Assembly: GCA_030447305.1 (NCBI GenBank) | Contig: JAUJPC010000002.1 | Location: 62,001-126,000, forward strand | DNA length: 64,000 bases | Source of the DNA: Actinomycetota bacterium | GTDB taxonomy: Bacteria; Actinomycetota; CADDZG01; JAHWKV01 | Direction of reading: 5' to 3' | Shown: positions 1 to 64,000 of the stretch, piece after piece | Position numbering within the stretch: the stretch's first letter is position 1 | Layout of the letters: every line of letters begins with the position of its first letter | Notes under the pieces: model-generated | Database searches by the model: none | Seen by the model: only the letters and a program-made list of their open reading frames with translations | Told to the model about the DNA's origin: nothing | Translations under genes and position numbers: made by a program

Positions 1-837
1 GACCGCCACCGGCAGTTTCCTTCGTTGCCGGACCACCCAGGGAAGTCCCCGGACGGCCTGAACCACACCTCGCCGGGCTCTGGGGCTGGTAAATGCCAGG
101 GCAAACGCTTCCAAAGTCGCTCGGGTCACCTCCCGACCGGAGCGCAGGAGCCAGGTGGTCCATAGGCGGTTGCGTGTGATGATCTGCAGACGGGCGTCCT
201 TGTCGCGGATCGGCGACGGGTGGTGGTACGCAACCAGCTCCTCCACGTAAGCCAGGTCCCATCCGAGTGCCGCCATGGACAGAGCCAGATGGTCCTCCTC
301 ACCCCCAATGCCGAAATGGCTATCGAATCCGCCGGCCTGCAGGAATGCCTCCCGGCGCACGATCGCTCCGCACGCGATGAATCCCAGGATCAGCGGCCCG
401 GGAACGCCCGGCGGCTGCCCCAGAGGGCTTTTGGCCATAAGGTCGCAGGTCGGGTCGACCCGTTCGTCGTTGCCTACCAGCACCTTACCTGCCAGAAGGC
501 CCAGTTTGGGACTGGTCTCGAACGTCTCAGCAGCGGCATCCAGGATCCCGGGCGCCCACCACGAGTCGTCGTCGCAGAATGCGACAAACGGGGTGTCGAG
601 GGCTTCGACGCCGGCGTTTCGAGCGGCGGCACCTAGGTTCTGCTTAAGCTTTATGACTCGTACTTCGGGAAACCGCTCCTTCACCAGATCGGGGGAACCG
701 TCGGTCGAAGCGTTGTCGACAACCACCACCGGCGGGCGTTCGGGAAGCGCCCTAAGGCGCTCAAGGGTGCCGCAGAGGCCGTGGACGCGGTTGCGGGTGG
801 CGATCACAACGCCAACCGGACGGCTCCTCGACTCCAT
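1..837 (-). CDS. Family 2 glycosyltransferase, C-terminus off window edge
   Basis: Reverse frame from ATG at 837 reads MESRSRPVGVVIATRNRVHGL...VVVVDNASTDGS...FVAFCDDDSWW, a GT2 fold; open to base 1. Confidence 0.85.
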   Translation of the reverse strand, partial: MESRSRPVGVVIATRNRVHGLCGTLERLRALPERPPVVVVDNASTDGSPDLVKERFPEVRVIKLKQNLGAAARNAGVEALDTPFVAFCDDDSWWAPGILDAAAETFETSPKLGLLAGKVLVGNDERVDPTCDLMAKSPLGQPPGVPGPLILGFIACGAIVRREAFLQAGGFDSHFGIGGEEDHLALSMAALGWDLAYVEELVAYHHPSPIRDKDARLQIITRNRLWTTWLLRSGREVTRATLEAFALAFTSPRARRGVVQAVRGLPWVVRQRRKLPVAV

Positions 838-996
838 TGCGGCTTCTTTTCCGCTTCAGGCGAGGTTCAACCCCGGAATGGAAATAACAGGAAGGTAATT
901 CTCTATGGGGAAGTTACTTCTCGGCGTCTTGGGGAAGGAGGTGAAGAAGGAGCCGGCGAGCAAAGCCGGCAAAATCGATCTCTTGGGAGGCTCTAA

Positions 997-2646
997 CTGC
1001 GCATTCTCGGGATCAATGCCGCCTTTCACGATCCGGCTGCGGCTCTTGTGGTAGGCGGCAAAATAGTCGCTGCGTCGGAAGAAGAGCGGTTCACCCGCCG
1101 CAAGCACGGCAAGCCCGCGGTTCCCTTCTCGACGTGGGAGCTGCCCGAGTGCTCCGCCCGGTGGTGCCTCTCCTACGCCGGCCTGCGGCCCGAGGACCTG
1201 GACGCCGTCGCCTACTCCTACGATCCTTCGTTGGCGCTGCCCCCGGGGGACGACATCACAGCCGAGCTGTGGGAGGGCCTGAGGACCCTGTACGTCCAGC
1301 GAGCCCCAAAGTTTTTGACCACAGCTCTTCCCGGTCTGGACCCGCACTGCGTCAGGTTCGTCCCCCACCATGTTGCACACGCCGCTTCGGCCTACCTGGC
1401 CGGCCCCCACTCGGACTGCAGCGTCATGGTTTTGGACGGACGGGGGGAACGCACCTCCTACCTGGCGGGGAAGGTGAGGGACGGCAGGCTGGAGGTTCTG
1501 GCGATCCAGGAGCTGCCCCACTCCCTTGGATTGCTCTACGAGGAGGCCACCGAGCACCTCGGCTTTCACCGGGGTGGAGATGAGTACAAGGTCATGGCAC
1601 TGGCTTCCTACGGGCAGCCCGCGTATCTGCCCGCCCTGCGCGACCGGGTGAGAGCGACGGGGGACGGTGGGTTCCTCACCCTGCCGGTCGATTGGGCACA
1701 CCTCGTGCCGCGTCGCAGGCAGGACGATGGACGGGGGCCCGAGCACGCCAACCTGGCCTCTACCGTGCAGGTCCTGGTGCAGGAGGTGATGGGGCAGCTT
1801 GCCGACTGGCTGCATGCCCAAACCGGGGACTCCCGTCTGGTGCTTGCCGGGGGCGTTGCCCTGAACTGCGTGGCGAACTCGCACCTGCTTCAGCGCGGTC
1901 CCTTCGAGGAGATCTGGGTGCAACCGGCTTCGGGTGACTCGGGGACCGCCCTGGGAGCGGCCCTCTCCGTCGCCAAGGGGCTGGACGAGCCCATTGAGCC
2001 GATGGGCTCCGCCGCCCTCGGAAGGAGCTGGTCCGACGAGGAGCTCGAGAAGTTTCTGCTGATGGCCGATGTAAGCTACGACCAGCCGGAGGACATCGCC
2101 GATGCCGTGGCCGCAGTACTCGCCGACAACGGCGTGGTGGCGTGGTTCCAGGGCCGAAGCGAGTACGGTCCGAGAGCCCTCGGCCACCGCAGCCTGCTGG
2201 CCAACCCGTCCGTGGAGGGCAACCTCGAGCGGGTAAACGACATTAAGGGACGCGAGCAGTTCCGGCCGGTCGCTCCCATGGTTCTGAGCGAGCGTGCCGC
2301 CGACATCTTTCAGGGCCCGATGCCGAGCCCGTACATGCTGTTCACCCACAACGTGCTGCCCGGGTGGCGTGATCGAATCCCGGCCGTTGTACACGTCGAC
2401 GGATCCGCCCGTATTCAAACTGTGGCCTCGGCGGACGAGCCGCTGGTGGCCCGGATGCTTCAGTGCTTTGAGGCGAGAACCGGTATTCCGGTGGTGGTTA
2501 ACACCAGCCTCAACACCGCCGGTCGTCCGATGGTCGACGACCCCAGGGACGCCCTCGAGTGCTTTGGTTCCGCTCCGGTGGACGCCCTGGCCATAGGACC
2601 ATTCCTTGTTCGGCGGTCCGGAGTGAGCGCCGGGAGACGACCGTGA
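997..2646 (+). CDS. Carbamoyltransferase, NodU/CmcH family
   Basis: LRILGINAAFHDPAAALVVGGKIVAASEEERFTRRKHG N-terminus; YGPRALGHRSLLANP and VVNTSLN motifs. Homology extends upstream of the GTG at 1048 to a CTG at 997 behind GGGAGG. Confidence 0.88.
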   Translation: MRILGINAAFHDPAAALVVGGKIVAASEEERFTRRKHGKPAVPFSTWELPECSARWCLSYAGLRPEDLDAVAYSYDPSLALPPGDDITAELWEGLRTLYVQRAPKFLTTALPGLDPHCVRFVPHHVAHAASAYLAGPHSDCSVMVLDGRGERTSYLAGKVRDGRLEVLAIQELPHSLGLLYEEATEHLGFHRGGDEYKVMALASYGQPAYLPALRDRVRATGDGGFLTLPVDWAHLVPRRRQDDGRGPEHANLASTVQVLVQEVMGQLADWLHAQTGDSRLVLAGGVALNCVANSHLLQRGPFEEIWVQPASGDSGTALGAALSVAKGLDEPIEPMGSAALGRSWSDEELEKFLLMADVSYDQPEDIADAVAAVLADNGVVAWFQGRSEYGPRALGHRSLLANPSVEGNLERVNDIKGREQFRPVAPMVLSERAADIFQGPMPSPYMLFTHNVLPGWRDRIPAVVHVDGSARIQTVASADEPLVARMLQCFEARTGIPVVVNTSLNTAGRPMVDDPRDALECFGSAPVDALAIGPFLVRRSGVSAGRRP

Positions 2647-4175
2647 GCGGCTGCGATTTCGACATCGTTATCCCGACCGTGGGCCGGCTCTCGCTCTCAG
2701 CGCTGCTCAACAGCCTGGAGCACTCCACCGGGGATCCCCCCGGACGGATGTGGATAGTGAACGACGACCCCGGTTCGCCGGTGCTGCCCCTGCTTCCGCA
2801 AGGCGGCCGGCTGGCCGGCCGAACGACGGTGCTCTCAGGCCGCGGTCTGGGTCCCGCAGCCGCACGCAACGTTGGATGGAGAGCCTCAACGGCAAGCTGG
2901 GTGGCGTTTCTGGATGACGACGTACTGGTGCCGCAAGACTGGTTGGAGCGGCTTGCGGGGGACCTCAACGTGGGCCTTAGCGTCGGTGCGGTGCAGGGAA
3001 AGGTTCGAGTCCCCCGGCCGGTGGGACGCAGGCCGACCGATTGGGAGCGCAACACCATTGGGCTGGAGAACGCACGCTTCGCGACCGCCGACATGGCGTA
3101 CCGGCGGCGGGTTCTCGAGGAGATCGGCGGCTTCGACGAGCGCTTCCCCCGCGCATATCGGGAGGATGCCGACCTGGCGCTTCGGTGCATGGACGCCGGC
3201 TATGCGATCACAACCGGATCCCGATGGGTGCTTCATCCTGTGCGCAACGCAAACCGACGCGTGAGCCTGAGCGTGCAAAGGGGCAATGCGGACGACGCGT
3301 TGATGAACGCTCTTCACGGCACGGACTGGCGCAGCCGTGCCGGTGCCCAGAAAGGAAGTCGTCGGCGGCATGTGGTCGTGACCGGACTGGGATTAGCTAG
3401 TCTGACGGCCGCCGGGATAGGGGCCCGCACGGCCGCAGGGGCCGGTGCCGCCGCGTGGGCCGCCCTGACTGCCGACTTTGCCCGCAAACGAATCGCTCCA
3501 GGTCCCCGAACCGCCGATGAGGTCGCGACGATGATCGCTACGAGCATTGCACTCCCACCGCTGGCGACCTTGCACTGGCTCCTCGGGATCCGGCGGGCAA
3601 GACGCCTGCTTCGCGCCGCAGCCACGCCGCCCAAGGCCGTTTTTGTCGACCGCGACGGCACCCTGATCCTCGACGTCCCCTACAACGGGGATCCGGATCT
3701 GGTCAAACCGATGCCGGGAGCCCGCAACGCCATCCGGCGCCTCCGGGAGGCGTCCATCCCTCTGGCGGTTATCTCCAACCAGAGCGGCGTAGCAAGGGGA
3801 CTGATCTCCCTCGATCAGGTGGCGGCGGTGAACGAGCGGGTGGAGCGGGAGCTGGGGCCGCTCGGACTGTGGTTCATCTGCCCCCACGGCGCCGATGAGT
3901 CCTGTGGGTGTCGCAAGCCGGCGCCGGGACTTCTGCTGGAGGCGGCTTGTGCGCTGAAGGTGCCGGCGTCGCAGTGCGCATTCATCGGGGACATCGGATC
4001 GGATGTCGAGGCCGCCCGTGCGGCCGGAGTCCGGCCGATTTTGGTACCCACCCCGGTTACCCGGTCTGAGGAGATCCGCAATGCCGACGAGGTGGCCCCG
4101 GACCTGGAGGCGGCTGTCGATCTTCTGCTGGCGCCGCAGGTAAAACGGGGGCGCCCAAGGTGGAGATTGCTGTGA
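2643..4175 (+). CDS. Fusion: GT2 glycosyltransferase + HAD phosphatase (GmhB-like)
   Basis: N-terminal DIVIPTVGRLS...FLDDDVLVP (GT2); C-terminal VFVDRDGTLILDVPY...ISNQSGVARG...CGCRKPAPG...FIGDIGSDVEAA (histidinol-P/heptose-bisphosphate phosphatase). Confidence 0.87.
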   Translation: MSGCDFDIVIPTVGRLSLSALLNSLEHSTGDPPGRMWIVNDDPGSPVLPLLPQGGRLAGRTTVLSGRGLGPAAARNVGWRASTASWVAFLDDDVLVPQDWLERLAGDLNVGLSVGAVQGKVRVPRPVGRRPTDWERNTIGLENARFATADMAYRRRVLEEIGGFDERFPRAYREDADLALRCMDAGYAITTGSRWVLHPVRNANRRVSLSVQRGNADDALMNALHGTDWRSRAGAQKGSRRRHVVVTGLGLASLTAAGIGARTAAGAGAAAWAALTADFARKRIAPGPRTADEVATMIATSIALPPLATLHWLLGIRRARRLLRAAATPPKAVFVDRDGTLILDVPYNGDPDLVKPMPGARNAIRRLREASIPLAVISNQSGVARGLISLDQVAAVNERVERELGPLGLWFICPHGADESCGCRKPAPGLLLEAACALKVPASQCAFIGDIGSDVEAARAAGVRPILVPTPVTRSEEIRNADEVAPDLEAAVDLLLAPQVKRGRPRWRLL

Positions 4176-5227
4176 GCGGTCATGTGCTTGCGGTGAGGTT
4201 GGACAACGACGGTGACGTCCTGCTGTGCGGTCCGGCAATCAGAGCGCTGGGTCGCGGTTCCGATTCGCTCACGCTGTGGTGCGGGCCCCGCGGTGCGGCT
4301 GCCGGCTCGCTCCTGCCCGGGGTCGATTCCCTGCTGGTCTGTAGTGCTCCGTGGATCGACCCGGAGCCCGACCCGGTGGACCGCAGCAGCGTGATGGAGC
4401 TGGTGGAAGACCTGGCCGGACGGGATATCGATGAGGCGTTCATCTTCACGTCGTTCCACCAGTCCCCCCTGCCGGCGGCGCTGCTCCTTAAGATGGCAGG
4501 CATCCCGTTCGTTGCCGCCATCAGCGTGGACTACCCGGGCTCGCTTTTGGATCTGAGGCACCGGGTGCCCGACGACCAGCACGAGGTGGTACGCAGCCTC
4601 AGCCTGGTGGAAGCCGGCGGATACCGGCTTGCCGGCGAAGACGACGCCGCACTTCGAATATCCCGGGGCCCCGGTTCCAACCGGGCCATTCCCTTCCAGC
4701 AGGGGTATGTCGTGGTGCATCCGGGGGCCTCCGTTCCGGCTCGGGCGTGGTCGCCCGAGAGTAATCGTCGGCTGGTCCAAGCGCTGGCCGGCAGAGGCGA
4801 CAACGTGGTCGTCACCGGAGGAGCTTCCGAGCTCGCCCTGGCCTCGTTCGTCGCCGGGCCGGATTCTGAGCGGGTGTTGAATCTGGGGGGTCTGACCGAC
4901 CTTGCCGGCCTGGCGGGCGTTTTGGCCGGAGCGGGCGTTGTGGTGGTCGGAAACACCGGTCCCGCGCACCTGGCAGCCGCAGTAGGGACGCCGGTTGTGA
5001 GCCTGTACGCCCCGACGGTGCCGGCCGTCAGGTGGCATCCGTGGAAGGTCCCGCACGTCCTGCTGGGGAACCAGGAGATCCCTTGCTCCGGCTGCCGGGC
5101 CCGGACCTGTCCGGTCGAGGGTCATCCGTGCCTGTCCGGTGTGCCGGTCCCGGCGGTTATCGCTGCGGTGGACGCCCTCCGCGGGAGTCCGTTCGGGGCT
5201 CCCGTCCTGGCCGAGGCAAGCTCATGA
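4160..5227 (+). CDS. Glycosyltransferase family 9 (heptosyltransferase-like)
   Basis: VAVRLDNDGDVLLCGPAIRAL N-terminus; VVHPGAS, VVTGG, VVGNTGPAHLAAAVGTPVVSLYAPT motifs. Confidence 0.88.
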   Translation: MEIAVSGHVLAVRLDNDGDVLLCGPAIRALGRGSDSLTLWCGPRGAAAGSLLPGVDSLLVCSAPWIDPEPDPVDRSSVMELVEDLAGRDIDEAFIFTSFHQSPLPAALLLKMAGIPFVAAISVDYPGSLLDLRHRVPDDQHEVVRSLSLVEAGGYRLAGEDDAALRISRGPGSNRAIPFQQGYVVVHPGASVPARAWSPESNRRLVQALAGRGDNVVVTGGASELALASFVAGPDSERVLNLGGLTDLAGLAGVLAGAGVVVVGNTGPAHLAAAVGTPVVSLYAPTVPAVRWHPWKVPHVLLGNQEIPCSGCRARTCPVEGHPCLSGVPVPAVIAAVDALRGSPFGAPVLAEASS

Positions 5228-6159
5228 GGATCTTGTTGTGGCACGTCCACGGGTCCTGGACCACGTCGTTGGTCCAGGGCACCCACGACTATCTGGTGCC
5301 CGTGCTCCCCGGACGGGGACCGGACGGGCGCGGCAGGGCCCAAACGTGGGACTGGCCTTCCTCGGTGGTCGAGATGCCGCCGGACGAACTGCGCAAGACC
5401 GGCGTCGACGTGGTGATCTTTCAGCGGCCCACCGAGCTTGCCCTGGCGGAAGAGTGGCTGGGCGGGCGAAAGCCGGGCAGGGACTTTGCCGGGATCTATC
5501 TGGAGCACAACGCCCCTCAGGGGCGGATCAACGATATGGTCCATCCGGCCAAGGACCGCTCCGATCTGACGGTGGTTCACGTCACCCACTTCAACCGCCT
5601 GTTCTGGGACACCGGCTCCACCGAGACTACGGTGATCGAGCACGGCATAGTCGACCCGGGCTACCGGTATACCGGCGAGCTGGAGCGGATCGCATTGGCG
5701 ATCAACGAGCCGGTTCGGCGGGCCCGGGTGACCGGCACCGACCTCCTCGAACGGTTCGCCCGCTTGGCTCCCCTCGACCTTTTCGGGATGGGGGTGGCTC
5801 AGCTGGGGGGCATCGAAAATCTGCCGCAGGCCTCGCTGCACGACGAGATAGCTCGCCGCCGCGTATACCTGCACCCCATCCGTTGGACGTCGCTCGGACT
5901 ATCCCTGCTGGAGGCCATGCACCTGGGCATGCCGGTCGTGGCGCTCGCCACCACGGAAGCCACCGAAGCAATCCCTTCCTCCGCCGGCACGGTGTCCAAC
6001 CGCCCTGAGGTTCTGGAGGCGGCCCTTGGACGGCTTCTGGAGGATCCCGAGCACGCTCGTGCAATGGGGAGGGCGGCTCGAGAGGCGGCGCTGTCCAGGT
6101 ACGGGCTCAAACGGTTTCTTGACGATTGGGACGAGCTGCTGAAGGGGGTGATCGCATGA
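5224..6159 (+). CDS. Glycosyltransferase (GT1/GT4-like)
   Basis: MRILLWHVHGSW...; C-terminal GLSLLEAMHLGMPVVALATTEATEAIP donor-binding motif; ATGA overlap with next gene. Confidence 0.8.
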   Translation: MRILLWHVHGSWTTSLVQGTHDYLVPVLPGRGPDGRGRAQTWDWPSSVVEMPPDELRKTGVDVVIFQRPTELALAEEWLGGRKPGRDFAGIYLEHNAPQGRINDMVHPAKDRSDLTVVHVTHFNRLFWDTGSTETTVIEHGIVDPGYRYTGELERIALAINEPVRRARVTGTDLLERFARLAPLDLFGMGVAQLGGIENLPQASLHDEIARRRVYLHPIRWTSLGLSLLEAMHLGMPVVALATTEATEAIPSSAGTVSNRPEVLEAALGRLLEDPEHARAMGRAAREAALSRYGLKRFLDDWDELLKGVIA

Positions 6160-7367
6160 GAGTTGCCATGGTGTCGGAGCACGCCAGTCCACTGGCTGCG
6201 CTGGGAGGAGTGGATTCGGGAGGCCAGAACGTGCACGTCGCGGCCCTGGCCTCGCAGGTGGCCAAATCGGGGGCCGATGTTGTGGTTTACACGCGTAGAT
6301 CGGACAGGGCGCTGCCGCGCCGGGTTCGCATGGGCAACGTCGTGGTGGAGCACATCGCGGCAGGGCCCGCCGAGGAGGTTCCAAAGGATGAGCTTTTGCC
6401 CTTTATGGATGAGTTCGCCGAAAACCTCGGGCGGGCCTTTCGGCGGCAAAACCCGGACATCGTCCACTCGCACTTCTGGATGTCCGGACGTGCCGCGCTG
6501 GCTGCCGTTCCCCCGGAAACGCCGGTAGTCCACACGTTCCACGCCCTGGGGGTGGTCAAGCGCCGTAACCAGGGCGACCGTGACACCAGCCCCCCCGAAC
6601 GGCTGGAAGAGGAGAGGTCGATCCTGCGCGGTGCCGGCCACATCGTGGCAACGTGCACCGACGAGCTCTTCGAGCTCAAACGGCTGGGTGCTTCCGCCGA
6701 CCGGATCACGGTCGTGCCTTGCGGTGTCGACCTGGAGTTTTTCTCGGCGGCCGGTCCTCGGGAGCCCCGCCGTGCGGCAACCGGCCGGGTAGTCGTCCTC
6801 AGCCGGATCGTCGAGCGGAAGGGCATCGGCGACGCGGTCGCTGCCATGGCAGAGGTCCCGGGAGCCGAGCTGGTGATCGCCGGAGGGCCTCCGCTTGCCG
6901 ATCTGGACTCGGACACCGAGATCCGGCGCCTTCGGCGAATCGCCGAGTCGGAGGGGGTCGACGACCGAGTCACCTTCCGGGGGCAGGTACCCAGGGCAGA
7001 CGTTCCGGCGCTGCTGAGATCGGCCGACGTAGTGGTCTGCGTACCGTGGTACGAGCCGTTTGGGATTGTTCCATTGGAAGCGATGGCGTGCGGCCGGCCG
7101 GTGGTGGTCAGCGCAGTCGGAGGGATGATCGACTCAGTGGTTCACGGGGTCACCGGGCTTCACGTGCCGCCACGCAGCCCCGGCCAGCTGGCCGAAGCCT
7201 TGCGCATGCTCTTGGCCGACGACCAGCTCCGACAGTCCCTCGGGACCCAGGGCAGGTCGAGGACCGAGTCGAAGTACGGGTGGCCGAGGGTCGCCCACTC
7301 GACCATGCAGGTCTACCAAGCCGTTCTGGGGCTCCAGAGCTCTGCGGAGAGGAGAGTGATGCCATGA
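6156..7367 (+). CDS. Glycosyltransferase family 4
   Basis: MVSEHASPLAALGGVDSGGQNVHVAALA; FGIVPLEAMACGRPVVVSAVGG. Confidence 0.9.
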   Translation: MRVAMVSEHASPLAALGGVDSGGQNVHVAALASQVAKSGADVVVYTRRSDRALPRRVRMGNVVVEHIAAGPAEEVPKDELLPFMDEFAENLGRAFRRQNPDIVHSHFWMSGRAALAAVPPETPVVHTFHALGVVKRRNQGDRDTSPPERLEEERSILRGAGHIVATCTDELFELKRLGASADRITVVPCGVDLEFFSAAGPREPRRAATGRVVVLSRIVERKGIGDAVAAMAEVPGAELVIAGGPPLADLDSDTEIRRLRRIAESEGVDDRVTFRGQVPRADVPALLRSADVVVCVPWYEPFGIVPLEAMACGRPVVVSAVGGMIDSVVHGVTGLHVPPRSPGQLAEALRMLLADDQLRQSLGTQGRSRTESKYGWPRVAHSTMQVYQAVLGLQSSAERRVMP

Positions 7368-7978
7368 AATCCGGCAATGTCCTTCCCACCGGCAGGCTGC
7401 ACCTTGCCGCCCTGCGCCAGGTTCTCCGGCAGATCGGAAATGAGACCGCCACCGTCGACTCCTGGGCCGGCCAGCTGGTGACGGTCCTGGATGCCGGCGG
7501 CAAGCTCCTTGCGGTAGGCAACGGCGGAAGCGCCGCCGAAGCTCAACACCTGACCGCCGAGCTGGTCGGGCGTTTCCGCGACGACCGGCCTGCGCTCAAC
7601 GCACTGGCTCTACTGCCCGACACCTCATGCCTTACGGCCCTGTGCAACGACTACGGGGTGGAGGAGATATTTGCCCGGCAGGTCAGGGCCCATGGGAGGC
7701 CGGAGGACGTGCTCATCGCGATCAGCACCTCAGGGCGTAGTCCCAACGTGCTAGCGGCGGTCGAGCAAGCTCGGAAGATGTCGATAACCACGTGGGCACT
7801 GGCCGGCAGACGGCCCAACCCGCTGGGCGAAGCGTGCGACGAATGCATCTGCGTGGACAGCACGTCGACCGCAACGGTGCAGGAGGCGCATCTGATTCTG
7901 ATTCACCTTCTGTGTGCTGCGCTGGACTGCAGGCTCGGGGTCTCGTCGCCCCTGGAGTCGGTGGAAGCCGAGCTTTGA
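7364..7978 (+). CDS. gmhA: SIS-domain sedoheptulose-7-phosphate isomerase
   Basis: LLAVGNGGSAAEAQHLTAELVGRF...ISTSGRSPNVLAAVEQAR, GmhA signature. Confidence 0.88.
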   Translation: MKSGNVLPTGRLHLAALRQVLRQIGNETATVDSWAGQLVTVLDAGGKLLAVGNGGSAAEAQHLTAELVGRFRDDRPALNALALLPDTSCLTALCNDYGVEEIFARQVRAHGRPEDVLIAISTSGRSPNVLAAVEQARKMSITTWALAGRRPNPLGEACDECICVDSTSTATVQEAHLILIHLLCAALDCRLGVSSPLESVEAEL

Positions 7979-9357
7979 GCCGGGACCGCCTGCTCGTCAT
8001 CGGCGACTGCCTGCTGGACCGCGACATCATCGGCACAGTGACCCGGCGGGCCCCGGACGCTCCGGTCCCGGTGGTGGGCGATCCAGTCGAATCGAGCCGA
8101 CCGGGCGGGGCGGGCATGGCAGCGCTGCTGGCCGCCCGGGACGGAGGCCGGGTCAGCTTTCTGACCGCTCTGTCGCCCGATGCTCCCGGCCAGGAGCTCA
8201 GGAGTTTGCTCACCGATGAGGGGATCGAGCTGCTGGATCTCGGCCTGGCCGGTCCAACCCCGGAGAAGATCCGGATCGGCAGCGACAATGGGCCACTCCT
8301 GCGCCTCGACCGGGGCTGCGGCGGCGGGTCGGAGATCGCGGGCCGCCGCTTGGACCTTGCCGGAACGCTGGAGGAGGTGGACGGCGTCCTGGTCTCAGAT
8401 TACGGGCGCGGCGTGCCTCGCTTGCCCTGGGTCAGGGACTGCCTGGAAAGCCGAGACCGACGGTTGCCGCTGGTCTGGGATCCTCACCCCCTGGGTCCCG
8501 ATCCAGTAGTCGGTGCCACGCTGGTCACCCCGAACAGCGACGAGACGGCCCGGCAGACTCCTGAGATTCCGGGGAAGTCTCTCGGCGCAGTGGTGAGGCG
8601 GGCTCAGACCCTGGTTGCCCGGTGGCAGGTGCAAGCCGTGTCGGTGACGCTCGGCGAACGCGGAGCCGTGCTGGTGGACGGTTCGGGCAGCCCCCTGGCC
8701 ATCCCGGCCACCCCGGCGGAGTCGGGAGATCCTTGCGGGGCCGGCGACAAGTTCGCCTCCACCGCGGCGCTGGCGCTTCTGCGAGGGGACAGCCTTGCCG
8801 ATTCTGTGAGCACCGCGGTGCGCGAGGCATCCGCGTTTGTTCGAGACGGCGGGGCGGCAACCGTGTGCCGGAGCAGCCCTTCCCGACGGCGTGACTCCAG
8901 GCCGCTCGATGCGTTCGAGCTCGCCCGGAAGGTCGTCTCGGAGGGAGGAACGGTGGTGGCCACAGGAGGCTGCTTCGACCTGCTGCACGCCGGCCATATC
9001 AGCTTGTTGGAGCAAGCGAGAGCGCTCGGCGACTGTCTGATCGTCTGCCTGAACTCCGATGCCTCGGTGCGCCGGCTTAAAGGACCGTCGAGGCCCCTGG
9101 TGCATGAACAGGACCGCCGGCGGGTCCTGGAGGCCCTGACTGCGGTCGACGCGGTCGCCATATTCGACGAGGACACGCCCGTGGCTCTCTTACAGAGGCT
9201 GCGGCCGGCGATCTTTGCAAAGGGAGCGGATTACTCGGTAGCGGACCTGCCGGAAGCGGCGGCGCTCGCTGAGTGGGGCGGTCAGGCGGTCACGCTCCCT
9301 TACCTCAAGGGAAGGTCCACAACGGCTTTGATGAGGGAGGGTATTCGACTTGGATAA
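7975..9357 (+). CDS. hldE: Bifunctional heptose-7-P kinase / heptose-1-P adenylyltransferase
   Basis: PfkB-type N-terminal domain (GGAGMAALLAARDG, GDPCGAGDKFAS) plus C-terminal nucleotidyltransferase (GGCFDLLHAGHISLLEQARALGD). TTG start overlaps gmhA stop. Confidence 0.88.
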   Translation: MSRDRLLVIGDCLLDRDIIGTVTRRAPDAPVPVVGDPVESSRPGGAGMAALLAARDGGRVSFLTALSPDAPGQELRSLLTDEGIELLDLGLAGPTPEKIRIGSDNGPLLRLDRGCGGGSEIAGRRLDLAGTLEEVDGVLVSDYGRGVPRLPWVRDCLESRDRRLPLVWDPHPLGPDPVVGATLVTPNSDETARQTPEIPGKSLGAVVRRAQTLVARWQVQAVSVTLGERGAVLVDGSGSPLAIPATPAESGDPCGAGDKFASTAALALLRGDSLADSVSTAVREASAFVRDGGAATVCRSSPSRRRDSRPLDAFELARKVVSEGGTVVATGGCFDLLHAGHISLLEQARALGDCLIVCLNSDASVRRLKGPSRPLVHEQDRRRVLEALTAVDAVAIFDEDTPVALLQRLRPAIFAKGADYSVADLPEAAALAEWGGQAVTLPYLKGRSTTALMREGIRLG

Positions 9358-10042
9358 CAGTCATTTGGGAACCGTGATTGTCACCGGAGCAGCTTCCGGC
9401 CTGGGAGCGGCGGTGGCCGAAGCGGTTCTGGAGGCCGGCGGCACGCCGGTTTGCCTGGATCTACGCGAGCCGCTGCTTCCCATCGAGCACAAGATTGTCG
9501 ACATCTCGGACACGCCGGCCGTTGAGCATGCGGTGGCCCAGGTTGCCGCAGAGCACGCGGATCTGTTCGGTGTGGTGACCGCCGCCGGAACAGATGCTTG
9601 CGGGATGCTGGCGGACGTTCCGGCCAACAGCTGGGAACGAGTGATCAAGGTGAACCTGTTCGGAACCGCGGCGGTGGTGCGGGCGGCGCTGCCCCACCTC
9701 AGCGATCGAAACGGCAAGGTGGTCACGGTTGCCTCGACTCTGGGTCTGCGAGCCCTGAGCGATGCCACGGCCTACTGCGCCAGCAAGTTCGGGGTCGTAG
9801 GGTTTACCCGCGCGCTGGCCGCCGAGCTGGCCGGGCGGGTGGGAGTCACCCTGCTTATCCCGGGGGGAATGCACACCGCCTTCTTCGACGAGCGGATCGA
9901 AAAGTACAAGCCGCCCGCCGACCTGAAGCTCAACCGCCCTCAGGACGTCGCTGCGGCGGTCATCTTCGCCCTTCGTCAGCCTCCCGGCTGCGAGGTGAGG
10001 GAGATGGTGATAGCTCCGTCCCTGGAGTCGTGCTGGCCGTAG
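9350..10042 (+). CDS. Short-chain dehydrogenase/reductase
   Basis: VIVTGAASGLGAAVAEAV, YCASKFGVVGFTRALAAE. Confidence 0.88.
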   Translation: MDNSHLGTVIVTGAASGLGAAVAEAVLEAGGTPVCLDLREPLLPIEHKIVDISDTPAVEHAVAQVAAEHADLFGVVTAAGTDACGMLADVPANSWERVIKVNLFGTAAVVRAALPHLSDRNGKVVTVASTLGLRALSDATAYCASKFGVVGFTRALAAELAGRVGVTLLIPGGMHTAFFDERIEKYKPPADLKLNRPQDVAAAVIFALRQPPGCEVREMVIAPSLESCWP

Positions 10043-10995
10043 GAGACGGCGCATCCCCGGTGCTTCTGATCCTTCGGGCGCTGGGCCTGGGCGACTTTCT
10101 GACCGGGGTGCCGGCCTACCGGGCGCTGGCCGAGGCGTTTCCCGATCACCGAATCCTGCTGGCGGCTCCGGCCGTCCTTGGACCGCTTGCCGCGCTCACC
10201 GGAGTCATCGACGAGCTGCTGACCTGCGGGCCCCTGGAGCCTCTTCCGGACGGCTTTCCGCCGCCGGACGTCGCAGTGAACCTTCATGGCAAGGGCCCTC
10301 AGAGCCATCGGATACTCCTGACCGCCGGCCCGGGGCGGATGATCGCCTTTGAGTCGGCCGAGATCCCCGAGACTGCAGGTGCGCCACACTGGCGGGCCGG
10401 GGAGCACGAGGTGCACCGGTGGACCCGGCTGCTCCGGGAGGAGGGAGTGCCCTGTGATCCCACGCGGCTGGATCTGCCGGTCCCGGAGATCGACGTCGAC
10501 CCGTCGCTTGCCGGGACGACGATCATTCACCCGGGAGCAGCAAGTAGGGCAAGGCGCTGGCCGGTCGAGCGGTGGGCCGAGGTTGCAAGGTCGGAGATGG
10601 CGCAGGGCCGGAACGTCGTGGTGACCGGAGGGCCCCATGAACGTGAGCTGGCAAACCGGCTGGCGGCCCTGGCCGGCCTCCCCCCCGGTTCAGTGCTGGC
10701 GGGAAGCACCGACGTGCTCACCATGACGGCAGTGGTCGCCGGAGCGGCGAGGGTGTTGTGCGCCGACACCGGCGTGGCCCACCTGGCCACCGCCACGGGA
10801 ACGCCTTCTGTAGTCCTTTTCGGCCCGACTTCACCCAGTGCATGGGGGCCTCCGCCCGACCGTCCGTGGCACCGGCCGCTCTGGACCGGGACTCTCGGGG
10901 ATCCGCTTGCCGACCTTACCGATCGGGGGCTTCTGCAGATCCAGGTCGAGGATGTGCTCAAGGACCTGGACTGTCTGCCGGACAGACCGGCTTAA
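10030..10995 (+). CDS. Glycosyltransferase family 9
   Basis: LLILRALGLGDFLTGVPAYRAL; IIHPGAASRARRWP; CADTGVAHLATATGTPSVVLFGPT. GTG start overlapping SDR end. Confidence 0.87.
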   Translation: MLAVGDGASPVLLILRALGLGDFLTGVPAYRALAEAFPDHRILLAAPAVLGPLAALTGVIDELLTCGPLEPLPDGFPPPDVAVNLHGKGPQSHRILLTAGPGRMIAFESAEIPETAGAPHWRAGEHEVHRWTRLLREEGVPCDPTRLDLPVPEIDVDPSLAGTTIIHPGAASRARRWPVERWAEVARSEMAQGRNVVVTGGPHERELANRLAALAGLPPGSVLAGSTDVLTMTAVVAGAARVLCADTGVAHLATATGTPSVVLFGPTSPSAWGPPPDRPWHRPLWTGTLGDPLADLTDRGLLQIQVEDVLKDLDCLPDRPA

Positions 10996-11009
10996 GCGTT
11001 AGGCATTGC

Positions 11010-11396
11010 TCAATCCACGGTTAGCTGTTCGGCCCACCGGCGCACCGTTGCCATTAGCTGAAGAGCGGCCCTACGATCCAATGGTTCGACTACCCCGCCG
11101 AGCGGATAGCGCTCCAGGACCGAGTACGGACCTAACTGCACCACTGACTCCAACTCCTTTGGAAATTCGATGCCCAGTTCACAAACTTGGGTGATGAGGG
11201 CTGCAATCTCGTGCGTCTTGCGAACTCGCACCTCGTTGAGGGCGAGCACTGCCTTCAGGTACTTCTCAACCGCCTGCTGCGCGTGGAATCCTACGCCCGA
11301 GTCGGCAACGTCTTCCATGGGCGCAAGCTTGGCCGCGATTACCTCGTCGTCGCGTCCCTTGCTGAGATACAGAAGTGCCAGGTCATGCGGCGTCAT
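11010..11396 (-). CDS. HEPN-domain protein (putative toxin RNase)
   Basis: Four-helix HEPN-like sequence FHAQQAVEKYLKAVLALNEVRVRKTHEIAALI with R-x4-H (RVRKTH). Start overlaps hsdR stop. Confidence 0.85.
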   Translation of the reverse strand: MTPHDLALLYLSKGRDDEVIAAKLAPMEDVADSGVGFHAQQAVEKYLKAVLALNEVRVRKTHEIAALITQVCELGIEFPKELESVVQLGPYSVLERYPLGGVVEPLDRRAALQLMATVRRWAEQLTVD

Positions 11397-14300
11397 AGAC
11401 TGTGCGTCCGTCGACCAGGGCTTCGTTGATCACATGTCCAACCACGTGGCCCCAGTCGTTGACGTCCTGCTGAGAAACCAGCACCAAATCTGCCGAGACA
11501 CCGAGGGCGCCGATGGCCGAGGACCCCTGGGCCATCTGCCGGCGCAGATTCTCCACTTGATCCAGCACAACCAGCAGGTCCAGGTCGCTGTCAGCCGTCA
11601 TCTCGTTTCGAGCTCCCGAACCGAACAGAATCACCTTGCGCGGCTTCAGTTCCTTAACTATAGCGTCCACTACTACATCTAGCATGGCAGGGGGCTTGGG
11701 CCCCGGAGGAGCCTTTTCAACGGTCTTTGTGTACTGCTGGAAGAGCCAGTCGTTAAAGAACTTTCCGAAGCGTTCGTCGTCGGTCACGCGCTTGTAGAAG
11801 TCGAAGTTGGTTTCCACCATCTCTTGAAGGCGGTCGGTAACGACGTGATCGAAGGTCAGCCGGGCGTTATCGGGAGTGTTCGCTCTGACGCTTGCCTCGA
11901 GGGCCGGGTCGTCTGCCAGGCGCCTGAGCAGCTCCTCTACAAAGACACGGTCCTTTTCTTCGAAGTCGGTTCCAAAGCGTTCATTTAGTTCCTGGATGAT
12001 CTGAGACAGGGGCTCCAACGCGGGCAACGGTTGAACGAACGCCCCGGTTCCGGATATCGGCTTCAGTCGCCCATCCTCACCTCCGAGGGCTATCGAACCG
12101 TGCGATGACTCCTGAATCCTGAAGGAATCCATCTCGATGGCTCCCTGGACCTCCATCGGAAGCGGTGATCCGGAATCCGCCAGCTTGCGCAAGAGGTGCC
12201 GGCTGAACTGGTAAAGCTTCTCCAGATCGGCGTCGACAAACGTGGCAATCTGCGTGAGGAAGGAGTAGAGCCGGACGTAGCCGGACGTCTGGCTTTTGAA
12301 ATCGGCCTGCTCCTCAACACTGAGTTGCCTGAAGCGCTCGGCCGGCTCGCTAAACAACTGGTAGAGGGTGTCCTGACCTTCTTTTGTGCCGAAGTATGCC
12401 AGGGCGAACGCATCGAGGTCTGCTTGATCGAACACCCCCGTGTCGAGCAGTTTGCGCTGGTGGTCGTACAGCAGGTTCGGGTCAGTGCCCTCAGAGAGGA
12501 TGGTCTTCTCGTAGTAGGGCTCGAACGCTGCTTGTATCTCCTCCGCTTCATTGGCAAAGTCCAGGACGAGTGTCTCTTCCTTGTCCGGATGGACGCGGTT
12601 CAGGCGGGAAAGCGTCTGCACCGCATGGAGCCCATGAAGCTTCTTGTCCACATACATCGTGTGAAGCAGCGGCTCGTCGAAGCCGGTCTGGAACTTTTCC
12701 GCCACCACCAGGAAGCGGTAGTCCTGCTGTTTGAAAACCGTGGCTGTCTGAGTTTCGGCAAAACCGTTCAGCTGAGGCTCGGTGTACTCGGTGGCCCCAT
12801 CTGCGACGGAACCGGAGAAAGCGACCAGCGCCTTGTACCCCATGCCTTGCTGTTTGAGGCTCTGCTGAAGGGCTTTGAAGGTACGGACGGCGTGCAGCCG
12901 GGAACGGGTCACGACCATCGCCTTGGCTCGTCCTGCGATGCGATGAGCAGAGTGCTGGTGGAAGTGCTCGGCAATGATCTCGACCTTTTCGCCGATTGAG
13001 TGCTCATGCAGATCGACGAAGCGGCGGGCCAGATAGCCTGCCTTCGACCGGTCGTAGTGAGGGTCGTCCTGGATCCTTTTAAGTAGGCTCCAGTAGACAC
13101 GGTAGGTGGTGTAGTTGTTGAGAACGTCGAGGATGAACCCCTCTTCTATGGCCTGCCGCATGGAGTAGAGCGAGAAGGGCGTAAAGCTACCGTCCGGCTG
13201 CCTGGTGCCAAACAGCTCCATAGTCTTTTGCTTGGGAGTTGCGGTGAACGCGAAAAGCGACAGGTTCTCTACCGGCCCACGGGAGCGCATTACCTGCTCC
13301 ATGCGGTCCTGCGCATCAGGCTCCTCAACGGCGTCCTCGTGCTCGGCCTCCTCGAGAGAACCGGCCGCCAGCACCCGTTTCAGCGGGCTGGTGGTTTCGC
13401 CCGATTGAGATGAATGGGCCTCGTCGATGATCACGGCAAACCGCTTACCCGGGAGCCTGGCGACGTCATCGACGATCTGCGGAAACTTCTGCAGTGTCGT
13501 AACGATGATGGTCTTGCCGGACTCGAGGGCTTCCTTCAGCTGGCGTGAGGTCTTGTCGATGTTCTCCACGACCCCGACCGTCTGCTCGAACTGGCGAATG
13601 GTTCGCTGAAGCTGCCGGTCCAGCACCCTGCGGTCGGTAATGACGATGATGGAATCGAACACCCGGCGGTCCTCGATGTCGTGGAGCACCGACAGTTGGT
13701 GCGCGAGCCATGAGATGGAGTTGGACTTGCCGCTTCCCGCCGAGTGCTGGATGAGATATCTATTTCCCGTTCCATTGGCGCGGGCGTGGTCGACGAGGCC
13801 GCGGACGGCATCCAACTGGTGGTATCTGGGAAAGATCTGAGTCTTCTTGCCGGTCTTGCGGCCCTTGTCGTCCTCCTCTTCCACCACGTGGATGAATCGC
13901 TGGATGAGCTCGACGATGGAGTCCTTGGACCACACGTGCTCCCACAGATATCTGGTCGCGAACCCGTGGATGTCCGGCGGGTTGCCGGCTCCGCCGTACT
14001 TGCCCTTGTTGAACGGCAGAAACCGGGTCTTGCCTCCCTGAAGGTGTGTAGTCACATAGACCAGTTCCGGATCGACGGCAAAGTGGGCCAGACAGTGCCC
14101 AAACGTAAGAAGCTTCTCCTTGGGGTCCCGGTCCTTCTGGTATTGGGCGATGGCGTGCCGGTAGTTCTGCCCGTTGAGAGGGTTTTTGAGCTCCGCGGTG
14201 AAGATGGGCAGGCCGTTGAGAAAGATGGCGACGTCGATGGAGTTGGTGTTCTTGGTGCTGTAGCGGAGTTGGCGGACGATGGTGAAGATGTTGGCCTCGT

Positions 14301-14712
14301 AGAGCGTCTGAAGATCAGGGTTCAGTCCGCTCGACGGCCGAAAGTAGGCAAGGTTTAAGGCCACCCCCATGTCCTTGATGCCCTTGCGGAGGACGTCCAG
14401 GACGCCACGCTTCTCCACCTCCTGAGAGAGCCGCTTGAGGAACTTGTCGCGTACGTCGGCTCCGTAATGCTTGTTGAGCTGGGTCCATTTCTTCGGCTGC
14501 GTTGCCTGGATGAAGGCGATGGTCATGCCCGAGTCGAGGGCTAGTGATATGTCGTAGTCGCCGGGCCGGCGCCTGCGAAAGCCCCCGGGGATGTAGGAGC
14601 CGTATGCGGCAACGGGTTCCGCGAGGCCCTTAAACTCCCTGTCTTCATCCGGGCCGCCGGCCAACAGGGCCGCCTCGACGGAGGTCTCGAAGTTCTTCTC
14701 TGAGATGTCCAC
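11383..14712 (-). CDS. hsdR: Type I restriction endonuclease R subunit with C-terminal MNT nucleotidyltransferase domain
   Basis: AELKNPLNGQN nuclease region, QHSAGSGKSNSISWL Walker A, IIDEAHSSQSGE; C-terminus VILFGSGARNEMTADSDLDLLVV is an MNT GSx10DxD motif. Confidence 0.92.
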   Translation of the reverse strand: MDISEKNFETSVEAALLAGGPDEDREFKGLAEPVAAYGSYIPGGFRRRRPGDYDISLALDSGMTIAFIQATQPKKWTQLNKHYGADVRDKFLKRLSQEVEKRGVLDVLRKGIKDMGVALNLAYFRPSSGLNPDLQTLYEANIFTIVRQLRYSTKNTNSIDVAIFLNGLPIFTAELKNPLNGQNYRHAIAQYQKDRDPKEKLLTFGHCLAHFAVDPELVYVTTHLQGGKTRFLPFNKGKYGGAGNPPDIHGFATRYLWEHVWSKDSIVELIQRFIHVVEEEDDKGRKTGKKTQIFPRYHQLDAVRGLVDHARANGTGNRYLIQHSAGSGKSNSISWLAHQLSVLHDIEDRRVFDSIIVITDRRVLDRQLQRTIRQFEQTVGVVENIDKTSRQLKEALESGKTIIVTTLQKFPQIVDDVARLPGKRFAVIIDEAHSSQSGETTSPLKRVLAAGSLEEAEHEDAVEEPDAQDRMEQVMRSRGPVENLSLFAFTATPKQKTMELFGTRQPDGSFTPFSLYSMRQAIEEGFILDVLNNYTTYRVYWSLLKRIQDDPHYDRSKAGYLARRFVDLHEHSIGEKVEIIAEHFHQHSAHRIAGRAKAMVVTRSRLHAVRTFKALQQSLKQQGMGYKALVAFSGSVADGATEYTEPQLNGFAETQTATVFKQQDYRFLVVAEKFQTGFDEPLLHTMYVDKKLHGLHAVQTLSRLNRVHPDKEETLVLDFANEAEEIQAAFEPYYEKTILSEGTDPNLLYDHQRKLLDTGVFDQADLDAFALAYFGTKEGQDTLYQLFSEPAERFRQLSVEEQADFKSQTSGYVRLYSFLTQIATFVDADLEKLYQFSRHLLRKLADSGSPLPMEVQGAIEMDSFRIQESSHGSIALGGEDGRLKPISGTGAFVQPLPALEPLSQIIQELNERFGTDFEEKDRVFVEELLRRLADDPALEASVRANTPDNARLTFDHVVTDRLQEMVETNFDFYKRVTDDERFGKFFNDWLFQQYTKTVEKAPPGPKPPAMLDVVVDAIVKELKPRKVILFGSGARNEMTADSDLDLLVVLDQVENLRRQMAQGSSAIGALGVSADLVLVSQQDVNDWGHVVGHVINEALVDGRTVYDAA

Positions 14713-14715
14713 GCC

Positions 14716-15234
14716 TCAGGCCGCCTTGGAGACGTCGATTTGTCCGGTCACCGCGGCAGTGATGAGGGCGGAGCGGTATTCGCGCAGCAGGACAATTACG
14801 TTGATCACGTGCCGCGTAAGGCGCCCCGTCCACTCGTTAAGATTGCCGATCTGGGCCAGAATCTCCTTCTGCTCATCGTGTGATGGAAGCGGGCAGAGGA
14901 TCTGTTTAAAGTCGTGCCAGTACAGTCGGTTTCTGTCCATAACGATTCCATGTGATCTACGGTTGACCTCATTCTTGGCGTCTGACGTTCGAAACAGTTC
15001 CGCGAAGTAGGCAGTCGCCACGCCAGGGAAAGGTTCGGCGACCGTGTAATCAGTGCTGACTAATCCATCAGTCGGGGCAACGCCCACCGCCCCTTGCCAC
15101 ATTCGCATTTTGTTGAAGACTAGATCGCCGCGCCGAGCGACTTTTAGTGTGCCTAAGTCAGCGGCTACTCTTTCGATTCTGCTGTCTAGAAACTCACGCC
15201 GTGTCACTCCGCTCACCAAGGAAACCTCTAACAT
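14716..15234 (-). pseudogene. hsdS: HsdS second half (TRD2 + C-terminal helices), frame-displaced from 15348-15968
   Basis: LPSHDEQKEILAQIGNLNEW...YRSALITAAVTGQIDV; the same frame reads upstream without stop as ...GPLPPNWAVRRAGLLFRERDERGEPDLPMLEVSLVSG. Confidence 0.8.
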
Positions 15235-15347
15235 TGGAAGGTCTGGTTCTCCTCGTTCGTCCCGTTCTCTGAAGAGTAGTCCCGCGCGGCGAACGGCCCA
15301 ATTGGGCGGTAGTGGGCCGAACCAGACGACGTCCCGCCCATCGGTAG

Positions 15348-15968
15348 CTAGGCGCTCCTCCCCCGCCCGGTCAAGAGTCCACGGATGCTGATCTCTTGTT
15401 GTTGCCGAAGGAGCTCCAGAAGCGCCTGCTGTTTTTCAATCAGTGTGTCTATCTGGGTGGCCTTTTCGTCCAGAAACCGCACGATCGTCCTTTGCTGTTT
15501 TCTCGAAGGCAACACGATTGGCGTATCTCCGAGCTCCTGATGACCAAGGGCGAATCGAGTGACCCCGTTAGCACGTGAAGCGAAATGAGCCCGAACGAGT
15601 TCGCTCTTGAGCGCCCAGAACAAGTATTTGGGCTCAACCTGTGAGGACACTGGCCGAACCACCGAAAGGTGATAGCCGCAGAGAACACGGTCCAAAGTCT
15701 CAGATACCAAAGCTGGCACGCCAATGTCCTCAGCGGTTTCTGAGTCCTTTGTGATCAGCACATCGCCACCTCTCAGGCTGAATTGGATTACTTGGTCTCG
15801 AGTAGCAGTCGCCTGCATGAAGGAGAAATCGCTGCGAATAACGTCGTTGTGGTAGACGTCCGTGTAATTGCACAGGCCCACTGGGATGTCGCCTTCGACA
15901 GACTTCTTATCTACGTTGCTCGCCTTGATTTTCGTCAGGTTCTTGAGGCGAACCATTTCCCTTGTCAC
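15348..15968 (-). pseudogene. hsdS: HsdS first half (TRD1 + central conserved region), truncated by apparent frameshift
   Basis: VLPSRKQQRTIVRFLDEKATQIDTLIEKQQALLELLRQQQEISIRGLLTG then stop; continuation lies in another frame. Confidence 0.82.
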
Positions 15969-17461
15969 GACGTGACCTCGCTCAGCAGCTGAAGAATCTC
16001 CTTCTCCAGCGTCTTGATGTCCGCCTTGATCTCCTCCAGTGGACGGGGTGGCTGGTAGACGTAGAAGTAACGGTTGAAGTTGATCTCGTAACCGATTTTC
16101 CCTACCTCTCCGTCTTTCTGATCTCTGACGGACTCGTTGATCCAGGCGTCCGGCAGGTAGGGCTTCACCTCTCGCTCGAAGAAGTCGTATACGCTCTCGT
16201 CCAGCGGCACTATCTCGTGGTCCCTAAGGTCTGGATCGAGCTCTGGAGCGCCGTCCGGGTTGAAACAAATCGCTGCTTCCTCGTCCCTCTCCGAGAGAGC
16301 CGCCAGGATTGCCTTCTTCATTGGGGCGCCCAGCTTGATGCCGGCGCTCTTTGCCGCCGTGTTGAGCGCCGCAACAAACTCATCCCGGCCGAGGAAGAGG
16401 GTGCCCGGCATGGTGGCAAGCATCTCCTTGATCTGCTTCTGTACCGCCAGCCCGGCCGCCTCTTCGGCCGCTTTAGCCGCCGGATCCTTTTTCTTGCTGA
16501 TCGCCAAACCAGCAAACGCTTTCTGATCCTCCAGTCGGGCGATTCGCTCAGAGCTCGCCTGGAAGTTCAGCCGGAGAGGGCGTTCGACCTGGATCTTGCG
16601 GTAGCCGAAGTAGCTCGTGTCGAAGATCTTGGAGCCTTCGGCCTCCTCAAACTTCTCGTGGAGTGCGACTATCTGCCTCCGGTGCTCAGGAGCGATTTCA
16701 CGGCGCTTGTCGCCCAGGCTTCGTCGCATCGGGGTCCACAACTTGGTGGCGTTGATGAGTTGAACCTTGCCTTTGCGCTCGGGCGCCTTGCGATTGCTCA
16801 CTATCCACACGTAGGTGGCTATGCCGGTGTTGTAGAAGAGCTGCTCGGGGAGAGCGACGATGGCCTCGAGCCAGTCGTTCTCGATGATCCATCGGCGGAT
16901 CTCGCTTTCACCGCTTCCCGCGTCGCCGGTGAACAGGGGAGAGCCGTTCATGATGATGGCCAGGCGCCCCCCTCCATCCTCCACGGCATTCATGCGGGAG
17001 GCCATGTGTTGAAGAAACAGCATCTGTCCGTCGGAGATGCGTGGCAGCCCGGCCGAGAACCTCCCCGCCGTGCCCCTTGAGAACTCATCGCGCACGGCGT
17101 CCTCATCACGTTTCCAATCCTTTCCGTAGGGAGGATTGGCAATCAGGTAGTCAAAGCTGCGGCCTGCGTGGCGGTCGTTGGAAAGGGTGGACCCAAAGGC
17201 GATGTTTTCGGCATCCCGGCCGCTCTCAGACTTCATGAACAGGTCTGATTTGCACACGGCGAAGGTCTCCGGGTTGACCTCTTGGCCGAACAGAAAGACA
17301 TCGGCCTGTGGATTTATGCCCTGGGCATCCGGAGTGCCGTTGATCCGGTCCTTGGCTATGGTTAGCATCCCGCCGGTTCCGCAGCACGGATCGCATATGG
17401 TGACCACTATGCCCGGTTCCCTGATCTTTTCCTTATCACCGGCGAGCAGTAGCTCCACCAT
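15965..17461 (-). pseudogene. hsdM: HsdM methyltransferase, C-terminal part with catalytic motifs
   Basis: DPCCGTGGMLTIAKD (SAM motif), YLIANPPYGKDWK (NPPY). N-terminus is in another frame (17461-18015). Confidence 0.9.
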
Positions 17462-18015
17462 CAGATGGACGACGTCCCTGGGCGTAAAGTGCTCGCCCGG
17501 GTTCTCGTTAAGCGCCCGTTGAACTTCCGGATCAGCTCCTCGAAGATGGTTCCCATCGTGGCGTTGTCGATCGTGTCGGGATGCAGATCCACCGCCCGAA
17601 ACCGCTCCACCACCTTGAACAGAAGGTCTGACTCATCGAGCTTGTCGATGGTGTTCTTGAAGTCAAAGCGTTCCAGCACCTCTCGCATGTTGGGAGAGAA
17701 GCCGCTCTGGTAATTGAGCAGGTTGGCGTGAAGGTTGGGGGCGTCGCCCAGGAGCTTGTCGAAGTCGTACAACGACGTGTTGTAGAAGGAAAAGCCCGAC
17801 TTTGAGCGGAGCAGTGCGTCCGGGTTATCCAGCCCTTTTTCTTTGAGGACAGCATTGGCCTCCAGCACCTTGGCTTTGGTGGGGGCCAGGACGCAGTCCA
17901 GCCGGCGCAGGACGGTGAGCGGAAGGATGACGTCCTGATACTTCCCTCGCTTGAACGTGTCCCGTATGAGGTCCGCCACTCCCCAGATGAAGCTGACGAT
18001 CTGGCTGTGGTTCAT
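17461..18015 (-). pseudogene. hsdM: HsdM N-terminal part, frame-displaced from 15965-17461
   Basis: IVSFIWGVADLIRDTFKRGKYQDVILPLTVLRRLDCVL, the canonical HsdM N-terminus, then aberrant tail GRLTRTRASTLRPGTSSI; the other frame reads ALNENPGEHFTPRDVVHLMVELL. Confidence 0.9.
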
Positions 18016-19241
18016 TCCGTTCCCTTGTCATGTTGCACACCGAGGATGATCTTCTCGAGAACTTTCAGACGATGATCTAGCCTTGCTCGCAATGGGTTAC
18101 GGATGGAAAACGCTCTGAACAACCCAATGGGAGGATCCTGGTTAAACTTCGCAATCTCCAGCGGCCTACTGCTCAAGGCCACAATTACGTGCCTTTCCCA
18201 TTCGCGGATATCCTCCTCCCCAGTGGGCATTCTGCCCGTGGCCGTCACGATGTCCCAATTCCGTGATGAACCAATCAGTTCCGCCGTGGCGTTCCGTAGC
18301 GCCAAACCTTCATCTAGCAACGACCGAAGGACTCCATCTAGTGTTTCTGGGTCTAGTGTTTCTGGGTCCGACATCAAGCTAGCGACCTTGCCCATGACTT
18401 CATCCCCCCTGAGGACCGCTTCCTCCTTAGAGATCACGTCATGAACGACCGAATCTTGACCAGTGGAACCGGGAGTATTCGAAGCAGGAGCCTGATTATG
18501 CGGATTTCGCTCTTCAATGAGGCTTTGAAGCTGACTCAGGCGGAAACGCAATAATTCCTCAGTACCTGCTGTCGTGCCACGGGTAAGCGAAGCCGAGAAC
18601 CGACTGAGCGCTTCTGGGTCGTTGCGAAGCGCATCTCGGACTTTAGCTTCCCACGCTTCGATCTCCTCCCGTGAGTACTCCAACACGGTCTTGCCGACCC
18701 GCCCACTTCGGACCGGATGGGGTCGAATGGACTCGCCTTCCACATTCAAGGTATTCAGTTGGCGGGAAGTTATCCGCCCAGCGTTCGCCGAGTTTAAGTT
18801 TGGATTTCGTCCAAAGCCATGAGCTTCCATGGTCTGATTGATTCGATCCAGATAGTCTCCAAGGACATCAGGGGCCAACCAACTCTCCGGAATAGTTTCG
18901 GGGTTTGACTTTGCCCACTTAACCGCGAGCCCTTCTTTCGGCGCGGTTTCCGTAGTTTGAGACCTCTTTTCCAACATCAACCCTATGAAGGCCAGAAACA
19001 CACAGACTGTTGCTAAGGTAAGTCCGACCTGACGCCATTCGTACAAGAAATTGAACACAGTCGGAATCAATGCGGCTATCTTGCGACGTGGAGCGGCATA
19101 AAACTCCCACGAAGAATGAATAGTCGGGATGCCGAAGAGAAGAAAACCAATAAGCCCTGAAACACCGAGAAACCCGAACGAACTCTTGACGAACCGCGCA
19201 AGTCCTCGCACGAGTCGGTTTGCCCAGGACGACGTTTCCAC
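18012..19241 (-). CDS. Two-TM membrane protein of unknown function, overlapping hsdM start
   Basis: 409-aa ORF with hydrophobic segments FLGVSGLIGFLLFGIP and VGLTLATVCVFLAFIGLML; 4-nt overlap with hsdM. Confidence 0.75.
   Translation of the reverse strand: METSSWANRLVRGLARFVKSSFGFLGVSGLIGFLLFGIPTIHSSWEFYAAPRRKIAALIPTVFNFLYEWRQVGLTLATVCVFLAFIGLMLEKRSQTTETAPKEGLAVKWAKSNPETIPESWLAPDVLGDYLDRINQTMEAHGFGRNPNLNSANAGRITSRQLNTLNVEGESIRPHPVRSGRVGKTVLEYSREEIEAWEAKVRDALRNDPEALSRFSASLTRGTTAGTEELLRFRLSQLQSLIEERNPHNQAPASNTPGSTGQDSVVHDVISKEEAVLRGDEVMGKVASLMSDPETLDPETLDGVLRSLLDEGLALRNATAELIGSSRNWDIVTATGRMPTGEEDIREWERHVIVALSSRPLEIAKFNQDPPIGLFRAFSIRNPLRARLDHRLKVLEKIILGVQHDKGTE
18337..18366. repeat. 15-bp tandem duplication (tctagtgtttctggg x2)
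   Basis: Perfect in-frame tandem copy encoding PETLD-PETLD in the membrane protein. Confidence 0.9.
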
Positions 19242-19398
19242 CGAACTAGGGTAAATCGACCGAATACATCGACAGCGTAATGTCGTCTATTGATTGCCTC
19301 AAAACGTGGCGGGACTAGGTCATCGTAGCGTCCGAGGACGACAGATCGGCGCTCAAATTGTCGGTGCCGGCCGATAGTCTCCGGTTGGGAGGTGTGAG

Positions 19399-20082
19399 AT
19401 GGCCGTAAGCATTCAACGCATGCCCGTGGAGGTTCGGCCTCGGGAGCGGCTGTTCCAGGTTGGATTGGGTGCTTTGAGCGATGCGGAGTTGGTCGCCCTG
19501 GTCATTGGAAGTGGAAGAAGAGGCGCCAGTGCAGTGGAAGTGGCCGGCGAGCTGTTAGCAGAGCTTGGCTCCTTGACTGTGCTGTCCAGGGCTCGGCCGG
19601 AGGAGCTTTCTCGAATCTCGGCTGTCGGCTGCGCAAAGGCGGCAAGCCTCGTGGCGGCCTTCGAGCTGGGCCGGCGCGCTGAGGCTCGCACCGCAGCTCC
19701 ACCTCGGATCGGCGGTCCGGCGGACATAGCCATTGCGGTCCGTCCGCATGTCGCCGAGCCGCGCCAGGAAGAGGTCTTCCTTGTGGTTCTGGGAGGCGGA
19801 AATCGCATACGTAGAGTGGTACGGCTGGCGTGCGGAGGTTCGAGTGACTGTGGCATTCGGGTTCGGGATGTCCTTACGGCGGCATTCCGACACGGGGCCA
19901 CCGCCCTCGCTTTGGCGCACTCTCATCCCTCAGGGGATCCGGCGCCCAGCTCCGAGGATGTCGCATTGACGAGGGAATTACGGAAAGCCTCGGATCAGGT
20001 GGGCCTTCGGCTGGCCGACCATGTCATCGTGGCAGGGACCAGGTGGGCAAGCCTTCGAGCTCTGGGTTATCTGGACCCGTAA
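19399..20082 (+). CDS. radC: RadC family JAB-domain protein
   Basis: RPRERLFQVGLGALSDAELVALVIGSG; ALAHSHPSGDPAPSSEDVALTREL. Confidence 0.9.
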   Translation: MAVSIQRMPVEVRPRERLFQVGLGALSDAELVALVIGSGRRGASAVEVAGELLAELGSLTVLSRARPEELSRISAVGCAKAASLVAAFELGRRAEARTAAPPRIGGPADIAIAVRPHVAEPRQEEVFLVVLGGGNRIRRVVRLACGGSSDCGIRVRDVLTAAFRHGATALALAHSHPSGDPAPSSEDVALTRELRKASDQVGLRLADHVIVAGTRWASLRALGYLDP

Positions 20083-20086
20083 TCAT

Positions 20087-20896
20087 TTACTTGGAGGAGA
20101 AGTCCTCCATGGCCGACGCAAGGTATCGGTGGGTCCAATCTTCGGCAAACTTACGAGACCCGGCGAATACCATCGGCACCTCCGGGTAACGGACTGCCAG
20201 GCGAGCCAGCATGTCGGCCAGCCAAGCTCCTCGTCCGGAATGGGTCTTCAAAATTTCGGGGTAGTCGGCTTCGACAACCACTGCAGCAAGCGGCACCTCC
20301 GCAAGCCGTTGCATCTGGAAGGCCATGGTGCCGTCCGACAAAGAGCTCATCAGGCCCTCGAGTGTCTTTCGCTCAACTGTTGCGATTAGCCGGTCATCCA
20401 CAGCAACGGCGTAATCGCCAGCCTGAAGAGTCGTTTTCTCTGTTTCAACCGCTCGTGTCGAGAAGCGAAAACCATAGCGCTCCCGGGTGTCAACCAGGAT
20501 TCGAAGGCTCTCGATCGTGCGTCCCTTGGGCACTCGCGCTCCGGGGTTTGCCGCTTGAGCCGCCTTCTGCGTCTGCCAGAAGATCGCTTCCCGGCCTCGC
20601 GCTTCGGTGAATATGAACTGGGAGCGGGAAAGGCGTGGGCGGTCCAGGATCAGATCGATCGCGGCGCCGCGCCGGCGGCAGAGCACGACGCGAACCTCGT
20701 CGACTAGCTCGAGAGTAGGGTCCCAGTCGGACTCGTACGGATGGCAGTAGATCCTCGAGGATCGTGGCCAGGTGTCTTTGACTTTAAGGACCAGACCGCC
20801 GCCTACGGGGATATGGACGAGGTACGGCAGACGGCTCTGCTGGTCCGGGTTGCGTGCCACCATGAAGGTTTCCAACAGAATCTGATTCTCTTCCAA
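20087..20896 (-). CDS. ERCC4-type nuclease domain protein
   Basis: ILVDTRERYGFRF...LQAGDYAVAVDDRLIATVERKTLEGLMSSLSDG. Confidence 0.82.
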   Translation of the reverse strand: MEENQILLETFMVARNPDQQSRLPYLVHIPVGGGLVLKVKDTWPRSSRIYCHPYESDWDPTLELVDEVRVVLCRRRGAAIDLILDRPRLSRSQFIFTEARGREAIFWQTQKAAQAANPGARVPKGRTIESLRILVDTRERYGFRFSTRAVETEKTTLQAGDYAVAVDDRLIATVERKTLEGLMSSLSDGTMAFQMQRLAEVPLAAVVVEADYPEILKTHSGRGAWLADMLARLAVRYPEVPMVFAGSRKFAEDWTHRYLASAMEDFSSK

Positions 20897-21035
20897 AAGG
20901 TATACAAAGTCGTTGTTGACAGGACGTTCTTGGCAATTCTGTCACCCCGCGCCATTAGAATCGAACACATGTTCGAAAATCTAGACGAGATAGTCCACCT
21001 TTGAACGCATCGTTTCTGGGCTCAATCCAGACGCA

Positions 21036-22190
21036 ATGGACGGTCATACAGCGGCTGAACTGGTGACTCGCTTCGCCAAGGTGGAAAGGCTGGCCTCCGC
21101 CGGCAAGTCGCTATGTGCCGGAAGGGTCGCATCATCCGGCGCTTGGCGCTCCTCAGGTGATAAGTCGCCTGCCCGCTGGATGGCCCACATCACGGGGGTT
21201 TCGGTGGGACACGCCCTTTCGGCAATCGAAACGGCTGAGAACCTGGCGGAGCTTCCGATGGTGGAGCAGGCTGTGCGGTCCGGGGAGCTTTCGGAGGTGC
21301 AGGCGCATGAGATTTCGTCCGCAGCGGCGGCAAGTCCCAAATCTCAAGATGAGCTGCTCGAAGCAGCAAAGACCGAGAGTGTAGCGGAGCTAAAGCAGCG
21401 TTGTGCAAGGGTGAGGGCTGCTGCAACTTTCGATGAGCTGGCCCGGTACGACAAGATCAGAGCTCGAAGAAGGCTCCGCCACTACCGTGACTTCGATGGG
21501 GCTTTTCGCTTGGATGCAGTTCTTACGCCGGATGCCGGGGCGCTAGTTCTGGCGACCCTGGAACCCTACGTCGAAAGAGTTTCGAGAGACCTGCAGCTGC
21601 AGGGGCGGCGGGAGTCTCGTGAGGCGATGGCGGCAGATGCTCTGGTGGCCATGGCTAAGCATGCTGGTGCCTGCGATTCTGAGCCGGTGAGCCATAGTCC
21701 AAGGGCCTCGGTGCAGGTGATGGTGGACCACTCCGCTCTGGTACGGGGCTCGGTGGCCGAGGGCGAGACCTGCGAGATCAAAGGAGTCGGCCCGGTACCG
21801 GTTTCAACCGCACGGGCCTTGTCCTCGGATGCCTTCTTGACCGCCCTCTCCATGGATGGAGCGGACGTCCGGTGTGTGGCTCATTTTGGCAGAACCATCA
21901 ACGCTCAGTTGAGAAGAGCCTTGGAAGTACGGGACCCCGAATGTGTGGTGCCGGGGTGCTACGTGAGCCACAATCTCGAGATTGATCACATTCAGCCCCT
22001 GGCTGAGGGTGGTCCGACCACCCTCGACAACTTGGCCAGACTTTGTTCCTTCCATCACTTCCAAAAGACCCATCGCGGTTATCGCCTGAGCGGGAGGCCG
22101 GGGTGGTGGAAATGGGAGAAACCACCCTCGAGCAAGAATTCAAGAGACTTCTTGCGTTTTAACGGTTCAGAGCCAGGAAACTCGGGTTAG
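21036..22190 (+). CDS. HNH endonuclease, DUF222 family
   Basis: DUF222-like N-terminus; C-terminal CVVPGCYVSHNLEIDHIQPLAEGGPTTLDNLARLCSFHHFQKTH. Confidence 0.9.
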   Translation: MDGHTAAELVTRFAKVERLASAGKSLCAGRVASSGAWRSSGDKSPARWMAHITGVSVGHALSAIETAENLAELPMVEQAVRSGELSEVQAHEISSAAAASPKSQDELLEAAKTESVAELKQRCARVRAAATFDELARYDKIRARRRLRHYRDFDGAFRLDAVLTPDAGALVLATLEPYVERVSRDLQLQGRRESREAMAADALVAMAKHAGACDSEPVSHSPRASVQVMVDHSALVRGSVAEGETCEIKGVGPVPVSTARALSSDAFLTALSMDGADVRCVAHFGRTINAQLRRALEVRDPECVVPGCYVSHNLEIDHIQPLAEGGPTTLDNLARLCSFHHFQKTHRGYRLSGRPGWWKWEKPPSSKNSRDFLRFNGSEPGNSG

Positions 22191-22230
22191 GTGGGGCTCG
22201 CCGCCTTGGAATTCTCGTCCAGCTTGCGCT

Positions 22231-22570
22231 CTATACGCTGAGCATCTTCTTGATCTCCTCTTCGCCGACCTTCGATTCAGCGCTTCCCCGGTGGATATAG
22301 AGACCGGCAAGCACAACGAAGGCGAAGACTGAAGGAACTCGGGTTGCCAGTTCTCCAGGGTTGATTGAGCGAGCTGTCGATGTAGCCGCTCACCTCCACC
22401 GGCTGGCCATGCTCCTCCTGCTCATCCTTGTACTGCTGTCACTCCGCAACGCCCCACCCGAACCAGACCACCAGAAACAACACCAGCAGGCTCAACGAGA
22501 GCGCGAACCCCCCAAAGGCTTTCACCCGTGCGGCGTTTCCGCTTGACGCTCCGCCTGAGCGATTTCACAA
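22231..22570 (-). pseudogene. Degenerate small membrane protein gene
   Basis: Reverse frames reconstruct AERQAETPHG / KAFGGFALSLSLLVLFLVVWFGWGVAE*QQYKDEQEEHGQPVEVSGYIDSS / NPGELATRVPSVFAFVVLAGLYIHRGSAESKVGEEEIKKMLSV* across frame changes and one in-frame TGA. Confidence 0.6.
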
Positions 22571-23264
22571 GAACAACCAGGGGCCCTGGATGATTCCAGC
22601 GACCAATAGACGATTCAGCATTTCCACCCCTACGCCCTCCCTGTCTGTGCCCGAATTCTGCTCGTACCCGGTGAGTTAATCGCCGCTGCAGGTGCCGGCG
22701 TCACGCAGCGGGGTGGATGTCCCAGCCGGTCACGCTCCTCAGGCGATTGCGAGGGTACTCGAGAGGGTGCTGGGCAATCCATTTGTTGCGTTGAGGCATC
22801 CACCAAAGAGCGACATCACATTCCGAGCCGTCCGGTGCGATCAGCAGGACGTTTTCCAGTTGGGGAAAGCGGCGGGTGTTGGACATGGCCCACGTGGGCG
22901 CGGGCGGCATCAGGCGGTGCGACTGGGACGTGTTGGCGCCAACGGAATCGCTGTTGGGATCGGCGTCGGCCACGCAGCAGCGACAAATCGAAGCATGGGT
23001 CTTCGGAATGCGGACGGAGCACTCCCAGCAGTTGCTGATGCCAAAGGACATGCCGCGCCCGGGGGATTGGGAGTCGCCGTTCATGGTTCCGGTCCTTCGA
23101 GGCGGGCTCAGGATGGTATCGCTGAGGGATGAGGAAATCTGCTTACCTCGGGTGCCTGCCTTTACCCTGAGCGTTTCCTGCCAAACATCGTGACCTCCAA
23201 AGCTGTGACTCGTCCGATCAGCCAGCACGCCGGAGGCGTCCAGTACCCGCATCGCCTGGGGGCT

Positions 23265-24329
23265 TTATGTGTCGGATTCCGGCTGACGCGCTCCTACGCC
23301 GGTCAGGAACTCCCGAATACGAAACGGACCGCCGGCGTTGCGGGCCATCGGCGGAGTCGGTAGCGAGTCACGCCGGTTCAAGCCGTGGATCAGGTCCAAC
23401 AGAGCCTCTGCCGAAGAGTGGCGGGGTTTCCAGCCGAGCTGCTCGTGCGCCCTGGTCGTATCCAGCAGGGGAGACTGCACCGCCATATCGAACCACCCCA
23501 CCGGACTGGGCTGAAGCCGCAAACGCCATGTCAGGTCGGTCGCGCCCCTTACCAGCCACTTCGGAAGGGTCAGCGCACGGGACTCTAGGATGTCGGCCAT
23601 CGCTTTGAAGTCCAGAACCGGATCAGCGGCAATGTTGAACGGTCCCCGGGCCTCGCTCACCAGTGCCAGCCGGTACGCCTCGCCGACATCATAGGAGTGG
23701 ACGAACTGTGTCCGGACTCCTTTGAGATGCGGTAGGAAGGGTATCAGTCCCGGTCGGATCAGGGTTGTGGGCACCAGCGGTCCCATGAAAAGCCGGCGAA
23801 TCTCGCATGCTGCTTCCGATTTCAGGATGACCACCTTGCGGAGCCGCACCACGCGGGTGGCGGGCGAGCGGGCCTCGAAGGCGTCGAGCAACCTCTCGAC
23901 CTCCGCCTTGTGCCGGGAGTAGAAGCTGGTCCTGATGCCGTGGGTGGGCCACTCCTCGTTGACCTTGCGATCCTTGGGACCGGGAGAGTAGGCACCGATG
24001 GACGACGCGTAGACAAGCGACGGCACCTCGGCCCGCTCGACTGCCTCGAAAACTCGCTCGCTCCCCCGGACGTTGATCTTGCGAAGGGTTTCGAGGTCCC
24101 GGGAGGGCTGAATTGCCCATGCCAGGTGCACTACGGCGTCCGCCCCCTTCAGAACGGGTTCGAGGTCCGACGTGGTGATGTCTGCGGTCTCCCACCTCAC
24201 CTTGGGCATCTCAACGGTCGGGAGCCGCCGGGCCACGCCGACCACCTCGTCAACCGCGTCTTCATCGGCCAGGCTACGGATAAGGCTGGTTCCGACATTG
24301 CCGGAGCCACCGATTATCACCACGCGCAT
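23265..24329 (-). CDS. NAD-dependent epimerase/dehydratase (extended SDR)
   Basis: MRVVIIGGSGNVGTSLIRSL; VYASSIGAYSPG; YSRHKAEVERLL. Confidence 0.88.
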   Translation of the reverse strand: MRVVIIGGSGNVGTSLIRSLADEDAVDEVVGVARRLPTVEMPKVRWETADITTSDLEPVLKGADAVVHLAWAIQPSRDLETLRKINVRGSERVFEAVERAEVPSLVYASSIGAYSPGPKDRKVNEEWPTHGIRTSFYSRHKAEVERLLDAFEARSPATRVVRLRKVVILKSEAACEIRRLFMGPLVPTTLIRPGLIPFLPHLKGVRTQFVHSYDVGEAYRLALVSEARGPFNIAADPVLDFKAMADILESRALTLPKWLVRGATDLTWRLRLQPSPVGWFDMAVQSPLLDTTRAHEQLGWKPRHSSAEALLDLIHGLNRRDSLPTPPMARNAGGPFRIREFLTGVGARQPESDT

Positions 24330-24450
24330 GGGTCTTTGCCTACCCCGCCCATAGGGGGGCAAACGCCTGCAAGCACCGGCGGGCTGCCGCGCACGGAGCA
24401 GGTTCTAATCGCAGTCGACGGCGCCGGCGGCGCCGTGACAGTCTTGAGCC

Positions 24451-25074
24451 ATGGTTGAAGAGTGGTCCCAACGCGAGCACGCCCGGTGGTATCTGGGGCT
24501 GGCGGATCGTTTTCCTCATCGCCGGGAGGGCGAGGCGGTGGTCCTGGAGCAGATTCCGCACGATGTTCAGCGGGTCCTGGATCTCGGGACTGGCGACGGA
24601 CGGATGCTAGCCCTGATCCTGTCGGTACGCCCCGGCGCAACCGGAGTGGCGCTGGACGGATCCGAGCCCATGCTGGAGCTCGCCGCCGCCCGATTCGAGG
24701 GGCATCCCGGCGTGGCCACCCTCCTCCACGACATGATGGAACCGTTGCCGGATCTCGGCACGTTTGATGCGGTGGTGTCCTCCTTTGCCATCCACCACCT
24801 GGAGGACAACCGGAAGCGGGAGCTGTACAGGGAGGTCTTCGGCATGCTGCGGCCGGACGGCGTTTTCTGCAACCTCGAGCACGTCTCCTCCCCCACTCCC
24901 GAGCTGCACGCCCGCTGGAGGCGGTCGCTCGGAATCGACGGGGAACCGGAAGATCCGTCCAACCGCTGCGTCGATGTCGAGACGCAGCTCCGATGGCTGC
25001 GGGCGATCGGCTATCGGGATGTGGACTGCTACTGGAAGTGGATGGAGACGGCGCTTTTGTGCGGGCTCAAGTAA
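24451..25074 (+). CDS. Class I SAM-dependent methyltransferase
   Basis: VLDLGTGDGRMLALILSVRPGATGVALDGSEPMLELA; FDAVVSSFAIHHLED. Confidence 0.9.
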   Translation: MVEEWSQREHARWYLGLADRFPHRREGEAVVLEQIPHDVQRVLDLGTGDGRMLALILSVRPGATGVALDGSEPMLELAAARFEGHPGVATLLHDMMEPLPDLGTFDAVVSSFAIHHLEDNRKRELYREVFGMLRPDGVFCNLEHVSSPTPELHARWRRSLGIDGEPEDPSNRCVDVETQLRWLRAIGYRDVDCYWKWMETALLCGLK

Positions 25075-25178
25075 GGGAACCGCTGCGCCCTCCATCCTGC
25101 AGCGTAGGAATCCGATCGGCCCTCCTGTCCATGGCATGCAGGAGGCGGGGGAACGGTCGGTCACGGTTAGACTAGGCC

Positions 25179-25550
25179 GTGGCCTTGATGCAACGATCCG
25201 TTTCTTTCGGCGCTTTCGGCGCTTTATACCTGGTCGTCGCACTGACGGCGATTTTTCTGGCAGCGCCGGGAACCGACCTTCGGCGGACGGATGCAGGAAC
25301 GTACCCCGACGGCCGGCTCGACGCTACCGCTCTGGCACCGAACCTGGAGGAAACCGACCTCAGCTTGGCCCGGTCGGCACTGCAGCTCTCCGGACGCCGG
25401 ACGGGGGTGCCGGCCTCGGCGGCGGCACTCCTGAGCAACGGCCTGATTTTCCCGGCCATGGCTACAGTGGCGGTTCTACTGCTCGCCTTCCGGGTGAGGC
25501 CCGGCGGCCCGGTAGTTCAGCCCTACTTAAGGGGACCCCCGCTTCGCTGA
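25179..25550 (+). CDS. Small two-TM hypothetical protein
   Basis: N-terminal FGALYLVVALTAIFLAAPG and C-terminal NGLIFPAMATVAVLLLAF segments; upstream of secDF on the same strand. Confidence 0.5.
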   Translation: MALMQRSVSFGAFGALYLVVALTAIFLAAPGTDLRRTDAGTYPDGRLDATALAPNLEETDLSLARSALQLSGRRTGVPASAAALLSNGLIFPAMATVAVLLLAFRVRPGGPVVQPYLRGPPLR

Positions 25551-25645
25551 TCGAGCCTGGTTGCCCGGGTCCCCCATGGGTGAACCGGGGTCTAGAGTTT
25601 GTTCGCCAGTTCAGCTGATACCCAACCGTTTGGAGGAACCCACCA

Positions 25646-27958
25646 ATGAACCGCCAGCTTTTGTGGCGCGGCCTGCTTGCAACGCTAGTCGTCGCCGGCT
25701 CGGTTGCACTCGTGCTGACCCGCCCGCCCCGGCTCGGGCTCGACCTCAAGGGGGGGAGTCAGATCGTTTTGGCGACCTCGAGCACCGACCGCCAGAGCGC
25801 CACCGACGACGCAGTCACCCGGACCTTGGAGGTACTGAGGCGGCGTGTCGACCAGCTGGGTGTTTCCGAATCGAGCCTTCAGCGCAGCGGTGACCGCCGT
25901 ATCATCGTCGAGCTGCCCGGCGTCGAGGACCCCAGAGAGGCAGTCGAGGTCATCGGAAGAACGGCTCAGCTGGAGTTCCACCCGGTTATCGCCGCCGCTT
26001 TGGCCCAACCGACTCCGGCCGCCTCGCCATCGCCGAATCCGGACGGGACTATCGTCCTCAACGACGAGTTCGGCCGGGCTCTCACGCTCGGGCCATCCGA
26101 GGTCGGCGGAGACGCCGTCCGGCGCGCCAGCGCGGTCCTGGACCCCAACGGCGCCTGGCAGGTGAACGTCGACTTTGAGCGGGCCGGCAGCAGGCGTTGG
26201 GAGCAGCTGACCGGCACCGCCGCTTGCTCCCCGGACGGAGACCCCAAGCGACAGATTGCCATTGTGCTGGACAACAAGATCATCTCTGCGCCTCAGGTCG
26301 GCACAGACGTCGTTTGCAACGAGGGCATTACCGGCGGGACCACCGTCATCACGGGCAACTTCGAGGAGAAGGAAGCCAAGGATCTGGCCCTGCTGATCCG
26401 GGCCGGCGCCCTTCCCGTGCCGGTTGAGGTGGTGGAGCAGCGGACCGTTGGACCGACCCTGGGCCAGCAGGCCATCGACGCCAGCACGCGGGCGGCCATC
26501 ATCGGTGCCTCCCTCACGATCCTCTACATGATCCTCTACTACCGGGTGATCGGAGGAGCTGCAGCCGTCGCTCTCATTCTTTACGGGCTCATCTCGTTCG
26601 CCGTCCTCCTTGCGCTCGACGCGACGCTCACGCTTCCCGGCATCGCCGGTTTCGTGCTTGCCATCGGTATGGCAGTCGACTCGAACGTGCTCGTCTTTGA
26701 GCGAATACGCGAAGAGTATGTCGGCAAGAAGCGCCCGCTGGCCGCGGTGAACCTGGGCTTCCGCAAGGCCCTGAGCGCCATCGGAGACTCCAACGCCACG
26801 ACGCTGCTCGCTGCGGTGCTGCTGTTCTTCCTGGCATCCGGAGCAGTCCGAGGTTTCGGGGTCACCCTGTCCGTCGGTGTGGTGGTCTCCATCTTCACCA
26901 CTCTGGTGGTGACCAGGGTGCTGGTGGAGCTGCTGGTGAAGATACCCGCCCTGCGCAACCGTCCCCGTCTTCTGGGCGTTGAGTCCAAGCGGCGGCTGCT
27001 GAATTGGCTTGAGGCAAAGCAGCCCAATCTGATCGGCCACAGCAAGTTCTTCTTCACCCTGTCTTTGGTCGCCGTCGGCCTCGCGGTTGCCGGGCTGCTC
27101 GTCCGGAACCTGAACTACGGCGTCGAGTTCACCGGCGGCCGACTGGTGGAGTACTCGACAGAGCGCCGGGTCAGCCTCGATCGCCTTCGGGAGTCGCTCG
27201 CGGACATCGGCCTTCCTCGGGCGCAGGTGCAGGCCTCCGGCGACGACAACGTGAGCATCCGGACCGGTCAGCTGACTGCCGCGGAGGAAGCCGGGATCGT
27301 CTCGGCCCTCGAGGAGCTCGGCGGCGACACGGAGAAGGCCCGTGATGAGTTCATCGGTCCCAGCATCGGCAACGAGCTGCGCCAGAGAGCGCTCATGGCA
27401 TTGGGTTTGGCGTTGATCGCCCAGCTGGCGTACCTGGCCATTCGCTTCCGCTGGAACTTCGGGCTTGCCGCCGTTCTGGCGATGTTCCACGACGTGGTCA
27501 TCCTTATCGGCATCTTCGCCTGGTTCGGCAAGGAGATCGATGGCGTCTTTCTGGCCGCCCTGCTCACCGTCATCGGTTACTCGATCAACGACTCGGTTGT
27601 CGTCTTCGACCGCATCAGGGAGCGGCGGCGGGAGAGGTCGTCCGAGACGCTGGAGAAGGTGGCCAACGATGCCTGCCTTCAAACCTTCCCGCGGACGGTC
27701 AACACGGGCCTTGGAGCATTCTTCATTCTCATCGCGCTCTATGTCCTGGGCGGCGAGAGCCTCACCGACTTCGCGCTGGCCCTGATCATCGGTATCGCGG
27801 TGGGGACCTACAGCTCCGTGCTGACGGCCGCCCCGCTGTGCGTGATGCTCGATCGTTGGAAGCCGGCGCCGGCGCCGGTCCGCAAGTCGGCATCAGCAAA
27901 GCGCCGCCCGGCATCAAGCACGGGGCGGCGGCCGTCTTCCAGCCGGACGAGGCGATGA
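25646..27958 (+). CDS. secDF: Fused protein translocase subunit SecDF
   Basis: SecD half (GLDLKGGSQIVL, VVEQRTVGPTLGQQAIDAS, GFVLAIGMAVDSNVLVFERIREE) and SecF half (NYGVEFTGGRLVEYS, LTVIGYSINDSVVVFDRIRER) in one 770-aa ORF. Confidence 0.93.
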   Translation: MNRQLLWRGLLATLVVAGSVALVLTRPPRLGLDLKGGSQIVLATSSTDRQSATDDAVTRTLEVLRRRVDQLGVSESSLQRSGDRRIIVELPGVEDPREAVEVIGRTAQLEFHPVIAAALAQPTPAASPSPNPDGTIVLNDEFGRALTLGPSEVGGDAVRRASAVLDPNGAWQVNVDFERAGSRRWEQLTGTAACSPDGDPKRQIAIVLDNKIISAPQVGTDVVCNEGITGGTTVITGNFEEKEAKDLALLIRAGALPVPVEVVEQRTVGPTLGQQAIDASTRAAIIGASLTILYMILYYRVIGGAAAVALILYGLISFAVLLALDATLTLPGIAGFVLAIGMAVDSNVLVFERIREEYVGKKRPLAAVNLGFRKALSAIGDSNATTLLAAVLLFFLASGAVRGFGVTLSVGVVVSIFTTLVVTRVLVELLVKIPALRNRPRLLGVESKRRLLNWLEAKQPNLIGHSKFFFTLSLVAVGLAVAGLLVRNLNYGVEFTGGRLVEYSTERRVSLDRLRESLADIGLPRAQVQASGDDNVSIRTGQLTAAEEAGIVSALEELGGDTEKARDEFIGPSIGNELRQRALMALGLALIAQLAYLAIRFRWNFGLAAVLAMFHDVVILIGIFAWFGKEIDGVFLAALLTVIGYSINDSVVVFDRIRERRRERSSETLEKVANDACLQTFPRTVNTGLGAFFILIALYVLGGESLTDFALALIIGIAVGTYSSVLTAAPLCVMLDRWKPAPAPVRKSASAKRRPASSTGRRPSSSRTRR

Positions 27959-28014
27959 CCGCCGGCGAGTAAAAGGCCCCACGGACAAGATCATGTGAAG
28001 TAAGGAGACCCGAT

Positions 28015-28500
28015 TTGAAACTTGACGTTCATGAGGACGATCTGCCGGGCATCGGACGCAGGTACGTGGTCCAGGGTGATGACGGCGGAGTGCTCACGAT
28101 TGTGTTGCACAACAGTGGTAGGCGGGAGCTGTACCTGTTCCCCCGCCACGGGGACCAGCCGGTGACGGTGGCAATGGACGATCACCAGGCGCGCCTCGCG
28201 GCAGCAGTGCTCAGTGGAGATTACTCACCACCGCAGCAGGTCCAGGAGATCGATGAGGTGATGAAGGACCTCGCGATTGAGTGGTACGTTCTGGGCCCCG
28301 GTTCGCCCGGAGCGGGCCAGAGCATCGAGAGCCTTCACATCCGAAGCGCGACGGGTATCAATGTGATGGCCATACTTCGCGGCCACAACGTTATCCACGG
28401 CCCCCGAGACTCTCAGCTACTCGAGGTAGGAGATCGGTTGATCGTTGCAGGGCGGCGATCCAGCATGCCGGCGTTCCGCAGGCTCGTGGTCGAGTCCTAG
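28015..28500 (+). CDS. KhtT-like cation:proton antiporter regulatory subunit (TrkA-C)
   Basis: TrkA-C pattern SIESLHIRSATGINVMAILRGHNVIHGPRDSQLLEVGDRLIVAGRR. Confidence 0.8.
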   Translation: MKLDVHEDDLPGIGRRYVVQGDDGGVLTIVLHNSGRRELYLFPRHGDQPVTVAMDDHQARLAAAVLSGDYSPPQQVQEIDEVMKDLAIEWYVLGPGSPGAGQSIESLHIRSATGINVMAILRGHNVIHGPRDSQLLEVGDRLIVAGRRSSMPAFRRLVVES

Positions 28501-28515
28501 GGTGGGGTGAAGTAA

Positions 28516-30798
28516 ATCGGCGATGAGCTGATCGCCCTGGGAGGCGCATTTCTTGCCGCCGGTCTTCTGGCGAGGATCGGAAGGCGGGTGGGGCTGCCGA
28601 CGATTCCCTTCTTCATCGCCGCAGGCATCCTGACCGGCCCGAACACGCCGGGACTTACGCTGATCCACGACCCTGTCTCACTGGAACTTTTTGCGGCCGT
28701 TGGGCTCGTGCTCCTTCTATTTCACCTCGGACTTGAGTTCTCGCTGGGGGACCTGGTGGCCGGCGGCCGGTCGCTGGCGATGGCGGGCGCGGTCTACATT
28801 GCCCTAAACGTCGGAGGAGGGCTGATTTTCGGCCTCGCCCTCGGGTGGGGGGTGCGTGAGGCATTGGTGATTGCCGGTGCGGTCGGAATCTCCTCCTCGG
28901 CGATCGCAACCAAGTTGCTGGTGGAGCTAAAGCGCCTGGCTAACCCGGAGACCGGTCTCATCCTGGGCATCATCGTGGTTGAAGACGTCTTCCTGGCCCT
29001 GTACCTGGCTCTCCTGCAACCGATCCTCGGAGGGAGTGAGGGCACGGGTGAGGCGCTGATGCTGTTCGCCCGGGCGTTTGCCTTCCTCCTTGTGCTCGTG
29101 GCCGTCGCCCGCTACGGGGCGAAATGGGTTGGCCGGCTGGTTTCCTCCAACGACGACGAGCTGCTCACCGTGCTGTTCGTCGGCCTTGCCGTCCTCGGTG
29201 CCGGTGTGGCCGAGGAGCTGGGCGTCTCCGGGGCCATCGGCGCCTTCATGGTGGGAATGATCCTGGCCGAGACATATCTCAAGCACCGGATCGAAAAGCT
29301 GGTCCTCCCCCTGCGCGACGCCTTTGCTGCGGTGTTCTTCTTTGCCTTCGGCTTGACTATCGATCCCGGAGACATCGGGTCGGTGGGAGGAGCCGTCGTC
29401 GTGGCGGTGCTGTTGTCGGTCGTGCTGAACATCCTTGCCGGGACGGTTGCGGCTCGTCTGTACCGGTTCAACCGGCGGGCTGCGGCCAACGTCGGCCTGA
29501 CGGTGCTCGGACGAGGTGAGTTCTCGTTGATCCTTGCCACCTTTGCTGCTTCGGCCGGGTTGGACCCTCGGATCGGCCCGTTCGTCGCACTGTACGTGCT
29601 GGCGCTGGCAATACTCGGTCCGCTTCTGGCCTCCCGCTCCGGCCTGTTGGCGGCCTGGCTGCCCGGCGGGCTCTTCAGGGCAGGCGGACCCCCGCGGGTC
29701 ACCAGAACCCGGGCCGACTCCGTTCTCGCCACCCGGCTGGCCGCACAGCGGGATCAGTCGGACGAATCGAAAGGACTGGGAACGGCGTTGCTCTCCGGGA
29801 TGGAGCGAATCTCACTCCGGCTGAAGTCCCGCTGGCGCGACGGCCAGAGCGGTGCCGGAAGGCTGGTGCTGCCCCTGGCATTCTTCGCCGGGGTGGTGGT
29901 CCTGGGAGTAGTCGGCTACCGTCTGAGCGGGTTCTCACTCGGAGAGGCGCTGTCTCTGGCCTGGGCCGACGTCAGCCCGGCAGACCCGTTCATCGAGGTC
30001 GAGCGCCGACCCCGTTATCTGGCTCTAACGATCACCGCCCTGGGTTCGATCGCCCTGCTGTTTGTGTTGATAACCGCCCTGACCATCGCATCGGAAGGCG
30101 GATTGGGAATTTCGTCGAGGAGGCGCCGAATGGACGAACGCATCGAAAGGCTGGCCGATCACTACATAGTCTGCGCCTACGGGCGGGTCGGACGAGCCGC
30201 CGCCCGGGAGCTCGAGGCCGAGAGGGTTCCCTTCGTTGCCATCGACCGGGAGGAGGAGCTGGAGGCGCGGATGCGGCGGGACGGAATCCTGTACATCATC
30301 GGCGATCCCACCTCCGAGCCGGTCCTCAGACAGGCGGGCATCGAGAGGGCAAGGGGAATTATCTGTGCGGTCGACGATGATGCCACCAACGTATATGTCG
30401 CCCTTACTGCACGTTCCCTGAACCCCGATATCTACATAGTGGCGAGGGCAAGCGCGCCCGAGACGCCTGCCCGGCTTCAGCGGGCCGGCGCCAACCGCGT
30501 GATCTCGCCGTACCGCTCCAGCGGGCGGCAGATGGCGCTGCTGGTGCTCCGCCCCCGAGTGGTGGATTCACTGGAGGTCCTGGGCCGCCGCCTAGAGGAG
30601 CTGGCTATCGAGCACGGCTCTCCGTTGGTCGGACAGACCGTGGAAGCAGCCTGCGGTGCGGCCGTCCCCCTGCTGATTCACCGGGCGGGAGGTGAGACCA
30701 TCACCCATCCCGGCCCCGACGTGACGGTCCAGCCGGGTGACCGCATCCTGGCTTGGGGAGCCGACGCAGACCTTCGTCCCATGGAGAGCGCGCAGTAG
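28516..30798 (+). CDS. CPA2/Kef-type cation:proton antiporter with TrkA-N/C domains
   Basis: LGLEFSLGDL, GAVGISSSAIATKLLVEL, IVVEDVFLALYL; C-terminal YIVCAYGRVGRAAARELEAE and RCK tail. The homologous frame extends upstream of GTG 28588; exact start uncertain. Confidence 0.85.
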   Translation: MGDELIALGGAFLAAGLLARIGRRVGLPTIPFFIAAGILTGPNTPGLTLIHDPVSLELFAAVGLVLLLFHLGLEFSLGDLVAGGRSLAMAGAVYIALNVGGGLIFGLALGWGVREALVIAGAVGISSSAIATKLLVELKRLANPETGLILGIIVVEDVFLALYLALLQPILGGSEGTGEALMLFARAFAFLLVLVAVARYGAKWVGRLVSSNDDELLTVLFVGLAVLGAGVAEELGVSGAIGAFMVGMILAETYLKHRIEKLVLPLRDAFAAVFFFAFGLTIDPGDIGSVGGAVVVAVLLSVVLNILAGTVAARLYRFNRRAAANVGLTVLGRGEFSLILATFAASAGLDPRIGPFVALYVLALAILGPLLASRSGLLAAWLPGGLFRAGGPPRVTRTRADSVLATRLAAQRDQSDESKGLGTALLSGMERISLRLKSRWRDGQSGAGRLVLPLAFFAGVVVLGVVGYRLSGFSLGEALSLAWADVSPADPFIEVERRPRYLALTITALGSIALLFVLITALTIASEGGLGISSRRRRMDERIERLADHYIVCAYGRVGRAAARELEAERVPFVAIDREEELEARMRRDGILYIIGDPTSEPVLRQAGIERARGIICAVDDDATNVYVALTARSLNPDIYIVARASAPETPARLQRAGANRVISPYRSSGRQMALLVLRPRVVDSLEVLGRRLEELAIEHGSPLVGQTVEAACGAAVPLLIHRAGGETITHPGPDVTVQPGDRILAWGADADLRPMESAQ

Positions 30799-30877
30799 CG
30801 AGATCGGGGAAACCGGCTGGGCGGTAAGGGTAGGCTTCGGATCGTGCCCGGTCCCTCGGGCCGGGAGGTCAAAGAGT

Positions 30878-31693
30878 TTGAGCATTCTCGAGGCGCTGGT
30901 TCTTGGCATCGTCCAGGGACTCACGGAGTTCCTGCCCATCTCCTCGTCGGCCCATCTGGTCCTGGTCCCGGAGCTTGCTGGATGGGAGCAGCCCACCCTC
31001 GCTTATGTCGTTCTTCTGCACGCCGGAACACTTCTCGCCCTGGTCGTGTACTTTCGCCGAGAGCTGAGGGCGACTCTGCGCGGGATGATGCGGCCGGGCC
31101 CGGCCCGCCGGTTCGTGGCGCTGCTCATTGCGGGGACGCTTCCGGCAGCTGTGATCGGCGTGGCGTTCGAGGATCAGTTCGAGCAGAACTTCGGCGAGCC
31201 GTTCCAGGTGGCGCTACAGCTGGTGCTCACCGGCCTGATCCTTTTTGGAATCGAGGCGCTCGCCCGGCGCAAGCCTCCCCCGGCGGAGGATCCACAGAAC
31301 CTGACCGGACTGGAAGGTCTGGTAGACGAGCTCAATCCGTCAAAGGCAGCTGCAGTCGGCTTTGCTCAAGCCTTGGCGATCATCCCGGGCATCTCCCGCT
31401 CGGGAGCGACCATCGCCGCCGGACTTCTTGGGGGTTTGTCCCGGGCCCAGGCTGCCCGGTTCTCCTTCTTGCTCTCGATCCCGATCCTTCTCGGCACGAG
31501 CCTGTTCAAAGTGCCGGACCTGGCGGGCGAGGGCGCCGGTGCAGGTCCGCTGACCGTTGGCTTCCTGGCCTCGCTGGTGACGGGATACCTGGCCATTGCG
31601 GGAACCATCACCTTCCTCCAGAAGCGAGGACTGATGGTATTCGCATCGTACTGTGTGGTGGCCGGCGGACTGGCGGCCCTGATACTGCGGTAG
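30878..31693 (+). CDS. uppP: Undecaprenyl-diphosphatase
   Basis: ALVLGIVQGLTEFLPISSSAHLVL and IIPGISRSGATIAAGLLGGLSR signatures. Confidence 0.93.
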   Translation: MSILEALVLGIVQGLTEFLPISSSAHLVLVPELAGWEQPTLAYVVLLHAGTLLALVVYFRRELRATLRGMMRPGPARRFVALLIAGTLPAAVIGVAFEDQFEQNFGEPFQVALQLVLTGLILFGIEALARRKPPPAEDPQNLTGLEGLVDELNPSKAAAVGFAQALAIIPGISRSGATIAAGLLGGLSRAQAARFSFLLSIPILLGTSLFKVPDLAGEGAGAGPLTVGFLASLVTGYLAIAGTITFLQKRGLMVFASYCVVAGGLAALILR

Positions 31694-31832
31694 CCCTTTT
31701 TAACAAACAGCTAAAGGTTTCCGGCTTCGTGCCGATACTTAGGCGAACACAGTTTCTCGGAAGGAACCGATTCCCGAAAGTTTGGGATCGCTGAAGGGTA
31801 GCCCCCGCCACCCCTTTGGCGATCCTTCGAAA

Positions 31833-31891
31833 CCCGAAGCGGCAGCGCTCGCCTTGGTCCCCGCCCAGGCTGTAGCGCTGCCGCTATCGGG
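31833..31891. other. Strong inverted repeat / candidate structured RNA element
   Basis: Perfect 12-bp arms agcggcagcgct (31838-31849) and agcgctgccgct (31874-31885), extended by cccga/tcggg; a second imperfect stem (ggatcgc..aaggg / ccctt..gcgatcc) lies just upstream. Confidence 0.6.
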
Positions 31892-32006
31892 ATTCTGGAT
31901 AGCCGAGCCGCCGGGTAGGTTCACGCTCCGTGACAACATGTAGCTTTAAGAGTTCACCTTTTTGGGAACAACCTTGCAGTCAACAAGACGGCACAAGGAG
32001 GCTCTA

Positions 32007-32375
32007 ATGAACTTGCTCACCTACATCCTTACGCTTGCGCTGATTGGGTTCATAGTGGGAGGACTCGCCCGTCTGGCTCTGCCGGGCAGGGAGTCCATCG
32101 GTGTCTTCGGCACCATACTGGCCGGCCTAGCGGGATCGTTCATCGGAGGCCTGATAGTCACTTATCTCTTCGGAAGCTCGAACCGGTTGCTGACGCTGGC
32201 GGTTGCGGTTGCCTGCGCTGTTCTGTTCATACTTCCGTTCCGAGTCTTTGTCGCCCAGCCGGTCGTGGTTCCCCGAAACTCGGTTCGCCGGGGTTTCTGG
32301 GGGAACCGGTCCATCGACAACGACCACGGCTACGGCCGCCGGTCCTTCTGGAACCGCCGCCGCACCATGCTGTAG
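32007..32375 (+). CDS. GlsB/YeaQ/YmgE-type stress-response membrane protein
   Basis: LIGFIVGGLARLALPGRESIGVFGTILAGLAGSFIGGLI; aaggagg SD. Confidence 0.82.
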   Translation: MNLLTYILTLALIGFIVGGLARLALPGRESIGVFGTILAGLAGSFIGGLIVTYLFGSSNRLLTLAVAVACAVLFILPFRVFVAQPVVVPRNSVRRGFWGNRSIDNDHGYGRRSFWNRRRTML

Positions 32376-32393
32376 GCCTCCCAAGGTTCGAGG

Positions 32394-32420
32394 AACGGGT
32401 CCCTTTCGGGGACCCGTTTT
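32394..32420 (+). terminator. Rho-independent terminator
   Basis: aacgggtccc-tttc-ggggacccgtttt hairpin with T-tract. Confidence 0.85.
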
Positions 32421-32597
32421 GATTTCGACATGCGAAATTTGGTTTGGTGTATGAGACTTCGAGGAGTACAATGACCTCCTCGAGGGCTCGGCATCCTGTG
32501 AAAGATTTGCTGGTAGGGCGACAAGGAATTCGTTCCTTCCTACCTCCAACTTTCGGCAAACCGTTACCGGGCCTTCGAGCGCGTCTCGCTTGAAAAG

Positions 32598-34730
32598 CTA
32601 GTCGTCGGCCTCACGCTGCGCCTCACGCAGACGCCGGCGCTCTTCACGCATCTGATCCCGTAGCCCATCTGTCTGGTCATCGATCTGCTCACGCAATGCC
32701 TCGCCGGGATCCCTGCCGGAGCAGAACGGAAAGCATGGCGGGAACTCGATGCCCGGCCCGTTCGGTTCAGGGTCCGGCTCCTGCACCCGAGGAGCCGGAG
32801 GCCGGTGGCTGATGATCTCGCCGGTAATCCTGGGGTCCTGGAAGTCCCCGGCGGGGATGCCCTGCAGCGCTTTGGTCATGAAGTTCTTCCATATGGTGGC
32901 CGGGAACGAGCCGCCGGTCACGGACCTGCCGCGTAGCCTGGTCATCACCGGGATGTGTCCCTGGGGGTCGGGCGCATAGCCCATCCAGACCACCGCGGTC
33001 AGCTCGGGGGTGTATCCGGCAAACCACGCGTCCTGGAAGTTCTCAGTGGTACCGGTCTTGCCGGCCGCAGGTCGTCCGATCTTGGCGCCGGTCCCGGTTC
33101 CCGACTGGATGTTCTGCTCCAGGATGTGGTTCACCGTGTCTGCAACGTTCGCATCCATGACCTGAGTCACCGACGGCAGCCGCTCGGCCACCGCCGCTCC
33201 GGTGGGCCGGACGATCTTGGTGACCACGTTGGGGGTGGGACGGCGGCCTCGCTGGGCGAACGTGGTGTAGGCGCCGGCCATCTCAAGAGGAGTAACGTCG
33301 GAGGTGCCGAGGGTCAAGGCGCAGCCTGAGTCCGACGCCGGAATTGCGATGCCGGTCTTGGCGGCCACTTCGATGAACTTCTGCGGGGTCACCACCTCAT
33401 CCATCATCTGGGCGTAGATCGTGTTGACCGAGTTGGTAGTGGCTCCGGTCACGTCCAGGTAGCCGTAGCCTGCGTTGCTGTAGTTCGATACCCTCCAGGG
33501 CTTGTTGCCGTTCCGGCAGCGGTCCGAGTTGATGCTGATGGTCGACGTTCCCGAGAAGGTTGACCGTATGGACTTGCCCTCCTCCAGGAATGCGGCCAGC
33601 GTGAATGTCTTAAAGGCCGAGCCTGCCGGGCGTCCGCCGCCTGACCCGTTGACGTCGGCCGCAAAGTTGAACCCCCGAGCCCGGTCGATGCTGTCGACGT
33701 CACGGCCGCCCACCATCGCCCTCACTCGACCCCGCGGATCCATAGCCACCAGGGCGGCTTCGGGGTCGGTTGGGCGGTTGAGGACACTGCGCACAGCGGC
33801 CTCCGCGGCGTCCTGCATACGCAGGTCCAGCGTCGTATGGATTGCAAGGCCGCCTCGCAGGATCTCCTCGTCGGTGAGCTTGAACTCCGACTTCAACAGC
33901 CGCCGAACGTACTCGAGGAAGTAGCCGGCCCGGGCGGAGTCCACCTCAATCGATATGCCGGGCTTGAATTGAGCAACCAGATCCTCTGCTTTGGCGGACG
34001 CTGCAACATCGGGTGCCATCAGGTTCAGCTCCACCTGTCGATCGATGACCGCGTTGCGCAGGCTCTGCGCCTTGGCGGCGTCTTCGTCGATCTGATATCG
34101 CTGAGGTGCCCGGATCAGCCCCGCCAGGTACGCCGACTGTCCGGGGGTGAGCTGGGCCGCCGGCACCTTGAAGTAGGTCCGGGCTGCCGCTTCTGCGCCG
34201 TAGGCCCCGCGGCCGAAGTACACGGTGTTGAGGTAGTGCTCGAGGATCTCCTCCTTGGAGGAGTTGCGCTCGAGCTTGACTGCCCAAAAAGCCTCTCTGA
34301 TCTTGCGGGCAAAGCTCCGTTCGGTTCCGACCTGGGGAAACGCATGGCGCACGTACTGCTGGGTGATGGTCGACCCTCCCTGAAGTGCGCCGCTGCCCTG
34401 CCAGTTCTCCCGGGCGGCACGAAAGATCCCCCTGAAGCTGAAGCCGTTGTGATCGAAGAAGGTCCGGTCCTCGACGGCGATCACTGCCAGCTTCAGGTGA
34501 TGAGACATCTGCTCCAGGGGCACCAGGGTGCGATTTTCCTCGCCGTGAAGGGTGCCGATGGCCTGGCCGTCGGCGGCGAGGATCTTGGATGACTGGGCGG
34601 AGGGAGCGATCGCCGGCAGAGGAACGTTGGCCAGCCATAGGAAAACTCCAGCGACGCCCAGAACGGCTGCTACGGCCAGCACCCTGTACCGAGCTATGCC
34701 GGCCATCCGTGGCCACCCGAGACCAATCAT
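32598..34730 (-). CDS. Class A penicillin-binding protein
   Basis: VEDRTFFDHNGFSFRGIFRA, QGGSTITQQYVRH, NTVYFGRGAYGAEAA (GT51); AAGKTGTTENFQDAWFAGYTP (transpeptidase KTG). Confidence 0.92.
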   Translation of the reverse strand: MIGLGWPRMAGIARYRVLAVAAVLGVAGVFLWLANVPLPAIAPSAQSSKILAADGQAIGTLHGEENRTLVPLEQMSHHLKLAVIAVEDRTFFDHNGFSFRGIFRAARENWQGSGALQGGSTITQQYVRHAFPQVGTERSFARKIREAFWAVKLERNSSKEEILEHYLNTVYFGRGAYGAEAAARTYFKVPAAQLTPGQSAYLAGLIRAPQRYQIDEDAAKAQSLRNAVIDRQVELNLMAPDVAASAKAEDLVAQFKPGISIEVDSARAGYFLEYVRRLLKSEFKLTDEEILRGGLAIHTTLDLRMQDAAEAAVRSVLNRPTDPEAALVAMDPRGRVRAMVGGRDVDSIDRARGFNFAADVNGSGGGRPAGSAFKTFTLAAFLEEGKSIRSTFSGTSTISINSDRCRNGNKPWRVSNYSNAGYGYLDVTGATTNSVNTIYAQMMDEVVTPQKFIEVAAKTGIAIPASDSGCALTLGTSDVTPLEMAGAYTTFAQRGRRPTPNVVTKIVRPTGAAVAERLPSVTQVMDANVADTVNHILEQNIQSGTGTGAKIGRPAAGKTGTTENFQDAWFAGYTPELTAVVWMGYAPDPQGHIPVMTRLRGRSVTGGSFPATIWKNFMTKALQGIPAGDFQDPRITGEIISHRPPAPRVQEPDPEPNGPGIEFPPCFPFCSGRDPGEALREQIDDQTDGLRDQMREERRRLREAQREADD

Positions 34731-34995
34731 CTACCGAGCCCTCCTGTCAGTAGATCAGCCTATCGACCTCAAAGATTCGCGGCCAGCGCAGCCGGAGCAG
34801 GCATGAGTCGGAGTCGAAGGCCTGCAGATCTGGAAATACAGTGCTACTTTCGCGCCTCCTCCGTTTAGTCGTTCCGGCCCAGGGTAGGAACCGCTTAAGG
34901 GAACTCTTCAAACCGCTCGCGTAAAGTGCGCAGGGTGCCGAACCACCGGAGGATCCTCCTCGATCCTTCCGGATATCCGATCGGACCACTGCGAA

Positions 34996-37900
34996 ATGGC
35001 CAACCTTCCAGTAACCCCTCTCTCTCGAAAGGGCCTTGGCCGGCGTGCCCTGTCGGATCTGAGAGACAGAGTCCGGGTTGGGGTCGACTCAGTTCCGCAG
35101 TTGCAGATGCCTGCCGTCCGGTGGGCGGTCGGGGTTTTGTTACTCCTGGTGCTGATCGGTCTGGCGACTGCGATCTTCGCCCTGTACCTGATGTTTGCTC
35201 CGATCAAGCTGCCCGAGCCCATCGAGGGATCGAAGGCTGCCACTACCCAGATACTGGCGACCGACGGAAGTGTGATCGAGCAGTGGCATGGCCCTATCAA
35301 CCGTACCTTCGTCGAGTTGGACGACATGTCGAAGCACCTTCGAGAAGCGGCCATCGCAGCGGAGGACGCCCGCTTCTACAAGAGGGGCGCGGTGGATCTC
35401 AGGGCAGTTATGCGGGCAGCCAAGGCGAACCTGGTCAACGCTTCCTTCGTCCAGGGGGCCTCAACCATCGGCCAGCAGTATGCGAAGAACGTCTACGTCG
35501 GTAACGACCCCTCCCTGTCGCGCAAGGTCCGGGAGGCCAGGGTTGCGTATCGGCTCGAGAGGGACCTGGGCAAGGACAAGGTGCTCGAGGGCTACCTCAA
35601 CACCGTCTACTTCGGCCGCGGCGCCTACGGCGTGGAGGCGGCATCCAAGATTTATTTCGGAAAGGCCGCTTCCGACGTAAGCGTCTCGGAGGCGGCATTG
35701 CTGATCTCGATGATCCGGTCGCCCGACGGCTACTCCCCCTACCGGCACCCGGTCAAATCCGAAGCTCGAAGGAAGTGGGTGCTGGAGCGCATGCAAGGGG
35801 TGGGCTTCGCCACGCGCCAGGAGGTCCGAGAGGCCGAAGAACATAAGCCGGCGCTCATTCCCGCTTCGGAGGCCCATCCGAGATACGGGTGGTACATGGA
35901 CGCGCTGCGAACCTATCTGCTGCGCCGGTACGGCAGCGAGAAGGTTTATTCGGGGGGTCTTAAGGTACAGACCACGCTCGACCCGCAGGCTCAGGAGGCG
36001 GCCGAGGTAACCATTGGCAACACCCTTCCGGCCGCAACCGACCCGTACGCGGCCCTGGTCTCCATAGACCCCGCCACCGGTTACGTACTCGCCATCGTCG
36101 GCGGCAGGGATTACTCGGACGAGAAGTACAACATCGCCCTGCAGGGGCGGCGCCAGCCGGGCTCGGCGTTTAAGCCCTTTGTGCTGGTGGCTGCGCTGGA
36201 GAAGGGGATAACGGCGTCTGCCGGATACCGGGCACCAAGGAGCATTTGCCTCAAGGGGTGGAAGCCCTCATGCGTCTCGAACTACGGCGGTTCCGGTTAC
36301 GGGTACCTGAACCTGGAACAGGCCACGATCAACTCGGTCAACACCGTTTACGCCCAGCTGGTCCTTGACGTCGGCCTCAAGAAGGTCGTCGACGTGGCCC
36401 GCCGCATGGGGATTCCCGGGCCCGAGTGGATGCCTCCCCGCTCGGCGTGCCGCCCGTCGCCGGACGACGCTTGTCGGACTCGGCTGCAGCCAGTTCCTGC
36501 GATGGCGCTGGGAACCGAGGAGGTGACGCCTCTGGAGATGGCATCGGCGTACGCCACGCTGGCGGCTGGGGGCGTCTATCGCGAGCCGAAGCTCGTCTCC
36601 CGGGTAGAGGACGCTGATGGACGGGTGCTGGAGGAGGGGCCGTCGGAGCCTCGACAGGCCATCCCACCCCAGGTCGCGGAAACGGTTAACGGGATCCTGT
36701 CCAAGGTCATTGCCCAGGGAACCGGCACGCGGGCAGACTTCGGCCGGCCGGCAGCCGGCAAAACCGGGACCGCCCAGGACTTCAGCAACGCCTGGTTCTC
36801 CGGCTACACCCCCCAGCTGGCCACGGCCGTGTGGATGGGTCACCGCAGCGGCAACCGGCCTTTGCTGAACGTCCACGGGGTTCGACAGGTCGCCGGCGGC
36901 ACCATGCCCGCCGAGATGTGGCGCGAGTACATGAAGGGGATAAGTGATCGGACTCCTCCCACCGTCGAGCTTGGAAAGGCGGTCGACGACGGTGCCTTGA
37001 CCCGCGACAAGGCCCTGGCCTTTGAGGGAAGCGCCGCCGACGCAGACGGCATGGTGCAGGGAGTGGAGCTGAGTATCGACGGGAGCCCCTTTACCTCGGC
37101 CGGGGTCGTGTGCTCAAAGTGCCCGGGACCCGAGGTGAGGTGGACCTACAGGTCCACTGCCGCCCTCCAGGACGGCGAGCATGTTATTGCCATCCGGTCC
37201 TTCGACAAGCCCGGGCACCGCTCGGAATCGCAGACACGGACCGTCACTGTAGACACCCGGCCGCCGGCTCCGAGCAAGTTGACGGCAACCGGTGGCGCCG
37301 ACGGGGTCAAGGTCGTTTTCAACGAGCCGGTGGCCTGCGGCTCCGTATCCGCGGGATCGTTTGCCATAACCGTCGACGGCGACCGCGCCACGGTGCGGTC
37401 CGCCGGATGCAGCGGGGGCTCCAGCACAGCCGTCGACCTAGGGCTGGCCAGGCCGGTCCCGGGAGGTGGCCAGCTAACCGTGGACCTCCGTCGTTCTTCC
37501 CGCTCTGTGGCGGACCCGGCCGGGAATCGGGCTGCCGGCGCTCCATTGCGTATCTCAGCTACGAACAAGGCACCGTCGGTGGAGCTGGACCCGTCAAGTG
37601 ACCGACTACCGTTCACCGCAAAGGAAGTCGAGATAACCGGAGCCGCCACCGATCCGGACGGCACGCTGAAAGGCCTGGCCGTCAGTGTGGACGGGGCGGG
37701 GTTCTCGTCTGCAGGCCTTAGCTGCAGGGGTTGCGGCCGGGGAGCCAGCGGTGCCTGGCAGTACCGGCCCGTTGTTCCCCTTTCGCACGGAAAGCACAGG
37801 CTGGCGTTCCGCTCCGAGGACAACGCGGGGGTCATGTCCAAGACTCGGAACCGGACGGTGACGGTGGATGCGGTAGCTCCATCTCTCGAAGCGATCACCG

Positions 37901-39441
37901 CCACCGGCGGCAGTCCCCTCATAAAGGTCGGATTCGGTGAGCCCATATCCTGCCTGGGTCTGAGTCCTCAGGCCTTTGGAGCCTCAAGCGACGGGCGTAG
38001 AGTTCCCGTCGAGTCGATCTCGTGCAGCGGAGAGGCGACTCAGGCACTGCAGATGACGCTTGGCAGACCGGTACGTGGGGGCGACCGCCTCTCAATTACC
38101 ATCTTGCGCCGGTCGGGAGCTCCGGCCGATGTTGCAGGAAACCTCGCCGGCTCAGATAGCCGCTCCGCCGAGGCGACGAACCTGGCTCCTATACTCGACC
38201 TGGCGCCGAGTCCCGCAGGAGGTCCCGTCGCCGGCTCGGGCGTGGAGGTGGACGGGACGACCATTGACTCCGATGGGATCATCGAGGCAGTGGAGGTATC
38301 GGTCGACAGTGGTCCGTACTCGGCGACCGGAGTCGATTGCACGGGATGCGGAGAGGGAAACGAGGTTCGATGGGGCTATGAGCCCGGCTCGCCTTTGGCC
38401 AACGGCAAGCACACGCTGGCTTTCAGGTCGGTGGACAACGCCGGCGTGCGATCGCCCTCCCTCTCCCGCAGCGTGACTGTGGACTCTGTCGCACCGTCGG
38501 TTCAGCAAATCACTTCGGCGGGGGGCAGCGCCGTTGTGGAGATCGCATTCAGTGAGCCGGTGGCGTGCACGGCCAGTCCGGCGGCTGAGTTCCAGGTGGA
38601 GGTTGGTGGCCGGAGGGCTGGAGTGCTGTCGATGGTTTGCGAAGGGCCGAAGGCCATGCTTACCCTGAGCCGCGTGCCCGGCGGGGGTGAGCGGGTTGAC
38701 ATCGTGGTGCGCGGGCCCTCGCGAAGCCGTCAGGTTTTGACCGACACGGCGGGCAATCCGGCTTCGGCGGCAAGCAAATCGGTGACGGCGGCAAATCAGG
38801 CGCCGGTGCTTCGCCTCTCGACTCCTGCTTCCGAGTTGTCCTCCAGCTCCTTTCAGAATGTCGGTGACTCAATCACCATTGAGGGCGAGGCTTCAGATCC
38901 GGACGGGACTATCCGGGACGTTGAGGTGAGCATCGACAACGGCCCCTTTTCCAAACGTGGAGTCAAGTGCCGGGGATGCGGCAAGGAGCAGAAGGTCACC
39001 TTCGCTATCGACGTGAAACAGGTTGCCACCCCGGGTCTGAGCAACGTATCGGTTCGAGCAAGGGATTCGGCGTCGGCATTGTCCGGCCCAACGAACTCGA
39101 GTCTGAGTAACGATGACTCCGAACCGGTGCTCAAGCGGATTTCCGCGGAGTCCGGGGTTCCTACTCTGACCGCCGCTTTCAGCGAACCGGTCGTCTGCTC
39201 CACCGTCGAGGCCGTGGATTTTGCCGTCAGAGTTCAGGGTGCTCGCCGGCCCGTGCTCACCGTGGGTTGTTCGGGCGAGCTGCAACAGGAGCTCACTCTT
39301 AGGATCTCCGGGCGGATGAAAGCTCGGGACTTACTCTCCATGGAAGTCAACGGCACGGTGCAAGATGCCGCGGGAAACCTCGTTACTCCCGGCACCGTCA
39401 AGCGAATGACCATCCCGAAAGCCACTAAATCGAAAGGCTGA
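34996..39441 (+). CDS. Class A penicillin-binding protein with long C-terminal repeat region
   Basis: GT51 (AEDARFYKRGAVDLRAV, QGASTIGQQYAKN, NTVYFGRGAYGVEAA) and transpeptidase (PGSAFKPF, AAGKTGTAQDFSNAWFSGYTP), then ~800 aa of repeats. Confidence 0.92.
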   Translation: MANLPVTPLSRKGLGRRALSDLRDRVRVGVDSVPQLQMPAVRWAVGVLLLLVLIGLATAIFALYLMFAPIKLPEPIEGSKAATTQILATDGSVIEQWHGPINRTFVELDDMSKHLREAAIAAEDARFYKRGAVDLRAVMRAAKANLVNASFVQGASTIGQQYAKNVYVGNDPSLSRKVREARVAYRLERDLGKDKVLEGYLNTVYFGRGAYGVEAASKIYFGKAASDVSVSEAALLISMIRSPDGYSPYRHPVKSEARRKWVLERMQGVGFATRQEVREAEEHKPALIPASEAHPRYGWYMDALRTYLLRRYGSEKVYSGGLKVQTTLDPQAQEAAEVTIGNTLPAATDPYAALVSIDPATGYVLAIVGGRDYSDEKYNIALQGRRQPGSAFKPFVLVAALEKGITASAGYRAPRSICLKGWKPSCVSNYGGSGYGYLNLEQATINSVNTVYAQLVLDVGLKKVVDVARRMGIPGPEWMPPRSACRPSPDDACRTRLQPVPAMALGTEEVTPLEMASAYATLAAGGVYREPKLVSRVEDADGRVLEEGPSEPRQAIPPQVAETVNGILSKVIAQGTGTRADFGRPAAGKTGTAQDFSNAWFSGYTPQLATAVWMGHRSGNRPLLNVHGVRQVAGGTMPAEMWREYMKGISDRTPPTVELGKAVDDGALTRDKALAFEGSAADADGMVQGVELSIDGSPFTSAGVVCSKCPGPEVRWTYRSTAALQDGEHVIAIRSFDKPGHRSESQTRTVTVDTRPPAPSKLTATGGADGVKVVFNEPVACGSVSAGSFAITVDGDRATVRSAGCSGGSSTAVDLGLARPVPGGGQLTVDLRRSSRSVADPAGNRAAGAPLRISATNKAPSVELDPSSDRLPFTAKEVEITGAATDPDGTLKGLAVSVDGAGFSSAGLSCRGCGRGASGAWQYRPVVPLSHGKHRLAFRSEDNAGVMSKTRNRTVTVDAVAPSLEAITATGGSPLIKVGFGEPISCLGLSPQAFGASSDGRRVPVESISCSGEATQALQMTLGRPVRGGDRLSITILRRSGAPADVAGNLAGSDSRSAEATNLAPILDLAPSPAGGPVAGSGVEVDGTTIDSDGIIEAVEVSVDSGPYSATGVDCTGCGEGNEVRWGYEPGSPLANGKHTLAFRSVDNAGVRSPSLSRSVTVDSVAPSVQQITSAGGSAVVEIAFSEPVACTASPAAEFQVEVGGRRAGVLSMVCEGPKAMLTLSRVPGGGERVDIVVRGPSRSRQVLTDTAGNPASAASKSVTAANQAPVLRLSTPASELSSSSFQNVGDSITIEGEASDPDGTIRDVEVSIDNGPFSKRGVKCRGCGKEQKVTFAIDVKQVATPGLSNVSVRARDSASALSGPTNSSLSNDDSEPVLKRISAESGVPTLTAAFSEPVVCSTVEAVDFAVRVQGARRPVLTVGCSGELQQELTLRISGRMKARDLLSMEVNGTVQDAAGNLVTPGTVKRMTIPKATKSKG
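36958..39420 (+). repeat. Four ~205-aa tandem extracellular repeats in the PBP C-terminus
   Basis: Repeat starts near 36958 (PTVELGK), 37571 (APSVELDP), 38185 (APILDLAP), 38801 (APVLRLST), ~613 bp period; each has D.DG.....VSVDGGPFS..G..C..CG followed by a T/G-rich half with F.EPV.C. Confidence 0.85.
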
Positions 39442-39490
39442 ATAGGATCGACTCTACAAGCATGCCTGACAGACGTTCCGGGAGGACTAC

Positions 39491-39670
39491 ATGACCACCG
39501 AAGAGGAAGAGACGGAAGAGTTTGACGATGACGATCCCTTTGGTCTGAACAAGCCCAGGCCCCAAACGAGCCGGCGCAGGACCACGTTGGGAGCGCTCGC
39601 GCAAGAAAACGCCACAATCCGCGGTAAGGGCGCGTCCGGCGAGCTGGACGAGGACGGGACCGACCAATAA
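39491..39670 (+). CDS. Small acidic protein (59 aa)
   Basis: MTTEEEETEEFDDDDPFGLNKPRPQTSRRRTTLGALAQENATIRGKGASGELDEDGTDQ with GGGAGG SD upstream; below the ORF-track cutoff. Confidence 0.55.
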   Translation: MTTEEEETEEFDDDDPFGLNKPRPQTSRRRTTLGALAQENATIRGKGASGELDEDGTDQ

Positions 39671-39803
39671 GGCCGTGATTCCAGGTTTCATGCTCCGCTC
39701 TCCGGGTAGGACTGCGGAGCGCGCTTCCGAACACTTCCCCTGAACCACCCGGTCGGGTTGAACGCGTCCAGCATGACCAACGCCCGGAAGGGAAGGAGCC
39801 AAG

Positions 39804-39965
39804 ATGCCGTCGACCGGCAAGCAGCCGAGTGCAGCAATGATGGCCTGGTACCGCGCCAAGAAGTTCGGCGTGGTTCGCCCCCCGTATGGCACGAGCGCTT
39901 CCGGTCCGGTCACAGGGGAGTTTCTCATCGCCGAAACTGAGGTAGTCGACAGTTCCTGCCCTTGA
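39804..39965 (+). CDS. Small protein (53 aa)
   Basis: MPSTGKQPSAAMMAWYRAKKFGVVRPPYGTSASGPVTGEFLIAETEVVDSSCP with ggaaggagccaag before ATG. Confidence 0.45.
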   Translation: MPSTGKQPSAAMMAWYRAKKFGVVRPPYGTSASGPVTGEFLIAETEVVDSSCP

Positions 39966-40096
39966 TGTAGAGATGCCCGGTGCCGGTTTCCTCACACTTC
40001 CGGCACAGTTCCTGCACCGGCTGTCTCCTGATATCTATCCGGTAAGAGGGTTCACCTAAAGGCTCTTACGTGTAAGTTACGTCTATAATTGCGGCC

Positions 40097-40672
40097 ATGG
40101 ACGCCGACTTCGTAGACGAGGCCGTAGAGGGCTGGGCCCGCGAAGTTCCACGCCTACAAACCTCTGCTCTGGAGATCACCGGTCGACTCGAGCGGATTGC
40201 CCGCCATCTCGACCGAAGGGCCACCGAAGCTCTGACCGAGTCAGGCCTCAGCTGCCGGGACCTTGAGGTTCTGGGCGCCTTGCGCCGTTCGGGATCCGGC
40301 CTCCCTGCCGGACGGCTCGCAAAGGCGGCCATGCTCACGTCAGGCGGAATGACGGGGCAGGCTGACCGCTTGGCGAACGCCGGACTGGTGGTGCGGCACC
40401 CCGATCCCGGAGACCGCAGGGCGGTTCTGGTTAGCCTTACGCCTGAGGGCGAAGGAGCGGCCGAGGATGCAGTGAAGGCATATCTGGCGGCAGGGGAGGA
40501 GGCGCTCATGGTTTTGAGCGACAGCGAACGCTCCGTTCTTGCCGAGCTGCTACGAAAGCTCCTGGTGGGTCTGGAGGGTCCAGCGCAGCGGTCCGAGCCC
40601 TCAGAGGATTCCGTAACGAAGCCGGCAAAGGCGGGGACAAGCCGGGACAAACGGCGCTTTCATGAAGCATAG
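40097..40672 (+). CDS. MarR-family transcriptional regulator
   Basis: LSCRDLEVLGALRRSG...LAKAAMLTSGGMTGQADRLANAGLVVRHPDPGDRRAVLVSLTPEG. Confidence 0.9.
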   Translation: MDADFVDEAVEGWAREVPRLQTSALEITGRLERIARHLDRRATEALTESGLSCRDLEVLGALRRSGSGLPAGRLAKAAMLTSGGMTGQADRLANAGLVVRHPDPGDRRAVLVSLTPEGEGAAEDAVKAYLAAGEEALMVLSDSERSVLAELLRKLLVGLEGPAQRSEPSEDSVTKPAKAGTSRDKRRFHEA

Positions 40673-40719
40673 AGCTGGAAGTATCCACCCCCTTCGCCTC
40701 GGGCCTGCGGCCGTAATCC

Positions 40720-41538
40720 CTATGCCCGTTTCTCACTCACATCGCGAACCGGCACCGAAGTTGCCGACCTGACCAGGGCCCTCAGGATGGTGCCTGCCAC
40801 GAACCGGTTGCCCGCCGAGTTCAGGTGGATGCCGTCGACGGTCAGGATGCCGCTGTGCCTTCCGTTGCGGTTGCGGCCCGCAAGGTGCTCCGAGAACTCG
40901 CTCCGCAGGTCACACAGGCCGGTTTGGTTCTCTGCAGCGACCTCTCGAGCTGCAGAGGCGTACCGCTCGAGGGCCAGGTTGGTGAAGGATCCGTCGTCAA
41001 GGTTTTCCCCGATGACTCCCGGCGTGCAGATCATTACCCAGGCGCCGGCGTCCCTGATTCGGGTTACGAGGCCGATAAGGTCCTCACGGTAGGCTTTCTC
41101 CCCCTCAGTCAGAGCAGCGTTGCTGCTACCGAGGCTGGCAACATCGTTCACCCCGACGTATATCACCACGTGGGTGGGGTTGCGGGCCAGCACATCCCGC
41201 CGGAGCCGAACGATAAGGTCTGAAACCTTGTCGCCGACCACGCCCGATCCCACGACGTTGATTTCCCGGCCCGGGTACAGGCCCTCGAGCGCATCTGCGA
41301 TCAGAGTGACATAGCCGTCCTCTTCGACGCCCCCTGCAGTGATTGAATCTCCGAAGAACACAACTCGTGAGCCGTCCCGCAAGTTGGCCTTCACTCCCGC
41401 AGTGATGCCGTACCGCCTTTCGACCGCTTCACGCCGCAAGTCCCGGCCGTCGAGCTCCTCTCCCCTCGAGCATGCGATCAGTGCGACCAGGATGATGCAC
41501 ACCAGCCGGTTGAGAACGCTGAAGCCGCCAAACCACAT
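40720..41538 (-). CDS. SGNH/GDSL hydrolase, probable lipoprotein
   Basis: VVFFGDSITAGG, YVGVND, DGIHLNSAGNRFVA; N-terminal VCIILVALIAC lipobox-like. Start chosen inside the 41598 ORF. Confidence 0.78.
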   Translation of the reverse strand: MWFGGFSVLNRLVCIILVALIACSRGEELDGRDLRREAVERRYGITAGVKANLRDGSRVVFFGDSITAGGVEEDGYVTLIADALEGLYPGREINVVGSGVVGDKVSDLIVRLRRDVLARNPTHVVIYVGVNDVASLGSSNAALTEGEKAYREDLIGLVTRIRDAGAWVMICTPGVIGENLDDGSFTNLALERYASAAREVAAENQTGLCDLRSEFSEHLAGRNRNGRHSGILTVDGIHLNSAGNRFVAGTILRALVRSATSVPVRDVSEKRA

Positions 41539-41814
41539 CTCTTCGAGTGTAAGGGCCGCGAGTCCCGAAAAATGTAGGAGCTCGGGAAGAAAATCCATAT
41601 TGAGGCATTGACGACCGCCTGTGGGATCCGTATCGTACGGTCTTGCCCCAAGAGGCAGAAGGAACCCAGGCCAGCGTTGGCCGGGCCCGCAAGGGCCAGG
41701 GCCGCGGAGGTCAGGGAACCGGACGTTTCTTGGGGCACTATCTTTTTCCGAGTCTTGCCCTCCGATGGCCCCACCATTTACCTATACTTCCTTCGGTTTG
41801 CGGGGCAAAACCTA

Positions 41815-42053
41815 TGGGGGCGGCGACGATCGCCGTGGGGATCCTCGTTCTGCAGACGACGACCGGGCTTACCAAGGGGAACCTGTCCAGTCACCTGGCG
41901 AAACTCAAGGCCGCGGGCATGGTTAAGATCAAGAAATGGTTTCTGCACAAAAAGCCCAACGCCAACGTCGAGTTACCGTTGCGGGAAAGGACCGAATCAG
42001 GGAGTCGTGGACGCAGCTGGATGTGTCGGGCCAAATACTCTGTGTGACGGTGC
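41815..42053 (+). pseudogene. Winged-helix transcriptional regulator fragment with frameshift
   Basis: TGLTKGNLSSHLAKLKAAGMVKIKKWFLHKKPNANVEL then the expected TVAGKDRIRESWTQLD continues in another frame. Confidence 0.7.
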
Positions 42054-42097
42054 GTCACTGTGGGTAACTTAAAGGTCGTGGTAGAAATCAGCCTCGT

Positions 42098-44335
42098 ATG
42101 TTCTCCTTAACCAAAGACGGCAGGCCATCCACCCTGGCATGGGTTCTGATCGGCACGGCCGTCGCCGGGGTCCTTGCGATTGTTGCGCTGGCGGTGGTCG
42201 TGCTGACCGTCAGGGTGCCTCTTCCGGAGGCGGCCCCCGGAGGCCAGGCCACCGAGGTGCTCGACTCCAAGCGCAAGGTCATAGGTACCTTGAGGGGAGA
42301 GCAAAAGCGCAAGATCGTCCCCCTTTCCGAGATTTCACCGCTCCTACAGGAGGCGGTGGTCTCCACCGAGGACCGCCGCTTCTTCCAGCACTCCGGCATC
42401 AGCTTCCGGGGAATGGTCCGGGCGCTGTTCACCAACGTTCAGGCCGGCGGAGTCCAGCAGGGCGGGTCCACCATCACCCAGCAGTACGCCCGAAACGCTT
42501 TCGGCCGGGTGGGGACCGAACGCACCATCCTGCGCAAGGTGAAAGAGATCTCGCTGGCTCGCAGGATAGAGAACAACTACTCGAAGCAGAAGATCCTCGA
42601 GTTCTACCTGAATACCATCTACTTCGGCCGCGGTGCCTACGGCGCGGAGGCCGCTGCGCTGACCTATTTCAAGAAGCCGGCCAAGGATCTGACGCTCAAC
42701 GAAGCGGCCTATATGGCAGGAGTTATCCGGGCACCCGAGCGGTTTCAGCCGGACGAGGATCCGGAGGTCGCCGTCCGCATTCGCAACGAGGTTCTGGGCG
42801 ACATGGTTTCCACCCGCAAGCTCACCGAGGCTGAGGCCGGGGAGGCCAGGGCCGCCGACCTCATCGGGCAGTTCAAGCTGGGCCCGACGCAGCTCGACAC
42901 CGCACGGGCAGGTTTCTTCATCGAGCACGTCCACCGGCTCCTCCGCACCGAGGAGTACGGCTTTTCGGACGCCGAGCTTCTGGGAGGGGGTCTGAGGATC
43001 GAAACCAGCCTGGACCTGACCATGCAGGAAGCGGCCGAGAAGTCGGTGTCATCCGTGATGAACCAGCCGGACGACCCGGAGGTGGCGCTCGTGGCGATGG
43101 ACCCCGAGGGAAACGTGCGAGCCATGATCGGGGGCCGGGACGTGGGTGACCGAGTTCGTGCGCTGGGGTTCAACTTCGCTGCCAACGTCCGGGATGACGA
43201 CGACGGGGGCCGCCAGGCGGGATCGGCGATGAAGCCGGTGGCGCTGACCTCCTTCCTGGAGCAGGGCGAGGAGGTGTCGACAAAGTTCCAGGGCCCGGCA
43301 CGCATCACCATCAACGAGCCCTTGTGCCGGGATGCCGGAGGACAGCCGTGGACGGTTTCGAACTTCGACGGCGCCAGCTACGGCACCGTGGACGTCACCC
43401 GGGCTACGGCGGACTCGGTTAACACCGTTTACGCCCAGGTCATGGCGAAGTTTGTGACCCCGAAGGAGTTCATCGCCACCGCCGGCCAGCTCGGTATCTC
43501 AATTCCCGCCCACGACGAGGGCTGTGCCCTGACGCTCGGGACAACGTCGGTCACCCCCCTGGAGATGGCCGGGGCCTTCACCACGTTTGGCGCCCGGGGC
43601 AACCGGCCGGAGCCACTCTTGATCACTCGCGTCACCGGACCGGACGAAGAAACCCTCCTCGACAGGCGGCCTACCACCGACCGGGTGATGGGCGAGGACG
43701 TGGCCGACACCGTCAACCAGGTGCTGCAGCAGGTGATCAATGACGGAACGGCGAAGGGAGCCGGGATTGGCCGGCCGGCAGCGGGCAAGACCGGTACCAC
43801 GCAGAACCACGTCGACGCCTGGTTTGCCGGTTACACCCCCGACCTGACCGCGGTGGTCTGGATGGGCTACCCCCCGGAAGAATCGGGCAGGATCCCCGAG
43901 ATGACCAACGTCCGTGGACGGCGGGTCACCGGAGGTTCGTTCCCGGCCACCATCTGGAAGGGCTTTATGCAGGAGGCCCTGAAGGGCACGAAGCCCACCG
44001 ATTTCGTCAAGCCGGAGGAACCTCTGCCCCCACCCGCCCCGGCACCCGTATGTCCGCCGGAAACGATTGTCGGACCCGATGGCGGATGCATCCCGGCGTC
44101 TATACCGGAGCCCTACATCCCTGAGCTGCAGCCGATCCCGCCCCCGCCCCCGCCCCCGCCCCCACCCCCGCCCCCGCCGCCCCGGCCGGTCCGGCCGGTG
44201 GTCCCGCCGCCCCGGCTGCAGCCTCCGGCGCCGAGTCCGACGCCGAGCTTGAGCCCGACCCCCACGTCGACTGTGAGCCCTACCCCTCAGGCGCTCTCAG
44301 CCGCTGGCGAGCCGCAGGGGAAGAAGCGGGAATAA
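42098..44335 (+). CDS. Class A penicillin-binding protein with Pro-rich C-terminus
   Basis: STEDRRFFQHSGISFRGMVRA, QGGSTITQQYARN, NTIYFGRGAYGAEAA; AAGKTGTTQNHVDAWFAGYTP; tail PPPPPPPPPPPPPPPPRPVRP. Confidence 0.92.
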   Translation: MFSLTKDGRPSTLAWVLIGTAVAGVLAIVALAVVVLTVRVPLPEAAPGGQATEVLDSKRKVIGTLRGEQKRKIVPLSEISPLLQEAVVSTEDRRFFQHSGISFRGMVRALFTNVQAGGVQQGGSTITQQYARNAFGRVGTERTILRKVKEISLARRIENNYSKQKILEFYLNTIYFGRGAYGAEAAALTYFKKPAKDLTLNEAAYMAGVIRAPERFQPDEDPEVAVRIRNEVLGDMVSTRKLTEAEAGEARAADLIGQFKLGPTQLDTARAGFFIEHVHRLLRTEEYGFSDAELLGGGLRIETSLDLTMQEAAEKSVSSVMNQPDDPEVALVAMDPEGNVRAMIGGRDVGDRVRALGFNFAANVRDDDDGGRQAGSAMKPVALTSFLEQGEEVSTKFQGPARITINEPLCRDAGGQPWTVSNFDGASYGTVDVTRATADSVNTVYAQVMAKFVTPKEFIATAGQLGISIPAHDEGCALTLGTTSVTPLEMAGAFTTFGARGNRPEPLLITRVTGPDEETLLDRRPTTDRVMGEDVADTVNQVLQQVINDGTAKGAGIGRPAAGKTGTTQNHVDAWFAGYTPDLTAVVWMGYPPEESGRIPEMTNVRGRRVTGGSFPATIWKGFMQEALKGTKPTDFVKPEEPLPPPAPAPVCPPETIVGPDGGCIPASIPEPYIPELQPIPPPPPPPPPPPPPPPRPVRPVVPPPRLQPPAPSPTPSLSPTPTSTVSPTPQALSAAGEPQGKKRE

Positions 44336-44361
44336 CCTGAAGTGCCCTGTGACAATGGCGG

Positions 44362-45345
44362 CTAGGGGCGAGCCGCCGCCCGCGCCTGGGCAAGTCTCAG
44401 TGCCCTCGGCATGGTTGGCACTGCGAGCCGGAGCGCGGCGAAGTACGCCTTGGTCAAAGGCACCGCCAGAGGTGGACGCTTCAACTGGAGCATCGCACTG
44501 CCCCAGTCGGGAAGCAGGTCCACCGCCGCGCGGGCGAAGATAGCGTACGCCACACGCACTGCGGCCGCCGATGCCGGACGCAAAACCCGCTCTTCGAGCA
44601 TCGGGGCATCCGGCATGAGGTCGGCCCACGCCTTTACCAACGCCTGCGCCGAGTCCCGGACCGTTGGGGTGTCGCCCTTGCCGCCGTCAAGAACCCAGCG
44701 GGCGGAGCTTAGGGCGTCGGTACTTGCCAGGAGAGCCGGACGAACACGCCGACGATAGTCCTCCACCTCATAGCGGCTGCGCGGCACTCCCTTCGCCCCC
44801 AGCATCTCGGGCACAAGCGCCACCTCGTTCCAGTACCCGTCGATCTCAGCGCCACGGATCGGCCTGGGCGCGTACCGAAGATGTCCTTCAAGAAACCCTC
44901 CGTAGATCGTGACGTGGGTCCACACCGCCAGGTCGGGGTCGCTGGCGGAGTAGGGGTCACCGGTGGGAGCAATCCCCGCTACGCGTCGGTGGAGCCGGTT
45001 GACGTACTCGACCACACCTGTCGCCACCTTGGTCGACCCGAAGGCGGTCGCCATAACGAAGGAGGCGGTGCGGGCCAGCCGCCCGATGGGATCAGTTCGA
45101 AAGACCGAGTGGTCGAGGGTGCCAGCCAGCACCAGAGGGTGCAGTGTCCCCAGCACCAGACCGCTCATTCCGCCCACCAGAGCGGACGGCCAGTCCGAGC
45201 CGACCTTCCAGGAGATGCTTCCGGGGCCGAAAAGACCGGGGTCGCCGGGTGGATCCGTGTACTGCACGCCGGGCAGCTGGGACACCTCAAAGGGTGCCTG
45301 GACAACGTCTCCCAGGCGCTGGCGGACCTCCATCAGCCGGTTCAC
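44362..45345 (-). CDS. Oxygenase MpaB-like / DUF2236 family protein
   Basis: GPGSISWKVGSDWPSALVGGMSGLVLGTLHPLVLAGTLDHS, DPDLAVWTHVTIYGGFLEG. Confidence 0.78.
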   Translation of the reverse strand: MNRLMEVRQRLGDVVQAPFEVSQLPGVQYTDPPGDPGLFGPGSISWKVGSDWPSALVGGMSGLVLGTLHPLVLAGTLDHSVFRTDPIGRLARTASFVMATAFGSTKVATGVVEYVNRLHRRVAGIAPTGDPYSASDPDLAVWTHVTIYGGFLEGHLRYAPRPIRGAEIDGYWNEVALVPEMLGAKGVPRSRYEVEDYRRRVRPALLASTDALSSARWVLDGGKGDTPTVRDSAQALVKAWADLMPDAPMLEERVLRPASAAAVRVAYAIFARAAVDLLPDWGSAMLQLKRPPLAVPLTKAYFAALRLAVPTMPRALRLAQARAAARP

Positions 45346-45827
45346 AGCTCCACCAGCCTTGCCGACGGCTGCCCGTCGTTGATCTCTAGAATGGCGACGG
45401 TGGGGACCTTTGCGCGGCGGGGGTCGCAGGCGCTTCCCGGATTCAGCAGCAGAAGTTCGCCGTCGTCGTCGATCACCGGCATGTGCGAGTGGCCGAATAC
45501 GACCACGCGGTGTCCCGGAAAGGCGCCGGCCATCCTTGGACGCCGCCGCTGGCGGTCTCCGGAATCGTGGATCATTCCGACGAGCATGCCGCCGACCTCC
45601 ATCGACTCGGTAAGCGGGAGCCGGCGGGCCAGCTCCGGCGAGTCGCAGTTGCCGAGCACTCCCTGGACCGGTGCGATGGCTTCAAGCTCGTACAGGACCT
45701 CCCCCTGGACGAAGTCGCCGGCGTGGAGGATCAGATCCGATCCCTCGAACAGGCGAAAGACCTCGGCCGGAATCTTTCGGTTTCCTCGCGGCAGGTGGGT
45801 ATCCGAGATGACACCGATCTTCGCCAT
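45342..45827 (-). CDS. Metallophosphoesterase (YfcE-type)
   Basis: IGVISDTHLP, LILHAGDFVQ, VLGNCDSPE, VVFGHSHMP, LLNPGSACDPR. Confidence 0.9.
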   Translation of the reverse strand: MAKIGVISDTHLPRGNRKIPAEVFRLFEGSDLILHAGDFVQGEVLYELEAIAPVQGVLGNCDSPELARRLPLTESMEVGGMLVGMIHDSGDRQRRRPRMAGAFPGHRVVVFGHSHMPVIDDDGELLLLNPGSACDPRRAKVPTVAILEINDGQPSARLVEL

Positions 45828-45942
45828 ACACTCAACATACCCGGCCCGAGCGACCCCGGACGGAGTGGGAAGTTTATTAGCAGGGCGCCCGGGTAAACGT
45901 CCGCACCATGCTGGCCCACCTTTTGAGCCCCGGGAGCCTAAT

Positions 45943-46980
45943 TTGCCGCGCCTGAAGCGATGGGACCCATCCCGGCCGGGGATCACCCGAGTGAGACGGG
46001 GAACCGGGTACCAGTACATCGACACGTTCGGCAACACGGTGGAAGATGCCGAGATCATCGCCCGCATTCGGAGCTTGGTGATCCCTCCGGCGTGGATCGA
46101 CGTATGGATCTGCCCGTACCCTAACGGCCATATTCAGGCGATTGGCTACGATGCCGCCGGCCGCAAACAGTATCTCTACCATCCCCACTGGAGGACCCTT
46201 CGAGACCAGCTCAAGTTTCAGCACATGATTGAGTTCGCCCGCTGTCTGCCCGCTCTCAGACACTGGACCAAGCAAAGCCTGATGATGTCCGACATGGGCA
46301 GGGAGAGGGTTCTGGCCACTGCCACCCGGATGCTCGACCGGGGGCTGTTTCGGATGGGAGGCGAGCAGTACGCCGCGAGAAACGCCACTTACGGCATCGC
46401 CACGATCCTCAAGAGCCATGTTCGTCTGGGTCCTAACAACCAGATCACCTTTGATTTTGTCGCCAAGCACAACAAGCGACAAATTCACACCATCGTGGAC
46501 CCCGATATCTACGGCGTGGTCGAGAAGCTGAAGCGGCGACGCGGCGGCAGTCCCGAGCTTCTTGCCTTTAAGGCGGGGGGCCGGTGGGTGGACGTGAGGT
46601 CCACCGACATCAACGCCTTTTTGGGAGAGGCTACCGGAGGAGACTTCACCGCCAAGGACTTTCGAACCTGGGCTGCCACCGTGATGGCCGGCGTCTCGCT
46701 TGCCGGCAAGCTGGACGTGCAGACGGCGTCGGCCAAGAAAATGGCGGTAGCGGCAGCGGTACGGGAGGTCGCCGCATACCTGGGCAACACTCCGGCGGTG
46801 TGCCGGTCGTCGTACATCCACCCGAGGGTCATCGACGACTATCTGGCCGGGGTCACCATCGCTCCGGCGCTTGAGGGACTCGATCCCTCCCAAATGGGGG
46901 AGTGGGAGTTCCGGGAGGCGGTTGACGCCGCAGTGCTCTCCCTAATCGAGGGAGAGCAGGTGCGACGAAAGGTTGCTTAG
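45943..46980 (+). CDS. DNA topoisomerase IB
   Basis: IPPAWIDVWICPYPNGHIQAIGYDAAGRKQYLYHPHW; KDFRTWAATVMA; CRSSYIHPRVID. Confidence 0.9.
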   Translation: MPRLKRWDPSRPGITRVRRGTGYQYIDTFGNTVEDAEIIARIRSLVIPPAWIDVWICPYPNGHIQAIGYDAAGRKQYLYHPHWRTLRDQLKFQHMIEFARCLPALRHWTKQSLMMSDMGRERVLATATRMLDRGLFRMGGEQYAARNATYGIATILKSHVRLGPNNQITFDFVAKHNKRQIHTIVDPDIYGVVEKLKRRRGGSPELLAFKAGGRWVDVRSTDINAFLGEATGGDFTAKDFRTWAATVMAGVSLAGKLDVQTASAKKMAVAAAVREVAAYLGNTPAVCRSSYIHPRVIDDYLAGVTIAPALEGLDPSQMGEWEFREAVDAAVLSLIEGEQVRRKVA

Positions 46981-46987
46981 CTGCAGG

Positions 46988-47152
46988 TTAGTTGCTGCAG
47001 ATCAGTGACGTCCCGCCCGTGTCGGACTTCCGAAGCGGGTCGTGGACGTCTTTGATGTAGAGGCTACGGAGAAACTCGATCAGAGTTCTTTCGGCATCCT
47101 GCAGGAGCTTGTTGTCCTGCTTGGGCTCGATCCTTGGCCATTCGCTGAACAT
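46988..47152 (-). CDS. Small protein (54 aa)
   Basis: MFSEWPRIEPKQDNKLLQDAERTLIEFLRSLYIKDVHDPLRKSDTGGTSLICSN, GGGAGGG 7 nt upstream of ATG. Confidence 0.5.
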   Translation of the reverse strand: MFSEWPRIEPKQDNKLLQDAERTLIEFLRSLYIKDVHDPLRKSDTGGTSLICSN

Positions 47153-47239
47153 GGCGAAACCCTCCCCGACTGTGGTACGTCTAAAATAGATCTCTCCGTC
47201 CGCTGTTACCAGTGTGCAATTGTCCCCAGGTTCAAATGC

Positions 47240-48085
47240 CTATTTCTTGGGGGCGGATGCGCCGGTTTCCAACCTGGGGCCCGACGGACTTTGGGCATGC
47301 AGCCGGCTGGGCCAGAGGCGCCGAGCCTTCACCACGTTCACCTCGGCGGCCAGCAGAGTCAGATTCGAGCCGACGAAGAGCCAGGTCATCAGGCCCAGGA
47401 CGATCGCAAAGAATCCATACAGGTAGGTGGCACGGGGCAGCAGGGTGCGGATCACGTATCCACCGCCGACTTGCATGACCGCCCAGCCGAACGCGGCAAA
47501 CAGGGCTCCGGGAACGACCTGCCGGATGGTGATCTGCGCGGTGGTGAGGAAACGGAACGCCACCAGAAACATCCCGAAGTTGAGCGCAACGGAGGCGGCC
47601 AGGCCGGCAGCCCGCAGTCCCAGCGGCAGAATGCCCCGGCTTGTGCCTCCAATTCCGGCGATGAGGGTCGACGCAACGACCCCCGTGCCCAGCAGGGCCA
47701 GGAAGGCCAGCCCCTGAAGACGCGCGACTATGAGGTTGGGCCGGCGCCGCCGAGGCACATCCCAGATCTCGTTCATTCCGTGTTGAAGGGCATGAATCAC
47801 CGACGTCCCGGCTATAAGGGTGCCTGCGATACCCAGCGCCAGAGCCAGCCCGCTTCCACGGATCTCGGTAACGCTGCGGTTTATCTGGTTGCCGATGACC
47901 GGGATCTGTGTTGCCAGCACCGAAGAGAGGATCCTCTCTCGGAACCGCGAGTTGTCCCCGAGGAGGAACCCGAGCACGCTGACCAGGACCAGGAGCAGCG
48001 GAAACAACGAGAAAAAGGCGTAGTAGGCGACCAGGGTAGCCAGGTAGCCCGCCCGATCGGCCCGAAACTTCTGTACCACGGCCAA
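47240..48085 (-). CDS. YihY/BrkB-family membrane protein (true start probably further upstream)
   Basis: GYLATLVAYYAFFSLFPLLLVLVSVLGF...; multiple TMs; LFAAFGWAVMQVGGGYVI. Confidence 0.85.
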   Translation of the reverse strand: MAVVQKFRADRAGYLATLVAYYAFFSLFPLLLVLVSVLGFLLGDNSRFRERILSSVLATQIPVIGNQINRSVTEIRGSGLALALGIAGTLIAGTSVIHALQHGMNEIWDVPRRRRPNLIVARLQGLAFLALLGTGVVASTLIAGIGGTSRGILPLGLRAAGLAASVALNFGMFLVAFRFLTTAQITIRQVVPGALFAAFGWAVMQVGGGYVIRTLLPRATYLYGFFAIVLGLMTWLFVGSNLTLLAAEVNVVKARRLWPSRLHAQSPSGPRLETGASAPKK

Positions 48086-48627
48086 TGCGAACGCCAGTCC
48101 GTCGTGGCGCCGCTGGTAGGCCTCAAGCCGCCGAAGCGATTTCCTGATATCCAGCAGATCAACCCTTTCCGTAACGAAGGCGTTTTCTCGTCCGCGCTCA
48201 CGGGTACCACGTTGGCATGCTACCCATCCGAAGGGGCATTCTGGAGATTCCGCGCAGGAAATGCAGCGTCAATGTTCGCATGCAGCCCGAACGCCTCTCC
48301 CAGTGCCTCGTGTGCGGTTCCTTGATGTGGTCCCGCCCCTCGGCCGCAGATCCGGAGTGCAGGTGTTCCGTGGCGAGCGTTCTTCGGGACATCTCCAAGG
48401 AACCTCAGCTGGCCGACTCAGCCGCTTAACAGTCGTTTCACAAACCTGGTGCACCGAGATTTAGGTTTCGGCAGACTCGCGCGCGCACCAGGACGGGATG
48501 TCTTGGTGGGGCTACCACCGACAAACATGGGTGTAGGCACCCTTGGCATCGGGTAACGACCCCCGTTAAATGAGCGTTGTAAAGGTACAAGAGGTTCTTG
48601 TTCCTGAAATCGTACTGGAGACGTACC

Positions 48628-48792
48628 GTGAGCAGGCACAATACGCAAATTCGCAAGGAGATCTCGACCAGGATCGACAAGGACGAGAGCGCCGGCGGAT
48701 GCAATCCCGCAACGCCCCTGGCAACCACCCTTCACGACTTCTACCGGAAATTCGGCCTATGCGAATGCGCTGCTGACGCCAAGCGCGTTTAA
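48628..48792 (+). CDS. Small Cys-containing ORF (54 aa)
   Basis: GTG start after ggagacgtacc; VSRHNTQIRKEISTRIDKDESAGGCNPATPLATTLHDFYRKFGLCECAADAKRV; terminator follows immediately. Confidence 0.4.
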   Translation: MSRHNTQIRKEISTRIDKDESAGGCNPATPLATTLHDFYRKFGLCECAADAKRV

Positions 48793-48807
48793 CCTACCAG
48801 CAATCCT

Positions 48808-48852
48808 ACCCGCCGGAAGCAAGCCCGTGCCGCTCCGGCGGGTTTTCTTTCC
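48808..48852 (+). terminator. Rho-independent terminator
   Basis: cccgccgga...tccggcgggttttcttt hairpin with T-tract. Confidence 0.8.
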
Positions 48853-48944
48853 TTCGTTTCCTCACCTGGCCTATTATTTCTTTATCACTGTGCAAATAAT
48901 ATAAAATGGCCTTAGAGTGATTGGGTAAGCGAGAGGAGGTCCTA

Positions 48945-49766
48945 GTGCCGGTCGGTGACGATCAATCGGTCAAAGCAGCCAAGGCGTTAGCGCTTCCCAC
49001 CCGTTCCGCGATTTTAGGCCACCTGCTTCGAGCCGGATCGCTCACCGCCAAAGAGGTGGCCGACGAGTTCTCGCTCCACGCCAACGTCGCTCGAGCCCAC
49101 CTCGACCTGCTGGTGGAGGCCGGATTCCTGGCCACAGGAATTCGCCGTAAGGGAAAAGGGCGCCCCTCCAAGGTTTACTTCACCTGGGAGGGAGAGATGG
49201 GGGCTCTCGAGGACTGGGAGGTATCGCCCCCGGCCGAGGAAGGTGGCGGCGAGGCCATCGTCCCCGAGCTCATTCCGGCGGTTGAGGAGGCGGCGACTCG
49301 GATCGGACCCGCTCCCAATCCCTACCGTTTGATTGCGCAGATCTTCGTTCGACTGGCGGGAAAGATCGACAGCCAGGAGGTTTACGCCCTGGCCGAGCAG
49401 GTGGCCCGGGACGAAGGCCGCAAGCTCATGCTCGGCTATCGGGCGGGCGGTCTGGACTTCGCTGCCGCAGTGGGAGCCTTGGTCCAGGAGCTGAGGAGGT
49501 TCTCGCCTCTCACCGACGTCGTGCGCCTGGAACACGACTACGCAGAGATCGAAACTCCGGATTGCCCATTCCGGGACATCGCCCTGGAGCACTCGGATCT
49601 GGTGATCCTTATCGACCCTGCTATCAAGGAGGGGGCGATGGCGGCGCTGGGGCATCCAAGCGAGGTTGAAACCGAAGCGTCGGTAGCAAGAGGTGACCCG
49701 GTCTGCCGGGAAGTCATCCGCAGAAGGTCCACTAATGAAATCAGTGTTGAGAATGGGAGGAATTGA
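48945..49766 (+). CDS. Winged-helix (ArsR/DeoR-like) transcriptional regulator
   Basis: ALALPTRSAILGHLLRAGSLTAKEVADEFSLHANVARAHLDLLVEAGFLATGIRRKGKGRPSKVYF; GTG behind GAGGAGG. Confidence 0.82.
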   Translation: MPVGDDQSVKAAKALALPTRSAILGHLLRAGSLTAKEVADEFSLHANVARAHLDLLVEAGFLATGIRRKGKGRPSKVYFTWEGEMGALEDWEVSPPAEEGGGEAIVPELIPAVEEAATRIGPAPNPYRLIAQIFVRLAGKIDSQEVYALAEQVARDEGRKLMLGYRAGGLDFAAAVGALVQELRRFSPLTDVVRLEHDYAEIETPDCPFRDIALEHSDLVILIDPAIKEGAMAALGHPSEVETEASVARGDPVCREVIRRRSTNEISVENGRN

Positions 49767-50617
49767 TGGCCGATTACATAAAAGACGTACTCGTTGAAAC
49801 CGACGAGGTCGCCAGCTGGGGCGGCAAGAAAGAGGGCGTCGTGCTCGTCGAGGTGGACGAGGACACCAGCCTGTACAAGAAGGGCCACATCCCGGGAGCG
49901 ATCTCGTGGGACTGGTCGTCGGACCTTCACGACCTGCCCCGGCGTGAGTTCATCGACTCTGACGGCGTCCAGAAACTGCTGGCCCGCTCCGGGGTCAACG
50001 ATGGCGACACCGTTGTCCTGTATGCGGGCAACAACAACTGGTTCGCCGCCTACGCTTACTGGGTTCTGAAATACCGCGGTTTCGACAACGTGAAGATCCT
50101 CAACGGAGGTCGCAAGAAGTGGGAGCTCGAAGGGCATCCTCTCGAGTCCGAGCCGGTCACACCAACCCCCGCCAGCAACCCGCCCAAGGTGGCCGGCACG
50201 CGTGACGAGCTGCGGGCACTCCGTGACGACGTCATCAACGCCGTCAACAACAAGGGCGCATTCGTGGACGTCCGTTCGCCGGAGGAGTTCCGCGGCGAGC
50301 TGCTGGCTCCTCCCCACCTTCCGCAAGAGCAGGCTCAGGTTCCGGGGCACATCCCCGGGTCCGCCAACATCACCTGGGCCAAGGCGGCGCGCGACGACGG
50401 CACCTTCAAGTCGGCCGACGAGTTGATCGAGCTCTACCAAAACGAGGGCATAACCAAGGACCTGCCGGAGGTCATCGCCTACTGTCGGATCGGCGAGCGT
50501 TCTTCGCACTCCTGGTTTGTGCTGCGGGAGCTACTAGGCTTCGAGAACGTCAAGAACTACGACGGCTCCTGGACCGAGTACGGCTCGCTGGTAGGGGTTC
50601 CCGTAGAGAAGGGCTAG
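49766..50617 (+). CDS. Rhodanese-type thiosulfate sulfurtransferase
   Basis: Two rhodanese domains; GHIPGAISWDW; PEVIAYCRIGERSSHSWFVL active-site loop. TGATG overlap with regulator. Confidence 0.9.
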   Translation: MADYIKDVLVETDEVASWGGKKEGVVLVEVDEDTSLYKKGHIPGAISWDWSSDLHDLPRREFIDSDGVQKLLARSGVNDGDTVVLYAGNNNWFAAYAYWVLKYRGFDNVKILNGGRKKWELEGHPLESEPVTPTPASNPPKVAGTRDELRALRDDVINAVNNKGAFVDVRSPEEFRGELLAPPHLPQEQAQVPGHIPGSANITWAKAARDDGTFKSADELIELYQNEGITKDLPEVIAYCRIGERSSHSWFVLRELLGFENVKNYDGSWTEYGSLVGVPVEKG

Positions 50618-50632
50618 CCCCTCGATTTCCAA

Positions 50633-50662
50633 AGCGCGGGCCTTCGGGCCCGCGTTCTTTGG
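50633..50662 (+). terminator. Rho-independent terminator
   Basis: gcgcgggcc-ttcg-ggcccgcgttcttt. Confidence 0.8.
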
Positions 50663-50704
50663 TAAACCTGGAGTAAACTGAAGGTAGCCACCAAGGAGAA
50701 ATCG

Positions 50705-51253
50705 GTGCCAGACAATGGCCCACGCAATGTTTTCGTCTACCTTCTTAACTTCCTCACCCTCTATCTGAGCGCGCTCGGCGCGGCCATCATCATCTGGGGA
50801 CTGGCCGGCCACTGGTTCCGGGATCCACTGGACAACTACGCCAACAACGGCCCGATTCGTTCCGGCATTGCGATGCTGGTGGTCGCCTTTCCGCTGTTTC
50901 TCTACCTGAACCGCCACATCCGGCGAAGTATCGAACAGGGGGAGTTGGCCGAGCGCTCGATGATCAAAAGGGTGCTCACGTACCTGACCCTGTTCCTCAT
51001 CGCCATAACGACCATCGTCGACCTGATCTCGGTTATCTACACCTTCCTCGGAGGAGATCTGACGGCCCGGTTTGCCGTTCGAGGTCTGGGAATTCTGTTG
51101 ATTGCCGGCTTCGTCTTCCTCTACTACCTGGGGGATCTGCGTGAGCCCAAGGAGGAGACCCCGGCGCAGGCTTCGACGGGTCCGGCTGTTCCGGCTGAGG
51201 TGCCGGCTTCTGAGGGTTCCGAAGGCTCAGCCAGCTCCGGCGTTGAAGGTTAG
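50705..51253 (+). CDS. Membrane protein resembling DUF5671 family
   Basis: FVYLLNFLTLYLSALGAAIIIWGLAGHWFRDP; multiple TMs; paralogous to next gene. Confidence 0.65.
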   Translation: MPDNGPRNVFVYLLNFLTLYLSALGAAIIIWGLAGHWFRDPLDNYANNGPIRSGIAMLVVAFPLFLYLNRHIRRSIEQGELAERSMIKRVLTYLTLFLIAITTIVDLISVIYTFLGGDLTARFAVRGLGILLIAGFVFLYYLGDLREPKEETPAQASTGPAVPAEVPASEGSEGSASSGVEG

Positions 51254-51257
51254 GTAG

Positions 51258-51857
51258 GTGCGCATGTTTAGTCTGGTCACCCTTGTGATACCGGTACTGG
51301 TGATCGGCGGCATCGTGGCCATGGTGGTGGTGGCGGTCAACCGGGGCCGCCGGCACGGCGAGGTGAGCGGCTCCCCGCTGTCGCCGAAGTTCGTGTTCCT
51401 GTATTTGCTGACGACGGCCACCCTCTACATCGCGTCCATCGGGGTCCTGGTCCTGATCTGGGGACTGGCCGAGCACTGGTTTCCCGAACCCTATGCCGGC
51501 TTCAGCTACGGCAACGAAAGCGGCGCAGTTCGGGGCGGAGTGTCGATGGCCATAGTGGCCTTCCCGATCTTCGTATACCTCAGCCTGCTCGTGCGCCGAA
51601 AGATCAAAAGCGGGGAGATCGAGCCGGGGTCGACGGTGCGTACCGGATTTCTCTACTTCAATCTGTTCCTCATTGCCGTTGCCGTTCTGATCACCCTCAT
51701 GGTCACCGTGAGCTCCTTCCTCGGCGGAGACCTCACGCCGCGCTTCATGGTCCGGGCCGGGGGAGTGCTGGTAATCGTCGGGCTGGTCTACCTGTACTAC
51801 CGGAGCGAGCTAGAAACCGCTTCCGGATCGAGCGAAGCCCCGAAGCTGGAGGTCTGA
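51258..51857 (+). CDS. Membrane protein resembling DUF5671 family (paralog)
   Basis: FVFLYLLTTATLYIASIGVLVLIWGLAEHWFPEP; same layout as previous gene. Confidence 0.65.
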   Translation: MRMFSLVTLVIPVLVIGGIVAMVVVAVNRGRRHGEVSGSPLSPKFVFLYLLTTATLYIASIGVLVLIWGLAEHWFPEPYAGFSYGNESGAVRGGVSMAIVAFPIFVYLSLLVRRKIKSGEIEPGSTVRTGFLYFNLFLIAVAVLITLMVTVSSFLGGDLTPRFMVRAGGVLVIVGLVYLYYRSELETASGSSEAPKLEV

Positions 51858-51858
51858 A

Positions 51859-52431
51859 TTGAGGAATCGGGCCGTCGTGGGCACGCTGGCCACACTGGTG
51901 GTGGTTGGTTTGGTAGTGGCCGGGCTGTTCGCCGTTGGGTCGCCCGCGACTGCCCGCAAGTTCAAGGCCGACCAGGAGCGCCGCAACCGTCTGAGCCAGC
52001 TGCATTATGTTCTGGCCTCACACGTCCGAACCGAGGGCAGTCTGCCGGGAAGCCTTGAGGATGTCGACGAAGACGTACTCCAGCGGGCGGGATACGGCTT
52101 CGATGCCCGGAAGGATCCCGAGTCCGGAGAGTTCTTCGAGTATCGGAGGGCGTCCGACCGCAGGTACGAGGTGTGCGCCAGCTTCCACCTGTCCTCCGAC
52201 GACCGGCGGGCTGAAGATTACGGGCCGTATCCTGGGGATGTGACCCACGAGCCCGGCCTCAACTGCTACGACAGGACGCTCACCGCCCAGGATGTGCAGT
52301 CGGCACCCGAATTCTATGAGGGCGCGCCGTTCCGCGAGCGGGGTACCGCCACCGAAGGGAATGTCACCATCCTCCACCGTCCGGCCCAGCGATTCGCGGA
52401 CGTTTCCCCTACAGCTAACGAGCGGGGATGA
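51859..52431 (+). CDS. Hypothetical protein with N-terminal signal anchor
   Basis: AVVGTLATLVVVGLVVAGLFAVG TM followed by soluble region. Confidence 0.6.
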   Translation: MRNRAVVGTLATLVVVGLVVAGLFAVGSPATARKFKADQERRNRLSQLHYVLASHVRTEGSLPGSLEDVDEDVLQRAGYGFDARKDPESGEFFEYRRASDRRYEVCASFHLSSDDRRAEDYGPYPGDVTHEPGLNCYDRTLTAQDVQSAPEFYEGAPFRERGTATEGNVTILHRPAQRFADVSPTANERG

Positions 52432-52775
52432 GCATGTCGCCCTACCTGGCGGAGGGTGTGCGCCTGTTTCAGGACGGACAGTATTTTCTGTGTCACGAGA
52501 CCCTGGAGGAGCACTGGGCCGAGGCGCCGGAGGAAGATCGAGACTTCTACCAGGGGCTGATCCACCTGGCGGTTGGTTTCCTGCACCACGGCAAGGGCAA
52601 CGCCAGGGGCGCCACGCTGCAGTTCAACAAGGCGTCGAAGCGGCTTGCGGACTACCCGGAGACGTACCAGTCCATCGATCTGGCGGAGGTCAGGAGCTTT
52701 CTGGACCAGGCGCCGGCGGCGCTTGAGAGCGGCGAGGCCCTGACTCCACCAACCCTGTTGCGAGCGGTCGGCTAG
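52428..52775 (+). CDS. DUF309 domain protein
   Basis: GVRLFQDGQYFLCHETLEEHWAEAPEEDRDFYQGLIHLAVGFLHHGKGNARGA. Confidence 0.88.
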   Translation: MSMSPYLAEGVRLFQDGQYFLCHETLEEHWAEAPEEDRDFYQGLIHLAVGFLHHGKGNARGATLQFNKASKRLADYPETYQSIDLAEVRSFLDQAPAALESGEALTPPTLLRAVG

Positions 52776-52787
52776 TCTTTAGATCCC

Positions 52788-52859
52788 GGGCGCTTAGCTC
52801 AGCGGGAGAGCACTGCCCTTACAAGGCAGGGGTCACTGGTTCGATCCCAGTAGCGCCCA
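52788..52859 (+). tRNA. tRNA-Val (anticodon TAC)
   Basis: gggcgct...agcgccc acceptor, ctgcc-cttacaa-ggcag anticodon arm (TAC), ttcgatc T-loop. Confidence 0.95.
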
Positions 52860-52921
52860 CTATGAAATTAGGCACATTTCCGGCCGCCTTCATACAGATC
52901 CTAGGTGACGCGTCCTCTGGC

Positions 52922-52951
52922 AGGGAGCAAAAAGGGAGCAAAAAGGGAGCA
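52922..52951. repeat. Triplicated 11-bp direct repeat (agggagcaaaa)
   Basis: agggagcaaaaagggagcaaaaagggagca ~65 bp from the tRNA end; candidate integrase arm sites. Confidence 0.75.
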
Positions 52952-53016
52952 GAACTCCGCGCAGAACCGCTCAGTGATGGCCAATCCTGCAGGACAGCGG
53001 ATGGATTCGGAGAACT

Positions 53017-53424
53017 TTGATGGCACAAGTTATCAGGCTTTCCGATCGACAGATGGCGGCCCGCGTAAAGCGAGGGGCCTGCCTGCTGGACAAGCACCGA
53101 CCGGGTTGGGAGCGGGAGATCGACGTACGTCGGTTGGGCCTCCTGGAAAACGACGTTCTGTTGCAACTGTACGGCGACCCGATGGAAGCCCTCCAGGCTC
53201 TCGGTTTCGGATCGGTTAGAGACCATTTAGAGCATCTCTATACCGAAATTCCAGCAACCACGTTCAGGGGCGGAAATTTGGCCGACTACGGGTTTGCTGC
53301 CTTTCGGGAGGACCGCGGTGGCGAGTGGAGACAGGCATACCAGGAGCTTCGCCGGCTGTGGCGGACGGAGGTTAGGACGAGACTCGGCCCCAGCGTCCGA
53401 CGGGTCGTCGATTCCGCCAACTGA
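53017..53424 (+). CDS. Hypothetical protein, island cargo
   Basis: 135-aa ORF with coherent composition; no family recognised. Confidence 0.5.
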   Translation: MMAQVIRLSDRQMAARVKRGACLLDKHRPGWEREIDVRRLGLLENDVLLQLYGDPMEALQALGFGSVRDHLEHLYTEIPATTFRGGNLADYGFAAFREDRGGEWRQAYQELRRLWRTEVRTRLGPSVRRVVDSAN

Positions 53425-53632
53425 GTCCTCACGGTTATCTACAGTCCCTTTGTAAAACAGTCACAGACTCCGGAGGCGTGGGACGGCATAACGTAACGGT
53501 AGCCCTCCGGTATTGGGTGGCGTAAGCAGCACGAGCAGCGGGCACTGCAGAGGCCGCCAGCACTGTCGCGCCGTAGCCACTAACTTGCTGGGTGAAAGGC
53601 AGGAAGCGGCGGGACGCCATGGGGCCCTTCAG

Positions 53633-54127
53633 TCAGTCACAAAACCACCGGACGTTAAACCGAGGATAGGGGGACCACTTATGTCCTCGTCCCGGCCAAC
53701 GCCAAGCCGCCAGAATCCAATCGTCTTCCCCCCGTGACATGACCACCATGACAGGACATGGTATCCGAGCGGACTGAAAGCTCGCGATCTTGCTGAGCGT
53801 ACGTCGATCAAGCTTACTCAGATAGGCAGGTCCGACGGGATGAGTGTGCCAGTCTCCTAGATACGTCTGGAGGCGACCGTGCTGTTGATAGAGCCTCGCA
53901 AGTTCCTCCTCTTGGTACTTGTCGTCCGGCACGAACCTACTTCGATGATGTTCTGCACCGGGACCTGGGCCCACCACGCTCGTCACAACGACTTCTCGAA
54001 ATTGCTCCACCCAATAGCCAAACAGGAGTCCGCCGGTCTCATTAGGAATCTTGTCGTCTGCCTCCGCGGTCATCGCCCTCCAGGCCTCCCCGCTCAACCA
54101 GAGGGTATGGGTTATTTTGCTCCGCAC
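53633..54127 (-). CDS. JAB/JAMM (Mov34/MPN) isopeptidase-like protein
   Basis: NETGGLLFGYW (catalytic Glu) and GDWHTHPVGPAYLSKLD (HxHPx6SxxD). Confidence 0.88.
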   Translation of the reverse strand: MRSKITHTLWLSGEAWRAMTAEADDKIPNETGGLLFGYWVEQFREVVVTSVVGPGPGAEHHRSRFVPDDKYQEEELARLYQQHGRLQTYLGDWHTHPVGPAYLSKLDRRTLSKIASFQSARIPCPVMVVMSRGEDDWILAAWRWPGRGHKWSPYPRFNVRWFCD

Positions 54128-55830
54128 CGAGGGCAGAGCTCATGTTTGTGAAGTCTGTACGTGACCCAGGTCGGTGGAACGGGGCCGTCTTCATTCCTCA
54201 AGCGGAGAACTGCAACATCCCAATCAATGTCTGGGTATCCCTTATCTGACCCTCGGCAGAGCGTCGCGACAGCCGCTCTAACTCCCTCAGCAATCAGCGG
54301 CAGGAGATCGAACGCAAGCCCGGTGAAGGTGGGATCGGCGCAGCCTCTTGGTTGCACAGCCCCTGCCGGATCCGCTGGCGGTAGATCAAAGTCTCCCGAG
54401 GCGAAAGCTGCTCTAGAGCACAACCAGCAACCGTCGGTCTGATCCGGCACGATCCGAACAACTCGACCTCCCCAGGCGCCATAGGTTGCGTCTACAGCGA
54501 CATAGGGGAGGTGACGTTCCCGAGCTTCCTCGCTGAGGAAGTACTGGATCCCGAGCTCAGCCGACGCGTCATAGATCAGGTCGGTCTGTCCTAGAAACGC
54601 TTGCACAAAATCAAGGTCTCGCTTGGATACGGCGCCTTCACCGACGCTTCCCAAGCGCTGCTCAAACCTCGTCACATTCACGAAGGGCCACTGTTGTTCG
54701 ATAAACCGCCCTATCTCGATCTTAGGCACTCCGCAAGCCGGCAAGCCAAGAGGCCACCGTACGCATGTTCCCGGGTCCACGAAGTCGTGATCCGCCAGAC
54801 GCAAACGTCCCACTTGCGCCCGCCCAAACTCGAGAGCACTCGGACCACCAAGGCCGCCGAGTCCTAAGATAGAGATGGTCTTGTCTGGCAGGACCGCCGC
54901 TTCCGGAATTCGGGCTTCAAGATCACCCGGTCCGGCTCGGCCTGCTCGAGCAAAGTAGTAGGCGTCATCCGCCCTTCTCTGCTTTGGTTGCTTAGCGGGT
55001 CGCCACTGAACGGCAAATACCCAACCGTTTCCGCTGCTCCGCCATGTCACCTCTTCAGGAAATAAGACGCCGTACACGTCGAAGACGAACTGTCCAAGGC
55101 GCTGTCGGGCTTCACGCCTCGCTTCCTTATGAACTTCATGCACGGCATGGACGAGACCCTCTGCTGACGGTTCTCGGACTTCCGAAGGCATCCGGAACCA
55201 ACGCGCCCTCAACTCGCGGGAAAAAAGGCCCTCAGGAACCGGATAAGATCCCAAGACCTGCCCATCGCTATCACGGATCTCGGTCACGACCCCTCGTAGA
55301 AGAGCGTCGGACCGCTCCGCGACTCGGAGAAGGAGAGAGCCCCCCAGTGCGTCGTCGGGAATCGCCCAGTCACTATCGACCACGAGGAGCGCGTCACGCT
55401 GGTAGGGGTAGTAATCCGAGAACGGCTCTCCCTGATGCTCCTCTCCGATCGTGAGGTCATCTTCCGACGCCTCAGGCGATCCCAGTCGTAGGACCTTAGG
55501 AACCTGGTGTTCGATGAACCAGGCCAAGCTGTCATCTACTTCCCAGTTGTCAGTGGACCGGCCAATTAGGCACAAGCTGGTGGTAAAGGGGTTCTGGTGA
55601 CGCACTAGCGCCGCGTTCGGAGCTTGTACTTCAAAGCGGAAGAACGGATATAGATCAGGATACGTGGCTACCAGGTTGACTTCTTCTCCGTTCACCACTG
55701 GCCAGAGGTGGAACTGTAGAACCCCGGCCTCCCAAGCGCTTTCACTTCGCTCGTATCGAATGCCGAGGCGATCGAGTTCACTATGTTCCCGTCGGTAGAC
55801 CTCCGGGAACCGATCCCACCAACCATTCAT
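54112..55830 (-). CDS. E2-E1 fusion (ubiquitin-conjugating-like domain + ThiF/E1 adenylyltransferase)
   Basis: N-terminal VNLVATYPDLYPFFRFEV...NPFTTSLCLIGRSTDNW (prokaryotic E2-like Cys); C-terminal ISILGLGGLGGPSALEFGRAQVGRLRLADHDFVDPGTCVRW and RGCADPTFTG (E1 Cys), C-terminal CPRCGAK. Confidence 0.88.
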   Translation of the reverse strand: MNGWWDRFPEVYRREHSELDRLGIRYERSESAWEAGVLQFHLWPVVNGEEVNLVATYPDLYPFFRFEVQAPNAALVRHQNPFTTSLCLIGRSTDNWEVDDSLAWFIEHQVPKVLRLGSPEASEDDLTIGEEHQGEPFSDYYPYQRDALLVVDSDWAIPDDALGGSLLLRVAERSDALLRGVVTEIRDSDGQVLGSYPVPEGLFSRELRARWFRMPSEVREPSAEGLVHAVHEVHKEARREARQRLGQFVFDVYGVLFPEEVTWRSSGNGWVFAVQWRPAKQPKQRRADDAYYFARAGRAGPGDLEARIPEAAVLPDKTISILGLGGLGGPSALEFGRAQVGRLRLADHDFVDPGTCVRWPLGLPACGVPKIEIGRFIEQQWPFVNVTRFEQRLGSVGEGAVSKRDLDFVQAFLGQTDLIYDASAELGIQYFLSEEARERHLPYVAVDATYGAWGGRVVRIVPDQTDGCWLCSRAAFASGDFDLPPADPAGAVQPRGCADPTFTGLAFDLLPLIAEGVRAAVATLCRGSDKGYPDIDWDVAVLRLRNEDGPVPPTWVTYRLHKHELCPRCGAK

Positions 55831-55958
55831 TAGCCGACCGGGCGATCCTTGGGAGGTTTCGGGGGCTTATGTGGACCCGGCGGTCCTGGGGGGTCCTTGG
55901 GCTCCTTTGGATCCTTGGGCTCCTTTGGATCCTTGGGCTCTTTCTCTTTATCGGGCAC
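55830..55958 (-). CDS. 42-aa disordered K/P/D/E-rich peptide with C-terminal Gly; candidate protein modifier
   Basis: GTG at 55958 behind AGGAGG (8-nt spacing): MPDKEKEPKDPKEPKDPKEPKDPPGPPGPHKPPKPPKDRPVG; TAATG stop-start overlap with the E2-E1 gene. Confidence 0.65.
   Translation of the reverse strand: MPDKEKEPKDPKEPKDPKEPKDPPGPPGPHKPPKPPKDRPVG
55895..55940. repeat. 18-bp tandem repeat (ccttgggctcctttggat, ~2.5 copies)
   Basis: Encodes the (KEPKDP)n part of the peptide on the minus strand. Confidence 0.9.
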
Positions 55959-56099
55959 CTCAAATCCCTCCTTTTCGCTCAGCTCGATGGTCTGCTGTAC
56001 GTATCTCCGCCGGACGGAAGAACTTCCGAACGGCGGCAGAAAACCTTCGTACTTTGTTCGGAATTTCCGCGGACCCTCGGAGATGAAGTAGTGGTCGAG

Positions 56100-56627
56100 A
56101 TGAAGGCTGACGAGGTGGGCCTCACTAGGTTGAGAAGCCTGCTCGTCGCGAGCGCGAGGAAGCAGGGCTTGCACCCGAACGACGTGGAAGACGTGGTTCA
56201 GCAGGCTCTTCTTAAGATCTGGAGGGAGAGGCCACGACCTGGAGCACCCGCGATTGAAATTCGCGCTCAGAGAGCATTACGGGATATTCGCATAGAGTTC
56301 TACCGTCAGCGGTCTCGGCGACAGGGTGAGTATTCAACTCCGGAACCAGGTGAAGACTCTGGAGCTCGTTCCCTTCCAGAAGAACTGGTTTATAAAGAGT
56401 GCGCTTACCAGCTAATCGAGCTCAACGACTTAGTCACACGCATTCTGCCTCCCGACGCCCGAACTTATGCTTTCTTGAAGATGCTCAAGGCGACGGAAGC
56501 TGATATTGCGCGATTGATGGGGTGGTCTGAGAAAAGGGCCGCAGCGGCTCGAGTCCAACTAGGCCGCAAGAAGGGTGAGATCGTACGCGCAGTACTAAAC
56601 GCGCTAACTACCGGTGAGGAGGACTGA
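56100..56627 (+). CDS. Sigma-70-like/ECF-type sigma factor
   Basis: SARKQGLHPNDVEDVVQQALLKIWRERPRPG region 2; MLKATEADIARLMGWSEKRAAAARVQLGRKKGEI region 4. Confidence 0.8.
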   Translation: MKADEVGLTRLRSLLVASARKQGLHPNDVEDVVQQALLKIWRERPRPGAPAIEIRAQRALRDIRIEFYRQRSRRQGEYSTPEPGEDSGARSLPEELVYKECAYQLIELNDLVTRILPPDARTYAFLKMLKATEADIARLMGWSEKRAAAARVQLGRKKGEIVRAVLNALTTGEED

Positions 56628-56905
56628 TGGTTGCATGCACCGCCGCACGCGAAAGCGAGTTTCGATCTGAAGAGTGTGGAGTACTGGGGGAACTGACGAG
56701 CTTGTGGCTCATGGTGCAAGCCGTCGAGGACATTCCGGCGACACCGGAAACCAATCTCTTGTACCAAAACGCCAAAGACGTCCTAGACGACTGCTTTCAA
56801 GACATGGGGCTGGACGCACCGTCGCTTCGAGCCTTCTTTCGAAGCAGCGAAATATCTTCAGTTCGCGAAAGTTTGATGAAGCAGGGTAACTACGGTCACC
56901 AGTGA
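56627..56905 (+). CDS. Small hypothetical protein coupled to the sigma factor
   Basis: 92-aa ORF whose ATG overlaps the sigma-factor stop (TGATG). Confidence 0.6.
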   Translation: MVACTAARESEFRSEECGVLGELTSLWLMVQAVEDIPATPETNLLYQNAKDVLDDCFQDMGLDAPSLRAFFRSSEISSVRESLMKQGNYGHQ

Positions 56906-57161
56906 AGCGGAACGCGACAGCACGGTTTACTTATAGGCGTGCGCCTTTTGCAGGATGCAAAGAAAAATCAATCCCAACATGGCCGTTGCTGGCAGGCGTC
57001 ATCTTGCGCGGTCAGGAGGAGTCGGTACCTATCGTTACGGACGACTACCGCGGCCGCACAAGATCTATAGCTACATCCAACGGACGTTTGTCGGCGGCCG
57101 GTCAACATCCTGAAGGTCAGCGATTTGGCAATTCAAAGCACAAATTAAGTTACAGTCTGAC

Positions 57162-57803
57162 GTGCCTAAAGCCTTCCCGTGGCAGCCGATGCGAACTACG
57201 ACTATGGCTGAAACCGCATGCGTCAGTTTCAGCGGAGATCTGGGCCTGTACGCCGAGGGTTACCTCGAAGGGGCAGAGGCCCTGCTCGAAGTGGTTAAGA
57301 AATCGGGCGAGAACCAGGATCTGCTCGTTTATCCCATCGTTTACAGCCTCCGTCACGCCGTCGAGCTACTCCTGAAGCAGGTCATCCGGGCGGCTCGTCT
57401 CCTGGTCGACAAGCCAGGCGACTTCCCCGACAGTCACCGGATTGAAGATCTCTGGAAAACCTGCAAGCCGTTACTGAAGAGCATCTGGCCCAACGATCCA
57501 TCATTCGCCACGGTTGAATCAGTAATTTCTCGGTTGTCCGAGCTCGATCCCGAAGGACAGGCGTTCCGCTATCCCGTCGGCACGAGGGAGAAGGGCGTCC
57601 GAGCGCCGACCCTGGACATAGACCTACGCCATTTGGATCTCGGCGCCCTGGTTGCCGATGTCGGAGACGTGATCCGCCTGCTACAAGGTGCGGATACAGG
57701 AATCGACGTGTACATGGATGGCAAGCGCGACATGTTGGACGAGCGACGCCAAATCGAACGCGAGATGCGGGCCGAGTACGAGGCGGAAATGCGGGGAGAA
57801 TGA
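57162..57803 (+). CDS. HEPN-like hypothetical protein
   Basis: YPIVYSLRHAVELLLKQVIRAARLL helix pattern typical of HEPN-like proteins; start uncertain. Confidence 0.55.
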   Translation: MPKAFPWQPMRTTTMAETACVSFSGDLGLYAEGYLEGAEALLEVVKKSGENQDLLVYPIVYSLRHAVELLLKQVIRAARLLVDKPGDFPDSHRIEDLWKTCKPLLKSIWPNDPSFATVESVISRLSELDPEGQAFRYPVGTREKGVRAPTLDIDLRHLDLGALVADVGDVIRLLQGADTGIDVYMDGKRDMLDERRQIEREMRAEYEAEMRGE

Positions 57804-57931
57804 AATCGAAGCCGACGTCTAAACCTCCGACGTGGACCGATCAAGATGGCGATCACAAGGGAACGTGGGTTATCTGGTTTCCTCCAAGGCCTTGGCGGCC
57901 GCCCCCATCTCCACGGTGCGACAGGCTCTAG
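57800..57931 (+). CDS. Tiny Pro/Trp-rich ORF (43 aa)
   Basis: ATGA overlap with previous gene; MKSKPTSKPPTWTDQDGDHKGTWVIWFPPRPWRPPPSPRCDRL. Confidence 0.35.
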   Translation: MKSKPTSKPPTWTDQDGDHKGTWVIWFPPRPWRPPPSPRCDRL

Positions 57932-58001
57932 ACCAATCCGGATCGGTAACCCATTTGGATGCACAACACTTATTTGCAGATTCCAGCCCGGGCTTCCTTT
58001 C

Positions 58002-59087
58002 TCATTCAGACCTTACGTTTTTGCGGTAAAAATCCCCTAGCCCTGATCGCAGGTCATCATTGGCACTAGGGAAAAGATGTCCATATCGGTCGAGAACTAC
58101 TGACGCACTGGAGTGTCCGGCCCACGTCTTGATCGCTTGGACGTGAGCTCCAGTCGCAATCCAAAGGGCAATGGCGGTGTGCCTCAGGTCGTGTACCCGG
58201 AGCGGATCCACCTCTGCGGCCTTAACGGCTGGCAGCCAGACTCGTTGTCGGAAAAGGCCGCGGCGCATAAAGCCTCCTTCTGGGCTGGCAAAGATCAGAT
58301 CTGAGTCTGGGGCACAGAAGCGGTCGATGTGGTTCAACAGCTCGCTGGCGACTTCCGTGGGTATTGGAACGGTCCTGCGACCTGCCCTGGTTTTCGGAGG
58401 TCCCATGGACAAGGTTCGCCCGTCGACCTCCACCAAGATCTCGGCCACCTTCAACTCGGCCGCCTGGGCGTCGAATCGGTCCCTGCGAAGGCCGGCCATC
58501 TCTCCCCAACGAAGTCCCCCGTACGCGCCGATCAATACCAGCGCCCGGTAACGGGGATCGATCGCGTCGGCCAGCTTGTGGATCTCCCGAGGGGTCAAGA
58601 ATCGCATCTCGGAATGTTCGATCTTCGGCAGCGAGATGCCCCGGCACGGACTCTGAGCGATCAGGCCATTCTCGACGGCTACCTTGAGTACCGAAGTCAA
58701 AACGACATACGCCTTCCGAACCGTGGCCGGAGCGAGTTCTGCCGAGAGGTTTGCGACCCAGTGCCGGATCTGAGGAGGGCTGATTTCGTTCAAGGCCATC
58801 TTGCCCAAGTGAGGGAGAAGGTTGTTATCGAGTACGTAGCGGTAACGTGCTCTAGTCGAGGGTCGCAGGTTGACCATGGTTTCCCACCAGAACTCGACCC
58901 ACTCAGCCAGCTCCGTCTTGCCGGCCCGCGGATCGATCCAGGAACCGCTCCCCGTTTCGATGGAGGTTTCGGCCAGAAATCGCTTTGCATCAGCGCGTCG
59001 ACTAAACGTCTTGTGTCGAACCTTGCCGCTCGGGTCGCGGTAGCCGGCCCTCCATTTTTTATTGTTCGTCTGCTCGATCCAGCCCAT
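58002..59087 (-). CDS. Tyrosine recombinase/integrase
   Basis: GAYGGLRWGEMAGLRR, DPLRVHDLRHTAIALWIATG, TWAGHSSASVVLDRYGHLFP (R..HxxR..H..Y). Confidence 0.95.
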   Translation of the reverse strand: MGWIEQTNNKKWRAGYRDPSGKVRHKTFSRRADAKRFLAETSIETGSGSWIDPRAGKTELAEWVEFWWETMVNLRPSTRARYRYVLDNNLLPHLGKMALNEISPPQIRHWVANLSAELAPATVRKAYVVLTSVLKVAVENGLIAQSPCRGISLPKIEHSEMRFLTPREIHKLADAIDPRYRALVLIGAYGGLRWGEMAGLRRDRFDAQAAELKVAEILVEVDGRTLSMGPPKTRAGRRTVPIPTEVASELLNHIDRFCAPDSDLIFASPEGGFMRRGLFRQRVWLPAVKAAEVDPLRVHDLRHTAIALWIATGAHVQAIKTWAGHSSASVVLDRYGHLFPSANDDLRSGLGDFYRKNVRSE

Positions 59088-59149
59088 AGGTTCCCTGCGC
59101 TTTGGTCACCGTCCCAGTCTCCACACCGGGCTGACTCTTCCCGCCGGTC

Positions 59150-59425
59150 CTAGCTCCTCTTTCTCCGGCGCATGGGGGGCATGGGCGGCGGCCTAAGGCA
59201 CTCATTCTCAGGGTCTCCACCCAGACGGGTTGATTCCAGCCACTCTTCAAGGCGGCCCGGTCGGAATCTGAGGTGGCTGCCGAGCTTGAAAGCGCCCATC
59301 TCGCAAGAGTGGCGGTAGACGAAAGAAGGCGCCACGCTCAGAAGGTCGGCGACCTCTTCCACGGTGAGAAGCCTCTCGGTGCGCTCGGGCACCTTCCAGC
59401 CGGCTGAGTACTCCTTTATTTGCAA
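59150..59425 (-). CDS. Helix-turn-helix excisionase-like protein
   Basis: LLTVEEVADLLSVAPSFVYRHSCEMGAFKLGSHLRFRPGRLEEWL. Confidence 0.88.
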   Translation of the reverse strand: MQIKEYSAGWKVPERTERLLTVEEVADLLSVAPSFVYRHSCEMGAFKLGSHLRFRPGRLEEWLESTRLGGDPENECLRPPPMPPMRRRKRS

Positions 59426-59441
59426 AGCGATTCACCTCCTT

Positions 59442-60245
59442 TCAGGTACGTAGATTTGTTCTGTTCAGGCCAGAGTCCAACTCGAATAGTGATCTGCGAT
59501 GGCTCTCGTTCACCGGCAGCCATATCGGACCGAGCGGTCGATCAAGGTGCCAATGAAGGAATGACGTGGCGACAGTCAGCCGGGTGGACCTGAGCGCTGG
59601 TCGGGCGGAGCGTTCACGTCTGGTGCTGCTGAAGCAGACCAGCAGTAGTTTAGGCAGGTGAACGGATATCGCGACCTCCTCGTAGTCGACGATCTTGTCC
59701 CTCAGGCACGAGCCGCTTTCCGTGCCTCGATCGAGTTCCAAGAAGAAGTTGGTTTGGGTTTCGCCGAAGCGGAAGATTCCGAGCCCGTCGGGCCGCACGA
59801 CCCCATGGCAGGCCTCCATGCTTGCCCTCTCACCGAGCCAATCGACCAGCTCGATGCCGTTTTGACGGCTGATGTGAATCAGGCGGCAGAAGAACTCGTT
59901 GGTGTCCCGCATGTGCTGCAGACGTGGACTCTTGACCAGATTGGGAGGCCGATTCCTTCGGAAGTAGAGCTTGTCGGCTTCGACATCCCTGATGTCGGAG
60001 ACGATCTCAGCGCCTGCTTTGTCCAAAACGTAGTGCCATGGCCAGGATCCTGGTCTTTTGGGCGGTCTGAAACGGTTGAGCACTCCGATCTGATGAAGTT
60101 GGTGGAGGCGGACGCGAGCCCGTGAATAGCTGGGGAAATGGAGTTGGTAGATCTGGGTGGTCGTAAGGAATCGGTGTTCGTAGATGTCGACGCAGATGTC
60201 GAAGTCCCGCTGGGTGAGCTTGGAGAGGATGGAGATCGAATCCAT
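59442..60245 (-). CDS. Replication-relaxation family protein
   Basis: LTQRDFDICVDIYEHRFLTTTQIYQLHFPS...ARVRLHQLHQIGVLNRFRPP; MDSIS start just downstream of the palindrome. Confidence 0.8.
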   Translation of the reverse strand: MDSISILSKLTQRDFDICVDIYEHRFLTTTQIYQLHFPSYSRARVRLHQLHQIGVLNRFRPPKRPGSWPWHYVLDKAGAEIVSDIRDVEADKLYFRRNRPPNLVKSPRLQHMRDTNEFFCRLIHISRQNGIELVDWLGERASMEACHGVVRPDGLGIFRFGETQTNFFLELDRGTESGSCLRDKIVDYEEVAISVHLPKLLLVCFSSTRRERSARPALRSTRLTVATSFLHWHLDRPLGPIWLPVNESHRRSLFELDSGLNRTNLRT

Positions 60246-60272
60246 TTCATATCGCCGAGGCGATATGAAATG
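60243..60272. promoter_or_regulatory. 30-bp near-perfect palindrome (14-bp arms, 2-nt spacer)
   Basis: catttcatatcgcc-ga-ggcgatatgaaatg, covering the probable start codon of the replication-relaxation gene. Confidence 0.8.
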
Positions 60273-60298
60273 AGTCTGGGGTTTGACTGCGCGCCCCA

Positions 60299-62869
60299 TC
60301 AGGCTTCCTCAGGCACAGGCTTGTGCGATGCCTCCCCGCGCAGCCGCCGCTGCGCGCCATGCTGATCCCCATACTGCGCGTCATGGTGCGCGCCATGCTG
60401 ATTCGGGCCAGACCCACGTTGACCGTCCGTCGGCTTCGCCGGCAGCAACTGCGTCGTTGCATTTCGCTGGCGGCTACGGATGTTCTCTTCTACCTGCTGC
60501 CTAGAGACGGCGAACAGCTCGGCGCTCCGTCGTCGCACTCGCGTCGCTCGGTCTTCCGACCCTTCGGCTAGCGGAACCGTTTTGAAGGTGAAGGCTCGGC
60601 CGTGGCCTCCATTGATGCTTGGTCGGCAAGCCGCCTGAAATGCCGCAAGGTGACTGAGGTCGTGGGCAGATAGGTCGGGGGAGTAATGCCGCTCCAATTG
60701 GTGCGCATCCTCGGGTGAAACCGCAAATGTGACCTTGGTCCGGGCGTTGGCCCCCAAAGCCTCCCGCATGTCTCGAGGAAGCTGGCCCATGTGCTGATGC
60801 GCCAGGACCAGCGACAGGTGGTAGCCGCGGGCCTCGGCGAGTAGATCCTCGAAAGACCTGGGCAGTGACATGTAGTTGTGCATCTCGTCGACATATAGGG
60901 TGGTGTCCGGCCGCATGTCATCGGGCAGACCGATTCGTTTCATGCAGGCCTGCCAAACTCGAGCTACGACGAAGCCGCCGAGAAGCCGGGAGGTCTCGTC
61001 CCCGAGAGTCCCTTTCGGAATACGGACAAGGATCAGTCCACCGCGCTCGAGCAGAGTCTCGAAGCTGCGCCTGGGACGAGGCTGACCGATGATTACCCGG
61101 GAGGGTCCCCGTAACAGGACCGCTCTTAGCTTGTTGAGCAGGCCTGATATTTGCTCGTTGCGAAGCCGCTCCGGCAGCTTGTCGTACCAGGTCCAAAAGT
61201 CGCTCAGGCCAACGACATGGCGAAGCCTAAAGTTCACCTCTCGCCGCCAATCGGGATTTGTCAGCAGCAAGGGGATCTCAGTAACCGTGGCCCCGGGTAT
61301 GTGCCTCAAGGTCAGACAGCAGGCCCGCATGATGTCGTCGGTGCGCGGACCCCACCATGGCTCAAAGATTCGGCGGAACACCCCAACCGCCTGCTCGACA
61401 ACCAGATCGTCTCCGCCACCGCCTAGCAGGTCGAGGCCTACCGCGAAGTCGGGGTCGTCGGGATCGATCAGGCACGTCCGCTCCTCCGCGCCGGGCGGCA
61501 GTCGCTCAATTATCGATTCGACTAGGTCACCTTTGGGATCGATCACGACCGCCGCCCGAGAGTTGGCCGCGTCCTGCAGGACCATCTGTGCCATCAGGGT
61601 CGATTTGCCGGTACCCGTTTCGCCGATGAGGTGCAGGTGATGCCGTGCATCCGGCACGGAGATCGCCACGACTCTTTCGCGTAGGGACGGATGGTCCGCC
61701 CGGCCCAGCACCTTCCCGGAAGTAGGCAGCATGGATGAGGGAGGTGCAGTCCTTGCGCCGGCCACCTCAAGACCAGGAACTGTTCCTGCTGACTGGAGTG
61801 TGGCTATCTCGGCAAGTTCTGGGACCGAGAGCAGGTAGCCCTTTGCGAGGCGATGATCTGCCAGAGCCCGGCTGCCGCAGAGAATCCGTCGCCGCCGAAA
61901 GCCGTTCCGGCCCTCGAAAACAGCGAACGATCCGGCGAGCGCATGCAGTCGCCCGCGGGCCTGCTGACCAGTTGGAGATGAGGCGCTTACCCGGACCAGA
62001 CACTCGAACAAGGGGGAAGACGCCTTTTCCAAGACCGCACGGATGTCCGATTCGGCGGCTGGGTCCGGCACAACACGAAGATGGTGGCCGGAGGCGCCGT
62101 TATGGGCCTGCCCCCTAGAGTTGACTCGCAGACGTTTCGCCGCTCCTAGCAGACGGCCTCTCGATTTCGAGGTTGTGGGCCGAGCTAGCACCTGAACAGT
62201 GGCACTCTCCTCAGACTCTAGGCCGGTCATTGCCGCAAGCACGAGACGGAAGGAGTCGTTGGTAGGACCGGAGCCGATCGGGAACCAGTCATCATTGGCC
62301 AGGGTGAGAGCGGTGACCTCGGTACGGCATCGGCCCGGCGCGGGGTTGGTCGAGCCGGCGGTAGCGTGTGAGCCGGGCCAGGCGGCTTCTACTGCACGTT
62401 CGACCAGACCAGGGGGCACTGAGCTTGGCACCCACAAAACAAAGCTGATCTGCTCGCCAGCTGCCCTCACTTCCCAGCAGACGTGAGGTTGGCCAAACAG
62501 AGATCGGGCGATCCGCGGTCTTAGAAGGGAATGAAGCCCCATCCAAAAAGCAAGCCCTCCCTTGGGGTCGGATTCCACAGGAGGCAGGATGGAGATGGAC
62601 CGTCCGTGCGACGAGCCGATTCGATTGCGACCCAAGCGAGCGATGGTGCTGAGTCCAATGGTGATGGTCACACCTGCCGCCGTCGCAAGCAGCCACGGCA
62701 CTGTCTGGCGAAGCCAGATGAAGGCATCGGCCCTTAATCCTTCGGGATTCTCAATCACGCTGGTGATCCACCGGGAGAGCTGCTCTTCAACCATCGCTAA
62801 GACCGCTACGTGCCGGAGCGCAGTTAAGCTTTCGCCGGACTGTGTGATCGGATGCAGCGAACCCCTCAA
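60299..62869 (-). CDS. Conjugation coupling/type IV secretion ATPase (VirD4/TraD-like)
   Basis: HLIGETGTGKSTLMAQMVLQD Walker A; AAVVIDPKGDLVESI; LYVDEMHNYMSLPRSFEDLLAEARGYHLSLVLAHQHMGQL. Confidence 0.88.
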   Translation of the reverse strand: MRGSLHPITQSGESLTALRHVAVLAMVEEQLSRWITSVIENPEGLRADAFIWLRQTVPWLLATAAGVTITIGLSTIARLGRNRIGSSHGRSISILPPVESDPKGGLAFWMGLHSLLRPRIARSLFGQPHVCWEVRAAGEQISFVLWVPSSVPPGLVERAVEAAWPGSHATAGSTNPAPGRCRTEVTALTLANDDWFPIGSGPTNDSFRLVLAAMTGLESEESATVQVLARPTTSKSRGRLLGAAKRLRVNSRGQAHNGASGHHLRVVPDPAAESDIRAVLEKASSPLFECLVRVSASSPTGQQARGRLHALAGSFAVFEGRNGFRRRRILCGSRALADHRLAKGYLLSVPELAEIATLQSAGTVPGLEVAGARTAPPSSMLPTSGKVLGRADHPSLRERVVAISVPDARHHLHLIGETGTGKSTLMAQMVLQDAANSRAAVVIDPKGDLVESIIERLPPGAEERTCLIDPDDPDFAVGLDLLGGGGDDLVVEQAVGVFRRIFEPWWGPRTDDIMRACCLTLRHIPGATVTEIPLLLTNPDWRREVNFRLRHVVGLSDFWTWYDKLPERLRNEQISGLLNKLRAVLLRGPSRVIIGQPRPRRSFETLLERGGLILVRIPKGTLGDETSRLLGGFVVARVWQACMKRIGLPDDMRPDTTLYVDEMHNYMSLPRSFEDLLAEARGYHLSLVLAHQHMGQLPRDMREALGANARTKVTFAVSPEDAHQLERHYSPDLSAHDLSHLAAFQAACRPSINGGHGRAFTFKTVPLAEGSEDRATRVRRRSAELFAVSRQQVEENIRSRQRNATTQLLPAKPTDGQRGSGPNQHGAHHDAQYGDQHGAQRRLRGEASHKPVPEEA

Positions 62870-63417
62870 CGGCTAAAGCCGATGTGAAGATGCCTGCCGT
62901 GATCCTTGGTGAACGAGTACATACCGGCCGCCTCGATCCGCCAGGGGCCGCCCAGCTCGTCGGGTCTGAGCGGTGGCGCCAGCGACGCCACCAACCGGGC
63001 CGCGGCGTACGCCCGGTGGTTGTTCACGCTGACCGGAACTTGGTCGATCACGCTGATATCCACCGCCCGGCCCGGTATGTGATTCGAGACCCGGTTGGTG
63101 CCCTTAACGAAGTAGGAGTGGCCGGAGGAAAGGGGGCCGACCCGGTTGAGTTCGTGGTGCTGAGCCAGCAGCAACAAAACCTGCAGGACCCGGGGGTCTG
63201 TTCTCGCCGCCTCGACGTCGCCCCGGGCTGCCGTCGTGAGGTGAATTCTCGGGTGGGCAAGTACCTGGGACTCGAGGGTGCCGGAGCCGAGATCGAACTG
63301 CGCTTGGGCGTCTGCAAAGCCAGGGGCAAACTGGGGCGGCGCAGCAGCTCCCACTCCGGCGAGGGCGAAGACGGGGACGACCAGAAGACTCGCTATGCAG
63401 AGGGCTAGCTTTTTCAT
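62866..63417 (-). CDS. Secreted protein, peptidase M15-like
   Basis: Signal peptide MKKLALCIASLLVVPVFALAGVGAAA; SNHIPGRAVDISVID and GRHLHIGF metal-site pattern. Confidence 0.6.
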   Translation of the reverse strand: MKKLALCIASLLVVPVFALAGVGAAAPPQFAPGFADAQAQFDLGSGTLESQVLAHPRIHLTTAARGDVEAARTDPRVLQVLLLLAQHHELNRVGPLSSGHSYFVKGTNRVSNHIPGRAVDISVIDQVPVSVNNHRAYAAARLVASLAPPLRPDELGGPWRIEAAGMYSFTKDHGRHLHIGFSR

Positions 63418-64000
63418 CCCCCCGCCTCCTCGGCGGCTGCCAGCTCGGCCGGATTCGAGGTCACCAGAGCGTGCTCTTGGGCAGAGGCGATCACCTCAAG
63501 AGTTGCCCGCTCGGATCCCAGGCAGAGCAGCCCCCGCCCGGCCGGGCAAGCCCCTAGGTAGGAGGTTTCACCCTTAGAGAGGTCGAACGCCTCGGCCAAG
63601 GCTTTGAGCGACTGAGGATGTTGACCCAGCAGGATCTGCATCGAGGCGTTGGTGAGTACGGTGCGGCCAATGTCGCTCGACAGGGCGTCCCGCACGTCCT
63701 GGGTGATGGTTGTCAGGCCGCACCAGTACTTGCGGGAAGAGCGAGCCAGCCGCTCTAAGAACCGAGCTCCCGCCTCCGACTGAAGCATCAACCACGCCTC
63801 GTCCACCACCACGATGCGCTTCTTGAGCTCTCCTCGGCACACCCGGCCCCAGATGGTGTCGAGAGCGATCATGGTGGCGGCCCCCTTGAGCTCCTGGGGA
63901 ATGTCCCGAAGCGAAAAGACGACCAGGTGGCCGGTTGGGTCGGTGGTGGTCGGCCCGTCGAACAACCCCCGGTGCGACCCCGATGTAAACGGCTCGAGGC
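63414..64000 (-). CDS. VirB4-like ATPase, N-terminus off window edge
   Basis: EPFTSGSHRGLFDGPTTTDPTGHLVVFSLRDIP...KRIVVVDEAWLMLQSEAGARFLERLARSSRKYWCGLTTITQDV; open to 64000. Confidence 0.85.
   Translation of the reverse strand, partial: LEPFTSGSHRGLFDGPTTTDPTGHLVVFSLRDIPQELKGAATMIALDTIWGRVCRGELKKRIVVVDEAWLMLQSEAGARFLERLARSSRKYWCGLTTITQDVRDALSSDIGRTVLTNASMQILLGQHPQSLKALAEAFDLSKGETSYLGACPAGRGLLCLGSERATLEVIASAQEHALVTSNPAELAAAEEAGG

Follow-up and report, generated by a model that had tools for sequence, protein, structure and literature searches.

The gene described here encodes a class A penicillin-binding protein (PBP) with a long C-terminal tail of bacterial Ig-like domains carrying invariant cysteine pairs. 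It lies in a 64,000-nucleotide stretch of an Actinomycetota contig (the window, to which coordinates refer). The best explanation for the protein, and a fairly probable one, is a wall synthase with a disulfide-stabilised Ig rod (6–10 domains across relatives) that would serve as a spacer, anchor or docking arm. The parts (class A PBP, Big domains, disulfides) are all known; the combination and its length are unusual.

Gene and catalytic core

The coding sequence and its domains are listed in Table 1. The N-terminus of the 1481-aa protein aligns with that of a homologue in a genome of the same genus (G001, JAJCYF010000126.1), and everything past the membrane helix is predicted to be extracytoplasmic. 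A motif check of the glycosyltransferase domain identifies E123/D124, STIGQQ (156) and RKVREAR (176), and the transpeptidase domain contains SAFK 390 (S390–K393), SVN 447 (S447–N449) and KTGT 589 (K589–G591). Every catalytic motif of a class A PBP is intact, and the protein is predicted to have peptidoglycan polymerase and DD-transpeptidase activity. Class A PBPs of the PBP1A family (TIGR02074) have a single N-terminal membrane helix, as predicted here, and share PF00912 and PF00905 with all motifs; however, the enzyme described here adds 828 aa of Ig-like tail. At window positions 35452–35483 the glycosyltransferase motif reads GASTIGQQ, where homologues have GGSTITQQ or GGSTISQQ; an effect of this variant on glycosyltransferase activity is possible.

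Table 1. Features of the PBP gene, in window coordinates
Feature	Position	Strand	Basis
Complete coding sequence, 1481 aa, class A PBP with Ig-like tail	34996..39441	+	Uninterrupted open reading frame
Single N-terminal membrane helix (predicted), ~residues 41–68	35116..35199	+	Read by eye from RWAVGVLLLLVLIGLATAIFALYLMF, and homology to type II class A PBPs
Glycosyltransferase domain PF00912, residues 91–267	35266..35796	+	Pfam E 2.5e-59
Transpeptidase domain PF00905, residues 354–613	36055..36834	+	Pfam E 1e-35
Tail unit 1: Big_7/Big_13-like domain (C706, C709) and Big_5/SWM-like domain (C781, C805)	36955..37566	+	
Tail unit 2 (C910, C913; C986, C1010); modelled as two all-beta domains (pLDDT 94.2)	37567..38181	+	
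Tail unit 3 (C1115, C1118; C1191, C1215)	38182..38811	+	
Tail unit 4 (C1325, C1328; C1401, C1425); furthest diverged of the four, with the last unit of G001 as its orthologue	38812..39438	+	

The known PBP tails were ruled out as the identity of the C-terminal region, since in Pfam the protein matches neither BiPBP_C (PF06832), the C-terminal domain of PbpC/PBP1C, nor PASTA domains; its PbpC equivalog score of 467 is well short of the cut-off of 900. An assembly artefact or a fusion with a neighbouring gene was also ruled out, since this architecture recurs in three further genomes. Among plasmids, a search gave no record with 80% coverage of the protein; the best matches listed fall on the PBP core.

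Three class A PBP genes occur close together between window positions 32598 and 44335, at 32598–34730 (-), 34996–39441 (+, the present gene) and 42098–44335 (+). Two of them are separated by a MarR-type regulator (40097–40672, +) and an SGNH/GDSL hydrolase (40720–41598, -), which could act on wall polymers. In all, the genome (2.9 Mb) encodes seven class A PBPs, along with six L,D-transpeptidases of the YkuD type.

Paired Ig-like domains of the tail

The tail consists of residues 654–1481 (828 aa). The span assigned to it by a sequence-only reading of the window (36958–39441) is indeed the in-frame tail behind the transpeptidase domain of the 1481-codon reading frame, and the four C-terminal units of ~205 aa described there are confirmed. 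At the sequence level, similarity between the units is far above chance, unit 1 showing 40% identity to unit 2 (BLASTP E 5e-44) and 30% to unit 4 (E 2e-21). Each unit, however, consists of two Ig-like domains and not of one repeat, a point missed by that reading, and a single novel repeat fold of ~205 aa is thereby ruled out. Domain A, the first half of the unit, contains the CxxC motif and matches Big_7 (PF17957) and Big_13 (PF19077), while domain B matches Big_5 (PF13205) and SWM_repeat (PF13753). The Pfam scores exceed the cut-offs for the protein as a whole (Big_13, 67.9 bits versus 27; Big_7, 62.0 versus 24.1; Big_5, 38.2 versus 23.6; SWM, 32.2 versus 27), individual domains often falling below them. 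Compared with these families, the tail variants are distinguished by their invariant cysteine pairs. The matches of the units are to bacterial Ig families in general. No characterised family of PBP tails, a match to which would have spoken against the sequence-only reading, is among them.

Structure prediction of one repeat, which that reading had proposed, was carried out with AlphaFold2 using unit 2 and 10 sister units. The model (pLDDT 94.2) is nearly all beta and forms two domains. Its best PDB matches in Foldseek are the mycobacterial L,D-transpeptidase LdtMt2, followed by Bap, titin and SiiE, with intimin also matched; they include the isolated BIg domains A–B of LdtMt2 (4hu2, E 8.9e-7). 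TM-scores over both domains are low (0.3–0.5), so the matches support only the domain class and not the inter-domain arrangement. Viral matches are to Ig-like proteins of many kinds and are uninformative. SiiE (2yn3) is the only solved protein matched by sequence with the tail alone. The all-beta Ig sandwich of the tail domains appears solid, although it is a predicted and not a solved fold. A model of the transpeptidase with unit 1, for which three sequences were used, reached a pLDDT of 51 and was too poor to enter the conclusions.

LdtMt2 (PDB 4hu2/5d7h), the source of the top fold matches, is an actinobacterial wall-crosslinking enzyme fused, as here, to tandem Ig-like domains, and the comparison indicates that actinobacterial crosslinking enzymes do use such domains. 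However, its catalytic fold is different, and one or two Ig domains come before the catalytic domain, whereas eight follow it here, with paired cysteines. The Ig domains of LdtMt2 sit between the membrane and the enzyme, preceding the catalytic domain, while those of the present protein are on the far side of the enzyme, which makes the analogy only partial. In mycobacterial L,D-transpeptidases the number of BIg structural domains is one or two (PMC12729407). SiiE and other giant BIg adhesins (PDB 2yn3, 2yn5) form a rod of Big-type Ig domains, as in the tail, but SiiE is not an enzyme and is stiffened not by disulfides but by Ca2+, bound at the domain interfaces through aspartates (PMC5466336). 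A type I site of SiiE has three Asp ligands at each interface between domains. Additional stiffening of this kind is possible in the tail, where Ca2+ might be bound via the conserved aspartates D29, D42, D84, D100 and D187 of the unit.

Cysteine pairs

The CxxC motif and the F.EPV.C element reported by the sequence-only reading are both real. The former occurs as CSKC (706/709), CRGC (910/913), CTGC (1115/1118) and CRGC (1325/1328), and the latter, as F-x-E-P-[VI]-x-C, at 775, 980, 1185 and 1395. Overlooked in that reading was a partner 24 residues on from the cysteine of the second element (781/805, 986/1010, 1191/1215, 1401/1425), which gives one cysteine pair per domain, as well as two further conserved pairs in the PBP core (418/426 and 485/493). 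The protein has 20 cysteines, an even number, with none in residues 1–417; by the predicted topology all of them are extracytoplasmic. Totals in the four enzymes with this tail (20, 16, 20 and 24) are all even, with no cysteine in the cytoplasmic or membrane part.

Across 16 units from four genomes (24–66% identity), C53, C56, C128 and C152 (unit numbering) are invariant, as are G25, D29, G32, S40, D42, D84, S90, P104, D187, G190 and N191. The residues inside CxxC vary freely (SK, RG, TG, RR, GR, AG, QG, SA, PG, TA, PV). In the unit 2 model C53 lies in strand 51–54 and C56 in the next turn, ahead of strand 61–66, while C129 and C153 come right after strands 118–128 and 148–152.

A search for the repeat outside PBPs, another of the proposed checks, found cysteine-bearing modules of this kind in non-PBP surface proteins. 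A secreted non-PBP of 2956 aa in another genome (G274) contains five Ig domains with CxxC ('VTCTDCDTASATWSY' etc.), several Big_5 domains with a C..C pair and one CxxxC variant, in which the pair is kept and the spacing has drifted. An SLH-domain protein of G299 also has a C..C Big_5 domain. The CxxC therefore belongs to the Ig module and not to PBPs. The 2956-aa protein (L088:1513-10380, G274:C33) begins with N-terminal YWFVASDGGIF repeats, followed by >12 Big_12/Big_13/Big_5 Ig domains. Some other class A PBPs have different C-terminal regions. In Acidimicrobiales MAGs (L110:3849-6659, L120, L114) the tail is also cysteine-rich, with repeats of the form C-x-PG....D-x-NGDG-x-xD-x-C that resemble thrombospondin type 3 or calcium-binding loops between paired cysteines. 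Two more (L147:1192-3582, L168:6234-8633) have a shorter C-terminal region that by eye resembles one Ig-like domain, with no Pfam match.

The tail cysteines probably form structural disulfides, one per Ig domain and eight in all. This assignment is favoured because the cysteines are invariant and even in number in an exported region, because the genome contains a VKOR gene and actinobacteria rely on oxidative folding of exported proteins, and because equally cysteine-bearing domains occur outside PBPs. Exported proteins of actinobacteria have mostly even cysteine numbers and depend on oxidative folding (PMC9974433), and mycobacteria show the same dependence (PMC12421883). A search of the genome limited to the thioredoxin family PF13462 gave no DsbA-like partner.

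The earlier proposal of a disulfide- or metal-stabilised scaffold is thus supported in its first half, on the Ig-like fold, the invariant and even cysteines, VKOR and the modules in other actinobacterial surface proteins, but not in its second, there being one isolated pair per domain and no other conserved Cys or His ligands. Metal binding and redox activity by the CxxC are both unlikely. Since the motif travels with the Ig module, a metal or redox site specific to the PBP is not expected. CxxC is a typical half zinc site, and another bacterial Ig rod, that of SiiE, is stiffened by metal, namely Ca2+ (PMC5466336). However, zinc-knuckle-like binding with one ion shared between domains is highly improbable with just two cysteines per domain and no conserved His, a spacing of 24 residues in domain B and an oxidising compartment; a metal knuckle as such was ruled out on ligand count. 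It is equally hard to credit that the CxxC hairpins sense or shuttle thiols and so switch the synthase on and off. The spacing is of the thioredoxin type and invariant in 16 units, and VKOR is present, but the motif lies in an Ig beta-hairpin, the residues between its cysteines are free to vary, a conserved active-site proline or acid is absent, and proteins other than PBPs share the hairpin, in one case as CxxxC. A thioredoxin-like CxxC oxidoreductase was ruled out by the model, in which the fold around CxxC is Ig.

Distribution and proposed role

The tail was searched for in 101 relatives and then in 24 genomes of the class. A 4-row alignment as the query retrieved it; a single-protein query gave no match. 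Three other genomes among the 24 have it, one of the same genus (G001, Actinomycetes bacterium isolate OFTM18) and two of the same order (G007, JAOPZY010000159.1, Actinobacteria bacterium isolate RYN_267; and G006). The respective proteins have lengths of 1270, 1497 and 1709 aa and contain 3, 4 and 5 units. The tail was not found in the other 20 genomes of the class, two congeners included. The PBP core is widespread in the class, and at loci where the C-terminal end was read the C-terminal regions of the remaining class A PBPs span only ~70–180 aa and are mostly low-complexity and Pro/Ser-rich, some PASTA-like. In its own genome the tail occurs on this one of the seven class A PBPs. No further PBP with these units was found among 397 genomes of the phylum, where matches were called non-PBP reading frames by motif search and, for a sample, also by Pfam. 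In the genomes searched, the combination seems to be confined to a single order of uncultured Actinomycetota.

The most dissimilar pairs of units share 24% identity. A tree of the units groups first with first and last with last within each family, and the middle units vary in number by lineage. This pattern suggests that the tail is old in the order and grows and shrinks in the middle. Near-neutral accretion, in which Ig units were gained by shuffling and kept as harmless, would fit the variation from 3 to 5 units, the absence from the other 20 genomes (congeners included) and the six tail-less paralogues. It is nevertheless very unlikely, as two families of the order retain the tail with invariant cysteines and core motifs, and the first and the last unit each show positional conservation.

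The favoured explanation, a synthase with a stabilised rod, can be put as follows. The C-terminus of a bifunctional peptidoglycan synthase would be drawn out into a rod in which four A–B pairs give eight alternating Ig-like domains. After export, VKOR-linked oxidation would close one disulfide per domain, a CxxC hairpin in A and a C..C pair in B, to give a stiff, protease-resistant stalk of ~30 nm if fully extended (estimated from ~4 nm per Ig domain). The rod would have no chemistry of its own. Projecting outward from the transpeptidase into or through the wall, it would act as an anchor, a spacer or a docking arm and so determine the place at which the synthase works. This outward role, with its predicted binding of the wall or of a partner, is less certain than the domain architecture. 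The exact number of units is presumably not critical, since it ranges from 3 to 5 between relatives.

Alternatively, the tail could be a stalk for adhesion or surface display that crosses the wall, its outer domains binding other cells, minerals or matrix and the PBP serving mainly as a membrane and wall anchor. The tail shares its Ig classes with SiiE, Bap and intimin, another actinobacterial family has long secreted surface proteins with equivalent modules, and the last unit is the most diverged yet conserved by position within each family. We consider this unlikely, however, as the retention of all PBP catalytic motifs indicates selection for enzymatic function, no binding domain is recognisable at the end of the tail, and a stalk of ~30 nm might scarcely reach past a Gram-positive-type wall.

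A more specific form of the rod explanation is a clade-specific class of synthase in which a disulfide-locked rod of 6–10 Ig domains couples the enzyme to a wall polymer or surface layer. As a ruler or tether, its length would set the depth in the wall, or the distance from the membrane, at which new material is fixed. This is a speculative and rather unlikely proposal; no description of such a ruler or tether was found for any PBP. A literature search for PBPs with Ig or FN3 tails returned nothing relevant, which is weak evidence as subscription papers were mostly outside the search.

Antibiotics target class A PBPs, which usually act near the membrane. An enzyme with up to ten Ig domains past its active site, encoded alongside six paralogues that lack the tail, provides a natural comparison for the role of long extracellular appendages on wall synthases. 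It also identifies a cysteine-bearing pair of Ig modules common to a PBP and other actinobacterial surface proteins.
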